A stretch of 64,000 bases of DNA, taken from Streptomyces sp. PCS3-D2 (GTDB taxonomy: Bacteria > Actinomycetota > Actinomycetes > Streptomycetales > Streptomycetaceae). The notes under the pieces are model-generated. The model saw nothing but the letters and a program-made list of their open reading frames with translations, searched no databases and was not told where the DNA came from. Each line of letters opens with the position of its first letter. Within the stretch, counting starts at the first letter, position 1. The stretch covers positions 2,911,001 through 2,975,000 of the forward strand of contig NZ_CP097800.1 in the NCBI RefSeq assembly GCF_000612545.2. Reading direction: 5' to 3'. Shown here piece after piece: positions 1 through 64,000 of this stretch. The position numbers and the translations under genes are program-made.

Positions 1-648
1 GAGGTGGACTCGGCCGCCCCCGTCCTCGCGGTCACGAAGGCCGGCGTCACCCGGTCCTTCCCGCTGCCGCTGTCCGAGGCGGCCCGGATCCACGGTGCCC
101 GATGCGTCTCCGCCACGAAGCGGCTGCGCCTGCACGGCACGCTGGTCGCCGACCTGACGAGGACCCCCGACGGACCGCAGGTGCAGTTGGTGGAAGGGAT
201 CACCAAGCAGGCCCACGAGAAGCTGACGCGCACCGACCCCGCCCCGGCACCGGGCGGCCCGACCGCCGCCCGCATCGTGAACCCGAGCGGTGCCCGGCCG
301 ACGTTCGCGTACGAGACCCCGGGCGGGGAGCACCCCTTCGCCGACGCGCTCTTCCCGGAGCTGCCCGCGGGCTGCCCCGTCACCTACGCCTTCGAGGACG
401 AGGCCCCCGCTCCGGAGCCGGATGCCACGCCGTCCGGCGCAGCGGCCGCCGCCCCCTCGGCCACGCCGGCCGGGAAGCCGTCGCCCTCCACCGGCCCGGC
501 CGCGCCGGCCGCCCCCGAGGCGCAGGCCGCCGGTGAGGCCGCGGCCATGCCCCGGGGCGGTCTCGCCGCCGGCGCCGGTCTCGCCGCCGCGGCGGCCGGC
601 CTCGGTGCGGCCCTCCTCGCCCGCCGCCGCGGCCGCACCCCGCGCTGA
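1..648 (+). CDS. Surface-anchored hypothetical protein, 5' end probably cut by the window edge
   Basis: The reading frame is open to the first base. The first possible start is GTG at 4, but no signal peptide follows it, so the true start is probably upstream. About 130 residues of globular sequence with two cysteines lead into a Pro/Ala/Ser/Thr-rich stretch. A C-terminal hydrophobic segment (about residues 183-205) then ends in a basic Arg-rich tail. This is the usual layout of a Streptomyces secreted protein held in the membrane by its C-terminus. I recognise no catalytic motif. The LHGTLVADLTRTPDGP region vaguely recalls subtilisin-inhibitor-like proteins, but this is not strong enough to name it. 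Confidence 0.6.
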   Translation, partial: EVDSAAPVLAVTKAGVTRSFPLPLSEAARIHGARCVSATKRLRLHGTLVADLTRTPDGPQVQLVEGITKQAHEKLTRTDPAPAPGGPTAARIVNPSGARPTFAYETPGGEHPFADALFPELPAGCPVTYAFEDEAPAPEPDATPSGAAAAAPSATPAGKPSPSTGPAAPAAPEAQAAGEAAAMPRGGLAAGAGLAAAAAGLGAALLARRRGRTPR

Positions 649-769
649 CGGCCCGCCGGCGTGTCCCGCGGTCCCCCGGTCGCTCCGTCCGGCGGGCCGC
701 CGGCCCGGCGGCGCCTTCCCCCGTACGCCGCTCTCGTGGGCCGCGGGGGCGTGGGGCAGAATCGACCCC

Positions 770-1405
770 ATGAGCAGCCAGCAGCCGACCGATGAGCCGG
801 TCTACGACGACCGGGTCTACCGCTCCTCCATGGGCGTCGTTTCGGGGGTGCTGCTGCTCGCGCTGACGGCTTGGCTCTGCGGGGACGCCGTGCTGCGCGG
901 CTCGGGGAACACCCCGTGGATCGCGCTGGCGGCCGCGCTGTGCGCCGTACCCCTGATCGTGGCGTTCACGATCCGACCGGCCGTCTTCGCCAACGACGAC
1001 CGGATGCGCGTGCGGAACCCCTTCCGGATCATCGAGCTGCCCTGGGCCGCCGTGGACGCCGTGCGGTCCGGCTACTCGGCCGAGGTGCTGGCCGAGGGGT
1101 CGAAGTACCAGCTGTGGTCGGTGCCCGTCTCGCTGCGCGAGCGGAAGAAGGCCCACCGCCAGCGACTGCGCTACGAGGGGCTGCGCGACCGGGAGGAGCG
1201 TTCCCCGGGCGAGAAGCTCCGGGTCCCGGCCGAGCCGATGCGGGCCAGTGCGGACCGGATCGTCGACGAGCTCCAGAGGCTGGCCGAGCGGGGGGCCGAG
1301 CGGCCCGGCGCCCAGGGCGGCGTGCGCGTGCACTGGTCGTACGAGATCATCGCGCCCGCCGTGTCCGGCGCGCTGCTGCTGATCGTCCTGCTGGCCACCG
1401 GCTGA
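770..1405 (+). CDS. PH domain-containing membrane protein
   Basis: The protein has 211 residues from ATG 770. Two membrane segments (about 22-43 and 49-70) come first. A soluble domain beginning FANDDRMRVRNPFRIIELPW follows, which is the typical start of the bacterial PH-like (bPH_6) fold: a short statement of local protein frame followed by LPW. It continues through an Arg/Glu-rich loop to a final membrane helix (about 191-209). The family is common in actinobacteria, usually without a known ligand. The gene stands alone, 120 bp after the previous gene. Function is inferred from fold only. Confidence 0.75.
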   Translation: MSSQQPTDEPVYDDRVYRSSMGVVSGVLLLALTAWLCGDAVLRGSGNTPWIALAAALCAVPLIVAFTIRPAVFANDDRMRVRNPFRIIELPWAAVDAVRSGYSAEVLAEGSKYQLWSVPVSLRERKKAHRQRLRYEGLRDREERSPGEKLRVPAEPMRASADRIVDELQRLAERGAERPGAQGGVRVHWSYEIIAPAVSGALLLIVLLATG

Positions 1406-1503
1406 CCGGGGCCGGCGACGGGTGGCCGGGCAGCCGCGCACCGTGCCCGCCGCCACACCCCTCCGGCGGAACCGTGGCCGCCTGATGGTGCGTCCTCGCA
1501 GGT

Positions 1504-2082
1504 GTGCAGCGTATTGAGGCCGACGGCACCTCCGTCGGCGCCACCGCGATCCCCCTCCGTCTCCGACTCCTGTCCGGGGTCCTGCTCGCCGCCCATCTCC
1601 TGGTCGTCGGCTGGCTGACCCTGCGCCCCCTCGACGTTCCGTGGGCCGCCGCCGGCAATCTGACCCCGCTGGAGGGGATCAGGGCCGACCTCGTACTCGG
1701 CCCGCTGGAGGCCGCCCGGCGGATCGGGGAGGGGATCGCGCTGCTGGCCCCGCTGGGAGTGCTGGTACCGCTCGTCAGCGGACGGCTGTGGCTCTCGCGC
1801 CTGGCCCAGTGGTCCTCCCTGGTGCGGACCACCGCCGCGGGCGCGCTGGTTTCGATGAGCATCGAGATGCTGCAGAGCGGGGTCCCGGGCCGGGTCGTCG
1901 ACGTGGACTCGGTGCTGCTGAACACCCTCGGCGTGCTGCTGGCGCACGCGGCCGTCGTACCGGCGCTGCGGGCCCGGATGCGCCGCTCACACGCCGCTTA
2001 TCAGGGAGGGACCCCGAAGATTTCCAGGGTCGGGCTCGGCCCCTGGACCGACGTTCTGTCAGCGGTCCAGCGGGAGTATTGA
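1504..2082 (+). CDS. VanZ family membrane protein
   Basis: The protein has 192 residues. It contains the VanZ arrangement: a first membrane helix ending in LTLRPLDVPW, a loop, a helix with LLAPLGVLVPL, a further helix with the SMSIEMLQ motif, then GRVVDVDSVLLNTLGVLLA. The S-x-E-x-x-Q and D-x-x-D-x-x-L-N-T-L signatures are diagnostic of the family, named for the teicoplanin-resistance protein VanZ. The exact activity in Streptomyces is unknown. The start is taken as GTG 1504. About 35 residues after the last helix are polar and variable. It is followed 38 bp later by a PspC-domain gene. Confidence 0.75.
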   Translation: MQRIEADGTSVGATAIPLRLRLLSGVLLAAHLLVVGWLTLRPLDVPWAAAGNLTPLEGIRADLVLGPLEAARRIGEGIALLAPLGVLVPLVSGRLWLSRLAQWSSLVRTTAAGALVSMSIEMLQSGVPGRVVDVDSVLLNTLGVLLAHAAVVPALRARMRRSHAAYQGGTPKISRVGLGPWTDVLSAVQREY

Positions 2083-2120
2083 GTCATCGCAAGAAAGCGA
2101 TCCCGATGAAGGAGAACCTC

Positions 2121-2321
2121 ATGAGCGCCCTGGTCCGCCCCCGTGACGGCCGTTGGATCGGCGGAGTCTGCGCCGGACTCGCACGGCGTTTCGGCATTTC
2201 CGCGAACACGATGCGGGTCATCTTCGCCGTCTCGTGCCTGCTGCCCGGCCCGCAGTTCCTGATCTACATCGCACTGTGGGTGCTGCTGCCGAACGAGAAG
2301 CCGGCGTCGACCGCCTGGTAG
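2121..2321 (+). CDS. Small PspC domain-containing protein
   Basis: The protein has 66 residues. Start ATG 2121 is chosen because AAGGAG at 2109-2114 sits 6 nt before it; an in-frame ATG at 2106 lacks a site. The sequence is essentially one PspC domain: RPRDGRWIGGVCAGLARRFG, then a hydrophobic helix ending LIYIALWVLLPNE. PspC proteins take part in phage-shock or envelope-stress signalling, and single-domain versions are frequent in Streptomyces. It sits directly downstream of the VanZ-type gene, so the two may be co-transcribed. Confidence 0.8.
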   Translation: MSALVRPRDGRWIGGVCAGLARRFGISANTMRVIFAVSCLLPGPQFLIYIALWVLLPNEKPASTAW

Positions 2322-2330
2322 TGCGGCCGC

Positions 2331-3089
2331 TCAGCCGACCTGCCGGACCTTCTCCAGCTGCTTGTCCGTCACTTCCTGCGGCACCAGCACCTTCTGCTGG
2401 CCGCCCGCCACGTTGAGGGCCATCAGCCGTACGACGGTGTCGCCCTCGCGTACGACGAGCAGGTGGACCTGCGCGGAGACGCCCTGGCCGGCCGCGGTCG
2501 TGGTCCAGCTGACGCTCTCGTCACCACTGGTGCGGTAGTCGGCGGTGCGGACGTCGCGGTAGCTGCCGGTCTGCTGGTCGACCGTGGCGGAGAAGCCCGT
2601 GCCGCAGGCGGCGACGGCGGACTTGAGCCGGGCGATCAGCGCTTTGGCGTCGTTCGCGGAGTAGGAGCTGACGGAGGCGGAGACCGCGAGCCCCACCTGC
2701 TTCTGGGATCCGATGCCCCGGTTGACGGTCTCGCGCGCCGCGGGGTCCGGCTTGTCGCCCATGATGTCGGCCAGCGGCTGGCAGGCCTTCTTGTCGGCCT
2801 GCGGCTGGCCGTCCGGGGCGTTCGGATTCTTCCCCTGGGCGGAGATCTGGTAGCCGGGCAGGTCGCCCTGGGCAAGCGCGGACCGCTCCAGCGTGGTGCC
2901 GCCGGTCTTCTGCGGTGCCGATCCGGCCGGGTCCGGGGACGCCGCGGGGGCGCCGCCGGCGCCGCTCGCCGACCCCTTGGGGTCGGGGGACCTGCCCGTC
3001 GCGGGGGCTTCCGTACCGCTGCAGCCCACGGCGGCGAACAGCAGGGCGGGGACCAGTGCGACCAGTGTCGCTCGTGCCTTCATGCGCAT
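2331..3089 (-). CDS. Secreted lipoprotein of unknown function
   Basis: The protein has 252 residues from ATG 3089, with GAGG 9 nt upstream; ATG 3083 is an alternative. A basic N-terminus, a hydrophobic core and a lipobox ending AAVGC predict lipidation at the cysteine. A Gly/Pro/Ser linker rich in short polar residues follows, then a globular domain of about 180 residues with conserved-looking cysteines (KACQPLADI and VAACGTGF). The shape recalls the PknH-type extracellular sensor domain of actinobacteria, but I cannot confirm this. It is convergent with the PspC gene and only 10 bp away. Confidence 0.65.
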   Translation of the reverse strand: MRMKARATLVALVPALLFAAVGCSGTEAPATGRSPDPKGSASGAGGAPAASPDPAGSAPQKTGGTTLERSALAQGDLPGYQISAQGKNPNAPDGQPQADKKACQPLADIMGDKPDPAARETVNRGIGSQKQVGLAVSASVSSYSANDAKALIARLKSAVAACGTGFSATVDQQTGSYRDVRTADYRTSGDESVSWTTTAAGQGVSAQVHLLVVREGDTVVRLMALNVAGGQQKVLVPQEVTDKQLEKVRQVG

Positions 3090-3220
3090 GACCGAGAACC
3101 TCATACCCAGTGCGTCGGCGGGCAGTTGGTGGTGATCGTGGCACACCGCACGGCGGCCCACACACCTCTTCGAAGGAGCGTGCGACCGCCGCGCGTGCGT
3201 TCGTCCGTCTCGCGTCGGTG

Positions 3221-3469
3221 TCAGCCGTTGAGGGCGCCGGTGACCGGGCCCAGCAGACCGGTGACCGCGGCGGTGGGGTCGCTCGGCTGCCCCTCTTCCG
3301 CCTTCATCTGCTGCTGGCTGGTGACGCCCTCGAGCGCGCCGGTGGCGGTGCCGAGCGCGTCGGTGATGCCGATCGCGGGAACGGCGGCGGAGGCGGCACC
3401 GGCGGCGACGGCGGCGAGGGCGGCACCGGCGGCGGCGGCACCGAGGAACTTGGCAGCTGACTGCTTCAT
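3221..3469 (-). CDS. Small secreted Ala-rich protein
   Basis: The protein has 82 residues. A signal peptide is clear: MKQSAAKFLG, then an Ala/Val core, with a probable Ala-x-Ala cleavage near ASA/AVPAIG. The mature part is about 50 residues, rich in Gly, Ala and Thr, and contains the near-repeat TGALEGV...TGLLGPVTGALNG. It has no cysteine, so it is not a short chaplin. A GGA-type ribosome site lies about 9 nt upstream. It is separated from the lipoprotein gene by about 130 bp and probably has its own promoter. Function unknown. Confidence 0.6.
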   Translation of the reverse strand: MKQSAAKFLGAAAAGAALAAVAAGAASAAVPAIGITDALGTATGALEGVTSQQQMKAEEGQPSDPTAAVTGLLGPVTGALNG

Positions 3470-3554
3470 GAAAGGTATTCCTTGCGACGGGGAATTGAGC
3501 GGCTCCGCAAACTAGTCACTTCAAACCCCGGCCCGCAAACATCCTTTTATACGA

Positions 3555-3590
3555 GAAAGCGCCCGGAAATTGCCTCTCCCGGGCGCTTTC
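3555..3590. terminator. Hairpin between add and the small secreted gene
   Basis: A perfect 12-bp stem (GAAAGCGCCCGG at 3555-3566 pairing with 3579-3590) encloses a 12-nt loop. It lies just past the stop of add (3609) and most likely ends that transcript. Confidence 0.75.
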
Positions 3591-3608
3591 GGTACGTCAT
3601 GCCATGGC

Positions 3609-4757
3609 CTAGGCCGAGACAGAACCGCTGGTGGAGGCGGTCTGACGGAACAGCCACTCCGACTTCAGCTCCGCATAACCAGGCTTGATGACCTCATTGA
3701 TCATGGCCAGTCGTTCATCGAAAGGAATGAACGCGGACTTCATCGCATTGACGGTGAACCACTGCATGTCGTCCAGCGTGTAGCCGAAGGTGTCCACGAG
3801 GTGCTCGAACTCGCGGCTCATGCTGGTACCGCTCATCAGGCGGTTGTCGGTGTTGACCGTGAGCCTGAAGTGCAGCTTCCGCAGCAGGCCGATCGGGTGC
3901 TCGGCGTACGAGGCGGCCGCGGCCGTCTGCAGGTTCGAGGTCGGGCACATCTCCAGGGGGATGCGCTTGTCCCGGACGTAGCTGGCCAGGCGGCCCAGCG
4001 TGACCGAACCGTCCTCGGCGACCTCGATGTCGTCGATGATCTTCACGCCGTGGCCGAGGCGGTCGGCGCCGCACCACTGCAGGGCCTGCCAGATCGACGG
4101 CAGACCGAAGGCCTCCCCCGCGTGGATCGTGAAGTGGTTGTTCTCGCGCTTGAGGTACTCGAAGGCGTCGAGGTGGCGGGTGGGAGGGAACCCCGCCTCG
4201 GCGCCGGCGATGTCGAAGCCGACCACGCCGTTGTCGCGGTAGCGGTTGGCCAGCTCCGCGATCTCCAGCGCGCGGGCCGCGTGGCGCATCGCGGTCAGCA
4301 GGGCGCCGACGCGGATGCGGTGGCCGTTGGCCTTCGCGCGGCGCTCGCCCTCGCGGAAGCCGTCGTTCACGGCCTCGACGACCTCTTCGAGGGTCAGCCC
4401 GGCTTCCAGGTGCTGCTCGGGGGCGTAGCGGATCTCGGCGTACACGACGCCGTCCTCGGCCAGGTCCTCGGCGCACTCGGCGGCGACGCGGAAGAGAGCC
4501 GCCTTCGTCTGCATGACCGCGCAGGTGTGCGCGAAGGTCTCCAGGTAGCGCGGCAGGGAGCCGGAGTCGGCGGCCTCGCGGAACCAGATGCCGAGCTTGT
4601 CGGCGTCGGTCTCGGGGAGGCTCGCGTAGCCGACCTCGCGGGCCAGCTCGATGATGGTCCCGGGACGCAGTCCACCGTCGAGGTGATCGTGCAGGAGCAC
4701 CTTCGGGGAACGGCGGATCTGATCCGGGGTCGGCAGGTTGGGGGTCTCGCTCGTCAT
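3609..4757 (-). CDS. add: Adenosine deaminase
   Basis: The protein has 382 residues. It hydrolyses adenosine and deoxyadenosine to inosine and deoxyinosine in the cytosol. Visible family motifs, in order: [12 protein letters not shown] (metal-binding H-x-H), HAGEAFG (third metal His and catalytic Glu), [16 protein letters not shown] and VNTDNRLMS. The last keeps the metal-binding Asp; the following residue is Asn, where many homologues have Asp. A -10-like TAGAGT (4764-4769) lies 6 nt before the ATG, suggesting a leaderless transcript. The palindrome CTACGCGCGTAG lies just behind that box. The same palindrome controls the nucleoside transport locus, tying add to it. Confidence 0.97.
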
Positions 4758-4772
4758 CTGCGCACTCTACTC

Positions 4773-4784
4773 CTACGCGCGTAG
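4773..4784. promoter_or_regulatory. Nucleoside-regulon palindrome at add promoter
   Basis: This is the perfect 12-bp palindrome CTACGCGCGTAG. It is 15 bp upstream of the add start and immediately behind a -10-like box, a good position for a repressor. The same or nearly the same site occurs before deoA, the ABC ATPase and the BMP lipoprotein gene. Confidence 0.75.
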
Positions 4785-4870
4785 AGCGTCGTGTCCCCGG
4801 CAGGCGTCGATATGTAACAGAGACCGCGCGGACGGATGGCGTACACCCGAGGGTCTGAGACTGTTCCGCC

Positions 4871-5605
4871 ATGGCACAGCATGCGCCGCCGGCGCGCGGG
4901 GCCCGCCTGGGGCGGGCAGCCGGCGCGAGAACCGGCTCGGGTTCGACGGAAAGCCCGGTCAACGGGGTGGTGCTCCTGCTTCCCGGAGCGTCCAGATTCT
5001 CCCCCGGCCCCCTGCGTCCGCTCGCGCGGGCGCTGGCCCGGGCCGGTGGTGCCGACGGCCTGGTCGCGCACACCGTCATCCACGGCGGGGAGTCGGCGCG
5101 GGAGGAGCAGGCACGCTGGGCGGCGGATGAGGCGGTGCGGCGGTACGGGGACGTGCCCGTGTGCCTGGCCGGCTACGGCGCCGGCGGCCTGGCCGCGCTG
5201 CGGGCGGCGGGGCACGGGGCGGTCAACTCGGTTCTGGCACTGGCCCCTTGCCTGGCCGAGGGAATGCCTGCGGACTCGCCCGAACCGGTGAAACAGCTGT
5301 CGGGGCGGCAGGTCCTGATCGTGCACGGCACCAACGACGCCCGCAGCGACCCGGAGAACTCCTTCCGGCTGGCGGAGCGGGCGAAGAAGGCGAACCGCTC
5401 GACCTGCCGGTTCGAGGTGCACTCGGACGGGCACGGACTGCGCGAGCACCAGGCGGAAGTGGTGGCGCTGGGCGTGGACTTCGTCCTCGGCGCGGTCTTC
5501 TCCGGGCGGTACTCGCGCCCCGTCACGGACGCCCTGGCCGCACCGCCGCCGCTGGGCCTGCGGATGCCGCTGGCCTCCGGCTTCGGGAGGTCGCTGCGCG
5601 GATGA
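4871..5605 (+). CDS. Alpha/beta-hydrolase-like protein without nucleophile serine
   Basis: The protein has 244 residues. The fold is indicated by VNGVVLLLPGASRFSPGP near residue 31, a nucleophile-elbow-like CLAGYGAGGLAAL, QVLIVHGTNDARSDP (the acid loop of dienelactone-hydrolase types) and SDGHGLREH (the histidine loop). The elbow reads G-Y-G-A-G where an active hydrolase has G-x-S-x-G. The nucleophile position is Gly, so the enzyme may be inactive or use another residue. It is divergent from add. A short basic N-terminus precedes the fold, so the start could lie further in. Confidence 0.7.
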   Translation: MAQHAPPARGARLGRAAGARTGSGSTESPVNGVVLLLPGASRFSPGPLRPLARALARAGGADGLVAHTVIHGGESAREEQARWAADEAVRRYGDVPVCLAGYGAGGLAALRAAGHGAVNSVLALAPCLAEGMPADSPEPVKQLSGRQVLIVHGTNDARSDPENSFRLAERAKKANRSTCRFEVHSDGHGLREHQAEVVALGVDFVLGAVFSGRYSRPVTDALAAPPPLGLRMPLASGFGRSLRG

Positions 5606-5653
5606 GGCGGCGGGGGGCGGCCCGGGACCGGGACGGGGCGGCACCGGCCCGGG

Positions 5654-5710
5654 GACGGGGCGGGACCGGCCAGGACGGGGCGGGACCGGCCAGGACGGGG
5701 CGGGACCGGT
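5654..5710. repeat. 20-bp tandem repeat, about 2.5 copies
   Basis: The unit CGGGACCGGCCAGGACGGGG is present at 5661-5680 and 5681-5700, with a partial third copy to 5710. It lies between the hydrolase-like gene and the cupin gene and is GC-only in character. No function is visible. Confidence 0.8.
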
Positions 5711-5790
5711 CGCGGCCCGCGAAGCGGGCTCCCGGCGTACCGTGAGAAGTGGACTCGGGGCACCCGCTCCCCTCCCGGAGGCGATCGGCC

Positions 5791-6159
5791 ATGGCCGCAA
5801 TCGACTGCAGGAACTTCGACGCGCCGGACGAGACCAGGCCGTTCGTCGGCGGCATGGGCAGGCTGGACCTGGTGGACACCGGGGACGGCGCCGTCGGACG
5901 GGCCGTCTTCCTGCCCGGCTGGAAGTGGTCGGAGCACGTCAAGCCGCTGGCCGGGACCGACAGCTGCCGGGCCGACCACACCGGGTACGTCGTGAGCGGC
6001 CGCATGAAGGTCGTCATGGACGGCGGCGAGAGCGCCGAATTCGGCCCCGGCGACTACATGCGCGTCCACCCCGGGCACGACGCCTGGGTCGTGGGCGACG
6101 AGGCCTGCGTGACGCTGGACTGGACCGGCTTCTCCGACTACGCGAAGCCGTCCGGCTGA
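5791..6159 (+). CDS. Cupin domain-containing protein
   Basis: The protein has 122 residues. Start ATG 5791 is chosen because GGAGG lies 9 nt upstream; an in-frame ATG at 5749 would add an unlikely N-terminus. The cupin core is visible: LPGWKWSEHVKPLAG, HTGYVVSGRMKVVMDGGES (motif 1 region), then FGPGDYMRVHPGHDAWVVGDE (motif 2). Histidines in both motifs could bind a metal. Single-domain cupins of this type are small enzymes or sensors, and I cannot name a substrate. It is flanked by unrelated genes. Confidence 0.8.
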   Translation: MAAIDCRNFDAPDETRPFVGGMGRLDLVDTGDGAVGRAVFLPGWKWSEHVKPLAGTDSCRADHTGYVVSGRMKVVMDGGESAEFGPGDYMRVHPGHDAWVVGDEACVTLDWTGFSDYAKPSG

Positions 6160-6397
6160 GCACCCCGGCCGGGACCGCACCGCACCGGGACCTCGCGCCG
6201 GTCCGCCCGTGCCCGCCGTTCCGCCCCCTCTCGGTCGGATGGCACGGATGGACCGACGCGTCCGCGTTCCCCCTTCACGCCGTGTCACCACTGTGCCTCC
6301 TCGGCATATGCCGAACGGGTCGTCCCAGGGGTCGTCTTGCCGCCTTGCGGGAATACGAGGGGTTTACAAACGACCCCAGGTCGGGACGAATGCGGAC
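6160..6397. other. Intergenic region with a 14-bp palindrome
   Basis: About 240 bp without a gene. The palindrome TCGGCATATGCCGA (6301-6314) is perfect and lies about 85 bp before the LuxR-type gene. It could be an operator of that regulator or part of its promoter. I see nothing else in this stretch. Confidence 0.4.
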
Positions 6398-7462
6398 ATG
6401 CCAGCCGAGGGAACCCGACCATCCGGGGCGGCGGCCGGGGCAGCCGGCGCGTCCGGGGAGCTGACCCCCGCCGCCCGGCGCCTGTACGCGTACGCCGTCG
6501 AACGGCACGCCTTCGACGCGGCCGAGGCCACCCGGGCGCTCGGCGTGCGCGCGGCCGCCGCGATCACCGAGCTGGCCGCCGCCCATCTGCTCCAGCGTGC
6601 GCCCGGCGGCGGCTCGGACCGGTGGAGCGCCGTGGCTCCGCGGGCGGCGGCGGCCCGGGCGCTGGCCCCGCTGGCCCTGCTCGTACGGGAGACGCACGAC
6701 GAGATGGACCGGCTGCGGGGGCGGCTGGAGGCACTGGTGCCGGCGTACGAGGCCGGGACCGCGCACCGCGACCCGAGCGGGGCGGGGCACCTGGAGCTGG
6801 TCACGGACCTCGGGGCCGTACGGGGGCTGATCGCGGAATTGGCCGCGGCGTGCGAGGTGGAGCTGCTGACCTCGCAGCCGGGCGGCGGCCGTCCGCCGGA
6901 GACCCTGGAGGAATCGATCGGGCGCGACGAGTCGCTGCTGACGCGCGGGGTCCGGATGCGGACGCTCTACCAGCACACGGCCCGGTACTCCCGGCCCACG
7001 GCGGCCTACGTGGAGCGGGTGACGGCGCTGGGCGCGCAGGTGCGGACGCTGGGCGACGGGCTGATGCGCATGCTCGTCTTCGACGGGCGGACCGGGCTGA
7101 TGGCGGTGCCGGACCGCAGCGGGGCGGCGTTGGTGGTCCGGGAGCCGAGCGTCGTGCACTTCATGACCGCCGCTTTCGAGCGTTCGTGGCTGGGCGCGGA
7201 GCCCTTCCCGACGTCGGTGGGCCCGGAGGAGGCGCGGTCGATCTCGGACGAGCTGCGGCAGACGATCGTGCGGCTGCTGTCGGAGGGGCTGGAGGACAAG
7301 GTGATCGCGCGCCGCCTCGGCATGTCGGAGCGGACGTGCCAGCGCCACATCGCGGAGATCATGCGGGCGGTGGGCGCCAAGTCCCGTTTCCAGGCGGGGT
7401 ACTTGCTGAGCCGCCCGATCGCCCCGACCGCCCCGGCCGCCACCCCGGCGGACGGGGCCTAG
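6398..7462 (+). CDS. LuxR-type helix-turn-helix transcriptional regulator
   Basis: The protein has 354 residues from ATG 6398. The N-terminus is winged-helix-like: TPAARRLYAYAVERHAFDAA, EATRALGVRAAAAI, then ELAAAHLLQR, as in TrmB-like regulators. A middle domain of about 180 residues contains RTLYQHTARYSRPTAAYVERV and LVFDGRTGLMAVPD, the phospholipase-D-like sensor region seen in this actinobacterial family. The C-terminus is a LuxR HTH: LLSEGLEDKVIARRLGMSER, TCQRHIAEIM. These proteins often control secondary metabolism or development. Target and ligand are unknown. Confidence 0.8.
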   Translation: MPAEGTRPSGAAAGAAGASGELTPAARRLYAYAVERHAFDAAEATRALGVRAAAAITELAAAHLLQRAPGGGSDRWSAVAPRAAAARALAPLALLVRETHDEMDRLRGRLEALVPAYEAGTAHRDPSGAGHLELVTDLGAVRGLIAELAAACEVELLTSQPGGGRPPETLEESIGRDESLLTRGVRMRTLYQHTARYSRPTAAYVERVTALGAQVRTLGDGLMRMLVFDGRTGLMAVPDRSGAALVVREPSVVHFMTAAFERSWLGAEPFPTSVGPEEARSISDELRQTIVRLLSEGLEDKVIARRLGMSERTCQRHIAEIMRAVGAKSRFQAGYLLSRPIAPTAPAATPADGA

Positions 7463-7534
7463 CGTGGCCCCGGCCCGCCGTACCGGTGGCGGTGGGCCTG
7501 CAGCCACGGCCACTTCCCAGCGGCGGGTGCCGGT

Positions 7535-7548
7535 CACCGGTACCGGTG
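7535..7548. terminator. Palindrome between convergent regulators
   Basis: CACCGGTACCGGTG is a perfect 14-bp palindrome between the stops of the LuxR-type gene (7462) and the convergent LysR-type gene (7604). It may act as a weak bidirectional terminator, but no T-run follows. Confidence 0.35.
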
Positions 7549-7603
7549 AGGTCTCCCCCGGCTCAACCCTGGTCATTCTGCCCTCCGGAGCAGGGCACGG
7601 CGA

Positions 7604-8575
7604 TCAGTTTTCGGGGTGGCCGCCCTCCTGCGGCGCGGGCGGTTCCAGTTCCGGGATGAGGCGTCCGCGGCGGGAGAGGAGGAAGCGTTTGAACGCGGCG
7701 ACCGGAGGGGTGTCGGGGTGGCCGTCGAGCCAGGCGACGCCGATCTCCCGGACCGCGCGGGGGGCGGTGACGTTCAGCTCGACCACTCCGGGCCGGGGCA
7801 CCGCGGGCGGCGGCAGCAGGGCCACGCCGAGGCCGGCGGCGACCAGGCCGCGCAGGGTCTCGGCCTCCTCGCCCTCGAAGGCGACGCGCGGGGTGAACCC
7901 GGCTTCCGCGCACAGGTCGTCGGTGATGCGGCGCAGGCCGTAGCCGGCCTCCAGGGTGACGAAGGTTTCCTCGGCGGCCTCGGCGAGGCGGATGCGCTTG
8001 CGGCCGGCGAGGCGGTGGTCGTCGGGGACCACCAGGCGCAGCCGCTGTTCGTCGAGGCGGCGGGTGGCGAGGTCGGGGGCGTCCGGAAGCGGGGAGGTGA
8101 GGCAGAGGTCGAGCTCGCCGGCGCGCAGCTTCTCCAGCATGGCCTCGCCGTAGTTCTGGACCAGGGAGAAGCGCACGCGCGGGTGGTCGGCGCGGAAGGC
8201 GCGGATGAGGCCGGGGACGGTCTCGGGGCCGAGGGTGTGCAGGAAGCCGAAGGCGACCTTGCCGTAGGCCGGGTCGGCGTCCTGCTGGACGGACTCGGCG
8301 GCGCGGGCGATGCCGTCCAGGGCCTGTTCCGCCGAGGCGAGGAAGGTGCGGCCCGCCGTGGTGAGGGCGACGGTGCGGCCCTTGCGGGCGAACAGGGAGA
8401 CGCCCAGGTCGTGTTCGAGGCGGACCATGGCCCGGGACAGGGTGGACTGCGGCACGCCGAGCTCCTGGGCGGCACGGGTGACGTGCTCGTGCCGGGCGAC
8501 GGCGGCGAAGTACGCCAGCCGGGGCGCCAGCAGGTGTGTCACCGCCGTGTCTTCTGCGTAACGGTTTGTCGACAT
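7604..8575 (-). CDS. LysR family transcriptional regulator
   Basis: The protein has 323 residues from ATG 8575. The LysR N-terminal HTH is plain: LAPRLAYFAAVARHEHVTRA, AQELGVPQSTLSRAMVRLEH, DLGVSLFARKGRTVALTTAG. A substrate-binding domain follows: FGFLHTLGPETVPGLIRAFR, ELDLCLTSPLPDAPDL, RLRLVVPDDHRLAGR, GLGVALLPPP. It is divergent from an MFS transporter with about 90 bp between starts, the classic arrangement in which the LysR protein controls its neighbour and itself. The ligand is probably a substrate of that transporter. An upstream in-frame extension to 8683 is possible but would run into the MFS promoter. Confidence 0.92.
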   Translation of the reverse strand: MSTNRYAEDTAVTHLLAPRLAYFAAVARHEHVTRAAQELGVPQSTLSRAMVRLEHDLGVSLFARKGRTVALTTAGRTFLASAEQALDGIARAAESVQQDADPAYGKVAFGFLHTLGPETVPGLIRAFRADHPRVRFSLVQNYGEAMLEKLRAGELDLCLTSPLPDAPDLATRRLDEQRLRLVVPDDHRLAGRKRIRLAEAAEETFVTLEAGYGLRRITDDLCAEAGFTPRVAFEGEEAETLRGLVAAGLGVALLPPPAVPRPGVVELNVTAPRAVREIGVAWLDGHPDTPPVAAFKRFLLSRRGRLIPELEPPAPQEGGHPEN

Positions 8576-8631
8576 CCGCATTCCTGACCTGGGCTGATGC
8601 AGCAGTGGATCGATTATCGCGATTCTGTGCA

Positions 8632-8661
8632 TTGGACGCATGAAAAGCCGAGGCCTACCGT
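8632..8661 (+). promoter_or_regulatory. Promoter of MFS gene, probably leaderless
   Basis: TTGGAC (8632-8637), an 18-nt spacer and TACCGT (8656-8661) make a good housekeeping promoter. Transcription would begin at about 8668, at or next to the ATG at 8669. The start codon has no ribosome-binding site. Confidence 0.55.
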
Positions 8662-8668
8662 CGATGGC

Positions 8669-9952
8669 ATGCCTCCCGCTCATACCGGGGCACCCGTCAT
8701 CCCGGGTGCCTCCACCCCGTCGTCCCCCGCACCGGAACCCCTCTCCCCCGGCCGCCCCGGCTATCGCCGGATGACCCTCGCGCTCTTCGCCGCCGGGCTG
8801 GCGACCTTCGCCCTCCTCTACTCCACCCAGGCACTGCTGCCCGCGATCTCCGAGGACCTCCGGGTGACGGCGGGTCAGGCCAGCTGGACGGTGTCCGCGG
8901 CCACCGGCGCCCTCGCGCTGTTCGTCCTGCCGCTGAGCGCCCTGTCCGAGCGGTTCGGCCGCACCCGGATGATGACCTGGTCGATGGCGATCGCCGTCGG
9001 TGTCGCGCTCCTCGTCCCCTTCGCACCGAACCTGGAGTGGCTGGTGGTGCTGCGCGCCGTGCAGGGTGCGGCGATCGCCGGCGTTCCGGCCTCCGCGATG
9101 GCCTACCTGGCGGAGGAGGTCCGGCCGCGGGCCCTGGTGGCCGCGATCGGGCTGTTCGTGGCGGGGAACTCCATCGGCGGCATGAGCGGCCGCCTGGTCA
9201 CCGGCTGGGCGGCGCAGCTGGGAGGCTGGCGGGCCGGTCTGGCCGCCGTCGCCGTGATGGCGCTGGTCTGCGCGGTCGCCTTCCTGGCGATGCTGCCGCG
9301 GGCGCGGTTCTTCCGCCCGGCGTCACTGAACCCGCGCGCGGTGGGCCGTACCGTCGCCGGCCATCTGCGCGATCCGCTGCTGCTGCGGCTGTACGGGATC
9401 GGCGCGCTGTTCATGACCGTCTTCGGCGCGGTCTACACGGTGATCGGCTACCGGCTGGTGGACGAGCCGTTCGGGCTCGGCCAGGGCGTGATCGGTTCGA
9501 TCTTCCTGATCTACCTGGTGGGTACGGTCTCCTCGGCCGCCGCCGGCAGGCTGGTGGCGCGCACGGGGCGGCGCGGTGCGCTGTACCTGGCCGTGACCAC
9601 CACGGCGCTGGGGCTGCTGCTGTCACTGTCGGACTCCCTGGTCGTGGTCGTGCTGGGGCTGGTCCTGATCACGGCGGGCTTCTTCGCGGGGCACGCGGTG
9701 GCCTCGGCCGAGGTGAGCCGGACCGCGAAGACGGGCCGTGCCCAGGCCTCCGCCCTCTACCAGTCGGTGTACTACCTCGGTTCGAGCGCGGGCGGCACCC
9801 TCGGCGCCCTCGCCTATCACGAGGGCGGCTGGGCGGCCACGGTCGGCATCGCGCTGCTCGCGGTGCTCGGCGTCGTGTCGATCACCCTGTACGGCACGCA
9901 CGCGGCCCGCGCACAGCGGCGCATACCGGCTTCCGCGGTGGGCGCGCGCTGA
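8669..9952 (+). CDS. MFS transporter (YnfM/AraJ-like)
   Basis: The protein has 427 residues and about 12 membrane segments. Family features include GLATFALLYSTQALLPAISE in helix 1, TVSAATGALALFVLPLSALS, ERFGRTRMM (the D/E-x-G-R-R/T loop between helices 2 and 3), VQGAAIAGVPASAMAYLAEE, and ARTGRRGAL between helices 8 and 9. The pattern fits exporters that sit beside LysR regulators. ATG 8669 is used because it falls exactly at the predicted transcription start; the longer frame from 8597 would begin upstream of the promoter. Confidence 0.88.
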   Translation: MPPAHTGAPVIPGASTPSSPAPEPLSPGRPGYRRMTLALFAAGLATFALLYSTQALLPAISEDLRVTAGQASWTVSAATGALALFVLPLSALSERFGRTRMMTWSMAIAVGVALLVPFAPNLEWLVVLRAVQGAAIAGVPASAMAYLAEEVRPRALVAAIGLFVAGNSIGGMSGRLVTGWAAQLGGWRAGLAAVAVMALVCAVAFLAMLPRARFFRPASLNPRAVGRTVAGHLRDPLLLRLYGIGALFMTVFGAVYTVIGYRLVDEPFGLGQGVIGSIFLIYLVGTVSSAAAGRLVARTGRRGALYLAVTTTALGLLLSLSDSLVVVVLGLVLITAGFFAGHAVASAEVSRTAKTGRAQASALYQSVYYLGSSAGGTLGALAYHEGGWAATVGIALLAVLGVVSITLYGTHAARAQRRIPASAVGAR

Positions 9953-10042
9953 CCGGCACTTCGCTTCCGCCGGAGGCAACCCCTGCTCGTTTTCCGGGCA
10001 TTCAACACGGAGAACGAAGTGCGGTGAGCAGGGGAGGACCGG

Positions 10043-10756
10043 ATGGGGAAGCGGAGGGCGCGCGCCCGCGCGGGTCGGCGCGCGGCGGTGTGGAGCGGGG
10101 CGGCGGCGCTGGCGCTGCCGCTGGTGGTGGTTGCAGGAGGCGGAACGGCAGAGGCCGCCTCCTGCAACCAGTCCGCCGGGCCGTATCAGCGCCAGGTGGA
10201 GAGGTTCCTGGGACGGCCCGTGGACGGGAGGCAGTCGGCGGCCGACTGCGCGGCCGTCCAAGCGTTCCAGACGCGCCACGGGATCAGTCCGGCCCGGGGC
10301 TATGCCGGACCGCTGACCTGGCGGGCGATGAGCACGATGCTGGCCCAGCGGGCGGCGGACAGCACCCCGAACAGGGCGGGTGACTGCCCGGTGAACCGGG
10401 GTCGGATCGCCTGCGTGGACCTGACGCGGCAGCTCAGCTGGATCCAGGACGGCCCCACGCTGAAGTACGGCCCCGTCCCCGTCCGGACCGGCAAGGCCGG
10501 CACGGAGACCCGGACCGGCCCGAAGAAGATCTACCACCGCAGCATCGACCACTGGTCGACGGTCTACAACGTGTCCATGCCGTACGCCCAGTTCTTCGAC
10601 GGCGGGATCGCCTTCCACTCGACCGCGAAGAGCATGTGGAACCCGCCCGGTTCGGGGGGCTGCGTGAACATGCGGCCCGCCGACGCCAAGGCGTACTGGA
10701 ACCTGCTGGGCAAGGGCGAGGACGTCTACGTATACGGCCGCAAGCCGGGTACGTAG
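10043..10756 (+). CDS. Secreted L,D-transpeptidase (YkuD domain) with peptidoglycan-binding domain
   Basis: The protein has 237 residues. A strong GGGGAGG lies 5 nt before ATG 10043. The signal peptide ends near GGTAEAA/SCNQ. A small peptidoglycan-binding domain follows (YQRQVERFLG, CAAVQAFQTRHGISPARGYA). The YkuD domain begins at about residue 125 and ends with IAFHST...SGGCVNM, which holds the catalytic His and Cys. It would form 3-3 crosslinks or attach proteins in the wall. Extra cysteines (CNQ, DCAAV, GDCPV, IACVD) suggest disulphides. It resembles the second L,D-transpeptidase at 35.9-36.7 kb in catalytic domain only. Confidence 0.9.
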   Translation: MGKRRARARAGRRAAVWSGAAALALPLVVVAGGGTAEAASCNQSAGPYQRQVERFLGRPVDGRQSAADCAAVQAFQTRHGISPARGYAGPLTWRAMSTMLAQRAADSTPNRAGDCPVNRGRIACVDLTRQLSWIQDGPTLKYGPVPVRTGKAGTETRTGPKKIYHRSIDHWSTVYNVSMPYAQFFDGGIAFHSTAKSMWNPPGSGGCVNMRPADAKAYWNLLGKGEDVYVYGRKPGT

Positions 10757-10758
10757 CC

Positions 10759-12117
10759 TCAGGCGGGCGCGCCGGCCGGAGCCGGGGCGGCCGCGGCCAG
10801 GGCGTCCAACCTGCGCAGGCTGGCGCGGCGTTGGGCCAGGGACAGGCCGGCCACCGCCGCCCCCAGGGCGATCCAGCCGGCCGGGCCGGCGACCATCACC
10901 ACGCCGGTGAGCAGCAGCGGGCCCGCGGTCTTCTGCACGGACTGCGCCATACCGGCCACGCCCAGGTACGAGGCGCGCGCCTCCGGGGGCGCGAGGGACA
11001 CGGCGAGCTCCCAGGAACTCACCGAGCGCATCAGCTCGGCCGCGGTGGCCAGCACCGCCGCGGCGAGCAGGGCCGCCGAGGCGCCCCAGGCCCCGCCTCC
11101 GGTCGCGGCGGCCAGGAGGGCGCAGCACAGGAGCGTGGTCATCCCGTAGAGGGCGACCGCTCCGGCCGCCCGGCGCGGGCCCGGGACCCTGGCCGACACG
11201 CGTAGCTGGAGGACGACGACGAGCACGGTGTTGATGACGAGGAAGGCCGGGATCAGTTCGTGCGGCGCGCTGGTACGGCTCACCAGCCACAACGGGATGC
11301 CGATGCCCAGGATCGAGTCGTCGAGGTTCATCGGGATGTCCAGGAGGACGAACCGGAGGTAGCCGCGGTCGCGCCAGGGGCTCGGCCCCCCGGCCGGGGC
11401 CGCGCCGGGGGCCTTCGGGGCGCCTGCGGGCGCGGCGGCGGGCGCGGCGGCTCCGGCGGCGGGCGGGGCGACGAGCCCGCGGCCGCGTGGCTCCCGGGTG
11501 CGCCACACCAGGGCGGCGGCCACGAGGAACGACAGCGCGTTCGCCAGGATGAGCACGTGGTAGGCGCCGCGGGTGCCGACGGCGAGGCCGATGGCGGCGA
11601 GGCCCGCGCCGAGCGCGTAACCGGCGTTCGCCGAACTGCGCGACAGCGCCTGATAGGTGGCGCGCCGCTCGCCCGCGACGCGGGTGGCGAAGAGCATCTC
11701 CAGGGTCTTGGCCGCCCGGTCCCCGAGGTGGGTGACGGCCACCGCGGCCAGCAGCAGCGCGAAGTCGCTGACGACGAGCAGCAGGCAGAGGGTGACCAGG
11801 CGCAGCAGGTGGGCGCCGATCAGTAGGGAGCGCACGGGGAAGCGGTCGGCGAGGTGGCCCGCCAGGGGCGAGCCGGCGATGCCCGCGACCCCGGACGCGC
11901 CGAGCAGCAGGCCGAGCTGGCCGGCGTCGAGACCGATGACGAAGGTGAAGTAGAGGACGCAGGCAGCGGCCCAGACGCCGGTGCCGGCCCGGTCCAGCGA
12001 CTGGGCGAGCAGCATGATCCGCGCGTCGCGGCCGCCGGGCGGCCGCCTCAGCTGCGCCACCAGGCCGGGTTCCCGCTCTCCCCGCCGTGCCTTCCGGATC
12101 TCCCCGCCGCGCCGCAT
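10759..12117 (-). CDS. MFS transporter (drug exporter-like)
   Basis: The protein has 452 residues. ATG 12117 has GGGGAGG 6 nt upstream, so it is preferred over the TTG at 12144. About 12 hydrophobic segments occur, beginning MLLAQSLDRAGTGVWAAACV. The loop GHLADRFPVRSLL between helices 2 and 3 matches the MFS signature. A Pro/Ala-rich cytoplasmic linker near residue 220-250 joins the two halves. Its stop is 3 nt past the L,D-transpeptidase stop, so the two genes are convergent. Perfect palindromes right behind the start suggest tight repression, probably by a MarR-type protein encoded elsewhere. Confidence 0.85.
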   Translation of the reverse strand: MRRGGEIRKARRGEREPGLVAQLRRPPGGRDARIMLLAQSLDRAGTGVWAAACVLYFTFVIGLDAGQLGLLLGASGVAGIAGSPLAGHLADRFPVRSLLIGAHLLRLVTLCLLLVVSDFALLLAAVAVTHLGDRAAKTLEMLFATRVAGERRATYQALSRSSANAGYALGAGLAAIGLAVGTRGAYHVLILANALSFLVAAALVWRTREPRGRGLVAPPAAGAAAPAAAPAGAPKAPGAAPAGGPSPWRDRGYLRFVLLDIPMNLDDSILGIGIPLWLVSRTSAPHELIPAFLVINTVLVVVLQLRVSARVPGPRRAAGAVALYGMTTLLCCALLAAATGGGAWGASAALLAAAVLATAAELMRSVSSWELAVSLAPPEARASYLGVAGMAQSVQKTAGPLLLTGVVMVAGPAGWIALGAAVAGLSLAQRRASLRRLDALAAAAPAPAGAPA

Positions 12118-12144
12118 CCCAGGCCTCCCCGCCCACCGAACCAA

Positions 12145-12164
12145 GTATCTCGACGTCGAGATAC
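12145..12164. promoter_or_regulatory. 20-bp perfect palindrome at the MFS promoter
   Basis: GTATCTCGACGTCGAGATAC is perfectly symmetrical and lies 27 bp upstream of the MFS start. It looks like a MarR-type operator. A second site with the same core (TTGACGTCAA in place of TCGACGTCGA) lies 42 bp further on. Confidence 0.7.
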
Positions 12165-12186
12165 AGGGGAAGCCTGCCCGATGTTA

Positions 12187-12202
12187 ATCTTGACGTCAAG
12201 AT
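12187..12202. promoter_or_regulatory. Second palindrome between MFS and sigma genes
   Basis: ATCTTGACGTCAAGAT is a perfect 16-bp palindrome, followed by a weaker copy near 12202-12218. It is almost identical to the site before mdh at 62237-62252. It could serve either the MFS gene or the sigma factor gene. Confidence 0.65.
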
Positions 12203-12306
12203 ACTTGATGTCGATGTACCTGGGCGGTCACGCGCTTCCCGCTGCCGCTGTCGGAGCCCTCGGGTAGATTCCGAAACAGCCACGAACACCAGGGGGATGC
12301 ACCGAC

Positions 12307-13317
12307 ATGAGCGACCTCGCCACCACCAGCAGCGACCTCGATGCGGCGATGGACCGATACCGGGTGGAGCTCACGGGCTACTGCTACCGGATGCTCGGCT
12401 CCGCCTTCGACGCCGAGGACGCGGTGCAGGACACCTACGTCCGCGCCTGGCGCAGTCACGCGAAGTTCGAGGGCCGCTCCTCACTGCGGTCGTGGCTCTA
12501 CCGGATCGCCACGAACGTCTGCCTGGACCTGCTGAACGCCGGGAACAAGCGGGCCCGCCCGATGGACCTGACCGCTCCTCAGCACCAGTCCTCCGCCGTG
12601 CTCAACCAGCGGCCCGAGGTGACCTGGCTGGAGCCGGTCCCGGACGCCCGGGTGCTGCCGCAGACCGCGGACCCGGCCGAGATGGCGCTCGCGAAGGAGT
12701 CCGTCCGGCTGGCCTTCGTCGCGGCCCTCCAGCACCTGCCGGCCAAGCAGCGCGCGGTGCTCATCCTGCGCGAGGTACTGGCCTGGAAGGCGGACGAGGT
12801 CGCGCAGCTGCTGGACACCACGGTGGCGTCGGTGAACAGCGCGCTCCAGCGGGCGCGGGCCACGCTCGCCGGGCAGCGGCTCCGCGCGAGCGAGTCGGCC
12901 GACCCGCTGGACGCGGAGCAGGCGAAGCTGCTGGAGCAGTACCTCGCCGCCTTCGAGTCCTACGACATCTCCCGCCTCACCGCGCTCCTGCACGAGGACG
13001 CCATCATGTCCATGCCGCCGTTCGACCTGTGGCTGCAGGGCACGACGGACATCGCCGCGTGGCACCTGGGCCAGGGCATCGGCTGCAAGGGCTCCCGCCT
13101 GGTCCCGACGACCGCGAACGGCATGCCGGCCTTCGGCCAGTACCGGCCGCGCGAGGACGGCCTTCCCGGGCACACCCCGTGGGCGCTGCAGGTGCTGGAG
13201 GTCTCAGACGGCCGGATCGTCGGCCTCAACGCCTTCCTCGACACGGCCCGGTGGTTCCCGCTGTTCGGCCTCCCCGAGCAGCTCGACGAGTCCTACGAGG
13301 TCCAGCAGGGCGCGTAG
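12307..13317 (+). CDS. ECF sigma factor with C-terminal SnoaL-like domain (SigX5/SigG-type)
   Basis: The protein has 336 residues. Region 2 covers about residues 19-80 (GYCYRMLGSAFDAEDAVQDT, YVRAWRSHAKFEGRSSLRSW, LYRIATNVCLDLL). Region 4 covers about 130-190 (LQHLPAKQRAVLILREVLAW, KADEVAQLLDTTVASVNSAL, QRARATL). A tail of about 130 residues contains LDAEQAKLLEQYLAAFESYD, LTALLHEDAIMSMPPF and DGRIVGLNAFLD, a SnoaL-like fold. In sigma factors of this kind the tail controls activity in place of an anti-sigma factor. No anti-sigma gene is adjacent. The 3' end overlaps the STAS gene on the other strand. Confidence 0.92.
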   Translation: MSDLATTSSDLDAAMDRYRVELTGYCYRMLGSAFDAEDAVQDTYVRAWRSHAKFEGRSSLRSWLYRIATNVCLDLLNAGNKRARPMDLTAPQHQSSAVLNQRPEVTWLEPVPDARVLPQTADPAEMALAKESVRLAFVAALQHLPAKQRAVLILREVLAWKADEVAQLLDTTVASVNSALQRARATLAGQRLRASESADPLDAEQAKLLEQYLAAFESYDISRLTALLHEDAIMSMPPFDLWLQGTTDIAAWHLGQGIGCKGSRLVPTTANGMPAFGQYRPREDGLPGHTPWALQVLEVSDGRIVGLNAFLDTARWFPLFGLPEQLDESYEVQQGA

Positions 13318-13539
13318 GGCGGGCGCGGCACCGGTCACCCGCAGCGGACGCCCCCGCGCGGTCAGTCGCAGCCGGGCCAGCACCTCCACGGCGCCCAGGC
13401 CCGGGGCGGTGACGGCCCGCGCATCGCACTCCACCGCGCGGGCCCCGCCCTCGTAGAGGCGGGCCAGGCGCGCACACAGCGTCGCGGCGTCAGGGGCGGT
13501 CGGAGCGGGTCCGGGCAGCACGAGTCGGGTGATCTCCAC
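13204..13539 (-). CDS. STAS domain-containing protein
   Basis: The protein has 111 residues from GTG 13539, with GGAGGAG about 10 nt upstream. Core sequence: EITRLVLPGPAPTAPDAATL, then ARAVECDARAVTAPGLGAVE, VLARLRLTARGRPLRVTGA and LRALLDLVGLVELL. This has the beta-alpha pattern of STAS domains, including the D-x-x-x-V-x-x-x-G-L-x-A segment. It may be an anti-anti-sigma-like or lipid-binding (MlaB-like) protein. The last third overlaps the sigma factor gene by 114 bp in antisense, with both frames apparently coding. The neighbour relation suggests, but does not show, a regulatory link. Confidence 0.65.
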   Translation of the reverse strand: MEITRLVLPGPAPTAPDAATLCARLARLYEGGARAVECDARAVTAPGLGAVEVLARLRLTARGRPLRVTGAAPALRALLDLVGLVELLGEAEQREPPGRVEEGVEADDPAV

Positions 13540-13634
13540 GAGGGGATGACTCCTCCGCCCACCGGATTTCATCGGTACGACCGGACACTGGCCTGACGCC
13601 CCCGCCCGGTCGAGGCCCTGCCTCGGCTCGGAGG

Positions 13635-14225
13635 TCAGGGACGGGGGAAGCCGGAGGTGTCGATCGCCACGCCGAAGGGCTCCGGCAGCTTGACGGTCTC
13701 GCCGAACTTGCCCGACCAGAGCAGGCGGTACGTGCCGTTCGCGGGCTCGCCGTACAAGTGGATCGCGGGCTCTCCCGTCGCGTGCGGGTCGATGAGCAGA
13801 TACAGCGGGATACCCGCGGCGGCGTAACCGTGGAGCTTGGCGACGCGGTCGTTGACCGCATTCGACTTCGAGGTGATCTCGACGACGAGTTCGGCTGCGG
13901 CCCCCGGGACGTAGTTGGCGTCCTCCAGGACCACCTCGTCGGGTGCCACCACCAGGTCCGGAATGAACAGACCGCTACGGGACGGGACTGCCACGTTGAG
14001 GGTTTGGTAGATCTCGCAGTCCGGCGGCAGCACGGACATCAGTGCCCGCTGCACCTTGACGGCGATGTAGTTGTGATGGTTGACGGGCGGTGGTGCCACG
14101 GTGATGATCCCCTCGATGATCTCCACCCTGCAGCCCTCGGGCCAGTCCGACTCCTCCCAGAGGCGGACGAGGCGCTCCCAGCTGTCGCCGCCCTGCGGCT
14201 CCTGCTGGACGGTGAGTGCGCTCAT
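13635..14225 (-). CDS. Uma2 family endonuclease-like protein (DUF820)
   Basis: The protein has 196 residues. It has the Uma2/DUF820 PD-(D/E)xK-like pattern: VEIIEGIITVAPPPVNHHNY, a middle SRSGLFIPDLVVAPDE and AAELVVEITSKSNAVNDRVA, then KLHGYAAAGIPLYLLIDP. The Asp of PDLVV and the Glu-x-x-Ser-Lys of VEITSKS are the expected metal site. Such genes are frequent in Streptomyces and cyanobacteria; their biological role is not settled. It lies downstream of a strong terminator that separates it from the deoA operon. Confidence 0.88.
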   Translation of the reverse strand: MSALTVQQEPQGGDSWERLVRLWEESDWPEGCRVEIIEGIITVAPPPVNHHNYIAVKVQRALMSVLPPDCEIYQTLNVAVPSRSGLFIPDLVVAPDEVVLEDANYVPGAAAELVVEITSKSNAVNDRVAKLHGYAAAGIPLYLLIDPHATGEPAIHLYGEPANGTYRLLWSGKFGETVKLPEPFGVAIDTSGFPRP

Positions 14226-14266
14226 GGTGTGCTCCTCAATCGGTTCGTCACCGATCCCAGCATGCC

Positions 14267-14300
14267 GAACGGGACCGGTGGGGGTCCACCGGTCCCGTTC
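14267..14300. terminator. Terminator of the deoA transcript
   Basis: A perfect 14-bp stem (GAACGGGACCGGTG, 14267-14280, with 14287-14300) encloses a 6-nt loop. It sits 22 bp after the deoA stop and before the Uma2-type gene on the same strand. Confidence 0.8.
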
Positions 14301-14321
14301 ACCCGAAGGGGAAGCCGCAGG

Positions 14322-15599
14322 TCAGGCGATGCGGTCCAGAACGATCGGCGTGGCGGAGAAGGCCGTGCCCGCCGCGGCGATGTCGAAGGAGCCGTCCAGC
14401 GCCGCCAGGGCGTAGTCGAACTTCTCCGGAGTGTCGGTGTGCAGCGTCATCAGCGGCTGGCCGGCCGTGACGGTGTCGCCCGGCTTCGCGTGCAGCTCGA
14501 TGCCGGCGCCCGCCTGCACCGGGTCCTCCTTGCGGGCGCGGCCCGCACCGAGGCGCCACGCGCCGACGCCGACACCGTAGGCGTCCAGGCGGGTCAGCAC
14601 ACCCGACTCCGGGGCGGTGACGACGTGCTGTTCGCGGGCGACGGGCAGAGCCGCGTCCGGGTCGCCGCCCTGGGCCGCGATCATCCGGCGCCAGTGGTCC
14701 ATCGCGGAGCCGTCGGCCAGGGCCTTCGCCGGGTCGGCGTCCTTGATGCCGGCCGCGTCCAGCATCTCCTTGGCCAGCGCGATGGTCAGCTCGACGACGT
14801 CGGCGGGGCCGCCGCCCGCGAGCACCTCGACCGACTCGCGGACTTCGAGGGCGTTTCCTGCGGTCAGACCGAGCGGGGTGGACATGTCGGTGAGGAGCGC
14901 GACCGTCTTGACGCCCGAGTCGGTGCCGAGACCGACCATGGTGCGCGCCAGCTCGCGCGCGTCCTCGATGTTCTTCATGAAGGCGCCGGTGCCGACCTTG
15001 ACGTCCAGGACGAGCGAGCCCGTACCCTCGGCGATCTTCTTCGACATGATCGAGGAGGCGATCAGCGGGATGGCCTCGACGGTGCCGGTGACGTCGCGCA
15101 GCGCGTACAGCTTCTTGTCGGCCGGGGCCAGCCCGTCGCCGGCCGCGCAGATGACCGCGCCGGTGGTGTCGAGGACGTGCATCATCTCCTCGTTGGAGAG
15201 CAGCGCGCGCCAGCCCGGGATGGACTCCAGCTTGTCGAGGGTGCCGCCGGTGTGGCCGAGGCCGCGGCCCGAGAGCTGCGGCACGGCCGCGCCGCACGCG
15301 GCGACGAGCGGGGCCAGCGGGAGGGTGATCTTGTCGCCGACGCCGCCCGTGGAGTGCTTGTCGGCGGTCGGGCGGGACAGGGCGTCGAAGTTCATGCGCT
15401 CGCCGGAGGCGATCATCGCCGCGGTCCAGCGGGCGATCTCGGTCCGGTTCATGCCGTTGAGCAGGATGGCCATGGCCAGGGCGGACATCTGCTCGTCGGC
15501 CACGACGCCGCGGGTGTAGGCGTCGATGACCCAGTCGATCTGCTCGGGGCTCAGCTCACCGCGGTCCCGCTTGGTCCGGATGACGGAGATGACGTCCAT
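14322..15599 (-). CDS. deoA: Thymidine phosphorylase
   Basis: The protein has 425 residues, normal for the family. It cleaves thymidine or deoxyuridine with phosphate to the base and deoxyribose 1-phosphate. Motifs: IRTKRDRGELSPEQIDWVID at the N-terminus, DKHSTGGVGDKITLPLAP (phosphate-binding), GRGLGHTGGTLDKLESIPGW (the family signature), then KIAEGTGSLVLDVKVGTGAFMK in two pieces around residues 190-215. It follows cdd on the same strand after 102 bp and has its own copy of the nucleoside-regulon palindrome in that gap. Confidence 0.97.
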   Translation of the reverse strand: MDVISVIRTKRDRGELSPEQIDWVIDAYTRGVVADEQMSALAMAILLNGMNRTEIARWTAAMIASGERMNFDALSRPTADKHSTGGVGDKITLPLAPLVAACGAAVPQLSGRGLGHTGGTLDKLESIPGWRALLSNEEMMHVLDTTGAVICAAGDGLAPADKKLYALRDVTGTVEAIPLIASSIMSKKIAEGTGSLVLDVKVGTGAFMKNIEDARELARTMVGLGTDSGVKTVALLTDMSTPLGLTAGNALEVRESVEVLAGGGPADVVELTIALAKEMLDAAGIKDADPAKALADGSAMDHWRRMIAAQGGDPDAALPVAREQHVVTAPESGVLTRLDAYGVGVGAWRLGAGRARKEDPVQAGAGIELHAKPGDTVTAGQPLMTLHTDTPEKFDYALAALDGSFDIAAAGTAFSATPIVLDRIA

Positions 15600-15612
15600 G
15601 AGGTGCTTCCTT

Positions 15613-15624
15613 CTACGCGCATAG
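15613..15624. promoter_or_regulatory. Nucleoside-regulon palindrome before deoA
   Basis: CTACGCGCATAG differs from the CTACGCGCGTAG consensus at one base. It lies 13 bp before the deoA start, in the gap between cdd and deoA. Confidence 0.65.
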
Positions 15625-15701
15625 AGAGAGGGAGGGAGGTGTTCGGGGAACGGAAGGGCGACGGCCCTCCGCCCGGCAGGGGCGAAGGGCCGTCGACACG
15701 G

Positions 15702-16100
15702 CTATCTCAGGTGATCGGGCCCGAAGGCCTGCGGCAGCATCGCCGCGAGCGGCAGGACCCCGTCCGGGGTGTCCACCAGCAGCTCGTCCCCGCCGAACTC
15801 GTACAGCAGTTGGCGGCACCGCCCGCACGGCACGAGGATCTGGCCCTTGCCGTCCACGCACGTGAAGTGCGTGAGGCGGCCGCCGCCGGTCGCCTGGAGG
15901 GAGGAGACCAGACCGCACTCGGCGCACAGGCCCAGCCCGTAGCTCGCGTTCTCGACGTTGCAGCCGGTCACGACGCGGCCGTCGTCCACGAGCGCGGCGA
16001 CCCCGACCGGGAAACCCGAGTAGGGGGCGTACGCCCGGGTCATCGCTTCCCGGGCGTGCGTCCGCAGGACGTCCCAGTCCACCTCGTGCCCCGCGGTCAC
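15702..16100 (-). CDS. cdd: Cytidine deaminase
   Basis: The protein has 132 residues. It converts cytidine and deoxycytidine to uridine and deoxyuridine. The zinc site is complete: GCNVENASYGLGLCAECGLV supplies Cys-Ala-Glu, and LVPCGRCRQLLYEFG supplies the two later cysteines. The N-terminal YAPYSGFPVGVAALVDDGRV is typical of the small tetrameric class. The GTG start overlaps the permease stop by 4 nt (GTGA), so it is translationally coupled to the transporter. Its product feeds uridine and deoxyuridine salvage through deoA. Confidence 0.96.
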   Translation of the reverse strand: MTAGHEVDWDVLRTHAREAMTRAYAPYSGFPVGVAALVDDGRVVTGCNVENASYGLGLCAECGLVSSLQATGGGRLTHFTCVDGKGQILVPCGRCRQLLYEFGGDELLVDTPDGVLPLAAMLPQAFGPDHLR

Positions 16101-17359
16101 TTGCCCTGGCCCTTGCGGTACGGCATGCCGTCCGCCTTGGGCATCCGCAGGCGCTGTGCCGACAGGGCGAGCACGAGCAGCGTGGTCAGGTACGGGGCCG
16201 CGTCGACGAACTGGCTCGGCACCGAGTCGGTCACCGCGTACCAGACGAACAGCAGCGCGGCGAAGACCGCCGCGATGCCGGCCTGGAGGTACTTCTTCTT
16301 GTAGAGCTGCCAGGCACAGACGATGACCAGCAGGATCGCGATCAGCAGCAGCATGGCGTGGACGTTCTCGGCGCCACCGCGCAGCTTGAGGCTGTCGATG
16401 AAGCCGAACAGGCCGGCGCCCATCGCCATGCCGCCCGGCATCCAGTTACCGAAGATCATCGCGGCGAGACCGATGTAGCCGCGGCCGCCGGTCTGGCCCT
16501 CCTGGTAGATGGGGCTGGCGACCTCGGACAGGTACACGCCGCCGAGGCCCGCGAGGGCGCCCGAGACGATCACGGCGATGTACTTGTACTTGTAGACGTT
16601 GACGCCGAGGGACTCGGCGGCGATCGGGTTCTCGCCGCAGGAGCGCAGGCGCAGACCGAAGGAGGTCCGCCACAGCGCCCACCAGGTGGCGGGGATCAGC
16701 AGCAGGGCCACGATGGTCAGCAGCGAGATCTCGGTGATCAGACCGCCGATCACGCCGCCGAGGTCCGAGACGAAGAACCAGTGCTTGGCCTGGAGGTCGG
16801 CCATCCAGTCCGACAGCCCCGGAATGGTGATCTTGGTGATCGGCTCCACCTGCGGGGACTGCTTGGAGGAGCCGCCCGGCGCCTCGGCGAACGTGAAGTT
16901 CGACAGGTACTGGGTGAAGCCCAGCGCCAGGATGTTGATGGCCACACCGGAGACGATGTGGTTGACGTTGAACGTGACGGTGATGATCGCGTGCAGCAGG
17001 CCGCCGACGGCGCCGCCGGCGATGCCGACCAGGACACCGGTCCAGGGGCCCCACTGGTAGCCGGCCCAGGCACCGAACCAGGTGCCGAGGATCATCATGC
17101 CTTCGAGGCCGATGTTGACGACGCCCGCGCGCTCGGCCCACAGGCCGCCGAGACCGGCGAGGCCGATCGGCACGGCGAGGGAGAGGGCGCCGGACACCTG
17201 GCCCACGGAGGTCAGGTCGTTGGCCCCGGAGACCAGGCGGACCAGCGAGACCAGCGCGAGGCCGGCCGCGACGATCAGCAGCATCCAGGGAAGGGTGAGC
17301 TTCTTGCGGCCGCCCGGCGCGGGTGCCGCCTTCTTCGTGGAAACGGTGCTGGCGCTCAC
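16097..17359 (-). CDS. Nucleoside ABC transporter permease 2
   Basis: The protein has 420 residues and about ten membrane segments. It belongs to the branched-chain-amino-acid/sugar type permease family (BPD_transp_2). Family sequences include SLAVPIGLAGLGGLWAERAG, VVNIGLEGMMILGTWFGA and GENPIAAESLGVNVYKYKYI, then VSGALAGLGGVYLSE. It is the partner of the permease encoded just upstream. A basic, proline-containing N-terminus precedes helix 1. It has 4-nt overlaps (GTGA) with both neighbours. Confidence 0.93.
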   Translation of the reverse strand: MSASTVSTKKAAPAPGGRKKLTLPWMLLIVAAGLALVSLVRLVSGANDLTSVGQVSGALSLAVPIGLAGLGGLWAERAGVVNIGLEGMMILGTWFGAWAGYQWGPWTGVLVGIAGGAVGGLLHAIITVTFNVNHIVSGVAINILALGFTQYLSNFTFAEAPGGSSKQSPQVEPITKITIPGLSDWMADLQAKHWFFVSDLGGVIGGLITEISLLTIVALLLIPATWWALWRTSFGLRLRSCGENPIAAESLGVNVYKYKYIAVIVSGALAGLGGVYLSEVASPIYQEGQTGGRGYIGLAAMIFGNWMPGGMAMGAGLFGFIDSLKLRGGAENVHAMLLLIAILLVIVCAWQLYKKKYLQAGIAAVFAALLFVWYAVTDSVPSQFVDAAPYLTTLLVLALSAQRLRMPKADGMPYRKGQGK

Positions 17360-18471
17360 GCCGCGACCTCCTTCTCGGTCTTCATGGCGTGGCCCGCAGC
17401 CAGTTCCTCGCCGACCTTCTGCTGCTGGCGGCGGATGCCGTAGCGGCGGATCAGCTCGTAGGAGACGACCACCGCGATCACGATCAGGCCCTTCATGATC
17501 GTGCCGATCTCCCGGGCGTAGCCCTCCGTGTCGAGACCGGCGGACGCCTTGTCGATGAAGGCCATCAGGAGGGCGGCGAAGAAGATGCCCACGGGGCTGT
17601 TGCGGCCGAGCAGGGCGATGGTGATGCCGGTGAAACCGACACCCACGGGGAAGCCCAGGTTGTACGTGTGGGTCTCGCCCAGCAGCACCGGCATGCCGGA
17701 CAGGCCGGCCACGGCACCGGAGATGAGCATCGCAGTGACGATCATCTTCTTGGAGTCGACACCGGAGGCCGCGGCGGCGGACTCGCTCGCGCCGCTGGCC
17801 CGCAGGTCGAAGCCGAAGCGGGTGCGGTTGAGCACGAACCAGTAGACGACGCCGAGGGCGAAGGCGATGAAGGTGAAGCCGTAGATCTCACCCGAGTCGC
17901 CGAGGGAGAGGGCCGGGAACCAGCCGGACTGCGCGATCTCGCCGGTGGTGAGGTCGTTGGAGCCCTCGACCTGGACGCCGAGGTTCTTCGGCAGGATCAG
18001 CCAGGCGATGAGGCTGGTGGCGATGGCGTTGAGCATGATCGTCGAAACGACCTCGCTCACCCCGCGCTTGGCCTTGAGGACACCCGCGATTCCGGCCCAG
18101 AAGGCACCGGTCAGCATGGCGACGAGCACGATCAGCAGGATGTGCAGCGGGCCGGGCAGCGTGATGGCGGTGCCGACCAGTGCCGAGATCATCGCGGCGA
18201 GGCGGTACTGGCCGTCGACGCCGATGTTGAAGAGGTTCATCCGGAAGCCGATGGCGACGGCCAGGGCTGCCAGGTAGTACGTGCCGGCCTGGTTGACGAT
18301 GAGGATCTGGACGTCCTCGTAGCCACCGTTCTCGACCATGATGCGCAGCGGCTCGATCGGGTTGATGCCCGTCGCCGCCAGCACGATCATGGTCAGTACG
18401 AAGGCGCTGACCAGCGCGAGCAGGGGCCCGGCGATGGCGAGCAGCAGCCGGTCCTTGTCGAATTTCTTCAT
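17356..18471 (-). CDS. Nucleoside ABC transporter permease 1
   Basis: The protein has 371 residues, multi-spanning. It matches the first permease of YufP/NupP-type nucleoside importers: LLALVSAFVLTMIVLAATGI near the N-terminus, AVAIGFRMNLFNIGVDGQYR, KAKRGVSEVVSTIMLNAIAT and ASGASESAAAASGVDSKKM. The ATG overlaps the ATPase stop by 4 nt (ATGA), and the end overlaps the next permease by 4 nt. All subunits are therefore made from one message. Confidence 0.93.
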   Translation of the reverse strand: MKKFDKDRLLLAIAGPLLALVSAFVLTMIVLAATGINPIEPLRIMVENGGYEDVQILIVNQAGTYYLAALAVAIGFRMNLFNIGVDGQYRLAAMISALVGTAITLPGPLHILLIVLVAMLTGAFWAGIAGVLKAKRGVSEVVSTIMLNAIATSLIAWLILPKNLGVQVEGSNDLTTGEIAQSGWFPALSLGDSGEIYGFTFIAFALGVVYWFVLNRTRFGFDLRASGASESAAAASGVDSKKMIVTAMLISGAVAGLSGMPVLLGETHTYNLGFPVGVGFTGITIALLGRNSPVGIFFAALLMAFIDKASAGLDTEGYAREIGTIMKGLIVIAVVVSYELIRRYGIRRQQQKVGEELAAGHAMKTEKEVAA

Positions 18472-20129
18472 CGGGCCTCGTCCTCCGTCGTGTCACCGTC
18501 GGCAGCGGCGGAGTGGTTGTCGGTTGCTTCCAGGTGTCCCGAGGCGGCGCCCGTCATAGCGGTGCCGAGCTCCTCCGGGGTGACGGTCGCGGGGTCGGCG
18601 TCCGCGACCAGGCGGCCGCGGTAGATCACGCGAAGGGTGTCGGACAGGCCGATCAGCTCGTCGAGGTCGGCGGAGATCAGCAGTACGGCCAGGCCCTCGC
18701 GGCGGGCCTCGCGGATCGCGTCCCAGATCTGCGCCTGCGCGCCGACGTCCACACCGCGGGTGGGGTGGGCGGCGATGAGGAACTTCGGGTGGTGGCTCAT
18801 CTCGCGGCCGACGATCAGCTTCTGCTGGTTGCCGCCGGAGAGCGAGGCCGCGGTGACGTCAATGCCGGGGGTGCGCACGTCGTACTCGCGCACGATCCGC
18901 TCGGTGTCCTTGCGGGCCGCCTTCGGGTCGAGGATGCCCTTCTTGGAGTTGGGGGCCTCGGTGACATGGCCGAGGATGCGGTTCTCCCAGAGCGGGGACT
19001 CCAGCAGCAGGCCGTGCCGGTGGCGGTCCTCGGGGATGTAGCCGATGCCGCCCTCGCGGCGCTTGCGCACCGAGGTCTTGGTGATGTCCGCGCCGTCGAG
19101 GGTGATCACGCCCGTAGCGGGGTGGATCATGCCCATGAGGGCCTCGATCAGCTCCGTCTGGCCGTTGCCCTCGACACCGGCGATGCCGAGGATCTCGCCC
19201 TTGTGGATGGTGAGGCTGATGTCGTCGAGCAGCCGACGGCCGACCTCCGCGCCCTCGTGCACGTAGGAGTCCGTCGGCATGACGAAGCGCGCCGAGCCCT
19301 CGGGGGCGAGAGCGACGACTCCGGTCTCAAGGACAGTCAGGCCCTCGACCTGCAGCATCGGCGTCGTGGTCACCGTGGACTCGCGGGTCTCGGGCGACGG
19401 CAGCTCCGCACCGACCATCAGCTCGGCGAGCTGCTTGGGGGTGGCGGTCCTCGGGTCGGCGGTGCCGACCGTGGTGCCGCGCCGGATGACGGTGATGTCG
19501 TCGGCGACCTTCAGCACCTCGCCCAGCTTGTGCGAGATGAAGATGACGGTCAGGCCCTCGGACTTGAGCTCGCGCAGGTTGTCGAAGAGCGCGTCCACCT
19601 CCTGCGGCACGAGCACCGCGGTCGGCTCGTCGAGGATGAGGATCTTCGCGCCGCGGTAGAGGACCTTGAGGATCTCCACACGCTGGCGGTCGGCGACGCC
19701 GAGGTCCTCGACGAGGACGTCGGGGCGCACGCCGAGGCCGTACGCGTCCGAGATCTCCATGATCTTCTTACGGGCCTTGGCGCCGATGCCGTAGAGCTTC
19801 TCGCCGCCGAGAACGACGTTCTCCAGGACGGTGAGGTTGTCGGCGAGCATGAAGTGCTGGTGCACCATGCCGATGCCGCGGGCGATGGCATCGCCGGGCG
19901 TGTGGAAGGCGACCTGCTCCCCGTCGATGGCGATGGTGCCCTCGTCCGGCTTCTGCATGCCGTAGAGGATCTTCATCAGGGTCGACTTGCCGGCGCCGTT
20001 CTCACCGATCAGGGCATGGACCGTGCCCTTGCGGACGGTGATCGCGATGTCCTTGTTGGCGACGACGCCGGGGAAGCGCTTGGTGATGCCGTGCAGTTCT
20101 ACGGCGGGGGGCGGGCTGGACGCGTTGAT
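18468..20129 (-). CDS. Nucleoside ABC transporter ATP-binding protein (double ABC); start codon probably ATC
   Basis: The protein has 553 residues. It has two ABC domains like YufO/RbsA. The first has Walker A GENGAGKSTLMKILYG, and LILDEPTAVLVPQE. The second has the degenerate P-loop GVEGNGQTELIEAL, the signature LSGGNQQKLIVGREM and HPTRGVDVGAQAQ. No ATG, GTG or TTG is in frame near the expected N-terminus. AAGGAG (20138-20143) sits exactly 8 nt before ATC at 20129, and GTC is 5 nt away. The next in-frame GTG (20267) would place the operator palindrome inside the gene and add an unnatural Pro/Cys-rich leader. A base error nearby is the main alternative. Confidence 0.9.
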   Translation of the reverse strand: MNASSPPPAVELHGITKRFPGVVANKDIAITVRKGTVHALIGENGAGKSTLMKILYGMQKPDEGTIAIDGEQVAFHTPGDAIARGIGMVHQHFMLADNLTVLENVVLGGEKLYGIGAKARKKIMEISDAYGLGVRPDVLVEDLGVADRQRVEILKVLYRGAKILILDEPTAVLVPQEVDALFDNLRELKSEGLTVIFISHKLGEVLKVADDITVIRRGTTVGTADPRTATPKQLAELMVGAELPSPETRESTVTTTPMLQVEGLTVLETGVVALAPEGSARFVMPTDSYVHEGAEVGRRLLDDISLTIHKGEILGIAGVEGNGQTELIEALMGMIHPATGVITLDGADITKTSVRKRREGGIGYIPEDRHRHGLLLESPLWENRILGHVTEAPNSKKGILDPKAARKDTERIVREYDVRTPGIDVTAASLSGGNQQKLIVGREMSHHPKFLIAAHPTRGVDVGAQAQIWDAIREARREGLAVLLISADLDELIGLSDTLRVIYRGRLVADADPATVTPEELGTAMTGAASGHLEATDNHSAAADGDTTEDEAR

Positions 20130-20209
20130 GACGCACTCTCCTTGGCGCGAAAGGAGCGGAAGGCAGGGAGGACAGGGCGGGGAGTGAAAGTATCGCGTCC
20201 ACGATGCTT

Positions 20210-20221
20210 CTACGCGCGTAG
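20210..20221. promoter_or_regulatory. Nucleoside-regulon palindrome before the ABC operon
   Basis: A perfect CTACGCGCGTAG, about 80 bp upstream of the ATPase ribosome-binding site. It probably controls the ATPase-permease-permease-cdd message. Confidence 0.75.
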
Positions 20222-20293
20222 CACTGTCGGAAGTGAAAACTCGCGGCCACAAAGGCTGCTTGGTCACAGACTAGTGATCACAGAATGAGGCTC

Positions 20294-20330
20294 GGGGCCC
20301 GGGAGCGACATCGATCGCTTCCCGGGCCCC
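20294..20330. terminator. Terminator after the BMP lipoprotein gene
   Basis: GGGGCCCGGGA (from 20294) pairs with TCCCGGGCCCC (to 20330), with a further GCGA/TCGC pairing inside and one bulged T. It lies 32 bp past the lipoprotein stop and separates it from the ABC operon. Confidence 0.7.
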
Positions 20331-20361
20331 GGAGACCCAGGACTACATGTCGCAGACTGCC

Positions 20362-21420
20362 TTACGGGGCGGTCTTGACAGTGATCTTGTTGGCGATGAT
20401 GTCGGCCTTGGCCTTCTCCACCGCGGCGATGAGGTCGGTCATCTCCTTGTACTTCGGGTTGGAGTCGGCCAGGCCGACGCCGTCCTTGTCCAGACCGTAG
20501 CGGATCTCACCGGTGGTGGGCTTGCCGTCCTCGACCGACTTGATCAGGTTGAAGACGGAGTCCGAGACGTCCTTGGTGACCGAGGTCAGGATCGAGTCCT
20601 TGTACTTCGCCAGGCCGGCCTGGTTGTACTGGTCGGAGTCGACACCGATGGCCCACTTGCCCTTGGCGGACGCGGCCTCGATGGCACCGGAACCGGCGAG
20701 ACCGGCGGCGGCGTAGATCACGTCGGCGCCCGCGTCGAGCTGGCCCTGCGCGGCGGCCTTGCCCAGGTCGGGCTTGGCGAAGCCGTCGAAGTTCGGCGGC
20801 TGGGTCAGGTACGCGGAGAGCACCTTGGCGTTCGGGTTGGTCTCCTTGACGCCCTGGGTGAAGCCCGCCTCGAACTTCTTGATCAGCGGGACCTCGACAC
20901 CGCCGATGAAGCCGACCGTGCCGGTCTTGGACGCCTTGGCGGCGGCGACGCCGGCCAGGTAGGAGCCCTGCTCCTCGTTGAAGACCAGGTTGGCGATGTT
21001 CGGGCCGGTCACCGAGGTGTCGTCGATGATGCCGAACGTGGTGTTCGGGAACTTCGGCGCGACCTTCTTGATGGCCGGGGCGTAGGCGAAGCCGACACCG
21101 ATGACCGGGTTGTTGCCCTTGCGGGCCAGCTCGGTGAGGCGCTGGACCTTGTCGGCCTCGCCCTCGCCGTCGGTGGGCTCCGCCTCGGCGCCCTTGATCT
21201 TGAGGTCCGTCTCGGCCTTCTTCAGGCCGGCGTAGGCGGCGTCGTTGAACGACTGGTCGCCGCGGCCACCGATGTCGTACGCGATGGCTGCGGACTTCTG
21301 ACCACCCGACTCCGAGGGGGAGGCGGCGTCAGAGGACTTCTTACCGCCACAGGCGGTGGCCGAGAGGGCCAGCGCCGCGGACGCGATGCCCACGGTGGCG
21401 ATCCTGGTGATCCGGCGCAA
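20362..21420 (-). CDS. BMP family nucleoside-binding lipoprotein
   Basis: The protein has 352 residues. The signal peptide ends in the lipobox SATAC, then GGKKSSDAASPSESGG. The mature domain begins AIAYDIGGRGDQSFNDAAYA, the signature of BmpA/Med-type nucleoside-binding proteins. It continues with TFGIIDDTSVTGPNIANLVF, EEQGSYLAGVAAAKASKTG and VDSDQYNQAGLAKYKDSILT. It captures nucleosides outside the cell for the ABC importer encoded downstream. A terminator follows it, and it has its own operator, so it can be expressed in excess over the membrane complex. Confidence 0.95.
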   Translation of the reverse strand: MRRITRIATVGIASAALALSATACGGKKSSDAASPSESGGQKSAAIAYDIGGRGDQSFNDAAYAGLKKAETDLKIKGAEAEPTDGEGEADKVQRLTELARKGNNPVIGVGFAYAPAIKKVAPKFPNTTFGIIDDTSVTGPNIANLVFNEEQGSYLAGVAAAKASKTGTVGFIGGVEVPLIKKFEAGFTQGVKETNPNAKVLSAYLTQPPNFDGFAKPDLGKAAAQGQLDAGADVIYAAAGLAGSGAIEAASAKGKWAIGVDSDQYNQAGLAKYKDSILTSVTKDVSDSVFNLIKSVEDGKPTTGEIRYGLDKDGVGLADSNPKYKEMTDLIAAVEKAKADIIANKITVKTAP

Positions 21421-21481
21421 GGGGAGGCTCCTTCAAAACCTGACCGAAGCGCCACGACCGGCGCTGGTTTCGCGGCGATCG

Positions 21482-21493
21482 TAACGCGCGTAG
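21482..21493. promoter_or_regulatory. Degenerate nucleoside-regulon palindrome before the BMP gene
   Basis: TAACGCGCGTAG matches CTACGCGCGTAG at 10 of 12 positions, with one half intact. It lies about 60 bp before the lipoprotein start. Confidence 0.5.
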
Positions 21494-21649
21494 ATGTCAG
21501 TTAAAGGCCCGTTCATGAGTCGTTATCGGATCGTCGCGAACCGGACAGTGACCGATCGGTAACTGCCAACGCGTCCAGCCCTTGTGTACCAAGGGCCGGA
21601 CGCGTCCGACGCGCGGCTCACCGGTGAGGTAAGGAAAGCGGCCCGATCG

Positions 21650-22906
21650 CTACCTGGAAGGCGGCGTGCGGCGCCCGTCGATCAAGGCGGCGGCGGTGAA
21701 GAACTCGACGCCGACGGCGATGGCGTCTTCGTCCACGTCGAAGTCCCCCCGGTGCAGATCGCGCTTGGCGGTGTCACCGGGAGCACGCACCCCCAGGCGG
21801 GCCATGGCGCCCGGAACGTGCTCCAGGTACCAGGAGAAGTCCTCGCCGCCCAGGCTCTGCTCGGTGTCCTCGACCGACTCGGCGCCGTGGCGGGCCCCCA
21901 TCGCCTCGCGCAGCAGTTCGGTGACCACCGGGTCGTTGACCACGGGCGGCACCCCGCGCACGTGGTTGATCTCGAACTTGGCCCCGTGCATGGTGGCGAT
22001 CTCGTCGATCGCCGCGTGGATCATGTCGGGCGCCTCGTGCCAGGCCGCCAGGTCCAGGCACCGCACGGTTCCGGACAGCTCGGCGTGCATCGGGATCACG
22101 TTGCAGGCGTGCCCGGCCTCGATCCGGCCCCAGGTGACCGACATGCCCGAGCGGGCGTCCATCCGGCGGGCGAGCAGGGCGGGCGCGTCGACGGCCACCC
22201 GGGCGGCGGCGGTGACCAGGTCGGTGGTCAGGTGCGGCCGGGCGGTGTGCCCGCCGGAGCCGGTGAGGCTGACCTCCAGCCGGTCGCAGGCGGACGTGAT
22301 GGGGCCGCTACGCAGTCCGATCCTGCCGGCGTCGACCCGGGGGTCACAGTGCACCGCGATGATCCGGCCCACGCCGTCCAGCACCCCGGAGCCGATGGCG
22401 TCGGTGGCTCCGCCGGGAAGCACCTCCTCGGCGGGCTGGAAGAGCAGGCGCACCGGCCGCGGCAGGAGCCCCTGCCGGTCGAGCTCGGCCAGGACCAGGC
22501 CGGCCCCGAGGACGACGGTGGTGTGCACGTCATGGCCGCAGGCGTGGGCGCGGTCCGGGAAGGTCGAGCGGTACGGGACGTGCGTCTTGGCGTCCGGAAT
22601 GGGGAGGGCGTCGATGTCCGCGCGCAGGGCCAGCATCGGCCGGCCCCCGTCCCAGGTGCCCACGTCACAGATCAGGCCGGTACCGGACTTCAGGACCCGT
22701 GGTCGCAGGCCGGCTTCCTCAAGCCTGGCCTTGATCGCCGCGGTGGTGCGGAATTCCTGGTGTCCGAGCTCCGGGTGCATGTGCAAGTCCCGGCGGAAGG
22801 AGATCAGTTCGGTGCGCAGGTGGTCCGGAAGTTTGCCGGGCAGCTCGGGCCGGTCGGACGCGACGGGCTGGAGGGTCTGGGACTCGCGGGACATCAACTG
22901 GTTCAC
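21650..22906 (-). CDS. M20 family metallopeptidase / amidohydrolase
   Basis: The protein has 418 residues. M20D motifs are visible: FRRDLHMHPELGHQEFRTTA, LALRADIDALPIPDA, HACGHDVHTTVVLGAG, LLFQPAEEVLPGGATDAIGS and SGGHTARPH (dimerisation region). The metal ligands Cys/His of ACGHDVH, Glu-Glu of PAEE and a late His (DLHRGDF region) are in place. The family hydrolyses N-acyl amino acids or similar amides; the substrate is not clear here. GTG 22906 is used, and ATG 22894 is equally possible. It is not obviously linked to its neighbours. Confidence 0.9.
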   Translation of the reverse strand: MNQLMSRESQTLQPVASDRPELPGKLPDHLRTELISFRRDLHMHPELGHQEFRTTAAIKARLEEAGLRPRVLKSGTGLICDVGTWDGGRPMLALRADIDALPIPDAKTHVPYRSTFPDRAHACGHDVHTTVVLGAGLVLAELDRQGLLPRPVRLLFQPAEEVLPGGATDAIGSGVLDGVGRIIAVHCDPRVDAGRIGLRSGPITSACDRLEVSLTGSGGHTARPHLTTDLVTAAARVAVDAPALLARRMDARSGMSVTWGRIEAGHACNVIPMHAELSGTVRCLDLAAWHEAPDMIHAAIDEIATMHGAKFEINHVRGVPPVVNDPVVTELLREAMGARHGAESVEDTEQSLGGEDFSWYLEHVPGAMARLGVRAPGDTAKRDLHRGDFDVDEDAIAVGVEFFTAAALIDGRRTPPSR

Positions 22907-23031
22907 CCGTTGAAGGGTAGGCCCACGGATGGCTCAACTGACCGGGGATCACGAAAAGTTCATGCCGTTAGGGGAAAGAAACCCAGCCTCTGGACGCATG
23001 ACCGGGTGGACGCAGGGGTAAACTCGCGCGC

Positions 23032-24210
23032 TCATCCGGCCGTGGGCGCCGCCTGGGCAGGGAGTCTGTGCACATCACGAGCGGTGTCGGTGACCCCCGC
23101 GAGGAAGCTCTTCGCGCGGGGGGACGCGGACCCGGTGAGCCAGGCCGGGTCCACATCGCATACGGCGACGGTGACCCCGGTACCGGTCAGGGCGTACGGC
23201 AGGGTGTGGACGACGGTGGACGGAAAACTCAGGATCGTCCGGCCGACGGGACCCCGACGCGCGATCAGTTCCAGCGGCAGGTCCGGGCGTACGATCTCCA
23301 GCCCGGTCGCCCGGCTCAGGGCGCGCAGCTTCTCCGGGGACTCGCGGCGGTGCGCGAAGTAGCGGGTGGCTCCGTGCTCCAGGGCGAGGGAGCGGACCGC
23401 GCCCTGGTACCGGTCCGGGTCGACGACGCCGGTCTCCACCAGCGAGGTACCGACCAGGTCGGTGCCCTGGGTCAGGCGGGGCGGGCCGAAGCGGGCGCGG
23501 GTCCAGGCGAAGTCGTTGGCCCGCAGGGTCATCCCGCCGTGCGGGTCGACCGGCATCGAGGTGAACACCTCGACGCGGCGGGCCGTCCCCTCCGCGGCGA
23601 CCCCGTCCGGGACGAAGCGGCGGCGCGCGGCCGCCGAGACGGGAGCGTACGCCAACGCGCGGACCCGGCCGGGCAGCCCTCCGCCGCCGACCCGGTGCCA
23701 GCGGACGAGGCGTTCGCCGCGGGCGGTCTGGGCGACGAACTCCATGGTGGCGGTGCCGTCGTCGACCACGACGAGCTCCTCGGCGCGCACCAGGGTGAGC
23801 AGGAGCTGGACGTAGCGCGAGAAGGGGTCGCCGACGACGACGGTGCGCGCCGCGCGGACGTCGCGCGCCAGTGCGACGAGCGCCTTCACCGGTGCGAGCC
23901 GGCTGCCGCGCGCCTCCTGCCACTGCACCTCGCACCCTTCGTCCCGGGCCAACGACGCCATCCGGCGCAGCTGGCCCCGGGACATGGGGTCGGTGGGGGG
24001 CAGCACGACGATCCGGACGGGCCGGAGCGTGCCCGCCGGCCGCGGGACGGGCTCCGGACCCGCTCCCGGTCCGGCGGGGCGCCGCCCGCGCTGGCCCGGA
24101 AGACCGTCCAGCCTTCTGCCGGGGTCGGCGCGCGCGTACGCCCACTCCAGCACGTTGAGCAGTTGGACCGGGCTCTCGACGAACGCCAGGGTGGCGGCGG
24201 AGGTGCTCAC
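23032..24210 (-). CDS. GT52/polysialyltransferase-like glycosyltransferase
   Basis: The protein has 392 residues. GTG 24210 has AAGGAG 5 nt upstream. The start LAFVESPVQLLNVLEWAYA resembles the opening T/S-P-x-Q-L-x-N of bacterial sialyltransferases of families GT52 and polyST. Later pieces include VVVGDPFSRYVQLLLTLVRA, EELVVVDDGTATMEFV, YFAHRRESPEKLRAL and the final ILSFPSTVVHTLPYAL, a nucleotide-sugar-site-like S-P-S/S-T-x-x-H-x-L-P. It sits 46 bp after the NeuB-coding end and would be the natural acceptor enzyme for CMP-nonulosonate. Activity is inferred from context and distant resemblance. Confidence 0.7.
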   Translation of the reverse strand: MSTSAATLAFVESPVQLLNVLEWAYARADPGRRLDGLPGQRGRRPAGPGAGPEPVPRPAGTLRPVRIVVLPPTDPMSRGQLRRMASLARDEGCEVQWQEARGSRLAPVKALVALARDVRAARTVVVGDPFSRYVQLLLTLVRAEELVVVDDGTATMEFVAQTARGERLVRWHRVGGGGLPGRVRALAYAPVSAAARRRFVPDGVAAEGTARRVEVFTSMPVDPHGGMTLRANDFAWTRARFGPPRLTQGTDLVGTSLVETGVVDPDRYQGAVRSLALEHGATRYFAHRRESPEKLRALSRATGLEIVRPDLPLELIARRGPVGRTILSFPSTVVHTLPYALTGTGVTVAVCDVDPAWLTGSASPRAKSFLAGVTDTARDVHRLPAQAAPTAG

Positions 24211-24254
24211 ACGTACTCCTTCTCCGGGGGCAGGCGGGACCTTCGCGACACGCC

Positions 24255-25952
24255 CTAGACGGCCGCCAGCTCGCCGGGGACGCGGCGGAGCTTCTTCATG
24301 GGGCCCAGCTCGGATGCGTAGACCCGCTTGATCCCGTCCCCGAGGGCGGTCTCGATGGTGCGGATGTCGCGGACGAGGCGGGCCAGGCCGCCGGGCTCGA
24401 CGGAGGCGGCCTGGTCGGAGCCCCACATCGCGCGGTCGAGGGTGATGTGGCGCTCGACGAAGGTGGCGCCGAGGGCGACGGCGGCCAGGGTGGTCTGCAG
24501 GCCCGTCTCGTGGCCGGAGTAGCCGATCGGAACGTTGGGGTACTCCTCGCGCAGGGTGTCGATGACCCGCAGGTTGAGCTCCTCGGCCTTGGCCGGGTAT
24601 GTCGAAGTGGCGTGACAGAGAAGGATGTTGGCGCTGCCGAGCACCTCGACCGCGTGGCGGATCTGGCGCGGGGTGGACATGCCGGTGGACAGCACGACGG
24701 TGCGGCCGGTGGCACGCAGGGCGCGCAGCAGCTCGTCGTCCGTGAGGGAGGCGGAGGCCACCTTGTGGGCGGGGACGTCGAACTTCTCCAGGAAGGCGAC
24801 GGCTTCGGTGTCCCACGGGGAGGCGAACCAGTCGATGCCGCGCCTGGCGCAGTGCTCGTCGATGGCGCGGTACTCGTCCTCGCCGAACTCGACCCGGTGG
24901 CGGTAGTCGATGTAGGTCATCCGGCCCCAGGGGGTGTCGCGCTCGATGTCCCACTGGTCGCGCGGGGTGCAGATCTCCGGGGTGCGCTTCTGGAACTTCA
25001 CGGCGTCGCAGCCGGCCTCGGCGGCGGCGTCGATGAGGGCGAAGGCGTTGCCGAGGTCGCCGTTGTGGTTGATGCCGATCTCGCCGACGACGTAGACGGG
25101 CCGGCCGGGGCCCGCGGTGCGGGCCCCGAAGGTGCGCAGGCGGGGGTCGGGCGTGGAGGTCATGGCAGGGGGCGTCCTTCGGTGCGGGGGCGTTCGGGGT
25201 GTGGGCTGCGGGTCGGGGTGTGGGGCCGGTCGCGCGTCGGGCCGCGGCTCTGCGGATGCGCCGCCGGGGCGCGGGTCGAGCAGCGGGGCGAGCAGCCGGG
25301 CGCGGGCGAGGTCGTGCGGGTCGTCGATCTCCAGGACCCGGGCGGGGTCGGTGGGTACCGGCACGGTGCGGCCGAAGAAGCGGTGGCGGGCGGTGCGGAA
25401 GCCGGCGGCGTCCATGGCGTAGGCCGCACCGGTCTCCAGCAGGTCCTGCGGCCGGTCCTGGCGGCGGGGCCGGCTGGACGGGTCGTGGTTGACCCCGGTC
25501 CCCGAGCCGTCGGGGGCGTCCCGCCAGAGGAAGCCGTGGAAGGGGGCCACGGTCATGGCCGAGTCGGCCGCCCCGGAGGCGACGGCCACGGCGACCGACT
25601 CGACGTCCGAGGTCGCGAGGAACGGGCTGGTGCACTGGACGAGGAGGACCACGTCCACGGTGAGCGAGTGCAGTTCCTCGAAGGCGGACAGGGCGTGCAG
25701 GACGGCGGCCTCGCTGCTCGCGGTGTCGCCGGAGATCGCGGTCGGGCGGGCGATCACGTCGGCGCCGGCGGCGCGGGCGGCCCGGGCGACGGCCTCGGAG
25801 TCGGTGGAGACCACGACGTCGGTGACGGTCGGCGCGGCCCGGCAGGCCAGGACGGCACGGGCGACGAGCGGGATGCCGGCGACCTCGGCGAGATTCTTGC
25901 CGGGGACTCCCTTGGAGCCCCCGCGGGCGGGGATGACGGCGAGGACCCTCAC
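24255..25952 (-). CDS. Fused CMP-nonulosonate synthetase (NeuA) and nonulosonate synthase (NeuB)
   Basis: One open frame of 565 residues carries both enzymes. Residues 1 to about 225 are NeuA: IPARGGSKGVPGKNLAEVAG, VSTDSEAVARAARAAGADVI, LLVQCTSPFL and LETGAAYAMD. A linker rich in Pro and Arg spans about 230-265. NeuB follows: VYVVGEIGINHNGDLGNAF, AGCDAVKFQKRTPEICTPRD, VASASLTDDELL, VLSTGMSTPRQI and GYSGHETG. No stop separates them. ATG 25163, with AAGGA 11 nt before, could also start free NeuB. NeuB ends soon after the barrel and lacks the usual C-terminal SAF domain. The start GTG overlaps the upstream stop (GTGA). Confidence 0.85.
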   Translation of the reverse strand: MRVLAVIPARGGSKGVPGKNLAEVAGIPLVARAVLACRAAPTVTDVVVSTDSEAVARAARAAGADVIARPTAISGDTASSEAAVLHALSAFEELHSLTVDVVLLVQCTSPFLATSDVESVAVAVASGAADSAMTVAPFHGFLWRDAPDGSGTGVNHDPSSRPRRQDRPQDLLETGAAYAMDAAGFRTARHRFFGRTVPVPTDPARVLEIDDPHDLARARLLAPLLDPRPGGASAEPRPDARPAPHPDPQPTPRTPPHRRTPPAMTSTPDPRLRTFGARTAGPGRPVYVVGEIGINHNGDLGNAFALIDAAAEAGCDAVKFQKRTPEICTPRDQWDIERDTPWGRMTYIDYRHRVEFGEDEYRAIDEHCARRGIDWFASPWDTEAVAFLEKFDVPAHKVASASLTDDELLRALRATGRTVVLSTGMSTPRQIRHAVEVLGSANILLCHATSTYPAKAEELNLRVIDTLREEYPNVPIGYSGHETGLQTTLAAVALGATFVERHITLDRAMWGSDQAASVEPGGLARLVRDIRTIETALGDGIKRVYASELGPMKKLRRVPGELAAV

Positions 25953-27313
25953 AGCTCCCCCAGCCTGCGGATCACCGGGGCGACCCGCTGCACACCGTGC
26001 CGGTACGCCCCGCGGGCGGCCTCGCGCAGGTGGGCGCGGAGCCGGCGGCGCAGCCGGGACCCGTCCTCCTCCTGCCGCGCGGTGCCCGGCAGCGGGGTGC
26101 CGTCGGGCGCGAGGCGGTGCCGGGCGAGGATGCCGGGCAGGTATCCGGGCGCGGTGGTGAGCGTGTAGTAGGGCGTGGGCGGGGGCAGCCGGGTCGCGGC
26201 GAGCAGCCCGGCGGCCTTGGCCCGGGCGAGGGCGTAGGCGTCACCGCTCGCGCCGGCCCCGGCGGCGGCCGGGCCGGCGGCGCCTGCGGCTGCCGGGCCC
26301 GGAGCGGCGGTCGGCCGGACGCCCTGGGCGGCCAGCCAGACCGGGTCGCCCTCCGGGAGGAGCCCCGAGTCGAGCTGGTCCCAGGAGGCCAGGCAGCCGG
26401 AACCGAGGAAGTGGTGGTTGCCGAGGGCCTCGCGGACACCGAGGTCGGTGAGGACGGCCGTCGGGATGGAGCGGTGCAGGGCCTCCAGGGCGGCCGTGGA
26501 GGAGACGGTGACCAGCAGGTCGGTGCCGTCCAGCACCTCGCCCATGTTCCCGTACACCAGGCGGCAGTTGGCCGGCAGTCCGCCGGGGATCTTCTCCGCG
26601 AGCCGCTGGTACGGCTGTTCCTCCAGGTGCGTGGTGTGTTCGCCGGGCTTGCTGCGCAGCTTGATCAGCACTTCCCGGTCGGGGTGCTTGCGGGCGTGGC
26701 CGGCGGCCCGCTCCAGCAGGTAGGCGCGGTCGGCTCGGCTGTCGGGCACGGAGGGCTGCACGGCGAAGACCACCGTGTGGGGGCGGCTCCCGGCCGGCTG
26801 GTAGGGCGCTCCGCCGAGGAAGGGCAGCGCGGTCTCGGTGACGGCGCCGGCGTCCGCGCCGACCCCCTCGTACACGGCGCGGAAGCGCTCGGCGTCGTGG
26901 CGGGAGTTGGCGAGGACGAGGTCGGCGCCGTGTCTCAGCAGCAGCCCGTCGGCGAGCTTCTCGTACACGACACCGACGTACCCGGTGACCAGTACGGGGC
27001 GCGTGGCGGGGGCCGGCCACAGGGCGCGGGCCCCGTGCAGGACCGCTTGGACGGCACCGCCGACGAGCGCGAGGACGACCACGTCGTAGTGCTCGCGTGC
27101 GATCTCGGCGAGGAACCCGGCGCAGGTCACCTCGGTCGGCCGGTCGGTCTCCACCCCGACCTCGCCGAGCTGGCGGGCGGTGGGCGTGGCCCGACCGCGC
27201 AGCAGGTATCCGGTGAGCCGGTGGTCGGGCACGAGACGGCGGGCGGTGGTGACGCCCCATTTCCATCGCGTGTCGGAATCGGCGAGTACGGCGACGCGTT
27301 TGCGTTCTGGCAC
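25949..27313 (-). CDS. DUF6716-type putative glycosyltransferase
   Basis: The protein has 454 residues from GTG 27313. It opens KRVAVLADSDTRWKWGVTTA, the hallmark of this Streptomyces family. A GT-B-like layout follows: VTGYVGVVYEKLADGLLLRH, GADLVLANSRHDAERFRAVY, VVFAVQPSVPDSRADRAYLL, EVLIKLRSKPGEHTTHLEEQ and TDLLVTVSSTAALEALHRSI. The last resembles the S-S-T-A donor-site loop of CDP- and CMP-sugar transferases. A TACGTT -10 box lies 7 nt before the start, so the message may be leaderless. It is the first gene of the leftward half of the glycopolymer cluster. Confidence 0.75.
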   Translation of the reverse strand: MPERKRVAVLADSDTRWKWGVTTARRLVPDHRLTGYLLRGRATPTARQLGEVGVETDRPTEVTCAGFLAEIAREHYDVVVLALVGGAVQAVLHGARALWPAPATRPVLVTGYVGVVYEKLADGLLLRHGADLVLANSRHDAERFRAVYEGVGADAGAVTETALPFLGGAPYQPAGSRPHTVVFAVQPSVPDSRADRAYLLERAAGHARKHPDREVLIKLRSKPGEHTTHLEEQPYQRLAEKIPGGLPANCRLVYGNMGEVLDGTDLLVTVSSTAALEALHRSIPTAVLTDLGVREALGNHHFLGSGCLASWDQLDSGLLPEGDPVWLAAQGVRPTAAPGPAAAGAAGPAAAGAGASGDAYALARAKAAGLLAATRLPPPTPYYTLTTAPGYLPGILARHRLAPDGTPLPGTARQEEDGSRLRRRLRAHLREAARGAYRHGVQRVAPVIRRLGEL

Positions 27314-27402
27314 GCGGCAGAACGTATTCGGCGTTTTCGGTGATCGGCCCAACGAGCGCACAACAGCGGGTTAACAAAGCGTCGACTGAATGCGAAAGCG
27401 TA

Positions 27403-27414
27403 CGGGTTAACCCG
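27403..27414. promoter_or_regulatory. Palindrome in the divergent glycopolymer promoter
   Basis: CGGGTTAACCCG is a perfect 12-bp palindrome. A second GGGTTAAC lies at 27368-27375. Both fall between the divergent glycosyltransferase genes starting at 27313 and 27490 and may bind a regulator of the whole cluster. Confidence 0.45.
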
Positions 27415-27489
27415 CCCGCCCCGCGCCGTTCACATGAAATCCGCATCCGGGCCACGGTGAATGACGGGCGGCGCCCTAATCTCTCGCGG

Positions 27490-28470
27490 GTGCCCAAGCT
27501 CTCTGTCGTCGTGCCGTTCTACAACGTGCAGACATACGCGCCGGACGCCCTGAAGAGTCTCGAACTGAACGCCCGTGGGGATTTCGAGTTCCTGCTCGTC
27601 GACGACTGCTCGACGGACGGGACACCCGACCTGCTGGAACGAGCGGCGGGCGAGCTGCCCGGGGCGGTGCACCTCAGACACGGAAGCAACGGCGGCCTGG
27701 CGACCGCCCGGAACACCGGGCTGGACGCGGCCCGCGGCGAGTACATCGCCTTCCTGGACGGGGACGACTGGATGGCCCCCGGCCATCTGGCCCGGATGCT
27801 GGCCGCCATAGAGGCACTGGACTGCGATTTCATCCGAACCGACCATGTGCGGTGCACGGGCCGGACGCGGAGCGTGCAGCGGGTCCCCTTCGGCCCGCAG
27901 GCCGTCGTCGCCGATCCGCGCGGCGCGATCCTGCCCGCCGACCGGGCGACCTCGGTGGACTACCCCTACGCCTGGGCCGGGATGTACCACCGGCGGCTGC
28001 TGGACCGTGGCCTGCTGCACTTCACCGACGGGCTGCGGACGGCGGAGGACCGGCCGTGGATCTGGCGGCTGCACCGGGAGGCCGGGTCCTTCGCCGCAGT
28101 CGGACTGCCCGGAATCTTCTATCGGCGCGGTGTTTCCACCTCGTTGACGCAGATCAGGGACGAGCGGCAGCTCGATTTCATCCGGGCATTCGACGAGGTG
28201 CTCGCCGGTGTCGCCGCCGACCGGGAATCCGATCTGCTGATGCCGAAATCCGTACGAACATACTGCGCCATTATCGCGCACCATTTCGGATCCATCGAAA
28301 GGTACGAGCCGGCCGTGGCCAAGAAACTCCGCCTGATGAGCGCGGCCGCGCTCGGCCGCATGCCCCAGGACGTGCTCGACCAGGCCCTGGAATCGATGGA
28401 CGCCGAACGCTCCGCGCTCCTGCGCCGTCTGCGCGGCGGCCGCCGCACCCTGTCGGGGGCGACCGTCTGA
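27490..28470 (+). CDS. Family 2 glycosyltransferase
   Basis: The protein has 326 residues from GTG 27490. A TAATCT box (27477-27482) lies 7 nt before it, so the message is probably leaderless and upstream in-frame codons are not translated. GT2 motifs: PKLSVVVPFYNVQTYAPDAL, FLLVDDCSTDGTPDLLE, NGGLATARNTGLDAARGEYI, AFLDGDDWMAPGHLARML (the D-x-D region), then GLRTAEDRPWIWRLHREAGS (catalytic base region). Cytoplasmic, using a nucleotide sugar. It overlaps the next gene by one base (TGATG), giving a two-gene operon. Confidence 0.9.
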   Translation: MPKLSVVVPFYNVQTYAPDALKSLELNARGDFEFLLVDDCSTDGTPDLLERAAGELPGAVHLRHGSNGGLATARNTGLDAARGEYIAFLDGDDWMAPGHLARMLAAIEALDCDFIRTDHVRCTGRTRSVQRVPFGPQAVVADPRGAILPADRATSVDYPYAWAGMYHRRLLDRGLLHFTDGLRTAEDRPWIWRLHREAGSFAAVGLPGIFYRRGVSTSLTQIRDERQLDFIRAFDEVLAGVAADRESDLLMPKSVRTYCAIIAHHFGSIERYEPAVAKKLRLMSAAALGRMPQDVLDQALESMDAERSALLRRLRGGRRTLSGATV

Positions 28471-29804
28471 TGCTCACGCAGATCTTCCTGGCCTCCACCC
28501 TCTACGGGGCCGCCACCCTCGCGGCGGGCGTCGACGCGGGCCGCTACCCACCCGCGGGCCGCCGGATCCTGCTGACCAGCAACCACTCCGCCACCGCCGA
28601 GGTGGCCCCGGGAGTGGCCGACATGCCGGGTTTCGCCGCCGTGCGCACGCGCTTCGACGAGGTGCTCGACTGGAACGCCGTGATCGAACCGCAGCACCCG
28701 AGCACCTGGGCCCCGCGCGCCGAGGACGTCCCCATCTGGGAACGGCACCTGCGCGCGCTGTGGGGGCTCGGCGATGACCGGGTCGAGCTGATCGTGGAGT
28801 CCCTCCAGGTACCGCCGGCCCAGTCCCTGTGCCGGGTCTTCCCCGGCGCGGCGGTCGACGTCTACGCCGACGGGCTGATGAGCTACGGGCCCACCCGCTT
28901 CCGCCTCGACCCGCAGCTCGGGATGCGGGTGCGGCGGGTGCTCCATCTCGATCTGGTGCCCGGCCTGCGGCCGCTGCTGCTGAACGAGTTCGGGGCGCGG
29001 CCGGAGGTGGTACCGACGGAGTCCTTCCTGAAGGTCCTCGCGGAGCTCCCGCCGCACGGCCCCGGCCTGGACGACGTCGGGGAGTCCCCGGCCCTGCTGC
29101 TGGGCCAGTACCTCTCGGCGCTCGACCTGATGAGCCCGGACGAGGAGGAGGAGCTGCACGCCTCGATGGTCCGGGGCGCCTTCGCGCTCGGCCACCGCTC
29201 GCTGGTCTTCAAGCCCCATCCCGGCGCACCGGGCGAGTACGCCCGCCGGGCCGCGGCGGAGGCCGAACGGCTCGGCGCCCGGCTCACCGTGGCGAGCGGC
29301 GCGGTCCTGGCCGAGACCCTCTACGGGCAGCTGCGCCCGGCGCTCGTCGTCGGCTGCTTCTCCACCGGACTGCTGACGGCCGCCACGCTGTACGGCCTGC
29401 CCGTCGCCCGTACCGGCACCGAGGCCGTGCTGGCCCGCCTGGCCCCGTACCAGAACAGCAACCGGGTACCGCTGGTGCTGGTGGACTCGCTGCTGCCGGA
29501 CCTGGCGGACGCTGCGGCGGTCCACGCCTGGACTCCCGCCTCCCTGGGACGGGCGGGAACCGAGCGGGCCGGTCTGCTGACCGCCGTCGGGTTCACCATG
29601 CAGCCGCAGGTCCTCGCGGCGCGGCGGGCCGCGGCCGAGGCGTACCTCGCCGCGCACCTGACCCCGGACACCTGGCGGTACTTCACCCGGCGCCGGCTGA
29701 CCGGGCTGGGCCTGCCCGGCGGCATCCCCGCACAGCTGTCGTTCCTGCCGCGCAGCCGGACGGTGCGGCGCATGGCCCGGACCCTGCGCCGCGTCCTCAC
29801 CTGA
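28470..29804 (+). CDS. Polysialyltransferase family glycosyltransferase
   Basis: The protein has 444 residues. Alpha-2,8-polysialyltransferase-like features: an opening TQIFLASTLYGAATLAAGVD, a D/E-rich middle VDVYADGLMSYGPTRFRL, then SLVFKPHPGAPGEYARRAAA (the K-P-H-P motif) and LVVGCFSTGLLTAATLYGLP (the S-T-G/A loop that binds CMP). HP and S/T-rich motifs of this kind are shared by bacterial sialyltransferases GT38/GT52/GT80. Together with the NeuA-NeuB fusion next door this supports a polymer containing sialic-acid-like sugars. The exact linkage cannot be told. Confidence 0.8.
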   Translation: MLTQIFLASTLYGAATLAAGVDAGRYPPAGRRILLTSNHSATAEVAPGVADMPGFAAVRTRFDEVLDWNAVIEPQHPSTWAPRAEDVPIWERHLRALWGLGDDRVELIVESLQVPPAQSLCRVFPGAAVDVYADGLMSYGPTRFRLDPQLGMRVRRVLHLDLVPGLRPLLLNEFGARPEVVPTESFLKVLAELPPHGPGLDDVGESPALLLGQYLSALDLMSPDEEEELHASMVRGAFALGHRSLVFKPHPGAPGEYARRAAAEAERLGARLTVASGAVLAETLYGQLRPALVVGCFSTGLLTAATLYGLPVARTGTEAVLARLAPYQNSNRVPLVLVDSLLPDLADAAAVHAWTPASLGRAGTERAGLLTAVGFTMQPQVLAARRAAAEAYLAAHLTPDTWRYFTRRRLTGLGLPGGIPAQLSFLPRSRTVRRMARTLRRVLT

Positions 29805-29826
29805 GGTGTTCCGGGCCGGGCGGGGT

Positions 29827-29967
29827 CAGCCGACCGCGAGCTTGGCCGCGAAGCCGAGGAACAGCACGCCCGCCGCCGAGGTCGCCCCGGCCGACAGCCG
29901 CCTGCGGCGGCGGAAGGCCTCCGAGAGCCGGGTGCCGCCGAATATCAGCAGCGTCAGGTAGAGGAAG
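29827..29967 (-). pseudogene. Orphaned 3' end of leuE
   Basis: On the minus strand this reads GFLYLTLLIFGGTRLSEAF, RRRRRLSAGATSAAGVLFL, GFAAKLAVG and a stop. It closely matches the last 47 codons of the leuE gene at 33415-34065 (ALYLTALIFFGSRLAAAF...), but with different codons and substitutions. It has no start and similarity stops abruptly at about 29967. It is the original end of leuE, cut off by the 3.6-kb island. Confidence 0.85.
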
Positions 29968-29982
29968 CCAGCGGGGGGCGTG

Positions 29983-30411
29983 TCAGGCTTGGTAGAGGGT
30001 GGGCCGTTCGGCTACCTGATCCGGGGTGAGCCCTTCCACGGTCAGGTTCCCCGTCCATAGCTGGTCACGATTGGCGTACGTCGCATCGAACCGGACCCAC
30101 TTCCCGCCTGGCTCCAACTTCCACCCCTGCTCTTGGAACTGCGCGATGCGGTCGCTGCCACACACGAATGCCCGGGTAGCTTGCGTGAGTACCCATTGGG
30201 CTAGCTCGGTCTCGCTGGCCGTGGGCCGTCCGCAGGTGCGGGCCATCTGCCACAGGCGCCCCCATTCCACCCCGGGAGTGAGCGGGCCGACGATGGCGAC
30301 GTCTCCGATTCTCCGCTCGTCAAGGTGGTGCGTGGCATATCCGAAGACCACGCCGAACATGGCGAATACGGTGACTCTGCTGCTCCCGGTCAGACCCTCA
30401 TCAGATGGCAT
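29983..30411 (-). CDS. Hypothetical island protein, 142 residues
   Basis: ATG 30411 has AAGG about 8 nt upstream. The sequence begins with a short Ser/Thr-rich segment and a weakly hydrophobic stretch (VTVFAMFGVVFGYATHHL), then polar sequence including ARTCGRPTASETELAQWVL and RAFVCGSDRIAQFQEQGWKL. It ends KWVRFDATYANRDQLWTGNL and LTPDQVAERPTLYQA. I recognise no domain. Its stop lies 11-16 bases from the left junction. A terminator-like hairpin stands just upstream, so it has its own promoter or depends on readthrough. Confidence 0.55.
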   Translation of the reverse strand: MPSDEGLTGSSRVTVFAMFGVVFGYATHHLDERRIGDVAIVGPLTPGVEWGRLWQMARTCGRPTASETELAQWVLTQATRAFVCGSDRIAQFQEQGWKLEPGGKWVRFDATYANRDQLWTGNLTVEGLTPDQVAERPTLYQA

Positions 30412-30431
30412 GGGCGGTACCTTTGCTCAGG

Positions 30432-30468
30432 GGAGGACCCGGGTACCTGAGACGTGCCCGGGTCCTCC
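30432..30468. terminator. Hairpin inside the island
   Basis: A perfect 12-bp stem (GGAGGACCCGGG, 30432-30443, with 30457-30468) and a 13-nt loop, between the stop at 30521 and the start at 30411. It probably ends transcription of the Cys-tail gene. TT follows on the plus strand. Confidence 0.65.
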
Positions 30469-30520
30469 TTCATTCGAGCGGATCACGACATGATCCGTGT
30501 GTCGGGGGCGAGTTGGCGGG

Positions 30521-30961
30521 TCAGCAGCCGTCGCCGTCGCCGCAACAGGCCGGCTGGTTGCACTCGGCTGCGGTGCCCCACAGCCGGACGTCGACGTCGA
30601 ACCCGGCAGCCCTGACACGGTCGGCCACGGACACCATCAGTCCGCGCGTCCGCACCTTCGCGTTCGGGGCGTGGTGGACGAAGTAGCCGAACTGCTCCTG
30701 ACACCAGGTGGCGTACTCCTGCGTGTGGAGCATGAACGAGTGCCATCCGGGGTCCACCCGCTCACTGGGCGCCATGTCGTACGCCTTCTGGCTGCCAAGG
30801 ACGTACACGAACGCGATGGCCTGATCCATGACGCGGTCGGCCACGACCCGCTCAAGCCCGTATTCGTCCGCGCAGAACGCGGCGAGGCGCTCGAACAGAT
30901 CGGCGCTGACAAGGTCCCGCCCGTGCCGTAAGGCGCCGGGGCTTTCAACCATGGTCGTCAT
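30521..30961 (-). CDS. GRDP-like protein with cysteine-rich C-terminal tail
   Basis: The protein has 146 residues. AGGAGG lies about 8 nt before ATG 30961. The core matches glycine-rich-domain (GRDP)-like proteins of Streptomyces: LVSADLFERLAAFCADEYGL, VADRVMDQAIAFVYVLGS, then RVDPGWHSFMLHTQEYATWC and FGYFVHHAPN. The V-D-x-x-W-H-x-F-x-L-H-T and F-x-H-H-x-P motifs are the family hallmark. The last 15 residues, AECNQPACCGDGDGC, contain four cysteines and are set apart from the domain. This could be a metal site or a peptide tail for modification; neither is shown. It is the largest unknown cargo of the island. Confidence 0.65.
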   Translation of the reverse strand: MTTMVESPGALRHGRDLVSADLFERLAAFCADEYGLERVVADRVMDQAIAFVYVLGSQKAYDMAPSERVDPGWHSFMLHTQEYATWCQEQFGYFVHHAPNAKVRTRGLMVSVADRVRAAGFDVDVRLWGTAAECNQPACCGDGDGC

Positions 30962-31257
30962 GGTGTGACTCCTCCTGTCGTTGGGCGTCTTGTTGCCCGC
31001 CCTGGCGGGGGGCGGGGTCTGTGTCAGGCCGTGGTGACCCGATGAACAAGGGCGATGTCCCAGAACCCGCGAAGAAAGCGGCTGTGGCCCGCGTTCAGGC
31101 CCGTGTGTGTCATGCACTGCCTGTCGACCTCGGCCACATCGGGGCCGGGCGTAGCAGACCAACCGCATCCCGGATGCAGGCAGCTTGCAGCCACATTGGG
31201 GGGCCGTTTCGGGGTCTCTGATGATCCGATGTTCGGTGTATCGGAGGACTGAGCGCG
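30962..31257. other. Intergenic region inside the island
   Basis: About 300 bp without a convincing gene. It must hold the promoter of the Cys-tail gene on the minus strand, but I cannot pick out a clear -35/-10 pair. A short plus-strand frame (31021-31221) has no ribosome-binding site and no family resemblance. Confidence 0.4.
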
Positions 31258-31446
31258 TCATCGGCGCGACCCGTCCGCGTTCACGCACCGGGTGTGCCAG
31301 TAGGCGACTTTCGGCGGGCCGTCCTTCTGGCCGAGCATTCCCCGCCGGGCGAGCTGGTCAAGGGGAACGGGCATCGTGCACGACGGGCACGTCTCGCATC
31401 TTGCGGTGTACGTCGCGTACTCGAACGTGTCCGTTCTGGTTGCCAT
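31258..31446 (-). CDS. Small cysteine-rich protein, possible zinc ribbon
   Basis: The protein has 62 residues from ATG 31446. It begins MATRTDTFEYATYTARCETC, then PSCTMPVPLDQLARRGMLGQ and WHTRCVNADGSRR. The spacing C-x-x-C-x-x-C ... H-x-x-C could bind zinc. A site GAGGGGTGCGAA precedes the start. The product is too small to classify. It lies 61 bp downstream of the XRE gene on the same strand and may be co-transcribed with it. Confidence 0.55.
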   Translation of the reverse strand: MATRTDTFEYATYTARCETCPSCTMPVPLDQLARRGMLGQKDGPPKVAYWHTRCVNADGSRR

Positions 31447-31507
31447 TTCGCACCCCTCGCCGCTCCGGGAATCGACACCCAATGGTGTCGGGGTGCGGGG
31501 CCAGGTT

Positions 31508-32338
31508 CTAGCCGGTTTCCTGTTCGCGCAAGAAGTCGTCCCGAACGTCTTCAAGCATGGCGCGGGCCTCGCCGCCAGATAGGGCCATGTCGGCGAACCC
31601 CTCAAATTTGTGCAGGTACAGCGCCACATCCCTTGGGTCCGTGACGACTATTTCTGCATGAGTGGTTTCGACAGTCACTGTCCGGTCATCCCGGATCACG
31701 AAGGCGTGATTGGCTATGTCCTGCTGCCGTACGGACAGTGGAACGATTCGAACGTCTATGTGCGGTAGGCGCGATAGAGATACGATCCGGTCAAGCTGCT
31801 CGGCCATTCTGGAAGCCGTCACGATGCGCCAACGGAGCACGGGCTCCGTTATGACGAAGTGGAGTTCCTTGGATGAGTCGTAGAGCGCCTGTTGGCGATC
31901 CAGGCGAGCGCTGATGGTCTTGTTAAGAACATCCTCGCCGAGGTCGTGCCGAGACAGGATCGCTCTGATGTATTCGGGAGTTTGGAGCAGGCCGGGGACC
32001 AAGGCCGGCTGGAAGAGCCTCAGGAGTCCCATTTCTTTCTCAAGGGCTCTCGTCTGCTGTTGAGCCTTGTGCACTCCCATGCGGCGGATGAGCCGCCACG
32101 CCGTGGCCTCCGTTGCCGCTGCCCTGACAGCTTCCAGATACTCTGCCTTGACCTCGTCCGAGACGCCAATGGCTGAGAGGATGCGCTCAACGTCTACGAT
32201 GGACGGAGCGACCTTGGCTGTTTCGATTTTGCTCAGCTTACTTGCGGACATGACGACACTGCGGGCGACGGCTTTGGCCTCCTTACCGGATGCCTGCCTA
32301 AGCGCCCGCAGTGCGGCCCCTAGCTGCCCCTTGTTCAC
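31508..32338 (-). CDS. XRE family regulator with DUF5753 domain
   Basis: The protein has 276 residues from GTG 32338, which overlaps the DUF6879 gene stop (GTGA), so the two are translationally coupled. The N-terminal HTH is GAALRALRQASGKEAKAVAR, SVVMSASKLSKIETAKVAPS, IVDVERILSAIG. The DUF5753 domain begins near residue 85 with EKEMGLLRLFQPALVPGLLQ, TPEYIRAILSRHDLGEDVLN, continues ISARLDRQQALYDSSKELHF, VITEPVLRW and ends ALYLHKFEGFADMALSGGEA. Dozens of paralogues exist per Streptomyces genome, usually beside DUF397 or DUF6879 genes; some act in development. Confidence 0.9.
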   Translation of the reverse strand: MNKGQLGAALRALRQASGKEAKAVARSVVMSASKLSKIETAKVAPSIVDVERILSAIGVSDEVKAEYLEAVRAAATEATAWRLIRRMGVHKAQQQTRALEKEMGLLRLFQPALVPGLLQTPEYIRAILSRHDLGEDVLNKTISARLDRQQALYDSSKELHFVITEPVLRWRIVTASRMAEQLDRIVSLSRLPHIDVRIVPLSVRQQDIANHAFVIRDDRTVTVETTHAEIVVTDPRDVALYLHKFEGFADMALSGGEARAMLEDVRDDFLREQETG

Positions 32339-32856
32339 TCGCCGTACTTCGCCCACCATTCGGAGAATGGCTCGGCATGCGCCATGGCCGTGTCTCGGTA
32401 CACACGGAACTCTTCAGCACGTTCCTCGGGCAGGACGTCAGCCCCGAGGAATGCGCCATCATCTGAATAGATCATGACCGCTGGCGTCAGGCTATCCATC
32501 TGCCAGAAGTCTGGAACCCCTTCCAGCGGGTTCGGCCGTTCGGTGACGTCGAGAATGAAAAACTCTTCGCCCCCTGTGACATTTTTCTGATAGCCCCAAC
32601 CCAATTCGAACCTGAGATATGGCGTGAGGGGTCGGGAGAGGATATGCACCCGATAGATGCGTTTGCCGTTCCGTGTGTGAGAGCGGAGTTCCGACACCCA
32701 CTCTTCGTTATAGTCGGCTGGCTGACGACTACCGGCAAGGAACGCCTGATAGGCGTCCACGTTTCCCGATTTGCTGTAATCGTCCAGCACCTCCAGGCGG
32801 AATGCCTCCTGCTGGAAGGTGTCGAACAGTTCGGCCAGCGTCTTAGAAGTCGCCAC
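32335..32856 (-). CDS. DUF6879 family protein
   Basis: The protein has 173 residues. Family sequence: LAELFDTFQQEAFRLEVLDD, YSKSGNVDAYQAFLAG, EEWVSELRSHTRNGKRIYRV, HILSRPLTPYLRFELGWGYQ, GGEEFFILDV and FWQMDSLTPAVMIYSDDGAF, ending EPFSEWWAKYGE. The family is nearly always next to an XRE/DUF5753 gene, as here, and the pair behaves as one module. The molecular function is unknown. It overlaps the upstream small gene by 14 bp, and codon use is less GC-biased than in the flanks. Confidence 0.88.
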   Translation of the reverse strand: MATSKTLAELFDTFQQEAFRLEVLDDYSKSGNVDAYQAFLAGSRQPADYNEEWVSELRSHTRNGKRIYRVHILSRPLTPYLRFELGWGYQKNVTGGEEFFILDVTERPNPLEGVPDFWQMDSLTPAVMIYSDDGAFLGADVLPEERAEEFRVYRDTAMAHAEPFSEWWAKYGE

Positions 32857-33043
32857 GAAGGCCCTTCCGGATGAGATCGAAGATCAGCTGCTCCGGGATC
32901 TCGACCACGGTTTCGCGTGCGGGAATGTCGAGCCCGTGATCCGTGGGTGTCTCGCCCTGAACCAGCAGCGTGCCCCTGTCGGTCGCGTAGATGGTCGGGC
33001 AGTCTTTGAGGTCACAGGTGCTGACGAGCTTGGTTACCTTCAC
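32843..33043 (-). CDS. Small conserved-type protein upstream of DUF6879
   Basis: The protein has 66 residues. GTG 33043 is chosen because AGGAGG lies about 7 nt upstream; the open frame extends further but without a site. Sequence: KVTKLVSTCDLKDCPTIYAT, DRGTLLVQGETPTDHGLDIP and EIPEQLIFDLIRKGLRGDF. The C-x-x-x-x-C-P near the N-terminus followed by a short beta-rich part is typical of small proteins found before DUF6879/XRE modules in Streptomyces. It overlaps the next gene, so it belongs to the same operon. Confidence 0.7.
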   Translation of the reverse strand: MKVTKLVSTCDLKDCPTIYATDRGTLLVQGETPTDHGLDIPARETVVEIPEQLIFDLIRKGLRGDF

Positions 33044-33228
33044 GGGTTCCCCTCCTGGCGTGCCGTGTCGTGCCTTCCTCGATGCTTCCGACCAACTGAC
33101 CTGAGGCGCAAGGGGTTCGAGTTTCCGGAACAGGAAACCGGCGCCGTCGGCGAACGATGGTCGCGGGACGCCCACGGCCGGGGCCTATAGAGGGTTGGGG
33201 CCTCGGGGCGCCTCAGGACTCACGGCCT

Positions 33229-33405
33229 TCACAGTGAGTGGCTGCCGTTTCCGCCTGCTGGGTGCGCTGACAAGGGCGGAGAACGGGGTGACCTTGGGGG
33301 CTCCTTGGGGGGCCTCTCGGGCAGGCCGAGGGCTCGCAGTGCCTCTTGCTGCTTCCGGAGGCTCATGCGGGCGAACAGCGCCGCAGCGTCGTCGAGGTGA
33401 GACAT
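33229..33405 (-). CDS. Very small hypothetical protein directly after leuE
   Basis: 58 codons from ATG 33405: MSHLDDAAALFARMSLRKQQ, then EALRALGLPERPPKEP and a low-complexity Pro/Ser/Gly tail. GGGGG about 5 nt upstream overlaps the region just past the leuE stop, so it could be translated by coupling to leuE. The first 30 residues look like a real helical segment; the tail does not. It is probably brought in by the island. Confidence 0.45.
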   Translation of the reverse strand: MSHLDDAAALFARMSLRKQQEALRALGLPERPPKEPPRSPRSPPLSAHPAGGNGSHSL

Positions 33406-33414
33406 GCCAACCCC

Positions 33415-34065
33415 CTACGCGCTTGCCAGAGACAGCTTCAGGGCGAACCCCAGGAAGAGCACCCCGGCGGCCGAGGTGGCGCCTGCGCTGAGCCTCTTCC
33501 GGCGACGGAACGCAGCAGCCAGACGAGACCCGAAGAAGATGAGCGCAGTCAGGTACAACGCGCTTGCCAGCTGGAGCAGTACGCCCAGCGTCACGAACCC
33601 CGCGATCGGGTTGGACTCTGACACGAACTGCACGAAGAAGGACATCAGGAAGAGGATGGCCTTCGGGTTGAGGAGGCTGATCAGCAGGGCGCGCCGGTAG
33701 GGGCGTTCGTGCTCGGCCGGACCGGCGGGGGCCGCGGCGCGCGCCTCGTCCCGGTCCCGGCGGGTGCGCCACAGCGCCCAGGCGCCCCGCATCATCCCGA
33801 CGGCCAGCCAGGCCAGGTAGCCGGCGCCGAGGAACTTCACCACGGTGAAGACGAGCGGGCTCGCCCGGAGCAGCGCCCCGGCACCCACAGCGGTCAGGGC
33901 CATCAGCACGGCGTCGCCGGTGAACACTCCGGCGGCGGCCTTGTAGCCCGTGCGCACCCCTCGGCGGGCGGCGACGGACAGCACGTAGAGCGAGTTCGGT
34001 CCCGGCAGGAGAATGATCAGGACGAGGCCGGCGAGGTACGTCGGCAGATCGATGACACCCAGCAT
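33415..34065 (-). CDS. leuE: Leucine exporter LeuE (LysE/RhtB family), hybrid 3' end
   Basis: The protein has 216 residues and about six membrane segments. LysE-superfamily sequence: LPTYLAGLVLIILLPGPNSL, YVLSVAARRGVRTGYKAAAG, VFTGDAVLMALTAVGAGALL, LLISLLNPKAILFLMSFFVQ. These match exporters of leucine and related amino acids. The last about 47 codons (33415-33555) are a divergent copy of the native end that now lies at 29827-29967. The gene is therefore a functional hybrid restored by the island. Downstream of the join, codons such as GCA and AGA-type choices are less GC-biased. Confidence 0.88.
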   Translation of the reverse strand: MLGVIDLPTYLAGLVLIILLPGPNSLYVLSVAARRGVRTGYKAAAGVFTGDAVLMALTAVGAGALLRASPLVFTVVKFLGAGYLAWLAVGMMRGAWALWRTRRDRDEARAAAPAGPAEHERPYRRALLISLLNPKAILFLMSFFVQFVSESNPIAGFVTLGVLLQLASALYLTALIFFGSRLAAAFRRRKRLSAGATSAAGVLFLGFALKLSLASA

Positions 34066-34110
34066 GGGCAGGAGTGTCCCATGGGGACGCCCCTGACAGC
34101 CCCGGGGGTC

Positions 34111-35691
34111 TCACCATGTGGAACCAGTGGGCTCGTACGTCCCCCACACCTCCCGCAGCACCCCGCAGACCTCCCCCACCGTGGCCCGCGCGCGCAGCGC
34201 TTCCTTCATCGGGTACAGCACGTTCGCCGTTCCCCCCGCCGCCTCCCGCAGCGCCCCGAGCGCCGCCGCCACCGCCGCCCCGTCGCGCTCCGCCCGCAGC
34301 CGCGCGAGCGCCGCGCGCTGCCGCTCCTCGATCGCCGGGTCCACGCGCAGCGGCTCGTACGGTTCCTCGCGCTCCAGCGCGAAGCGGTTGACGCCGACCA
34401 CCACCCGCTCCCCGCTGTCGGTCTCCCGCGCGATGCGGTAGGCGTTCCGCTCGATCTCCGTCTTCTGGAAGCCGGCCTCGATCGCGGCCACCGCCCCGCC
34501 CCGCTCCTCGACGCGCCGCATCAGGTCGAGGACCGCCGCCTCCAGTTCGTCCGTCATCCGCTCCACCGCGTAGGACCCGGCGAAGGGGTCCACGGTGTGC
34601 GGCACGTCCGTCTCGTACGCGAGGACCTGCTGGGTGCGCAGCGCGAGGCGGGCGGACTTCTCCGTCGGCAGCGCGATCGCCTCGTCGAAGGAGTTGGTGT
34701 GCAGCGACTGGGTCCCGCCCAGGACCGCGGCCAGGGCCTGCACGGCGACGCGCACGAGGTTCAGCTCGGGCTGCTGCGCGGTGAGCTGGACCCCTGCGGT
34801 CTGGGTGTGGAAGCGCAGCATCATCGACTTCGGGTCGCGCGCCCCGAACTCCTCCCGCATGACGCGGGCCCAGATCCGCCGGGCGGCACGGAACTTCGCG
34901 ACCTCCTCCAGCAGGGTGGTGCGGGCCACGAAGAAGAAGGAGAGCCGGGGCGCGAACGCGTCGACCGCCATCCCTGCGGCGAGGGCGGTACGGACGTAGG
35001 CGATGCCGTCGGCGAGGGTGAAGGCCACCTCCTGCGCGGGCGAGGCGCCGGCTTCGGCCATGTGGTAGCCGGAGATGGAGATGGTGTTCCACCGGGGGAT
35101 CTCGGCCCGGCAGTAGCGGAAGGTGTCGGCCGTCAGCCGCAGCGAGGGTTCGGGCGGGAAGATGTAGGTCCCCCGGGCGATGTACTCCTTCAGGACGTCG
35201 TTCTGGATCGTCCCCGTCAACCGCGCGCCCGAGATGCCCTGTTCCTCCGCGACCAGCTGGTAGAGCAGCAGGAGCAGGGCGGCGGGCGCGTTGATCGTCA
35301 TGGAAGTGGAGACCCGGTCGAGGGGGATCCCGTCGAACAGCGTCCGCATGTCGTCGAGCGAGTCGACGGCGACCCCGACCTTGCCGACCTCGCCGTGGGC
35401 CAGGGGCGCGTCGGAGTCGTGGCCCATCTGGGTCGGCAGGTCGAAGGCGACGGACAGCCCGGTGCCGCCGCCGGCGATGAGCTGCCGGTAGCGGGCGTTG
35501 GACTCGGTGGCCGTGCCGAAGCCGGCGTACTGGCGCATGGTCCACGGCCGACCGGTGTACATGTTCGGATAAATCCCCCGGGTGTAGGGGAAGTCCCCCG
35601 GTGCACCCAATTGGACCTCGGGGTCCCATTCCGTCAGATCACCCGGCCCGTAGACCGGTTCGACCGGGATTCCGCTCTCCGTGCGTGCCAT
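34111..35691 (-). CDS. Methylmalonyl-CoA mutase-type catalytic subunit, without B12-binding domain
   Basis: The protein has 526 residues from ATG 35691 (GGAGG 10 nt upstream). Motifs: [134 protein letters not shown] and [17 protein letters not shown]. The Tyr of R-Q-Y-A-G-F and the Arg of A-R-G-T-Y match positions that favour methylmalonyl-CoA over isobutyryl-CoA. The chain ends before the cobalamin-binding domain, so a separate small subunit is required. None is encoded nearby. Confidence 0.9.
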
Positions 35692-35870
35692 GTGACGAAG
35701 TCCTCCGTAGAGCAACCGGGCCCGGGGCTGGTACAACCTTGCCCGCGCACCGCTTCTCAAGGCTGCGGACGGTTGCCGGTCACGATGGCGCAACATCCCG
35801 GAACCCTGTGCAACTCTCCACGCGCGCCAGACATCACCTAGATACACGACGTAGAAACCGGGGGACTGCA

Positions 35871-36749
35871 ATGCAGCGCCAGAGAGCCATAATCCGCACG
35901 ATCGGGGTCGCCACCGCCGTCGCGCTCGCCGCGACCGCCTGCGGTCCGCAGAAGACGGAGTCCGCCGGCTCCTCCTCCGCGGCACCGTCCTCGCCCACGG
36001 CGGGCACCACCCCCGAAGCCTCCCCGTCCACCGACGACAAGCCCGGCGAGCCCTCGGCATCGGCCTCGGCGTCCGCCTCCGCCTCCGCCTCCCCGTCGGC
36101 CTCGCCTTCGCCCTCGGTGAAGCAGATCATGGCCAACGGCGACGAGAGCGAGCAGGTCCGCGAGCTTCAGGCCCGGCTGAAGCAGCTCAAGCTGCTCACG
36201 GTGACGCCGACCGGCTTCTACGGCTCGAAGACCACGGCCGCGGTGAAGTCCTTCCAGTCGAAGAACGGCCTGGATGCCACGGGCGGGGTCGACGCGAAGA
36301 CCTGGAAGAAGATCCAGAGTTCCAGCAAGAAGCCCACGGCCGACGAGCTGCGCCCGCCGACCGTCAACGAGGTCGCGGCGCCGGACCCGCGCTGCATGAC
36401 CGGCCGCGTCATGTGCATCAGCAAGGAGAGCCGCACCCTCGCCTGGATGATCGACGGCAAGGTCGTCTCGACGATGGACGTCCGCTTCGGCTCGGAGAAC
36501 ACCCCGACCCGCGAGGGCGTGTTCAACGTGGGCTGGAAGGCCAAGGACTGGACGTCGACGATCTACCACACGCCGATGCCCTACGCGATGTTCTTCAGCG
36601 GCGGCCAGGCGGTCCACTACTCCGCCGACTTCGCGGCCCGCGGCTACAACGGCGCCTCGCACGGCTGCGTGAACGTGCGGGACAAGGCCAAGCTGTCGAA
36701 GCTCTTCGACGACGTGCAGGTCGGCGACAAGGTGGTCGTCTACTGGTGA
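35871..36749 (+). CDS. Lipoprotein L,D-transpeptidase with peptidoglycan-binding domain
   Basis: The protein has 292 residues. A signal peptide with lipobox LAATAC is followed by about 55 residues of Ser/Ala/Pro linker, including an alternating Ala-Ser run. A PG-binding-1 domain comes next: [40 protein letters not shown]. The YkuD domain ends [20 protein letters not shown] then CVNVRD, supplying catalytic His and Cys. It would act on peptide stems outside the membrane. GGGGGA about 5 nt before the ATG. A very strong terminator follows. Confidence 0.93.
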
Positions 36750-36817
36750 TCCCGCCGAGGGTGCCGCCGGAACCCCGGTTCCGGGCCCCGACCGCGCGGC
36801 CGGCCGCCGGCCGGTGA

Positions 36818-36887
36818 AACGCGACAGGCCGTCCCCTTCGCAGTCCGGTCGTACCGGCGGACCGAGAAGGGGACGGCCTGTCGCGTT
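36818..36887. terminator. Long hairpin after the L,D-transpeptidase gene
   Basis: A 22-bp perfect stem (36818-36839 with 36866-36887) encloses a 26-nt loop that can itself pair. It lies about 70 bp past the stop. Confidence 0.8.
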
Positions 36888-36927
36888 GAGCGGCCGTCCC
36901 GCCGATGGGTCGGGGTGATGGAGTGAG

Positions 36928-36966
36928 GGCGCGGGCAGGGCCGGGGGAACGTGCCCCGCCCGCGCC
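36928..36966. terminator. Second hairpin, probably ending the sigma/anti-sigma message
   Basis: GGCGCGGGC (36928-36936) pairs with GCCCGCGCC (36958-36966). It lies 120 bp past the end of the leftward anti-sigma-like gene. The rest of 36888-37086 shows nothing clear. Confidence 0.5.
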
Positions 36967-37086
36967 GGTTGCGCAGAGCCCAGGGGTACGGGGGGAACCC
37001 CGGCTCATGCGCGGCCGATGACCAGTCGGCTCGCTTAGTACTGCGCCGCCGATTCGAAAAGTGTTACAGGCAGGTCAGCGCATGTG

Positions 37087-38100
37087 TCAGCGGCCGGCGC
37101 GCAGGGCGGTGGAGCCTTCCGGAACAGCTGGTTCCAGGCTCGGCGCCCTCAGCGTCCCGCCACTCGCCGGAGGGGAGTCGCGGCGCTTGGTACCGCCGGA
37201 GTCCCCGTCCAGCACCGCGGCGCAGTAGGCCGGTATCCGCAGGAGCCCGTCGGCCAGACGGGACAGCCGCTCGCGCCGGTCGTCGTTGATCCGGCCCCCG
37301 CGGTACTCCTCGCAGAGGTCCGTCTTGAGCCGGCCGTCCAGCTCGCGCTGGCGGTCCTTGCCGGATTCCCCGGTGCCCAGGGTGTCCCGGCTGCCCTCCT
37401 GGCCGCCCCCTCCGCTCCGGTCGTCCGGGGCGGTCTTGCCCGAGCCGCCGGCCGCCGAGGTGCCCGCGGAGCCGTCGGAGTCCGCTCCGTTTCCCGGCGT
37501 GGTACGCCCGTCCCCGCTGGGTGACGGCAGCACCGGGGCGAACGCCGGGTCCGAGCCGTCGGGCACGGGGGTGGACAGCGGCTCCGGGGTGAAGGTCGGG
37601 GCACCGGTGCCCCTGCCCTGGACCGGGCTCTCGCCGGCACTGATGGACATCGCCGGTCCGGGCCCCGCGGCGTCGTGCCGGGAACGGTCCAGGAGCCCGG
37701 CTCCCGCCGCGGCCGCCAGCCCGCCCGCGGCGACGCTCGCGAGGGCCGCGGCCAGGCCGAGGCTCACGGTCCGGGAGCGCCGCCGGATCGGCACGGGCGC
37801 GGGGAGGACGCGGCCGAGGTCGACCAGGGGTTCACCGGAGGCGTCGGCCCCGGACGACGCGGCGGCCGGGCGTGCGGCGCCGCGCGCCGCACGGTAGGCG
37901 TCCACCGCCACGGCCTCACCGGGCAGTTCCGTACCGCTGGGCGCCGCCACCGCGGCCAGGGCGTCCAGAGCCGCTCGGAGCCGGGCGGCCTCCGTCGCGG
38001 CACGCGTGTCGGCGGCGGGCCCCACAGGTTCCGCCGGTCCACCGCGCAGGAATGCTTCCGCCGCGGCCTCGTCCAGCCACCTGTCGCGCTCGTCGGCCAT
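37087..38100 (-). CDS. Putative membrane anti-sigma factor
   Basis: The protein has 337 residues. It starts on the base where the sigma factor stops (TGATG), a coupling typical of sigma/anti-sigma pairs. The N-terminal part, MADERDRWLDEAAAEAFLRG and the Ala/Arg-rich helices to about residue 70, would face the cytosol. One membrane segment follows (about 115-140, SRTVSLGLAAALASVAAGGL). The outside part is Pro/Gly/Ser-rich with a compact end RELDGRLKTDLCEEYRGGRI, containing cysteines and DGLLRIPAYCAAVLDG. I see no zinc anti-sigma H-x-x-x-C-x-x-C motif. Role inferred from position. Confidence 0.7.
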   Translation of the reverse strand: MADERDRWLDEAAAEAFLRGGPAEPVGPAADTRAATEAARLRAALDALAAVAAPSGTELPGEAVAVDAYRAARGAARPAAASSGADASGEPLVDLGRVLPAPVPIRRRSRTVSLGLAAALASVAAGGLAAAAGAGLLDRSRHDAAGPGPAMSISAGESPVQGRGTGAPTFTPEPLSTPVPDGSDPAFAPVLPSPSGDGRTTPGNGADSDGSAGTSAAGGSGKTAPDDRSGGGGQEGSRDTLGTGESGKDRQRELDGRLKTDLCEEYRGGRINDDRRERLSRLADGLLRIPAYCAAVLDGDSGGTKRRDSPPASGGTLRAPSLEPAVPEGSTALRAGR

Positions 38101-38861
38101 CACATGTCCTTCTGCGTCCGCCAACGTGAATGCGTCACACCGGTTTGTTCTGCGTAGCTGCCGCCCCGGCCGCGCTGTGCGGGTACGGCGTCGAGATCCC
38201 CTCCGCCCCCGCCGCCCCACGCGTGGCCCTCGGCATTATGGCCGACCGCGGCGCCGGCCCTGGAGCCGGTGCCCGGACCTGCCTCGAAACCGCCGTCCGC
38301 GCCCTGTGCGGCGAGCAGTTCCGCCAGCTTCTTCAGGCCGCGGTGCGCGGCGGTGCGTACGGCCCCGGGCCGCTTGCCCAGGGTCTCGGCCGCGCTCTTG
38401 GCGTCCAGGCCGACCACGACCCGCAGGACGACCGCCTCGGCCTGGTCCTGCGGCAGCTGGGCTATGAGCGCCATGGTGCGCCCGGTGTCAAGGGACTCCA
38501 TCGCCGCGCCGGCCGTGTCACACTCGGCGGCCCAGCCCGTCAGTTCGGTGTCGTCGCCCCCGATGGCGGGGCGGCGGCCGCGCATGCGTATGTGGTCGAG
38601 GGCCCGGTTGCGGGCGATGCGGGCGGCCCAGCCGCGGAAGCGGTCGGCGTCACCGGTGAAGGAGTCGAGGTCCCGGGCTATCTGCAGCCAGGCCTCAGAG
38701 GTCACGTCCTCGGCGTCGCCGTCTCCGACGAGCGTGCGCACGTAGCCGAGCAGGCGTGGATGCACGGCCCGGTACACAGCACGGAACGCGTTCTCGTCAC
38801 CGCTCTGTGCCGCGAGCACTGCGGCGGTCAGCTCCGCGTCGTCCCCCAGCAAAGTCCCCAA
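38100..38861 (-). CDS. ECF-type RNA polymerase sigma factor
   Basis: The protein has 253 residues. Region 2: GDENAFRAVYRAVHPRLLGY, VRTLVGDGDAEDVTSEAWLQ, IARDLDSFTG, FRGWAARIARNRALDHIRMR. Region 4: IAQLPQDQAEAVVLRVVVGL, DAKSAAETLGKRPGAVRTAA, HRGLKKLAELL. A Gly/Ala-rich tail of about 65 residues follows with no known domain. It forms an operon with the membrane protein gene. Transcription probably starts in the 330-bp region shared with the divergent gene at 39.2 kb. Confidence 0.93.
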   Translation of the reverse strand: MGTLLGDDAELTAAVLAAQSGDENAFRAVYRAVHPRLLGYVRTLVGDGDAEDVTSEAWLQIARDLDSFTGDADRFRGWAARIARNRALDHIRMRGRRPAIGGDDTELTGWAAECDTAGAAMESLDTGRTMALIAQLPQDQAEAVVLRVVVGLDAKSAAETLGKRPGAVRTAAHRGLKKLAELLAAQGADGGFEAGPGTGSRAGAAVGHNAEGHAWGGGGGGDLDAVPAQRGRGGSYAEQTGVTHSRWRTQKDM

Positions 38862-39193
38862 CCTGTCCTGTACGTGTGGCGCAAATCAGCACGTTACGGC
38901 TTTCAAGCACCTCTCGTCCACGAGTGATACAACGTGCAACCAATCCTGCGCGGAGCGAGGTGTGACACAAAACGCACTCGCGGCGCTGACAGGGGTACGG
39001 GCTTGTCGCACGAGCCCGTGACGGATGGCGGCCGGGGCCTCTCCTGTGGGGGGTGGCGGCCTCGGTCGCCCTCCCCCTTTCGGGCTTTCGGGCACTCCAC
39101 CATGCCCGCCCGCGGCGCTCCCGTCATCCTTTCGGCTCTCTTCCGGGTGAAATCCCCGCATGGGTACGACACGCTCCCCCCTGCGTCGATAGC
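38862..39193. other. Divergent promoter region of the sigma operon
   Basis: About 330 bp between the sigma start and the OHCU-decarboxylase-like gene. On the minus strand TTGCAC and TATCAC occur near 38935-38945 but are too close to be a standard pair. TAGCGT at 39190-39195 is a -10 candidate for the rightward gene. There is no other recognisable structure. Confidence 0.4.
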
Positions 39194-39799
39194 GTGGCGG
39201 AACACCCGCGCCGCGCCCCGAGGAGCCCCCCGCTGTCCAGCCACCTTCCGGCACAGGCCCGCGGCTGCTCCGACCCCTCGCACGGCCCCGGACTGACCCG
39301 GTTCAACAGCCTGTCCCCCGAAGCCGCCCGGGCGGTCCTCCTGCAGTGCTGCGGAAGCCGGCGCTGGGCGCACCGGGTGGCGGCACACCGCCCCTATCCC
39401 GACGCGGACGCCCTGCGCGCCGCCGCGGACGAGGCCTCGTACGACCTCTCGCAGTCCGACCTGACCGAGGCCCTGGCCGCGGAGCACTCGGCCGAACTGG
39501 ACCACGGGGCGCCATACGCCGCGCTGCTGGCCCTCGAAGCGGCCCACACGGAGTACGAACGCAAGTTCGGGCACGCCTTCGTGGTCTGCCTGGACGGGCA
39601 TCCGCCGGAGGAGCAGGCCGACCAGCTGCTGGGGGCGATCCGCCGGCGGATGGGGCACGAGGCGGACGAGGAGCGCTCGATCTCCGCGGACGAGCTCCGC
39701 CGCGTCGCGCAGTCCCGGCTGCTGGACCTGACACGCTGGCTGACTCGCTCCCACGGGGCGGCCGCGGCCGAAATCGGGCTATTCGCCCCCGTGGGATAG
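39194..39799 (+). CDS. OHCU decarboxylase-like protein
   Basis: From FNSLSPEAARAVLLQCCGSR the sequence matches 2-oxo-4-hydroxy-4-carboxy-5-ureidoimidazoline decarboxylase: RWAHRVAAHRPYPDADALRA, SAELDHGAPYAALLALEAAH, TEYERKFGHAFVVCLDGHPP and RRRMGHEADEERSISADELR. That enzyme completes urate breakdown to (S)-allantoin. No other urate gene is nearby. GTG 39194 is the only standard start in frame, but AGGAG at 39221-39225 stands 7 nt before CTG 39233, which may be the real start. Residues before the LTRF segment look non-homologous. It may be a paralogue with another task. Confidence 0.75.
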   Translation: MAEHPRRAPRSPPLSSHLPAQARGCSDPSHGPGLTRFNSLSPEAARAVLLQCCGSRRWAHRVAAHRPYPDADALRAAADEASYDLSQSDLTEALAAEHSAELDHGAPYAALLALEAAHTEYERKFGHAFVVCLDGHPPEEQADQLLGAIRRRMGHEADEERSISADELRRVAQSRLLDLTRWLTRSHGAAAAEIGLFAPVG

Positions 39800-39861
39800 C
39801 CCGTACGTGCCTGTTTGATCACACAGCCCGACCCCGCGCGAGGGAACCGACAACTCGTCGC

Positions 39862-39867
39862 TACGAT
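39862..39867 (+). promoter_or_regulatory. Candidate -10 box for sdhCDAB
   Basis: TACGAT lies 85 bp before the sdhC start in the only sizeable gap upstream of the operon. No convincing -35 box was found at standard distance, so this is tentative. Confidence 0.3.
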
Positions 39868-39951
39868 GTCCGGGGCCGGTGGACCGTACCCGGCCGGGCC
39901 CGACCGACAAAGAAGCCGGCTGGCCCCCGCCCCGCTTCCGGAGGGTTTTCC

Positions 39952-40332
39952 GTGCCGGCTGGAACGTTGTACCGCGGCCGGGAAGGAATGTGGTCCTGGG
40001 TGGCTCATCGAGTCACCGGCGTCCTCATCTTCTTCTTCCTGTTCGTACACGTCCTCGACACCGCTCTCGTCCGCGTCTCCCCCGAGGCGTACGACGATGT
40101 CGTGGCTACCTACAAGACTCCGATCGTCGCGCTGCTGGAGTACGGCCTCGTCGCCGCCATCCTCTTCCACGCGCTCAACGGTCTCCGTGTCATCGCCGTG
40201 GACTTCTGGTCCAAGGGCCCGCGCCACCAGAAGACGATGCTCTGGTGGGTCGTGGGCATCTGGGTCGTGCTGATGGCCGGGGCCCTCTACCCCGTGCTCG
40301 GCCACGCCTACCTCGAACTGTTCGGGAAGTGA
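39952..40332 (+). CDS. sdhC: Succinate dehydrogenase cytochrome b556 subunit
   Basis: The protein has 126 residues. GTG 39952 has GGAGG 7 nt upstream. Three membrane helices: HRVTGVLIFFFLFVHVLDTA (contains the family's W-x-x-H-R-x-x-G and the His ligand for haem), VALLEYGLVAAILFHALNGL and MLWWVVGIWVVLMAGALYPV. It anchors the enzyme and helps bind menaquinone. First of four genes sdhCDAB with gaps of only a few bases. Confidence 0.95.
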   Translation: MPAGTLYRGREGMWSWVAHRVTGVLIFFFLFVHVLDTALVRVSPEAYDDVVATYKTPIVALLEYGLVAAILFHALNGLRVIAVDFWSKGPRHQKTMLWWVVGIWVVLMAGALYPVLGHAYLELFGK

Positions 40333-40337
40333 CGCGC

Positions 40338-40820
40338 ATGTCCTCTGACACTTCTTCCGCCAAGGTCATCGGCGACGTGGAGGGCGTTTCCCTCTACGAC
40401 GTCGACAACCCCGCGCCGTACATCGAGGCCCCGCGCAAGCGCACGGGCAAGACGCCCCGCTCGACGCGCGGCAACTTCGAGATGGCCGCGTGGCTCTTCA
40501 TGCGCCTCTCGGGCATCGTGCTCGTCGTCCTCGTCATCGGCCACCTGGTCATCCAGCTGGTGCTCGACGGCGGCGTGTCCAAGATCGGCTTCGCCTTCGT
40601 GGCCGGCCGCTGGGCGTCCCCGTTCTGGCAGGTCTGGGACCTGCTGATGCTGTGGCTGGCGATGCTGCACGGCTCGAACGGTCTGCGTACCGTCATCAAC
40701 GACTACGCGGAGCGCGCCAACACGCGGCTGTGGCTGAAGGGCCTGCTCTACACCGCCACGGTGTTCACCATCCTTCTGGGCACGCTGGTGATCTTCACCT
40801 TCGACCCGAACATCCGCTAG
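40338..40820 (+). CDS. sdhD: Succinate dehydrogenase hydrophobic membrane anchor subunit
   Basis: The protein has 160 residues. A soluble N-terminus of about 50 residues, rich in Lys/Arg near the membrane, comes first. Three helices follow: MAAWLFMRLSGIVLVVLVIG with HLVIQLVLDGG (haem-ligand His), WDLLMLWLAMLHGSNGLRTV and LLYTATVFTILLGTLVIFTF. The arrangement matches other actinobacterial SdhD proteins. It follows sdhC by 5 bp. Confidence 0.94.
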   Translation: MSSDTSSAKVIGDVEGVSLYDVDNPAPYIEAPRKRTGKTPRSTRGNFEMAAWLFMRLSGIVLVVLVIGHLVIQLVLDGGVSKIGFAFVAGRWASPFWQVWDLLMLWLAMLHGSNGLRTVINDYAERANTRLWLKGLLYTATVFTILLGTLVIFTFDPNIR

Positions 40821-40843
40821 GCAACGGGGCTGAGGCGAAACCA

Positions 40844-42598
40844 ATGAAGATCCACAAGTACGACACCGTCATCGTCGGCGCCGGCGGCGCGGGCATGCGC
40901 GCCGCCATCGAGGCGACGAAGCGCAGCCGCACCGCCGTCCTGACGAAGCTGTACCCCACCCGCTCCCACACGGGCGCCGCGCAGGGCGGCATGGCCGCCG
41001 CGCTGGCCAACGTGGAGGAGGACAACTGGGAGTGGCACACCTTCGACACGGTCAAGGGCGGTGACTACCTGGTCGACCAGGACGCCGCCGAGATCCTGGC
41101 GAAGGAGGCCATCGACGCGGTCCTCGACCTGGAGAAGATGGGCCTGCCGTTCAACCGCACCCCGGACGGCACCATCGACCAGCGCCGCTTCGGCGGCCAC
41201 TCCCGCAACCACGGCGAGGCACCGGTCCGCCGGTCCTGCTACGCCGCGGACCGCACCGGCCACATGATCCTCCAGACGCTGTACCAGAACTGCGTCAAGG
41301 AGGGCGTGGAGTTCTTCAACGAGTTCTACGTCCTGGACCAGCTCCTGGTCGAGGAGGACGGCGTCAAGAAGTCGGCCGGTGTGGTCGCGTACGAGCTCGC
41401 CACCGGCGAGATCCACGTGTTCCAGGCCAAGGCCGTCATCTACGCCTCCGGCGGCACCGGCAAGTTCTTCAAGGTGACCTCCAACGCGCACACCCTCACG
41501 GGTGACGGCCAGGCGGCCTGCTACCGCCGCGGCCTGCCGCTGGAGGACATGGAGTTCTTCCAGTTCCACCCGACGGGCATCTGGCGCATGGGCATCCTGC
41601 TGACGGAGGGCGCCCGCGGTGAGGGCGGCATCCTCCGCAACAAGGACGGTGAGCGCTTCATGGAGAAGTACGCGCCGGTCATGAAGGACCTCGCGTCCCG
41701 TGACGTCGTCTCGCGCTCCATCTACACCGAGATCCGTGAGGGCCGCGGCTGCGGTCCGGCCGGAGACCACGTGTACCTGGACCTCACCCACCTCCCGCCG
41801 GAGCAGCTCGACGCGAAGCTCCCGGACATCACCGAGTTCGCCCGCACCTACCTGGGCATCGAGCCGTACACGGACCCGATCCCGATCCAGCCCACCGCGC
41901 ACTACGCCATGGGCGGCATCCCGACCAACGTCGAGGGCGAGGTCCTCAGCGACAACACCACCGTCGTCCCCGGCCTGTACGCGGCCGGCGAGGTCGCGTG
42001 CGTGTCGGTGCACGGCGCGAACCGCCTGGGCACCAACTCGCTGCTGGACATCAACGTCTTCGGCAAGCGCTCCGGCATCGCCGCCGCCCGGTACTCGCAG
42101 GAGAACGACTTCGTCGAGCTCCCCGAGAACCCGGCGCAGCAGGTGGCCGACCTGGTCGAGCACCTGCGCAACTCCACGGGCCAGGAGCGGGTCGCCGACC
42201 TGCGCCTGGAGCTCCAGGAGACGATGGACGCGAACGTGATGGTGTTCCGCACGGAGCAGACCATCAAGACCGCGGTCGAGAAGATCGCGGAGCTGCGCGA
42301 GCGCTACAAGAACGTGTCCGTCCAGGACAAGGGCAAGCGCTTCAACACGGACCTGCTGGAGGCCATCGAGCTGGGCAACCTGCTCGACCTGGCCGAGGTC
42401 ATGGCCGTGTCCGCCCTGGCGCGCAAGGAGTCCCGCGGCGGTCACTACCGCGAGGACTACCCCAACCGCGACGACGTCAACTTCATGCGCCACACCATGG
42501 CGTACCGCGAGGTCGGAGCCGACGGCTCGGACTCGGTCCGGCTCGACTACAAGCCGGTCGTCACGACCCGCTACCAGCCGATGGAGCGTAAGTACTGA
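40844..42598 (+). CDS. sdhA: Succinate dehydrogenase flavoprotein subunit
   Basis: The protein has 584 residues. Motifs: TVIVGAGGAGMRAAIEATKR (FAD nucleotide-binding), PTRSHTGAAQGGMAAAL (His for covalent FAD), QRRFGGHSRNHGEAPVRRSC, AVIYASGGTGKFF, MEFFQFHPTGIWRMGILLTE, PTAHYAMGGIPTNVEGEV and SVHGANRLGTNSLLDINVFG. It oxidises succinate to fumarate in the citric acid cycle and passes electrons to SdhB. Its stop and the sdhB start overlap (TGATG). Confidence 0.98.
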   Translation: MKIHKYDTVIVGAGGAGMRAAIEATKRSRTAVLTKLYPTRSHTGAAQGGMAAALANVEEDNWEWHTFDTVKGGDYLVDQDAAEILAKEAIDAVLDLEKMGLPFNRTPDGTIDQRRFGGHSRNHGEAPVRRSCYAADRTGHMILQTLYQNCVKEGVEFFNEFYVLDQLLVEEDGVKKSAGVVAYELATGEIHVFQAKAVIYASGGTGKFFKVTSNAHTLTGDGQAACYRRGLPLEDMEFFQFHPTGIWRMGILLTEGARGEGGILRNKDGERFMEKYAPVMKDLASRDVVSRSIYTEIREGRGCGPAGDHVYLDLTHLPPEQLDAKLPDITEFARTYLGIEPYTDPIPIQPTAHYAMGGIPTNVEGEVLSDNTTVVPGLYAAGEVACVSVHGANRLGTNSLLDINVFGKRSGIAAARYSQENDFVELPENPAQQVADLVEHLRNSTGQERVADLRLELQETMDANVMVFRTEQTIKTAVEKIAELRERYKNVSVQDKGKRFNTDLLEAIELGNLLDLAEVMAVSALARKESRGGHYREDYPNRDDVNFMRHTMAYREVGADGSDSVRLDYKPVVTTRYQPMERKY

Positions 42599-43356
42599 TG
42601 GCTACCCCCACCCTGGACAAGATGGAAGAGGCGGCTGCGGCCTCCCCGTACATCACGGTCACCTTCCGGATCCGCCGCTTCAACCCCGAGGTCTCGGACG
42701 AGTCGCAGTGGCAGGACTTCCAGATCGAGATCGACCCGAAGGAGCGCGTGCTCGACGGTCTCCACAAGATCAAGTGGGACCTGGACGGCACGCTCACCTT
42801 CCGCCGCTCGTGCGCGCACGGCATCTGCGGCTCGGACGCGATGCGGATCAACGGCAAGAACAGGCTCGCCTGCAAGACGCTGATCAAGGACATCAACCCC
42901 GAGAAGCCGATCACCGTCGAGGCCATCAAGGGCCTCACGGTGATGAAGGACCTCGTGGTCGACATGGAGCCCTTCTTCCAGGCGTACCGGGACGTCATGC
43001 CGTTCCTGGTCACCAAGGGCAACGAGCCGACGCGTGAGCGCCTGCAGTCCGCCGAGGACCGCGAGCGCTTCGACGACACCACCAAGTGCATCCTGTGCGC
43101 CGCGTGCACGTCCTCGTGCCCGGTGTTCTGGAACGACGGCCAGTACTTCGGCCCGGCGGCGATCGTCAACGCGCACCGCTTCATCTTCGACTCGCGTGAC
43201 GAGGCCGGCGAGCAGCGGCTGGAGATCCTGAACGACAAGGACGGCGTGTGGCGCTGCCGCACGACCTTCAACTGCACCGACGCGTGCCCGCGCGGCATCG
43301 AGGTCACGAAGGCGATCCAGGAAGTCAAGCGTGCGCTGATCACGCGCCGCTTCTGA
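42598..43356 (+). CDS. sdhB: Succinate dehydrogenase iron-sulfur subunit
   Basis: The protein has 252 residues. The 2Fe-2S cysteines are in SCAHGICGSDAMRINGKNRL followed by AC. The 4Fe-4S site is KCILCAACTSSCPVFW. The 3Fe-4S site is TFNCTDACPRGIEVTKAIQE with the preceding CR. It carries electrons from SdhA to the membrane subunits. The start is coupled to sdhA. A good terminator follows. Confidence 0.98.
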   Translation: MATPTLDKMEEAAAASPYITVTFRIRRFNPEVSDESQWQDFQIEIDPKERVLDGLHKIKWDLDGTLTFRRSCAHGICGSDAMRINGKNRLACKTLIKDINPEKPITVEAIKGLTVMKDLVVDMEPFFQAYRDVMPFLVTKGNEPTRERLQSAEDRERFDDTTKCILCAACTSSCPVFWNDGQYFGPAAIVNAHRFIFDSRDEAGEQRLEILNDKDGVWRCRTTFNCTDACPRGIEVTKAIQEVKRALITRRF

Positions 43357-43375
43357 CCTTCCCTCCCGGCCTGTA

Positions 43376-43414
43376 CGAGGGCCCCGCCCCGGTTCGTCCG
43401 GAGCGGGGCCCTCG
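43376..43414. terminator. Terminator of the sdh operon
   Basis: CGAGGGCCCCGC (43376-43387) pairs perfectly with 43403-43414 around a 15-nt loop, 20 bp past the sdhB stop. Confidence 0.85.
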
Positions 43415-43524
43415 TGCGTCGCCGGGGCGCGTCGAACGGCTGCCGGAGGCCTCCCCCCGATCGGGGACACCGGGCTGCAGGAGCGGGGGTACAGGGCGGG
43501 GGTGCCTGTGGAAGGATCGGCCGT

Positions 43525-44076
43525 ATGAGCGAGCAGCAGCCGAACCCGTACGCGAGCGGCCCCGCCGGCCAGGGCGGCACGTCCGGTGCGCCGGGCCATG
43601 GCGACTACAAGTGGGGCCCCGGTGAGGCCAGTTACGGATACCCCCAGCCCTACCCGGCGGCCCCCGCCTACCATCCGACCGTCGGCGGCGCGGGCGTCCC
43701 GGTGCCCGCCGGGTACTCCGCCGCCCCGGTCGGCGGTGCGGGCTTCGCGCTCGGCGACATCACCGTCGCCGGCGACCAGATCATCACCCCGTCGGGCACG
43801 ATGCCGCTCCGGGGCGCGATGTGGAACGCGACGGACTTCTCGCGCACCGAGGAGAAGATCCCGCCCCACGCGATCGTGCTGGCGATCGTCTTCTTCCTGT
43901 TCTGCCTGCTCGGCCTGCTCTTCCTGCTGATGAAGGAGAAGACCACCACCGGCTACATCCAGGTCACCGTGACCAGCGGCGGCCGCCACCACTCCACGAT
44001 GATCCCCGCGGTGGACGCGAACACCTACCACTGGGTCATGTCGCAGCTGGGCCACGCGCGTGCGATGAGCATGTGA
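43525..44076 (+). CDS. Membrane protein with Gly/Pro/Tyr-rich N-terminus
   Basis: The protein has 183 residues from ATG 43525. Residues 1-70 are low complexity (Pro, Gly, Tyr, Ala). A short soluble segment follows: GGAGFALGDITVAGDQIITP and MPLRGAMWNATDFSRTEEKI. One membrane helix is PHAIVLAIVFFLFCLLGLLF, and the C-terminal part is TTTGYIQVTVTSGGRHHSTM, IPAVDANTYHWVMSQLGHAR. Orthologues sit after sdhB in other Streptomyces, as I recall. Function unknown. Confidence 0.75.
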   Translation: MSEQQPNPYASGPAGQGGTSGAPGHGDYKWGPGEASYGYPQPYPAAPAYHPTVGGAGVPVPAGYSAAPVGGAGFALGDITVAGDQIITPSGTMPLRGAMWNATDFSRTEEKIPPHAIVLAIVFFLFCLLGLLFLLMKEKTTTGYIQVTVTSGGRHHSTMIPAVDANTYHWVMSQLGHARAMSM

Positions 44077-44080
44077 GCCC

Positions 44081-44134
44081 CCGGAGACGCAGGCGGGCCC
44101 CGGCCGTTCGGCCGGGGCCCGCCTGCGTCTCCGG
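44081..44134. terminator. 25-bp perfect hairpin
   Basis: Positions 44081-44105 pair perfectly with 44110-44134 around a 4-nt GTTC loop, immediately after the stop of the membrane protein gene. It is one of the strongest hairpins in the window. Confidence 0.85.
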
Positions 44135-44188
44135 GACGTCTCCGGAACGGCGCCCTGACGTGTGCCGGACACACACCGACCCCATCGC

Positions 44189-44246
44189 TTGAACTTGTTC
44201 AAAAAAGGTTCTAGAGTCATCGACGTCAGCATTTGAACACGTTCAA
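44189..44246 (+). promoter_or_regulatory. Promoter with paired TTGAAC-NN-GTTCAA operators
   Basis: Operator 1, TTGAACTTGTTCAA (44189-44202), contains the -35 hexamer TTGAAC. Exactly 17 nt later comes the -10 TAGAGT (44212-44217). Operator 2, TTGAACACGTTCAA (44233-44246), lies past the predicted start of transcription. The operator centres are 44 bp apart, about four helical turns. This is a typical layout for repression by a TetR-type protein, such as the one encoded as the third gene of this operon. Confidence 0.8.
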
Positions 44247-44259
44247 GGGGGCTGGGGCG

Positions 44260-44664
44260 ATGGACCTCACCGTGGTCGCATACGTCATCTACCTGTTCAT
44301 CAGCATCGGCCTCACCGTCTGGGTGGCGCGCACGCTCAGTCGCAACGGCCGCGTCTTCATCGGCGACGTCCTCCACGGCAACGAGAAGCTCGCCGACGCC
44401 GTCAACCAGCTCCTCGTGGTGGGCTTCTACCTGGTCAACATCGGTTTCGTGACCCTCTACCTGCGATCGACCGATGAGGTCGGCACGGCCCGCGCGCTCT
44501 TCGAGACGCTCTCGGTCAAGCTCGGCGTCGTCCTGCTGGTCCTGGGCGTCATGCACCTCGGCAACGTGTGGGCGCTGAACAGGATGCGCCGCCGCGGGAT
44601 CATGGAGCGCCAGCAGACCCCGCCGGTCCCCCCGCAGGGGTGGACCGCGCCGCTCGGGGCCTGA
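44260..44664 (+). CDS. Small integral membrane protein of the TetR-controlled operon
   Basis: The protein has 134 residues from ATG 44260. Three membrane helices: LTVVAYVIYLFISIGLTVWV, NQLLVVGFYLVNIGFVTLYL and LSVKLGVVLLVLGVMHLGNV. A basic loop ends the chain (NRMRRRGIMERQQ). I do not recognise a transporter family. First gene of the operon, with the DCC-type gene 3 bp after it. Confidence 0.75.
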   Translation: MDLTVVAYVIYLFISIGLTVWVARTLSRNGRVFIGDVLHGNEKLADAVNQLLVVGFYLVNIGFVTLYLRSTDEVGTARALFETLSVKLGVVLLVLGVMHLGNVWALNRMRRRGIMERQQTPPVPPQGWTAPLGA

Positions 44665-44667
44665 GCC

Positions 44668-45093
44668 GTGGCGCCCGCCGGGGCCGTACGGCACCTGACC
44701 GTCCTCTACGACGCCGCCTGCCCGCTCTGCGTGCACATCCGACACTGGCTGCTCGCACAGCGGTGGCTCGTCCCGATCGCCCTGGTCCCCGCCGCGTCCT
44801 GGGAGGCGCGGCGGAGGTTCCCTCGGCTGGACCACGCCTCGACGCTCCGGGAGATCACCGTCGTCGGCGACAGCGGACAGGTGTGGACCGGGACCGACGC
44901 GTTCATCGTCTGCCTGTGGGCACTGGCCGAACACCGGCCGAGGGCGAACTGGCTGGCGACGCCGGCCGGCCGGCCGTTCGCCCGGGCGGCCATGTACACG
45001 GCCTCCGCCTGGCGGCAGGCCGTGCGCACCGGGGGGCAGCCCACGGCCGCCGAAGGACCGGCCTGTGACGACCGGTGTTCCGCGCCCCGATAG
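44668..45093 (+). CDS. Thiol-disulfide oxidoreductase-like DCC family protein (DUF393)
   Basis: The protein has 141 residues. The family opening VLYDAACPLCVHIRHWLLAQ holds the C-x-x-C; the usual D-x-x-C-x-x-C reads D-A-A-C-P-L-C here. Later parts match: VPAASWEARRRF, ITVVGDSGQVWTGTDAFIVC and LWALAEHRPRANWLATPAGR. The C-terminus has two extra Cys (CDDRCSAPR). It is probably a cytosolic redox protein with unknown partners. Second gene of the TetR operon; GTG 44668 follows the first gene by 3 bp. Confidence 0.85.
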   Translation: MAPAGAVRHLTVLYDAACPLCVHIRHWLLAQRWLVPIALVPAASWEARRRFPRLDHASTLREITVVGDSGQVWTGTDAFIVCLWALAEHRPRANWLATPAGRPFARAAMYTASAWRQAVRTGGQPTAAEGPACDDRCSAPR

Positions 45094-45104
45094 GCTCATC
45101 CACC

Positions 45105-45845
45105 GTGACGGAACAGAAGGCCCCCAAGAGCGAGCAGACCCGCACGCTCATCCTCGAAACCGCGCTCCGCCTCTTCCAGGAGCGCGGCTTCGACAAGACG
45201 ACCATGCGGGGCATCGCGAAGGAAGCCGGTGTCTCGGTCGGCAACGCCTACTACTACTTCGAGTCGAAGGAACACCTGGTCCAGGGCTTCTACGACCGGA
45301 TCAGCGCCGCCCACCAGGCGGCGGTCCGGCCGATCCTGGACAACGAGACCGATCTGCAGAAGCGGCTCGCGGGCGTCCTCACCAGCTGGCTGGACATCGG
45401 CGCCCCGTACCACGAGTTCGCCTCCCAGTTCTTCAAGAACGCGGCGGACCCGGAGAGCCCGCTCAGCCCCTTCTCACCGGAGTCCGAGCCGGCGCGCAAG
45501 GCCGCGATCGACATCCACCGCGAGGTGCTGGCCGGGGCGAAGACCAAAGTGCCGGCGGAGCTGGCCGACGTCCTGCCGGAGCTCATGTGGCTCTCGCAGA
45601 TGGGCCTGGTCCTGTACTGGGTCTTCGACCGCTCCCCGGACAGCGAGAAGTCGCGGCGGCTCGCCGAGCGCGGCGCGCAGCTCACCACGCGGGGCATCGT
45701 GCTCGCCCGCTTCCGGGTGCTGCGACCGCTGGTGCGCGAAGTCCACGAGCTGTTCGCGGACTTCCTGCCGGGCATGGCCCAGACGGCGGCGGGCCGGCGC
45801 AAGGCCTCGGACCCGCACCCCGAGCCGGACGGGCTCACACCCTAG
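45105..45845 (+). CDS. TetR family transcriptional regulator
   Basis: The protein has 246 residues from GTG 45105. HTH: RTLILETALRLFQERGFDKT, TMRGIAKEAGVSVGNAYYYF, ESKEHLVQGFYDRI. The ligand domain includes LQKRLAGVLTSWLDIGAPYH, FASQFFKNAADPESPLSPFS and ELADVLPELMWLSQMGLVLY. It is the last gene of the operon with paired TTGAAC-NN-GTTCAA sites at its head, which it probably binds. A TAGGCT box 8 nt before the GTG suggests a second, leaderless promoter. Its stop shares the tetranucleotide CTAG with the stop of the convergent gene. Confidence 0.93.
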   Translation: MTEQKAPKSEQTRTLILETALRLFQERGFDKTTMRGIAKEAGVSVGNAYYYFESKEHLVQGFYDRISAAHQAAVRPILDNETDLQKRLAGVLTSWLDIGAPYHEFASQFFKNAADPESPLSPFSPESEPARKAAIDIHREVLAGAKTKVPAELADVLPELMWLSQMGLVLYWVFDRSPDSEKSRRLAERGAQLTTRGIVLARFRVLRPLVREVHELFADFLPGMAQTAAGRRKASDPHPEPDGLTP

Positions 45846-47398
45846 ATCCAGTTGAGTTCCCGTAGACGCCAGACACCGGTACCGTCGGACAGGTTCTGGG
45901 CGCCGGTCACGGCCTCGCGGGACATGACGTAGTCCTTCTTCTGCCAGATCGGCACCATCGGGGCCTGCTGGGCGACCGCCTTCTGCAGGTCCCGGAACTC
46001 CGCGGCGGCGTCGGAGCGCTCCGAGTGGGACTGGGTCCGGGTGATCAGCTCGTCGACGCGCTTGTCCGAGAAGCCGTTGTTCATGGAGGAGTCGGCGCCG
46101 ACGAGCGGGGCGAGGAAGTTGTCCGCGTCGGGGAAGTCCGCGATCCACCCGATCGTGTAGGCGTCGAACTCGCCGGCCGCGTAAGCCTTCTGGAAGTCCT
46201 TCCACGCCTCCACCGGCTTGAGCGTCACCTGGAAGAGCCCGGTGGCCTCCAACTGCCGCTTGATCTCCTCGGCCTCGGGCAGGTTCGCGCCGCGGACGTT
46301 CACACCGAGCCTGAGCTGCACGGGGCCATGGGTCCCGGCCTCCTTGAGGAGCTTCTTGGCGGTGGCCCCGTCGGGCGTGGGGTAGGTGTCGAAGAACGGC
46401 GTGCTGTGGCCCGCGATGCCCGCCGGGACCAGCGAGTACAGCGGGGTGACGGTGCCCCGGTGGACCTCGCCGGCCAGCTTGGCCCGGTCCAGTACGGCGG
46501 CCACGGCCTGCCGGACCGCGAGCGGGGCGGCAGCGGAGCCGGGGCGGACGTTGAAGACGATCGAGCGGGTCTCGCTGCCGCCGGAGGCCTGGTAGCGGGT
46601 GTCCTGCAGGCCCGGGTTGAGGCCGGCGAGCACCGCCGGGGGCATGTCCCGGTGGGCGACCTCGATCTGACGGGTGGTCCAGGCCTGGGCGAGCTGCTCG
46701 GAGCCCTTGAAGTACCGGACCGTGACGGCGGTGCGGGCGGGCTTGCCCTGCCCCTTGTAGGAGACGTTGGGCTTGAGCTCGGCGCGCGCACCGGCCTCGT
46801 AGGAGGCCAGCGTGTACGGACCCGAGCCGTCGACCCTGCCGTCCTCGCGCAGGGACGTGGCCGGGTACGTGTCCTTGTCGACGATCGAGGCGGCACCCGT
46901 TGCGATCTTGAAGGGGAAGGTGGCGTCGCCGGCGGACAGGTGGAAGGTGACCGTGCGGCCCTCGGCCCCGACCGACTCCAGCGTGTTGAAGAGCGGGGCC
47001 GGCCCCTGCTCGGAGTTGATCGCCTTGATCCGGTCGAAGGAGTGCTTGACGTCCTCGGCGGTGATCGCGCGACCGCCGCCGAACGTCACGTCGGGGCGGA
47101 GCTCGCACTGGTACGTCGTGAGCTTCTGGCCCACGAACCCGCAGGAGGCGGCGGCGTCCGGGACGGGGGCGTCGGAGCCTGGCTTCATGGTCAGCAGCGA
47201 CTGGTAGATGTTGCTGTACAGGGCCCAGGAACCCGCGTCGTACGCTCCGGCCGGGTCGAGGGAGGACACGACGTCGCTGGTCCCGACCCGGATGGCACCG
47301 CGGCTCTCGGCGTCCTCGGGCAGCAACTGCCAGGCACCGACGCCGGCCAGGCCGAGGACCAGCCCGGCCGCGATGATCTTCCAGCGGACAGACCGCAT
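45842..47398 (-). CDS. Orphan ABC transporter substrate-binding protein, family 5
   Basis: The protein has 518 residues. The N-terminal helix WKIIAAGLVLGLAGVGAWQL has no lipobox cysteine, so it is membrane-anchored or cleaved, not lipidated. The family-5 (oligopeptide/nickel) fold is clear: AIRVGTSDVVSSLDPAGAYD, LRPDVTFGGGRAITAEDVKH, SFDRIKAINSEQ, GSGPYTLASYEAGARAELKP, RQAVAAVLDRAKLAGEVHRG and FDAYTIGWIADFPDADNFLA. No permease or ATPase genes are nearby, so it must share a transporter or sense peptides. Confidence 0.88.
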   Translation of the reverse strand: MRSVRWKIIAAGLVLGLAGVGAWQLLPEDAESRGAIRVGTSDVVSSLDPAGAYDAGSWALYSNIYQSLLTMKPGSDAPVPDAAASCGFVGQKLTTYQCELRPDVTFGGGRAITAEDVKHSFDRIKAINSEQGPAPLFNTLESVGAEGRTVTFHLSAGDATFPFKIATGAASIVDKDTYPATSLREDGRVDGSGPYTLASYEAGARAELKPNVSYKGQGKPARTAVTVRYFKGSEQLAQAWTTRQIEVAHRDMPPAVLAGLNPGLQDTRYQASGGSETRSIVFNVRPGSAAAPLAVRQAVAAVLDRAKLAGEVHRGTVTPLYSLVPAGIAGHSTPFFDTYPTPDGATAKKLLKEAGTHGPVQLRLGVNVRGANLPEAEEIKRQLEATGLFQVTLKPVEAWKDFQKAYAAGEFDAYTIGWIADFPDADNFLAPLVGADSSMNNGFSDKRVDELITRTQSHSERSDAAAEFRDLQKAVAQQAPMVPIWQKKDYVMSREAVTGAQNLSDGTGVWRLRELNWI

Positions 47399-47521
47399 CC
47401 CGTGAACCCCACCCCTTGTCCCGGTGACAGCGACCCGCTGTCCGATTACCGGATATCCCATCACGGAATATCAGCCACCGGAAGATCCTTTCTGGGGCGG
47501 CGAGTTGACGGTTGGGGCGGG

Positions 47522-48835
47522 TCAGGCCTGGTATGAGGCGAGTTCGACGACGGTGATGTCGGACGGCGCACCCACCCGGACCGGCGGCCCCCAGGCCCCC
47601 GCCCCGCGGGAGACGTACAGCTGGGTGTCGCCGTAGCGCTCCAGGCCGGCGACGGTGGGGTTGGCGAGGGCGGCGAGGTGGCTGCCCGGCCAGAGCTGGC
47701 CGCCGTGGGTGTGGCCGGAGAGCTGGAGGTCGACGCCGTGCTCGACGGCGTCGTGGATGACCACCGGCTGGTGGGCGAGGAGCACCGCGGCCCGCGACCG
47801 GTCGCGGTCGCCGAGCGCGGCCCGGAAGTCGGGGCCGCTGCCATCCCGCTCCCCCTGGATGTCGTTGACCCCGGCGAGGTCGAAGTGCGGCAGGGCCCGC
47901 CGGGCGTTCTCCAGCGGGGTCAGGCCGAGCTCGCGGACGTGGTCGACCCACTGCTCGGCGCCGGAGAAGTACTCGTGGTTGCCGGTGACGAAGAAGGAGC
48001 CGTGGCGGGCGGTCAGCCCGCGCAGCGGCTCCGCGGCCGGCCCGAGGTCGGGGACGCTGCCGTCGACGAGGTCGCCGACGATGGCGATGAGGTCGGGCTG
48101 GGTGCGGTTGACCGTGTCGACGATCCGCTGGGCGTGGGCGCGGCCGAGCACCGGGCCCAGGTGGACGTCGCTGACGACGGCGATCCGGAAGCCGTGCGCC
48201 GCGCGCGGCAGCTTGGCCAGGGGGACGTGGACGCGCCGCACGCCGGGCCCGCGCAGCACTCCGTACGCGCCGTTGCCGACGGTGCCGAGCGCGACCGCGG
48301 CGGCCGCCCCGCCCACCGTGCGCGCGACGAAGGTACGGCGGCTGAGCCCGCCGCCCGGGGCCGGGGCGGCCGGCTCGCCGGGCGCACCGGCCTCGGCGAG
48401 CACCGCGCCGGCCTTCGTCTCCGCCCCGGCGTCGGAGGAAGGCACCGTGGCCGTCCCGGCGCGGGCGGCGGACTGCGCCGCGGGGGGTCCGGCCACCGCC
48501 CCGGAGGGGGCTCGGTGGGCCAGACGGCGGAGCAACAGCGCGCGGATCGGCTCCGCGACGAGCATCGTCAGGGTCAGGTACAGGAGCACCGCGAGCCACA
48601 GGTACCCCGGCCAGGACACCGTCTGCTGCAACCAGAACGGGGCCCCGGCACGGCCCGCGGTCAGGGCGGCCACGGAGAGGAGGGGCAGGGCGATGGCCAG
48701 CGTGGTGCCGATGCGGCGGGGCAGGCCGCCGGGCGCGGTCGTGTCCCTCACCAGGCGGACCCACAGCCAGCGGTGCACCGCGGCGAGGAGGGCGCAGACC
48801 GCCAGTGCTACGAGCGCGACGACCAGGACCGTCAT
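47522..48835 (-). CDS. Metallophosphoesterase with N-terminal membrane domain
   Basis: The protein has 437 residues. Three N-terminal membrane helices (about 1-20, 40-60, 70-97) precede a Pro/Ala linker. A twin-arginine-like segment GGGLSRRTFVARTVGGAAAA lies near residue 168, then the enzyme domain: FRIAVVSDVHLGPVLGRAHA, LIAIVGDLVDGSVPDLGP, GSFFVTGNHEYFSGAEQW, LLAHQPVVIHDA and LQLSGHTHGGQLWPGSHLAA. All metal-binding motifs (D-x-H, G-D, G-N-H-E, H, G-H-x-H) are present. It resembles YaeI/YkuE-type phosphodiesterases and probably acts at the outer membrane face. Confidence 0.92.
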   Translation of the reverse strand: MTVLVVALVALAVCALLAAVHRWLWVRLVRDTTAPGGLPRRIGTTLAIALPLLSVAALTAGRAGAPFWLQQTVSWPGYLWLAVLLYLTLTMLVAEPIRALLLRRLAHRAPSGAVAGPPAAQSAARAGTATVPSSDAGAETKAGAVLAEAGAPGEPAAPAPGGGLSRRTFVARTVGGAAAAVALGTVGNGAYGVLRGPGVRRVHVPLAKLPRAAHGFRIAVVSDVHLGPVLGRAHAQRIVDTVNRTQPDLIAIVGDLVDGSVPDLGPAAEPLRGLTARHGSFFVTGNHEYFSGAEQWVDHVRELGLTPLENARRALPHFDLAGVNDIQGERDGSGPDFRAALGDRDRSRAAVLLAHQPVVIHDAVEHGVDLQLSGHTHGGQLWPGSHLAALANPTVAGLERYGDTQLYVSRGAGAWGPPVRVGAPSDITVVELASYQA

Positions 48836-49101
48836 GCCGTACCGCCCTCGGCGCCGGAACGTGATGCCCGCCGCAGGGCCAGGACCCCGCGCAACCCGAT
48901 CACACCGACCGCCGTCCCCAGGAGAAAGGACGTCACGGCGAGCGTCAGATGGACCCAGAAATAGGCAGTGGGGTCGCCCGCCGTGTCGAAGGCAAGTCCA
49001 CTGCCGTTCTTCCACAGGTTCCGGACGAAAGACACCCAGATGAACCAGGTCCACACTCCGAAGGCGAGCAGGAACCAGGAGGCGGCACGGCTGAGTTTCA
49101 T
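48832..49101 (-). CDS. SCO4848 family membrane protein
   Basis: The protein has 89 residues. Two membrane helices: MKLSRAASWFLLAFGVWTWF with IWVSFVRNLW, then YFWVHLTLAVTSFLLGTAVG with VIGLRGVLALRR. The aromatic-rich first helix and the loop KNGSGLAFDTAGDPTAYFWV are characteristic of this small actinobacterial family, of unknown function. Its stop overlaps the phosphoesterase start by 4 nt (ATGA), so the two are made together. It is divergent from the D,D-carboxypeptidase gene, as in S. coelicolor. Confidence 0.88.
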   Translation of the reverse strand: MKLSRAASWFLLAFGVWTWFIWVSFVRNLWKNGSGLAFDTAGDPTAYFWVHLTLAVTSFLLGTAVGVIGLRGVLALRRASRSGAEGGTA

Positions 49102-49222
49102 GTCCTCAGTATCGGTTTCGTCCCCGGGACGGACGCGCCGGGGTGGGCTGTCCCGGGCGTGGTTGCGGCGAAATGGCCGGTCCGCGATGCCATCCAGCTC
49201 ATCGGGATGTACTTTCACCTGC

Positions 49223-50464
49223 GTGTCTGCCAAGACGACCGCCCTGACGGTCCTTACCGCCGCGCTGCTGGCGCCCACCGTGCTGGTGGCTCCCGCCCAT
49301 GCCGCGCCGCCCCCTCCGGCCGACGGGAAGGGCCGGCCCGCCAAGGCTCCGGCGCCGCCCGCGTCGATGTCCACGGTCGGCGGATCGCTGCTCGGTCAAC
49401 CGGGTACGCAGGTGAACCTGCTGCCCGGGGCGCCCGCCCTGCCGACGAACCTCACGGGCCGGTCGTGGATCGTGGCGGACGCCGAGTCCGGTGAGGTACT
49501 GGCGGCGAACAACGCGCACTGGCGGCTGCCCCCGGCCTCCACGATGAAGATGCTCTTCGCGGACACCCTGCTGCCGGGCCTGCCCAAGGAGCAGGTGCAC
49601 AAGGTCACCGACCAGGACATGGAGGGCGTGGGCCCGGGCAGCAGCCTGGTGGGGGTCAAGGAGGACCACGAGTACTCCGTCCACGACCTGTGGCTCGGGG
49701 TGTTCCTGCGGTCGGGCAACGACGCCGTGCATGTGCTGTCGGCCATGAACGGCGGCGTCGAGAAGACCGTCAAGGACATGCAGGCGCACGCCGAGGAGCT
49801 CCAGGCGCTGGACACCCACGTGGTGTCGCCCGACGGGTACGACGCCCCGGAGCAGGTGTCGAGCGCGTACGACCTCACGCTGATCGCCCGCTCCGGACTG
49901 CAGAAGAAGGACTTCCGCGAGTACTGCGGCACGGCGAGCGCGAAGTTCCCCGGCCTTCAGGAACCCGGCAAGCCGCGGGACTACTTCGAGATCCAGAACA
50001 CCAACCGGCTGATGACGGGCGCGGGCGGGATCTCCCCCTACAAGGGCATCGCCGGGGTCAAGAACGGCAACACGACCATGGCCGGTGCCACCTTCACCGG
50101 CGCTGCGCAGCAGGGCTCCCGGAAACTGCTGGTCACCGTGATGAACCCGGACGCGGGCGGCGCGAACTCGGTCTACCAGGAGACCGCCGCGCTCTTCGAC
50201 TGGGGCTTCGCCGCGGCCGGAAAGGTCAAGCCCGTGGGTGAGCTGGTGCCGCCGAAGAGCGCGGACACCTCGCCCCACGGCTCGCCGGCCCAGTCACACG
50301 AGAACAGCCCGTCGGCGGACGGTGCCGTCCCGGGCGGCGGCGCGGGCACCGCGCTGGGCGTCGCGGGCGGCGCCCTCGCGCTGCTGGCGGGCGGCGCCTA
50401 CGCCGTCAACCGCCGCTGGCCCCGCAGCCGCCGCACCCGCGGCCGCGACGAAGAGCTCGTTTAG
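49223..50464 (+). CDS. D-alanyl-D-alanine carboxypeptidase (serine PBP)
   Basis: The protein has 413 residues. GTG 49223 follows TACTTT (49210-49215) by 7 nt, so the message may be leaderless. The signal peptide ends VLVAPAHA/APPPP. The catalytic S-x-x-K is in LPPASTMKMLFADTLLPGL, S-x-N in FLRSGNDAVHVLSAMNGGVE, and the third motif reads K-N-G (GIAGVKNGNTTMAGATFTG) where most have K-T-G. A C-terminal membrane helix (GTALGVAGGALALLAGGAYA) and basic tail anchor it. It trims pentapeptide stems of peptidoglycan. Confidence 0.93.
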   Translation: MSAKTTALTVLTAALLAPTVLVAPAHAAPPPPADGKGRPAKAPAPPASMSTVGGSLLGQPGTQVNLLPGAPALPTNLTGRSWIVADAESGEVLAANNAHWRLPPASTMKMLFADTLLPGLPKEQVHKVTDQDMEGVGPGSSLVGVKEDHEYSVHDLWLGVFLRSGNDAVHVLSAMNGGVEKTVKDMQAHAEELQALDTHVVSPDGYDAPEQVSSAYDLTLIARSGLQKKDFREYCGTASAKFPGLQEPGKPRDYFEIQNTNRLMTGAGGISPYKGIAGVKNGNTTMAGATFTGAAQQGSRKLLVTVMNPDAGGANSVYQETAALFDWGFAAAGKVKPVGELVPPKSADTSPHGSPAQSHENSPSADGAVPGGGAGTALGVAGGALALLAGGAYAVNRRWPRSRRTRGRDEELV

Positions 50465-50500
50465 GGCGTTTCCCGTGCCGTGGCTTCGGAGGCCGTCCGG

Positions 50501-51445
50501 TCACGGCGCCCGGTGCGGCGCCGTGGCCCCCGGCGGGGGCTCGTCGGCGGCGGCCTCGTCGGTGTCGGCTTCGGCTTCGGCTTCGACGTCGGCCTCGCCG
50601 TCGCGGGTTGCCGTCCAGGCGGAGACGTACAGCAGGAGTTTCGCCATGAAGTTGATCCAGAGCAGCAGGGCGACCGGCACGCCGAAGGCCCCGTACATGC
50701 TCTTCGCCGCGACCTCCCGCATGTAGCCGCTGAGCAGCAGCTTCAGCAGCTCGAAGCCCGCCGCTCCGATCAGGGCGGCCTGGATCAGGCGGCCCCTGGG
50801 CGGTTCGACGCCGGGCAGCAGGGTCAGGACGTACAGCAGCACCAGGAAGGCCGCCACCACACCGACCAGGAAGGCGAGGGAGCGCAGCAGCGCGCCGCCG
50901 GGCCCCTCGCGCGGGATGCCGAGCCAGTCCGCGGACTTCCCGACCGCGCTGGAGCCGAGGATCGAGGCCGCCGCGGAGAGCAGGCCCACCCCGCCGAGGC
51001 CGAGCAGGACGAGCCCGTCCTTGCCCTTGCGGACGATCGGGTTCCCGTCGTCCTCGTCGTCCTTGTCCCACACCGCGCGCAGGCAGTCCCGCATCGAGCC
51101 CACCCAGCCGATGCCGGTGAAGAGGAGGAGGGCGCCGGCAACGAGACCGATCGTGGCCGCGTTCGCGACGAGCCCGTTGATGTCGAGCTGGTCGGAGATG
51201 CCGGGGACCTGTTCGGCGAGGTTCTTCTCCAGCCGGTCCAGTTGCTCGGGGCTGAGCAGCGCCGCGCCGACGGCCGCGGCCACGGTGATCAGGGGGAAGA
51301 GCGCGAGGAAGCTGATGAAGGTGATCGCGGCGGCGAGTCGGGTCCAATGGACGCGGTCGAGGCGTTCGTACGAGCGCCACGCGTGCGTCTTCATCAGACG
51401 GTCCGCCAGCGGCCCGATCACCGGGAGTTTCGTCAGCCAGTCCAT
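50501..51445 (-). CDS. YihY/BrkB family inner membrane protein
   Basis: The protein has 314 residues and six membrane segments. Family sequence: WTRLAAAITFISFLALFPLI, ATIGLVAGALLLFTGIGWVG, SMRDCLRAVWDKDDEDDGNP, RSLAFLVGVVAAFLVLLYVL and YGAFGVPVALLLWINFMAKL. The early segment A-A-I-T-F-x-S-F-L-A-L-F-P is diagnostic. The C-terminal 40 residues are acidic (Glu/Asp/Ala repeats). Function of the family is unsettled; the old RNase BN name is not supported. It is convergent with the carboxypeptidase gene. Confidence 0.9.
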   Translation of the reverse strand: MDWLTKLPVIGPLADRLMKTHAWRSYERLDRVHWTRLAAAITFISFLALFPLITVAAAVGAALLSPEQLDRLEKNLAEQVPGISDQLDINGLVANAATIGLVAGALLLFTGIGWVGSMRDCLRAVWDKDDEDDGNPIVRKGKDGLVLLGLGGVGLLSAAASILGSSAVGKSADWLGIPREGPGGALLRSLAFLVGVVAAFLVLLYVLTLLPGVEPPRGRLIQAALIGAAGFELLKLLLSGYMREVAAKSMYGAFGVPVALLLWINFMAKLLLYVSAWTATRDGEADVEAEAEADTDEAAADEPPPGATAPHRAP

Positions 51446-51623
51446 GGGGTCACCGTAAATGAGGCACGGGAAATAGTCCGGATTGTCTGTTCCAGGTACT
51501 ACGGTCGTCGATTGTGACTTTTCGCCCAGCGCCCTCGACGGGGCGTCCGTTCCACACCCTGGTCCTGCGGAGGCTGAGGTTCCGCGCTCGGCGCACCGCC
51601 CGCCTGACCCTGCGCCCGCTCCG

Positions 51624-52232
51624 TCAGGAAGGCCGTACGGTCGTCGCCCCCGCCGCCCCGGCGGTCTGGTCGACGGGGGAGCCCGGCTGTGCCGGAACTC
51701 CCATGGCCCCACTCCCGAAAGGGTATTCACGCAGCTTGCGCCAGACCCCGTCGGAGCCCTGCTCGTAGAGGGCGAACCCCGCGCACACCCACGCGGCGGC
51801 GTACTCGGCCAGCGTCGTGAACGCCACGTCCATCGCCTCGTCGGAGATGCCGTGGGCGACGGTGACGTGCGGGTGGTACGGGAAGGCGAGCTCGCGGCTG
51901 AGCGGCCCGGCGGGGTCGCGGACCTCGCCCTGGAGCCGGGTGCAGCCCTCGACGCCCTCGGCGATCCGGACGAAGACGACCGGCGAGACGGGCCGGAAGG
52001 TTCCCGTCCCGCCCAGCCGCATCGGGAAGGGCCGGAAGCGGGCGGCGACCTCGGCGAGGTGGGCCCGGATCGCCGGGAGCCGGTCCGCCTCCACCTCCGT
52101 CGGCGGTACGAGGGTGACGTGCGTGGGGATGCCGTGGGCGGCGACGTCCCCGAAGCCCGCGCGCAGCTCCTGGAGCCGGCTGCCGTACGGCTCCGGGACC
52201 GCGATCGAAACGCCGAGCGTTACGGTCCCCAC
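51624..52232 (-). CDS. 2'-5' RNA ligase family protein (ThpR/LigT-like)
   Basis: The protein has 202 residues. The two H-x-T motifs of the 2H phosphoesterase family are in HGIPTHVTLVPPTEVEADRL and ELAFPYHPHVTVAHGISDEA. Between them lie RPFPMRLGGTGTFRPVSPVV and FVRIAEGVEG. The C-terminal part, SDGVWRKLREYPFG, is typical of the actinobacterial group. These enzymes open or join 2',3'-cyclic phosphodiesters. GTG 52232. The protein reads on past the fold into a low-complexity tail. Confidence 0.9.
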   Translation of the reverse strand: MGTVTLGVSIAVPEPYGSRLQELRAGFGDVAAHGIPTHVTLVPPTEVEADRLPAIRAHLAEVAARFRPFPMRLGGTGTFRPVSPVVFVRIAEGVEGCTRLQGEVRDPAGPLSRELAFPYHPHVTVAHGISDEAMDVAFTTLAEYAAAWVCAGFALYEQGSDGVWRKLREYPFGSGAMGVPAQPGSPVDQTAGAAGATTVRPS

Positions 52233-52329
52233 GTGTCTCTCCTCCGCTTGTCCCTGTGGACGCCTGCCGCCCCAGTGTGGGGCCAGGACCCCTCTTCGTG
52301 CCAGAGCGGTCCGTCCGTAGTTGCGTTCG

Positions 52330-53343
52330 TCAGTGCTTGGCGGGCAGCAGGCCCAGGCGGTCGTAGGCCTGCGCGAGCGTCTCCGCGGCGACCGCCCTTG
52401 CCTTCTCCGCGCCCTTGGCCAGGAGCGAGTCCAGCGTCTCCGGGTCGTCCAGGTACTCCTGGGTGCGCTGCTTGAAAGGTGTGACGAAATCGACCATCAC
52501 GGCGGCCAGGTCCGTCTTCAGCGCGCCGTAGCCCTTGCCGGCGTACCGCTCCTCCAGGGCGGGGACGGACTCGCCCGTGAGGGTGGAGTAGATCGTGAGC
52601 AGGTTGCTGACGCCGGGCTTCTTCTCGGCGTCGAAGCGGATCTCGGCCTCGGTGTCCGTGACCGCGCTCTTGATCTTCTTCTCGGTGACCTTGGCCTCGT
52701 CGAGGAGGTTGATCAGGCCCTTGGGCGACGACGCCGACTTCGACATCTTGATCGCCGGGTCCTGGAGGTCGTAGATCTTCGCGACCTCCTTGACGATGTG
52801 CGCCTGCGGGAGGGTGAAGGTCGGGCCGAAGCGCTGGTTGAAGCGCTCGGCCAGGTCGCGGGTCAGCTCGATGTGCTGGCGCTGGTCCTCGCCGACGGGA
52901 ACCGCGTTCGCCTGGTAGAGCAGGATGTCGGCGACCTGGAGGATCGGGTACGTGAAGAGGCCGACACTGGCGCTGTTGACGCCGCCCTTGGCGGACTTGT
53001 CCTTGAACTGGGTCATCCGACTGGCCTCGCCGAAGCCGGTGATGCAGTTCATCACCCAACCGAGCTGCGCGTGCTCGGGGACGTGGCTCTGGACGAAGAG
53101 CGTGCAGCGCTCGGGGTCCAGGCCGGCGGCCAGCAGCTGCGCGGCCGACAGGCGGGTGTTCGCGCGCAGGTCCTTCGGGTCCTGCGGCACGGTGATCGCG
53201 TGCAGGTCGACGACCATGTAGAACGCGTCGTGCGTCTCCTGGAGGGCGACGTACTGGCGGATCGCTCCGAGGTAGTTCCCGAGGTGGAACGAACCGGAGG
53301 TGGGCTGGATGCCGGAGAGCGCGCGAGGACGATCAGAAGCCAT
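52330..53343 (-). CDS. trpS: Tryptophanyl-tRNA synthetase
   Basis: The protein has 337 residues, the normal bacterial length. Class I signatures: [20 protein letters not shown] (HIGH-like H-L-G-N), [60 protein letters not shown] and [20 protein letters not shown], then [20 protein letters not shown] (KMSKS). Attaches tryptophan to its tRNA. Streptomyces often carry a second, indolmycin-resistant copy elsewhere; from its location this looks like the general one. No T-box leader is seen. Confidence 0.97.
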
Positions 53344-53490
53344 GGCCCCATTCTCTCAGGTGCGGGGGCCGGCTCGGGCCCGCCACCGGCCGGGACCCGT
53401 CGGGGCGCGCCGCCCCCGGCCCGGCGGCGGCAGCGGGGACCGGGGGCGGCGCTCCGGGGGCGCGGAGCCCCCGGCGGCGGCGCCGCAGGG

Positions 53491-54759
53491 CTACGACAGC
53501 GGAAGGCCCGGCGCCGGGAAGGCGGCCATCAGATCGGCGACCTCGGCCCGGATCGCCTTGAGCGCCGTCTCGTCGGGCCGCGCGGCCGCGTCGACCGCGC
53601 GGGCGATCCAGTCGGCCACCAGCGGCATGTGCTCCGTGGACAGCCCGCGCGAGGTCAGGGACGGTGTGCCGATCCGCACCCCCGAGGGATCGAACGGCTT
53701 GCGCGGGTCGAACGGCACCGTGTTGTGGTTCACGACGATCCCCGCCCGGTCCAGGGCCTTGGCGGCGACCTTGCCCGGCACCTCCTTGCCCGTCAGGTCG
53801 ATCAGGATCAGGTGGTTGTCCGTACCGCCCGACACCAGGTCGAAGCCACGCTCCAGCAGGGCGGCGGCCAGCGCCCGGGCGTTGGCGACGACCGCGTGCG
53901 CGTACCGGACGAAGGACGGCTGGGCCGCCTCGTGCAGGGCCACCGCGATGCCGGCCGTGGTCTGGTTGTGCGGACCGCCCTGCAGGCCGGGGAAAACCGC
54001 CCTGTCGATCGCCTTCGCGTGCTCCTCGCGGCACATCAGCATCGCGCCGCGGGGACCGCGCAGGGTCTTGTGGGTCGTGGTGGAGATGACGTCCACGTGC
54101 CCCGCCGGGGACGGGTGCGCGCCGCCCGCGATCAGGCCGGCGATGTGGGCGACGTCCGCGACCAGGACCGAGCCCGCCTCGCGCGCGATCTCCGCGAAGG
54201 CGGCGAAGTCGATGGTCCTCGGCAGGGCGGTGCCGCCGCAGAAGATCAGCTTGGGCCGCTCGGCGAGGGCCAGCTCGCGCACCGCGTCGTAGTCGATCAG
54301 ACCCGTGTCGGCGCGGACGCCGTACTGCACGCCGCGAAACCACGAGCCCGTCGCCGAGACCCCCCAGCCGTGCGTCAGGTGGCCGCCCATCGGCAGGGCC
54401 ATGCCCATGACCGTGTCGCCGGGCTGCGCGAAGGCCAGGTACACGGCCAGGTTGGCCGGGGAGCCGGAGTACGGCTGCACGTTGGCGTGGTCCACGCCGA
54501 ACAGGCCCTTGGCCCGCTCGATCGCCAGTGCCTCGACCCGGTCGATGTTCTGCTGGCCCTCGTAGTAGCGGCGGCCCGGGTACCCCTCGCTGTACTTGTT
54601 CTGCAGCACGGTCCCGGAGGCCTCCAGGACGGCCGCGGACACGTAGTTCTCGCTGGGGATCAGGCGCAGGGTCTCCGCCTGGAGGACTTCCTCCGCGGCG
54701 ACGTGGGACGCCAGTTCCGGATCGGTCGCGGACAGGGCGGGATGGCGGCTCGCGGACAC
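53491..54759 (-). CDS. glyA: Serine hydroxymethyltransferase
   Basis: The protein has 422 residues. GTG 54759 has GGAGGAG 6 nt upstream. PLP enzyme interconverting serine and glycine with transfer of a one-carbon unit to tetrahydrofolate. Motifs: RLIPSENYVSAAVLEASGTV, NKYSEGYPGRRYYEGQQNID, ANVQPYSGSPANLAVYLAFA, LVADVAHIAGLIAGGAHPSP and DVISTTTHKTLRGPRGAMLM (PLP lysine). A ZTP-type riboswitch precedes the gene, connecting it to folate and purine status, like folD further on. Confidence 0.96.
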   Translation of the reverse strand: MSASRHPALSATDPELASHVAAEEVLQAETLRLIPSENYVSAAVLEASGTVLQNKYSEGYPGRRYYEGQQNIDRVEALAIERAKGLFGVDHANVQPYSGSPANLAVYLAFAQPGDTVMGMALPMGGHLTHGWGVSATGSWFRGVQYGVRADTGLIDYDAVRELALAERPKLIFCGGTALPRTIDFAAFAEIAREAGSVLVADVAHIAGLIAGGAHPSPAGHVDVISTTTHKTLRGPRGAMLMCREEHAKAIDRAVFPGLQGGPHNQTTAGIAVALHEAAQPSFVRYAHAVVANARALAAALLERGFDLVSGGTDNHLILIDLTGKEVPGKVAAKALDRAGIVVNHNTVPFDPRKPFDPSGVRIGTPSLTSRGLSTEHMPLVADWIARAVDAAARPDETALKAIRAEVADLMAAFPAPGLPLS

Positions 54760-54797
54760 GGCGGGCTCCTCCGGGGTCGATGTGATCGGTACCCCGC

Positions 54798-54880
54798 GAG
54801 GCCCAGGCGAGCGGCCCTGATGCGGTCGAGCGCGCACGACTCCCCCGGAGTTGGTTCCCCGTACGCCAGTCGCCGTGCGT
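54798..54880 (-). ncRNA. ZTP (pfl) riboswitch upstream of glyA
   Basis: On the minus strand GCACGGCGACTGGCG begins the motif. A stem with GGGGAACC...GGGGGAG follows, and GTCGTGC closes the first helix. After a variable part comes the invariant TCGCCTGGGC (about 54800-54809). These are the landmarks of the pfl RNA, which binds ZMP/ZTP, the signal of 10-formyl-tetrahydrofolate shortage. It ends 38 nt before the glyA start, so control of translation or termination is possible. glyA is a known member of the pfl regulon in many bacteria. Confidence 0.88.
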
Positions 54881-54965
54881 ACCGAACACCTTAGCGGGCG
54901 CGCCGCGGGGCAGGTTTCCGCGTCCGGGATACGAGCGACGATAAGAAGGTGGCGCCACCCTCGTC

Positions 54966-54989
54966 ACCGCTTCACCGCTTCACCGCTTC
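54966..54989. repeat. 8-bp tandem repeat before rocD
   Basis: Three perfect copies of ACCGCTTC lie about 30-50 bp upstream of the rocD start. No function is visible. Confidence 0.6.
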
Positions 54990-55017
54990 ACCGGCCAGAC
55001 GGACGATCGGAGACCCC

Positions 55018-56223
55018 GTGTCGACAACAGCTGCTGCCATCCGCTCCGCCGACGCGCACAGCGCGCACAACTACCACCCGCTGCCCGTCGTCGTCGCGAC
55101 CGCGGAAGGCGCGTGGATGACCGACGTGGAGGGTCGCAGATACCTCGACATGCTCGCCGGGTACTCCGCGCTCAACTTCGGGCACGGCAACCGCCGTCTG
55201 ATCGACGCGGCGCGGGCCCAGCTGGAACGGGTGACGCTCACCTCGCGCGCCTTCCACCACGACCGGTTCGCCGACTTCTGCACCGAACTCGCCGCGCTGT
55301 GCGGCAAGGAGATGGTGCTGCCCATGAACACCGGCGCGGAGGCGGTGGAGACGGCGGTGAAGACCGCCCGCAAGTGGGGTTACGAGGTCAAGGGCGTCCC
55401 GGACGGGCACGCCAAGATCGTGGTGGCCGCCGACAACTTCCACGGCCGGACCACGACGATCGTGTCCTTCTCGACCGACCACGACGCCCGCGACCACTTC
55501 GGGCCGTACACGCCCGGCTTCGAGATCGTCCCGTACGGGGACCTCACCGCGCTGTCGCACGCCGTCACGGAGAACACCGTGGCCGTGCTGCTGGAGCCGA
55601 TCCAGGGCGAGGCGGGGGTGCTGGTGCCGCCCGCCGGGTACCTGGCCGGCGTACGGGAGCTGACCCGCGAGCGGAACGTGCTCTTCATGGCCGACGAGAT
55701 CCAGTCGGGGCTCGGCCGGACCGGCCGGACCTTCGCCTGCGAGCACGAGGGCGTCGTCCCGGACGTCTACATCCTCGGCAAGGCGCTCGGCGGCGGTGTG
55801 GTGCCGGTGTCGGCGGTGGTCGCCGACCGGGACGTGCTGGGGGTGTTCGGACCCGGCCAGCACGGCTCCACCTTCGGGGGGAACCCGCTCGCGTGCGCCG
55901 TCGCCCTGGAGGTGATCGCGATGCTGCGGACCGGCGAGTTCCAGCAGCGGGCCACCGAACTGGGCGACCACCTCCACCGCGAGCTGAACCTGCTCGTCGG
56001 CGGGGGCGCGGTGACCGCCGTACGCGGCCGGGGGCTGTGGGCGGGCGTCGACATCGACCCGTCCCGCGGTACGGGCCGGGAGATCTCCGAGAAGCTGATG
56101 GAGCTCGGGGTGCTCGTGAAGGACACCCACGGATCGACGATCCGGATCGCCCCGCCGCTGGTGATCACCAAGGAGGATCTGGACTGGGGCCTGGACCAGC
56201 TCCGGTCGGTGCTCGGCGGGTAG
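55018..56223 (+). CDS. rocD: Ornithine aminotransferase
   Basis: The protein has 401 residues from GTG 55018. Class III aminotransferase motifs: NYHPLPVVVATAEGAWMTDV, GRRYLDMLAGYSALNFGHGN, PMNTGAEAVETAVKTARKWG, DNFHGRTTTIVSFSTDHDAR, LLEPIQGEAGVLVPPAGYLA, LFMADEIQSGLGRTGRTFAC and ILGKALGGGVVPVSAVVADR (PLP lysine). The opening N-Y-H-P-L-P is specific for RocD-type enzymes. Converts ornithine to glutamate-5-semialdehyde. It is divergent from glyA. The rest of arginine catabolism is not in the window. Confidence 0.94.
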   Translation: MSTTAAAIRSADAHSAHNYHPLPVVVATAEGAWMTDVEGRRYLDMLAGYSALNFGHGNRRLIDAARAQLERVTLTSRAFHHDRFADFCTELAALCGKEMVLPMNTGAEAVETAVKTARKWGYEVKGVPDGHAKIVVAADNFHGRTTTIVSFSTDHDARDHFGPYTPGFEIVPYGDLTALSHAVTENTVAVLLEPIQGEAGVLVPPAGYLAGVRELTRERNVLFMADEIQSGLGRTGRTFACEHEGVVPDVYILGKALGGGVVPVSAVVADRDVLGVFGPGQHGSTFGGNPLACAVALEVIAMLRTGEFQQRATELGDHLHRELNLLVGGGAVTAVRGRGLWAGVDIDPSRGTGREISEKLMELGVLVKDTHGSTIRIAPPLVITKEDLDWGLDQLRSVLGG

Positions 56224-56370
56224 GCCCCGGCGCCGGGGCGTGTCGCGACGGTCCCGCCCGTCCCGCGGCGGCCGGCACGCACGCCCGCCGCCGCGTCCCC
56301 GGCCTTGCCGGGCAGTACGCCTGTTGCCGTGCCGGGGGCCGTGAGGCGGTGAACCCTTCCGGTCACCGCA

Positions 56371-57573
56371 CTAGACGATGACGTGGGGCAGGAAGCGGGC
56401 GTACGCGTCCGTGACCGGCCCCGCGGATTCGCGGATGCCGAGCCCCGCCGCCTCGTCCTCGACCACCCACGCGCCGAGCACCACCCGGTTGCCGTCGAAG
56501 TCGGGCAGCGGAGCCAGTCCCTGGAAGCAGTACCGCTCCCCCGGCTCCGCTACGAACGGCTCGCCGTCCGGGCCCGGCTCGTGGAGGGTGACGCCCGCGC
56601 CCTCGCGGCCGAGGAGGGGCTTGGCCACGTAGCCGGCCGATCCGGGCTCCGCGAGTTCGCGCGGCCCGTCGAGATAGGCGGGCAGCAGGTTCGGGTGCTC
56701 CGGGAAGAGCTCCCACAGGATCGCGAGCAGCGCCTTGTTGGAGAGCAGCATCTTCCACAGCGGCTCGATCCAGGCCGTGGTGCCGGAGCCGCCGCCGTGG
56801 TCGTAGGTGTCGAGGACCTGCGGGCCGAACTCGTCGGTCGCCAGCCACTCCCACGGGTAGAGCTTGAAGCAACTGCGGATGAACCGGAGCCGGTCGTCGA
56901 CGAACCGCCCGGACAGGCTGTCCCAGCCGATCTGCTCCACGGACAGGGCGTGGGTCTGCAGGCCGGCCTGGTCGGCGGTCTCCTGGAGGTAGGCGACCGT
57001 CATCAGGTCCTCGCCGATCTCGTCGGTCTCGGAGTGCGCGAAATGCAGCAGGCCGGGGGGCAGCAGCTCCGCCTGGCGGCGCCAGGCGTCGACGAGGCGT
57101 TCGTGGAGGGAGTTCCACTGGTCGGCTCCGGGGAAGCGCTCCTCCATCCAGAACCACTGCGCGCTGGCGGCCTCCACGAGCGAGGTCGGCGTGTCGGCGT
57201 TGTACTCCAGCATCTTGGCCGGGCTGCCGGTGCCGTCGTAGCGCAGGTCGAAGCGCCCGTAGACGAAGGGCTGCTCGGCACGGCGGCGCCAGGACTCGGC
57301 GATCATCGCGGCGAGCTTCGGGTCGGTGATGCCGAGGTCGGCGAAGCGGTCGTGCTCGATGATGTGCGCGGCCGCGGCCAGGCACATCGCGTGCAGATCC
57401 TCGACGACGTCCTCCAGGGCCTCGACCTCGGGGAGGGAGAAGGAGTAGTAGGCGCTCTCGTCCCAGTAGGGGCGCAGCGAGTCGTCGGGGTAGCGGGTGA
57501 GGGGGTAGATCAGCCCCTGCTCCTCGACCGTCTTCTGCCAGTCGGCGCGGGGCTCGATGGTGTGCCGCTGCAT
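56371..57573 (-). CDS. Glutathionylspermidine synthase family protein (YgiC-like)
   Basis: The protein has 400 residues. GSP_synth-type ATP-grasp: EQGLIYPLTRYPDDSLRPYW, DESAYYSFSLPEVEALEDVV, FVYGRFDLRYDGTGSPAKML, EYNADTPTSLVEAASAQWFW, LLSNKALLAILWELFPEHPN, LLPAYLDG, YVAKPLLGREGAGVTLHEPG and NRVVLGAWVVEDEAAGLGIR. Streptomyces make neither glutathione nor glutathionylspermidine, so the peptide substrate must differ. In E. coli YgiC and YjfC are paired with DUF1190 lipoproteins; here too a small lipoprotein gene is adjacent. Confidence 0.9.
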   Translation of the reverse strand: MQRHTIEPRADWQKTVEEQGLIYPLTRYPDDSLRPYWDESAYYSFSLPEVEALEDVVEDLHAMCLAAAAHIIEHDRFADLGITDPKLAAMIAESWRRRAEQPFVYGRFDLRYDGTGSPAKMLEYNADTPTSLVEAASAQWFWMEERFPGADQWNSLHERLVDAWRRQAELLPPGLLHFAHSETDEIGEDLMTVAYLQETADQAGLQTHALSVEQIGWDSLSGRFVDDRLRFIRSCFKLYPWEWLATDEFGPQVLDTYDHGGGSGTTAWIEPLWKMLLSNKALLAILWELFPEHPNLLPAYLDGPRELAEPGSAGYVAKPLLGREGAGVTLHEPGPDGEPFVAEPGERYCFQGLAPLPDFDGNRVVLGAWVVEDEAAGLGIRESAGPVTDAYARFLPHVIV

Positions 57574-57580
57574 CGGGCGA

Positions 57581-57877
57581 TCAGCCGCCGCTGGAGCTGG
57601 AGTGGCCGCCGATGCCGCCGCGGGTGACGGCGGACTTGTCGAAGCTTCCGCCGGTGACCTTGCCGTTGCTGACGTGGCCGCCGTAGTAGTACGCGCCGCT
57701 TCCGCCGCTCCTGCACTCCTTGCTGTTCAGGTGTTTCAGCGTGGAGCGGGACGCGCAGCGGCGGTCCGGCTCGTCGCTGCTTCCGCAGGCCACCAGGGTG
57801 GCCGCGAGCAGACCCATGCCTCCGAGGGCGACGGCGCCGGAGCGCATCCGGCGCTGGTTGGTGCTGCTGATGTCCAT
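57581..57877 (-). CDS. Small lipoprotein paired with the YgiC-like gene (YgiB-like)
   Basis: The protein has 98 residues. It has a basic N-terminus, a hydrophobic core and a lipobox LVAC, then GSSDEPDRRCASRSTLKHLN, SKECRSGGSGAYYYGGHVSN, GKVTGGSFDKSAVTRGGIGG and HSSSSGG. The Tyr/Gly-rich end and paired cysteines recall the C-terminal part of DUF1190/YgiB. It ends 8 bp before the YgiC-like start on the same strand. Function unknown. Confidence 0.7.
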   Translation of the reverse strand: MDISSTNQRRMRSGAVALGGMGLLAATLVACGSSDEPDRRCASRSTLKHLNSKECRSGGSGAYYYGGHVSNGKVTGGSFDKSAVTRGGIGGHSSSSGG

Positions 57878-57981
57878 GTCTGCTGCTCCCCCTGGAACCT
57901 GGCGTGCTCCCGACAGACTAGAGCGGGGCCCCCGGCCGATGGAATCCGGCCGCCGTGAGATCCGTGACCTAAAGTCAGTTC

Positions 57982-58830
57982 GTGCTGATTGGGATGATTT
58001 GCTCACTCGGTGCGGCGGTGTGCTTCGGTACGGCGTCCGTACTCCAGGCCGTCGCGACACGGGCGGTGGAGCCCGGCAGCGGGTCCGGGGTGGACGCGGC
58101 GCTGCTGCTGCGGGCCGCGCGGCAGTGGCGCTACGTGCTGGGCCTCGTCCTGGACGGCACCGGCTTCGTCCTGCAGATCATCGCGCTGCGGCACGTGCCG
58201 ATCTACGTCGTCGGGTCCGCGCTGGCCGCCAGTCTGGCCGTGACGGCGGTGGTCGCCTCGCGGCTGATGGCGGTGCGGTTGTCCCGGCGGGAGTGGTGCG
58301 CGGTGGCCGTGGTGTGCGCGGGGCTGCTGATGCTGGGCTTCGCGTCCGGGGAGGAGGGCAGCGGGACGGGTTCGCCGGCGCTGAAGCTGGGGCTGTTGGG
58401 GGTGGCGGTGCTGGTGCTGCTGGTCGGCGCGGTCGCGGGCGGGCTGCCGGACGGGCCCCGGGCGCTGGTGCTCGGGCTGGGATCGGGCACCGGCTTCGGT
58501 GTGGTGGAGGTCTCGGTGCGGCTCGTCGACTCGGTGACCGATCTCGCCGATCCGGCCCTGTACGCGCTCCTGCTCGGCGGGGCGGCGGGGTTCCTGCTGC
58601 TGACCTCGGCGCTGGCCCGGGGCTCGGTGACGGTCGCGACGGCGGGCCTGGTGCTGGGAGAGACCATCGGCCCGGCGGCGGTGGGCGTGGCCTGGCTCGG
58701 CGACCGCACCCGAGAGGGCCTGTCGTGGCTGGCGGTGACCGGCTTCGCGGTGGCGGTCGCCGGCTCCCTGGCCCTCTCCCGCTTCGGCGAACCGGAGCCA
58801 CCGTCGGCCCCGGCGTCAGCGCCGTCCTGA
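57982..58830 (+). CDS. DMT-type (EamA-like) membrane transporter
   Basis: The protein has 282 residues and about nine to ten membrane segments: MICSLGAAVCFGTASVLQAV, LDGTGFVLQIIALRHVPIYV, VAVVCAGLLMLGFASG, ALYALLLGGAAGFLLLTSAL and TAGLVLGETIGPAAVGVAWL. It is the membrane-transporter family found in many Streptomyces; the substrate is unknown. TAAAGT (57970-57975) ends 6 nt before GTG 57982, so the mRNA is probably leaderless. It is divergent from the lipoprotein/YgiC pair. Confidence 0.85.
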   Translation: MLIGMICSLGAAVCFGTASVLQAVATRAVEPGSGSGVDAALLLRAARQWRYVLGLVLDGTGFVLQIIALRHVPIYVVGSALAASLAVTAVVASRLMAVRLSRREWCAVAVVCAGLLMLGFASGEEGSGTGSPALKLGLLGVAVLVLLVGAVAGGLPDGPRALVLGLGSGTGFGVVEVSVRLVDSVTDLADPALYALLLGGAAGFLLLTSALARGSVTVATAGLVLGETIGPAAVGVAWLGDRTREGLSWLAVTGFAVAVAGSLALSRFGEPEPPSAPASAPS

Positions 58831-58962
58831 GCCCGCCCGGCCACCCGGCCACCCGGCCGCCCGCCGCGCCGGTGCGTCGGTGCGTCGGTGCGGGGCGGGG
58901 TCTCGCCCCGCGGGGCCCCGGGCAGAGCTTCCGGCCCGGCGCCGCGCCGGGCACACGACAGG

Positions 58963-60360
58963 TCACGGCAGCGCCGCGACCAGTGCCGCGAGGGTCGGGG
59001 ACCAGGCACTGTCCGACGGGGTCCCGTAGCCGACGACCAGCGCGTCCCGCGGCGGGAGTTCGGCCTGCGGGTGGCGGAAGCCGGAGAGCCCGTGCAGGGC
59101 CAGGTCCTGCCAGGCCGCCGACTGCAGCACCGACCGCTCCGTGCCCGCCGGGAGGTCCAGCACCGCGTGCAGGCCCGCCGCGATCCCGGACACGCCCGCG
59201 ACCCGGCCTGCCACCGCCGCCACCAGCTCGTCCCGCCGTCGCCGGTAGCGCAGCCGCATCCCGCGCACATGACGGTCGTACGCCCCGGATTCGATGAACT
59301 CCGCCAGCGTCAGCTGGTCCGGGGCGCTGGAGGTCCAGTCGGTGTACCCCTTCGCGGCGGCCACCTCCTCCACCAGGTCCGCCGGGAGCACCATCCAGCC
59401 GATCCGCAGCCCCGGGGCGAGCGACTTGCTGGCCGTGCCGAGGTACACCACCCGGTCCGGATCCAGGCCCTGCAGGGCTCCCACCGGCTGCCTGTCGTAG
59501 CGGAACTCCCCGTCGTAGTCGTCCTCCAGGATCAGGCCGCCGGTGGTCCGGGCCCAGTCGACCGCTGCCGCCCGGCGGGCCGGGGTCAGGGCCGCGCCCG
59601 TCGGGAACTGGTGGGCCGGGGTCAGCAGCACCGCGCCCGCCGCGGCCGTCAGCTCCCCGGTACGGGCCCCCTCCTCGTCCACCCCGAGCGGCCTGGTCCG
59701 CAGCCCGGCCCCCACCAGCTCGGCCCGGTGGAAGTCCAGGCCGTACCCCTCCACCGCGACCTCCCGGACCCGGCGCGCCCGCAGCACCGCCGCGAGCAGC
59801 TTCAGCCCGTGCAGGAACCCCGCGCACAGCACGATCCGGTCCGGGTCCGCGTACACGCCGCGCGCCCGTGCCAGGTAGCCCGCCAGCGCCTTCCGCAGCT
59901 CGACGCGGCCGCGGCCGTCGGTGGCGTAGCCGAAGGCCTCGTTCGGGGCGTCGGTCAGCGCCCGCCGGGCCGCCGACAGCCAGGCCGCGCGCGGGAATCC
60001 GCCCAGGTCGGGGCTGCCGGGGAGCAGGCTGTAGGCCGGTCCGCCGCGCACGGCGCGCCGGACCGGGGCGGCGGTCGCCGCCCGGCGCGGGCGCGCCCGC
60101 CGGGCGACCCGCGTGCCCGAGCCCTGGCGGGCTGTGAGCCAGCCCTCGGCGACGAGCTCGGCATACGCCTCGGCGACCGTGTTGCGGGCGATGCCCAGAT
60201 CCGCGGCGAGGGTGCGGGAGGACGGCAGCCGGGTGCCGGCCGCCAGCCGCCCGCTGCGCGCGGCCTCGCGCAGTGCCTCGGTCAGCCCGGCCCGCAGGCC
60301 GCGCCCGGCGGAGAGCTCCAGGTGCAGGTCGGCGCCGAAAGTGGCCCAAGGATCCGTCAT
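58963..60360 (-). CDS. PLP-dependent MocR/PdxR-type regulator
   Basis: The protein has 465 residues. N-terminal GntR wing-helix: LRAGLTEALREAARSGRLAA, GTRLPSSRTLAADLGIARNT, VAEAYAELVAEGWLTARQGS. A linker follows to residue about 100. The aminotransferase-I-like domain contains FGYATDGRGRVELRKALAGY, ILEDDYDGEFRYDRQPVGAL and VYLGTASKSLAPGLRIGWMV (S-K lysine for PLP), ending AGLHAVLDLPAG. Such proteins usually regulate a divergent neighbour. Here that is the AhpD-like gene 47 bp away. Confidence 0.93.
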   Translation of the reverse strand: MTDPWATFGADLHLELSAGRGLRAGLTEALREAARSGRLAAGTRLPSSRTLAADLGIARNTVAEAYAELVAEGWLTARQGSGTRVARRARPRRAATAAPVRRAVRGGPAYSLLPGSPDLGGFPRAAWLSAARRALTDAPNEAFGYATDGRGRVELRKALAGYLARARGVYADPDRIVLCAGFLHGLKLLAAVLRARRVREVAVEGYGLDFHRAELVGAGLRTRPLGVDEEGARTGELTAAAGAVLLTPAHQFPTGAALTPARRAAAVDWARTTGGLILEDDYDGEFRYDRQPVGALQGLDPDRVVYLGTASKSLAPGLRIGWMVLPADLVEEVAAAKGYTDWTSSAPDQLTLAEFIESGAYDRHVRGMRLRYRRRRDELVAAVAGRVAGVSGIAAGLHAVLDLPAGTERSVLQSAAWQDLALHGLSGFRHPQAELPPRDALVVGYGTPSDSAWSPTLAALVAALP

Positions 60361-60407
60361 GGATATGGACCATACCGGCGGGCCGCCTGCCTCCTACGGT
60401 GGAGCAC

Positions 60408-60968
60408 ATGACCACCACCGCAGAGGGCCGGCAGGCCCACCCGCAGACCGACTCCCACACCCACCCGCATGCCCACGCCCATGCCCATGCCCATGCCCCC
60501 GAGCACACGCCCCGCATGAACCTGGCGAAGCTCGCCCCCGAGGCCTACAAGGCCGTCCTGGCTCTGGAGATCGCCTCCAAGAAGGGCCTGGATCCGTCCC
60601 TCGTCGAGCTCGTCAAGATCCGCGCCTCGCAGATCAACCGCTGCGCCTTCTGCCTCGACATGCACACCAAGGACGCGGTCGCCGCGGGCGAGAGCGTCGA
60701 GCGCATCGTGCAGTTGGCCGCCTGGGAGGAGTCGCGGCACTTCTACACCGAGAAGGAGCTCGCAGCGATCGAGCTGACCGAGGCCGTCACCGTCCTGACC
60801 GACGGTTTCGTGCCCGACGAGGTGTACGCGAAGGCCGCGGTGCACTTCGAGGAACGCGAGCTGGCCCAGCTGATCACGGTGATCGCGACGATCAACGTGT
60901 GGAACCGCTTCGGTGTGACCACCCGCATGGTGCCGGGTCACTACAAGCCCGGCATGTACAAGGCCTGA
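60408..60968 (+). CDS. Carboxymuconolactone decarboxylase / AhpD-like protein with His-rich N-terminus
   Basis: The protein has 186 residues. GGTGGAG lies before ATG 60408. Residues 12-33 are mostly His: QTDSHTHPHAHAHAHAHAPE. The domain proper starts MNLAKLAPEAYKAVLALEIA and has the redox motif INRCAFCLDMHTKDAVAAGE (C-x-x-C-x-x-x-H), then LAAWEESRHFYTEKELAAIE and VIATINVWNRFGVTTRMVPG. Proteins of this type reduce peroxides through the Cys pair. The His segment may bind zinc, copper or nickel. It is divergent from, and probably controlled by, the MocR-type gene. Confidence 0.9.
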   Translation: MTTTAEGRQAHPQTDSHTHPHAHAHAHAHAPEHTPRMNLAKLAPEAYKAVLALEIASKKGLDPSLVELVKIRASQINRCAFCLDMHTKDAVAAGESVERIVQLAAWEESRHFYTEKELAAIELTEAVTVLTDGFVPDEVYAKAAVHFEERELAQLITVIATINVWNRFGVTTRMVPGHYKPGMYKA

Positions 60969-61012
60969 GTCGGGCCGGAGGCCGAAACCCCCGGCCCCGG
61001 CCAGGGTCGGCC

Positions 61013-61072
61013 GGTCAGGCCGGTCAGGCCGGTCAGGCCGTCGGCCGGTCAGGCCGGTCAGGCCGTCGGCCG
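61013..61072. repeat. 9-bp repeat GGTCAGGCC, five copies
   Basis: Copies start at 61013, 61022, 61031, 61047 and 61056, interrupted by GTCGGCC. It lies between the convergent AhpD-like and mdh genes. It may be a slippage product; no coding function. Confidence 0.75.
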
Positions 61073-61174
61073 GAACGCCGGAGCGCCCCGGCCTGGTGGG
61101 GCCGGGGCGCTTCGGTGCGTGCTGCTCGCCGAGCTGGCCAAGCGGTTCCGCGCCCCTCGGGGAGGGGCGACGGA

Positions 61175-62501
<1,327 letters not shown>

Positions 62502-62933
62502 TCACCTCACGGTGAAGCGGACCGCGCTCTCCAGGAACGGGATCTCCAGCAGCGGCCTGGGCTCCATCACCAGCGCGAGCAACGTGATCGCCACGCCCAG
62601 CACCCCGTACGTGATCATGTCCGTGAAGCGGGAGCGCACCGCGAGCATGCCCACCGAGGGCAGCACCCGCCGCAGCACCGCCGCCGCGATCAGCGCCACG
62701 CCGATCACCAGGCACCCGGCCCGGGCCTGCCCGAGCGCGGTGGTCAGCAGCCCCACCGCGGTCGCGGCGAGCACGCTGAGCATCGGCCACTGGCGGGCGG
62801 GGGTGGACACGGCGCCGGGGACGGCCCGGCCGCTGCCCTCGGGGCGGGCCGTGTCCCGCGTGATGGACGGAAAGCGGCGGGACCTGGCCGTGCCGCTCCC
62901 GTTCACGTGCTCGGCACCCGGTTCAGTGCGCAC
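62502..62933 (-). CDS. DUF3017 membrane protein
   Basis: The protein has 143 residues. A polar Arg/Ser-rich N-terminus of about 45 residues precedes three membrane helices: [40 protein letters not shown] and [20 protein letters not shown]. The pattern W-P and a V-L-R-R-V-L-P middle loop are the DUF3017 signature. It is always next to folD in actinobacteria, as I recall. GTG 62933 overlaps the folD stop by 11 bp, so the pair is co-translated. Confidence 0.88.
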
Positions 62934-63783
62934 TGCCGGTCCGCTCCGCCGCCTCGACGACGTTGACGAGCAGCTGGGCGCGGGTCATCGGGCCGACGCC
63001 GCCCGGGTTCGGCGAGATCCACGCGGCGACCTCGGCGACACCGGGGTGCACGTCGCCGACGATCTTTCCGGCCTCGTCACGGCTGACGCCCACGTCGAGC
63101 ACGGCCGCGCCCGGCTTCACGTCCTCGGGCTTGACCAGATGCGGCACTCCGGCCGCGGCGACGACGATGTCCGCCTGGCGCAGCAGCCCCGAGAGGTCGC
63201 GCGTACCGGTGTGGCACAGCGTCACGGTGGCGTTCTCGGACTTGCGGGTCAGCAGCAGGCCGATGGACCGGCCGACGGTGATCCCCCGGCCGAGGACGAC
63301 GACGTGCGCCCCGTCGATCTCGACGCCGTGGTGGCGCAGCAGCGCGACGATTCCGTACGGGGTGCAGGGCAGCGGGCCCGGCTCGTTCAGCACGAGCCTG
63401 CCGAGGGAGGTGGGGTGCAGCCCGTCGGCGTCCTTCAGCGGGTCCATCAGCTCCAGGACCCGGTTGGTGTCGATGCCCTTGGGGAGCGGGAGTTGGACGA
63501 TGTATCCGGTGCACTGCGGGTTGGCGTTGAGCTCCCGCACGACCTCCTCGATGTCCTCCTGGGAGGCCGTCGCGGGCAGTTCGCGCTGGATGGAGGCGAT
63601 GCCGACCTCGGCGCAGTCCTTGTGCTTGCCGTTGACGTACCAGCGGCTGCCCGGATCGTCCCCGACGAGCAGGGTGCCGAGGCCGGGGGTGATGCCCCGG
63701 GCCTTCAGGGCCGCCACACGGGCGGTCAGTTCTGACTTGATCGCGGCCGCGGTGGCCTTGCCATCGAGAATCTGGGCGGTCAT
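62923..63783 (-). CDS. folD: Bifunctional methylenetetrahydrofolate dehydrogenase/cyclohydrolase
   Basis: The protein has 286 residues. Makes 10-formyl-tetrahydrofolate for purine and formyl-Met synthesis. Motifs: [40 protein letters not shown] (the catalytic Y-x-x-x-K), [40 protein letters not shown] and [20 protein letters not shown], then [20 protein letters not shown]. Together with glyA it forms the one-carbon arm of this region. No riboswitch is seen upstream of folD itself. Confidence 0.97.
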
Positions 63784-63965
63784 GCCCCCATCCTCCCGGA
63801 TGAGGTGGCCCGGGTTCCAGTCAAGGTGCTCGCGGAACCGCAGGGTTCATTGCACTTGCACAACAAGTGACGGGTGCCGGGACCGCAAACTGGACAAGGC
63901 CTCGCGGGCCGGACCACGATGAAACGACTGAGTGCCGCGGGCAGTGCCGGGGGGCGGACCGCACC

Positions 63966-64000
63966 GTGCAGGATTCCTCCGCGCTCGTTGCCGTGCGTCC
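63966..64000 (+). CDS. Possible start of a gene cut by the window end
   Basis: GTG 63966 opens a frame (QDSSALVAVR) that runs off the window. A GGGGG-type site stands about 12 nt upstream. It is too short to classify and may be chance. Confidence 0.25.
   Translation, partial: MQDSSALVAVR

Follow-up and report, generated by a model that had tools for sequence, protein, structure and literature searches.

A predicted serine-integrase element family that replaces the 3′ end of leuE in Streptomyces, and its decayed copy in Streptomyces sp. PCS3-D2

Integrative elements that enter protein-coding genes have been described with different outcomes for the target. In Escherichia coli, e14 inserts into the 3′ part of icd, brings its own gene end, and leaves a 163-bp native stub, according to the excerpted report (PMC6379469). 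The element described here resembles e14, as far as that excerpt goes, in that both supply a gene end and leave the native end behind as a stub. The e14 integrase is of the tyrosine type. The end carried by e14 appears in the excerpt as close to that of its host, whereas the end carried by the leuE element is strongly divergent and is accompanied by a serine integrase. In excerpts of three further reports, serine-integrase elements are described as disrupting their target or as tolerated near gene ends (PMC5311408, PMC4701971, PMC5704250). For instance, serine-integrase ICEs and IMEs of Firmicutes insert within protein genes with very short direct repeats, and rumA acquires a new end because its 3′ part is swapped with that of the integrase gene; in these excerpts such targets are counted as disrupted, with the rumA frame changed, whereas at leuE a homologous end restores the reading frame (PMC4701971, PMC5704250). 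Regarding the phage phiJoe, the excerpted source places a 62-aa recombination directionality factor (RDF) gene across attP from int, in divergent orientation, proposes that insertions at the SCO2606-like gene may be tolerated, makes no mention of a replacement end in that excerpt, and describes the SCO2603 mobile elements of Streptomyces as small, of variable content, and located at one protein gene (PMC5311408). The phiJoe integrase is a large serine integrase with 48% identity over 529 aa to that of the leuE element. In our comparison, phiJoe-type elements were also found to carry an in-frame replacement end, the stop codon of which is overlapped by the RDF start. Their target is a SCO2606-like radical SAM gene, entered ~74 bp from its end, and not leuE, and their replacement end comprises ~25–30 codons compared with 72 at leuE. 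The plan of a replacement end followed by a coupled RDF or RDF candidate recurs in phiJoe-type phages at another gene.

The stretch analysed here (the window) comprises 64,000 nucleotides of Streptomyces sp. PCS3-D2. We assign a probability of about 0.92 to the reading that the island in its leuE gene represents a decayed member of a family of integrative elements in Streptomyces, which would use a large serine integrase and insert at a GT dinucleotide in leuE codon 145. The integrase and attR are absent from the window, and its history therefore rests on relatives, all of other species. The original prediction had recognized the end of a LysE-type exporter on the minus strand at 29827–29967, which is borne out by the translation (FLYLTLLIFGGTRLSEAFRRRRRLSAGATSAAGVLFLGFAAKLAVG, a LysE-family end), as well as an intact exporter with a divergent end, which corresponds to a 216-aa LysE protein at 33415–34065 (Pfam LysE, E = 3.6e-44) whose end shares 61.6% nucleotide identity with the stub. 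The features of the locus are compiled in Table 1.

Table 1. Features of the leuE locus in the window. G042, empty-site relative; L034 and L035, leuE loci with the element-type end; L136 and L137, loci elsewhere than leuE; L096, free circular element.
Feature	Position	Strand	Remarks
Host-derived part of leuE, 144 codons preceding the predicted crossover	33634..34065	-	94.9% nt identity to G042
attL core region TTCTTCGTGCAGTTCGT	33623..33639	-	predicted crossover dinucleotide GT at 33632-33633
Predicted P′ half-site of attP, in frame, codons V-Q-F-V-S-E-S-N-P	33608..33631	-	dyad with integrase-side P half-site
leuE replacement end, element-borne, 72 codons from V145 + stop	33415..33631	-	clade with L096 end
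hyp71 remains, attL-side 71-codon ORF, candidate RDF	33185..33405	-	frameshifted, leaving a 58-codon frame at 33229-33405
Small conserved protein, 66 aa	32843..33043	-	61-63% identity in L034/L035
DUF6879 protein	32335..32856	-	PF21806, E=3.5e-43
XRE-type regulator with DUF5753	31508..32359	-	PF19054, E=1e-37; PF13560, E=1.1e-15
Small cysteine-containing ORF, 62 aa	31258..31446	-	matches at 34-46% in L136/L137
Cargo ORF hyp145, 146 aa	30521..30961	-	identity 90% (L137), 76% (L136)
Cargo ORF hyp142, 142 aa	29983..30411	-	89% identity in L136
Presumed deletion junction, element/leuE stub	29969..29982	.	stub homology from ~29968; hyp142 stop at 29983-29985
Native leuE 3′ end stub, first ~77 nt gone	29827..29968	-	94.4% identity to G042 native end

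Within the island, the XRE-type regulator showed 63–64% identity to its counterparts in L034 and L035, with conserved order behind leuE. It was the only cargo gene with matches in PADLOC and NCBIfam scans, and its best match (NF058600, E = 5.3e-30) lay well under the curated cut-off of that family. No family was matched by the 66-aa protein in NCBIfam, by hyp145 in PHROG and NCBIfam, or by hyp142 in Pfam, PHROG, and NCBIfam. An integrase ORF of ~525 aa was not found at window positions 27000–37000, nor was the integrase found in the window's own genome at a threshold of 1e-60. The attL site and the new leuE end are present and the attR core is missing; the copy is thus a remnant and not a working member of the family, in line with the decayed or non-autonomous state that had been proposed for it.

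When 20 hand-picked and fetched leuE loci were compared, half of them (L044–L053) contained an uninterrupted leuE with the native end, the polysialyltransferase neighbour also matching in 9 of these 10, while the other ten (L034–L043) had the element-type end; among the latter, seven retained a native stub, seven contained integrase sequence, and six had both. An uninterrupted leuE ending like the stub had been expected, and the native end of the empty-site relative G042 (94.4%) is of this kind; none of the ten empty-site genomes carried both ends. In leuE-site relatives, the native stub is adjoined by a ~525-aa large serine integrase, the type of gene that the original prediction had proposed to look for, with Resolvase (PF00239, E = 8.3e-25) and Recombinase (PF07508, E = 2.9e-17) domains in one protein. 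Additionally, a survey of 393 genomes of the genus, the window's genome included, returned full-length matches to an attL-type DNA query in at least 12 genomes, 11 at 86–100% identity and one (G010) at 75%; the remaining matches listed covered the leuE end alone. The integrase was present at 91–100% identity in eight of the 393 genomes, all among those with attL-type matches, and its other matches across this set reached at most 58%. All nine named-genome loci at ≥84% identity displayed attL and/or attR at leuE. Carriers of the element include S. flavidovirens DSM 40150 and S. lucensis JCM 4490. Outside Streptomyces, the integrase was matched at 1e-100 in 18 of 294 genomes of the order, confined to one of nine genera, with three of these matches at 92–95%. 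A free circular element of 8,819 bp with an unsplit attP and a 127-bp terminal repeat was found in IMG/VR (L096). Known phages and plasmids gave partial matches to the island, and none carried it whole.

Regarding the origin of the two ends, the leuE head of the window was placed as sister of G042 (support 99/93), and so was the stub in the tail tree (98/87), while 16 element-type tails, including that of L096, formed a single clade (100/99), so that head and tail trees were in conflict, as predicted. Judged from these trees, the stub at 29827–29968 is the native gene end, and the present end of leuE is of foreign origin, delivered by the element; the possibility that the 33415–33555 end is the native one is contradicted by its position in the tail tree. 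The sequences further show that a leuE end without its head lies at the attP of the element, so that insertion joins the host head to it in frame and leaves the native end stranded on the far side of the integrase. The original proposal of a site-specific insertion within the 3′ portion of leuE, by an element with a replacement end, is upheld by the empty sites, the integrase-bearing relatives, and the trees; the replaced part, put at 47 codons, needs revision, as the element supplies 72. The carried end showed a median dN/dS of 0.29 (91 pairs), and the fused LeuE would function as an exporter. A tandem duplication of leuE, or an exchange of its end by homologous recombination with no mobile element, could also yield two leuE ends in one locus, but we find this scarcely credible: the two ends share the above 61.6% identity, whereas head and stub are each ~95% identical to G042; the new end followed by hyp71 also occurs in the free circular element and in other genomes; and relatives have it together with integrase and attP. 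Both L096 and the conflicting trees contradict such an origin.

The serine integrase would make its crossover at the GT in codon 145, the V of FFVQFV. The core region was common to the compared attB, attP, attL, and attR sites, with single-base departures in some copies, and the GT region is the dyad centre of attP; in L096, the dyad at the core was the best among 8,896 centres, and the P and P′ half-sites agreed at 16 of 24 consensus positions. The P′ half-site lies within the replacement codons, and one stretch would hence serve as integrase site and coding sequence. The original prediction had instead seen the junction in GTCAGGTA, which does occur at both places (29953 and 33548) in the same reading frame, as would be expected of a crossover at an 8-bp overlap of the tyrosine-recombinase kind with the 47-codon stub as the whole displaced end. 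We consider such a crossover extremely improbable. The predicted attL crossover lies 77 bp before the 8-mer, the upstream codons of the intact copy are already of the element type (SESNPIAGFVTLGVLLQLASA compared with DPSYAYPALSFLVLGGLLQTGSF in G042), the stubs of intact relatives begin at the FFVQFV core, and the 8-mer occurs five times in the window. Moreover, among 14 main-type element tails, the window tail alone has T at this position, the other 13 having S (TACCTGTCT) and lacking the 8-mer. GTCAGGTA was therefore rejected as the att core and only reflects homologous Y-L-T codons. A tRNA-gene target was likewise rejected, as ARAGORN found zero tRNA genes in the window. The distal end had also been taken for a recombination junction; since intact relatives have the integrase and attR where the window has 29969–29982, this segment looks like a deletion edge and not like attR. 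A single deletion, reaching from the end of hyp142 into the stub, would have removed all that lay between, after which the hybrid LeuE could no longer be exchanged back.

Some relatives of the leuE element carry an HK97 capsid gene and a small terminase gene, and they may on this account be phage satellites; the capsid-bearing members, at least, would then be moved by a helper phage. The capsid-forming PICIs and the Streptomyces satellites MulchRoom/MiniFlayer are, in the excerpted report, likewise small, with their own major capsid, small terminase, and HNH nuclease, and MulchRoom also resembles the leuE elements in its GntR-type regulator; they differ in possessing a full head and packaging set, compared with matches to capsid and small terminase only in the leuE elements, and in the tyrosine integrase of MulchRoom as opposed to a serine integrase (PMC10690885). 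Specifically, a scan of L096 (10 ORFs in Pfam, 8 in PHROGs) detected capsid and small terminase and no other head or packaging gene, leaving the set of capsid-forming PICIs (capsid, protease, portal, connector, both terminases) incomplete. The element could therefore be as described and yet be a simple integrative cassette, or what remains of a larger prophage, and not a helper-packaged satellite, which we regard as a serious possibility, if a less probable one. In this direction point the presence of a major capsid match in just six of 13 integrase-bearing loci (four near full length, two fragmentary), that of a small terminase in two of the 13, the existence of element copies of 2.8–4.0 kb, and the fact that the ORFs above 199 aa listed for L096 are integrase and capsid only, with no obvious portal or large terminase. 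On the other side, the genome of the sole free circular form is small and encodes both a capsid protein and a small terminase, and L136, situated at a site other than leuE, combines a different serine integrase, a capsid gene, and the hyp142/hyp145 cargo. In L136, 93 bp separate the end of the capsid match from hyp142. Since hyp142 and hyp145 had no match among the 16 leuE-type loci compared, their arrival with the original insertion is suggested by L136 and L137, located elsewhere than leuE; a separate insertion bringing them was considered, and the capsid neighbour in L136 makes satellite cargo likelier.

Serine integrases need just a ~50-bp site; the elements compared here bring as many as 72 replacement codons, some of which also form the P′ half-site, and this would explain how elements of this kind can occupy useful genes. 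The comparison also adds another integrase to those of Streptomyces, for which attB, attP, and RDF are predicted. The candidate RDF (excision factor) is hyp71, a small ORF that lies across attP from int in divergent orientation and probably has this function. This ~71-codon ORF begins 9 nt past the new leuE stop in 14 of 16 copies and 8 nt past it in two, is 71 codons long in all seven intact-integrase copies where it is visible, and showed a median dN/dS of 0.35 (45 pairs); in the window, its second half is readable in a different frame. In integrated copies, hyp71 would be translated behind leuE. It is conceivable, albeit rather doubtful, that in this clade of serine integrases the rescue of the gene end and the control of excision form a single device, the host gene being rebuilt such that the RDF becomes the next, translationally coupled cistron in a host operon present only upon integration. 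If so, the timing of excision would depend on the promoter of the host gene (leuE, or, among phiJoe relatives, the SCO2606-like gene), and the attP half-site would be kept protein-readable to serve RDF coupling. The arrangement also offers a search rule for att sites and RDF candidates, namely the ORF directly behind a rebuilt stop codon.

Taken alone, the direct similarity between hyp71 and gp52, a proven RDF, was not significant, with 251 of 1000 shuffles (46 of 400 in another run) scoring as well; the same applied to gp51, L069, and L073 (335, 211, and 165 of 1000, respectively). Homology to gp52 and its relatives is supported by the comparisons with L066 and L092, which were above chance (2 and 1 of 1000 shuffles as good), and by a single profile-profile comparison, which gave E = 3.2e-4 with a probability of 38.8. 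No match to hyp71 was obtained in phage records at E 0.01, and in IMG/VR one of 78 candidate stretches matched, which was again L096. The AlphaFold model of hyp71 has no C-terminal strand and displays helices at residues 3–13 and 16–25 and a short one at 46–49, with a mean pLDDT of 71.5 and a pTM of 0.34.

Within its 7.6-Mb genome, the window carries an intact leuE, a gene for a LysE-family exporter, together with a stub corresponding to a second, differing end of the same gene. The G+C content of composition windows was 0.59–0.68 within the island and 0.70–0.77 in the adjoining ones. Besides unknowns, the island encodes a protein with DUF6879 and a regulator of the XRE/DUF5753 kind. No tRNA gene was found in the 64-kb window. 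At 28473–29804, leuE is neighboured by an alpha-2,8-polysialyltransferase-like gene (PF07388, E=1.2e-22), a match to which also occurred near leuE in most fetched loci.

The two leuE ends in the window
Feature	Position	Strand	Basis
Intact LysE-type exporter	33415–34065	minus	family match
Second, differing end of the same gene kind (leuE stub)	29827–29967	minus	encodes a LysE-family end

The replacement of the leuE end by an inserted element is real and well supported. Twenty leuE loci were picked from matches in 296 genus genomes and then fetched. Ten (L044–L053) had an uninterrupted leuE with the native-type end, and the polysialyltransferase gene flanking the window's stub was matched in nine of them, none being reported in L053; the other ten (L034–L043) had the element-type end, seven keeping the native stub further on. 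Compared with G042, the nearest relative with an empty site, the leuE head of the window was 94.9% identical and the stub 94.4%, whereas the present tail reached 61.7%. Phylogenetic placement, although many inner branches of both trees were weak, favoured insertion as originally predicted: the window head was sister to G042 among the empty sites (25 heads), the stub was once more sister to G042 (34 tails), and all 16 element-type tails, including those of the window and of the free circular element L096, formed a single clade (100/99). The head tree requires at least two occupancy changes, so the element was inserted more than once or was lost.

The att sites compared share TTCTTCGTGCAGTTCGT, with single-base departures in the decayed copies L035, L037, and L038. 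In L096, attP forms an imperfect dyad around GT, with 15 of 24 positions matching, which ranks first among the 8,896 centres in this element; the family-wide consensus of the P half-site (9 copies) matches that of the P' half-site (16 copies) at 16/24 positions, and the attB arms match at 6/24. The predicted crossover GT in the window is at 33632–33633, in codon 145. The shared 8-mer GTCAGGTA, at which leuE was first proposed to have been split, does not mark the junction: it sits 77 bp beyond the GT, occurs five times in the window, is missing from the other 13 main-type tails, and is shared at both places because of the Y-L-T codons.

Counted from the crossover codon, the element provides 72 codons and a stop. 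The carried end starts with VQFVSESNP, where native genes have VQFVDPxYAYP, and the SESN codons (TCAGAGTCCAAC) are part of the P' half-site, which mirrors the integrase-side P half-site (CCAGAATCCAAC in L036 and L086). In a second lineage (L091), the P' arm is CGTTCCAGAATCCAAC, encoding VPESNP; the residues that distinguish the beginning of the foreign end are thus probably dictated by integrase recognition. Purifying selection acts on the carried end (median dN/dS 0.29 over 91 pairs, versus 0.17 over 45 pairs for native ends), and the different codons of the two ends, noticed in the original prediction, are accounted for by a lower GC3 in the carried end (0.75–0.88 versus 0.96–1.0).

In intact relatives, the native stub adjoins a protein of about 525 aa with Resolvase and Recombinase domains, which is a large serine integrase. 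At 1e-60 it was matched in 49 of 393 genus genomes, with 91–100% identity in just eight and at most 58% in the remainder; the window's genome gave no match at this threshold. All eight fall among at least 12 genomes (the window's own counted) in which an attL-type leuE end, the leuE-side junction, is followed by hyp71, an ORF of about 71 codons. Fetched loci placed seven of the eight integrases at leuE; G373 has its integrase and attL on separate contigs. All nine named-genome loci with an integrase of at least 84% identity, including S. altiplanensis, S. flavidovirens, S. lucensis, and S. zinciresistens, had attL and/or the integrase-side junction attR at leuE, and three more loci (49%) carry the end of a different, SCO2606-like gene.

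The window copy retains attL, the new leuE end, and a frameshifted hyp71; its genes for a 66-aa protein, DUF6879, and XRE are as in L034 and L035. The cargo ORFs hyp145 and then hyp142, which gave no match at any other leuE locus compared, follow the XRE gene, and the element ends 14 bp ahead of the stub. In L136, a locus of genome G188 not at leuE, a capsid match lies 93 bp from hyp142. Judging from this comparison with other species, the simplest history would be a single deletion that started at the end of hyp142, took out the capsid gene, integrase, and attR, and reached into about codon 26 of the displaced end. An ORF split over two frames on the minus strand (31024–31288), resembling by eye intact ORFs at L039:3291–3512 and L035:8821–9201, is a further sign of decay. 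L136 (G188:C87:1–18000) shares its cargo modules with the window island and also has a capsid gene; its serine integrase is a different one (26% identity). Its element-like block and that of L137 (G038:C1:2812000–2830000) adjoin a gene resembling, by eye, fumarate hydratase.

Behind the rebuilt leuE, hyp71 is probably the recombination directionality factor (RDF). It begins 9 nt behind the new stop in 14 of 16 copies and 8 nt behind it in two, and the stop mostly lies within TAGGGGG, by eye a plausible ribosome site. Median dN/dS was 0.35 (45 pairs, ten copies of exactly 71 codons). Among copies whose integrase is intact, the ORF has 71 codons in all seven that show it (that of L087 is off the contig); among nine copies lacking an intact integrase, it is frameshifted in three (window, L039, L095). 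The phage phiJoe, whose integrase is 48% identical, has its proven RDF, gp52 (62 aa), in the same position, according to passages of PMC5311408. No match beyond chance was found between hyp71 and gp52 (251/1000 shuffles as good or better), gp51 (335/1000), or the RDF-type ORFs of L073 (165/1000) and L069 (211/1000), whereas those of the related elements L066 (2/1000) and L092 (1/1000) did match; the hyp71 profile aligned with the RDF profile at E=3.2e-4, a value that holds for one comparison.

Seven copies have exact cores at both ends and measure 3.4–10.0 kb from core to core; among these, L034 has transposase-like genes inside. Judged by position, L037 spans about 2.8 kb. In L034 (8062–16056), one of two transposase-like ORFs is inside the integrase region, and the native stub goes out of frame. 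L096, an 8,946-bp IMG/VR contig, has a 127-bp terminal repeat and thus represents a circle of 8,819 bp; its attP is unsplit, and it carries the integrase and hyp71 along with a GntR-type regulator. HNH nuclease matches are present too, as are a small terminase and a major capsid protein of the HK97 type. Among 13 integrase-bearing loci, the capsid match was nearly full in four (L036, L086, L087, L096), fragmentary in two (L035, L038), and absent from seven, and the small terminase was present in two. These genes suggest that the leuE elements may be phage satellites of a simpler build than capsid-forming PICIs or MulchRoom/MiniFlayer as described in passages of PMC10690885.

The integrase of e14 is of the tyrosine type. 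Gene-end replacement as such is already known from e14 in icd (passages of PMC6379469). For serine-integrase ICEs and IMEs, passages of PMC4701971 and PMC5704250 report disrupted targets, and in rumA a swap in which the target and the integrase gene trade their 3' parts and the reading frame changes. Within open-licence PMC (subscription papers lying outside this scope), no paper on a serine integrase, leuE, and Streptomyces was found, and no title or abstract start described the leuE element, by which absence from print is not established.

The plan is more general than the original prediction claimed. Read towards gp52, the attP of phiJoe (L105) yields an in-frame MDTWPQLAPPGGKMLPLTVRQGSDLRERP-stop, and radical-SAM-type genes end in MDTxIQxGPTGKKLLPLTV... 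at the corresponding place in eight genomes (L125–L127, L130–L134) without an integrase of this clade in the 393-genome search; phiJoe, Danzina (L104), and the IMG/VR phage contig L099 therefore also carry a replacement end, here for the SCO2606-like radical SAM gene. The passages of PMC5311408 place the phiJoe attB 74 bp from the gene end and consider that such insertions may be tolerated, with no mention there of a replacement end. No RDF-type ORF was found behind the replacement end in L076, and no tail match in L101. The RDF start codon overlaps the replacement-end stop (GTGA or ATGA) in phiJoe, Danzina, L099, and the integrated L066 and L073, and lies 2 nt behind it in L069 and 8 nt in L092. 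In L062, L063, and L064, integrases of 53% identity adjoin a protein end with a by-eye resemblance to a family-10-like glycosyl hydrolase, so integrases of this clade seem to have the ends of several protein genes as targets.
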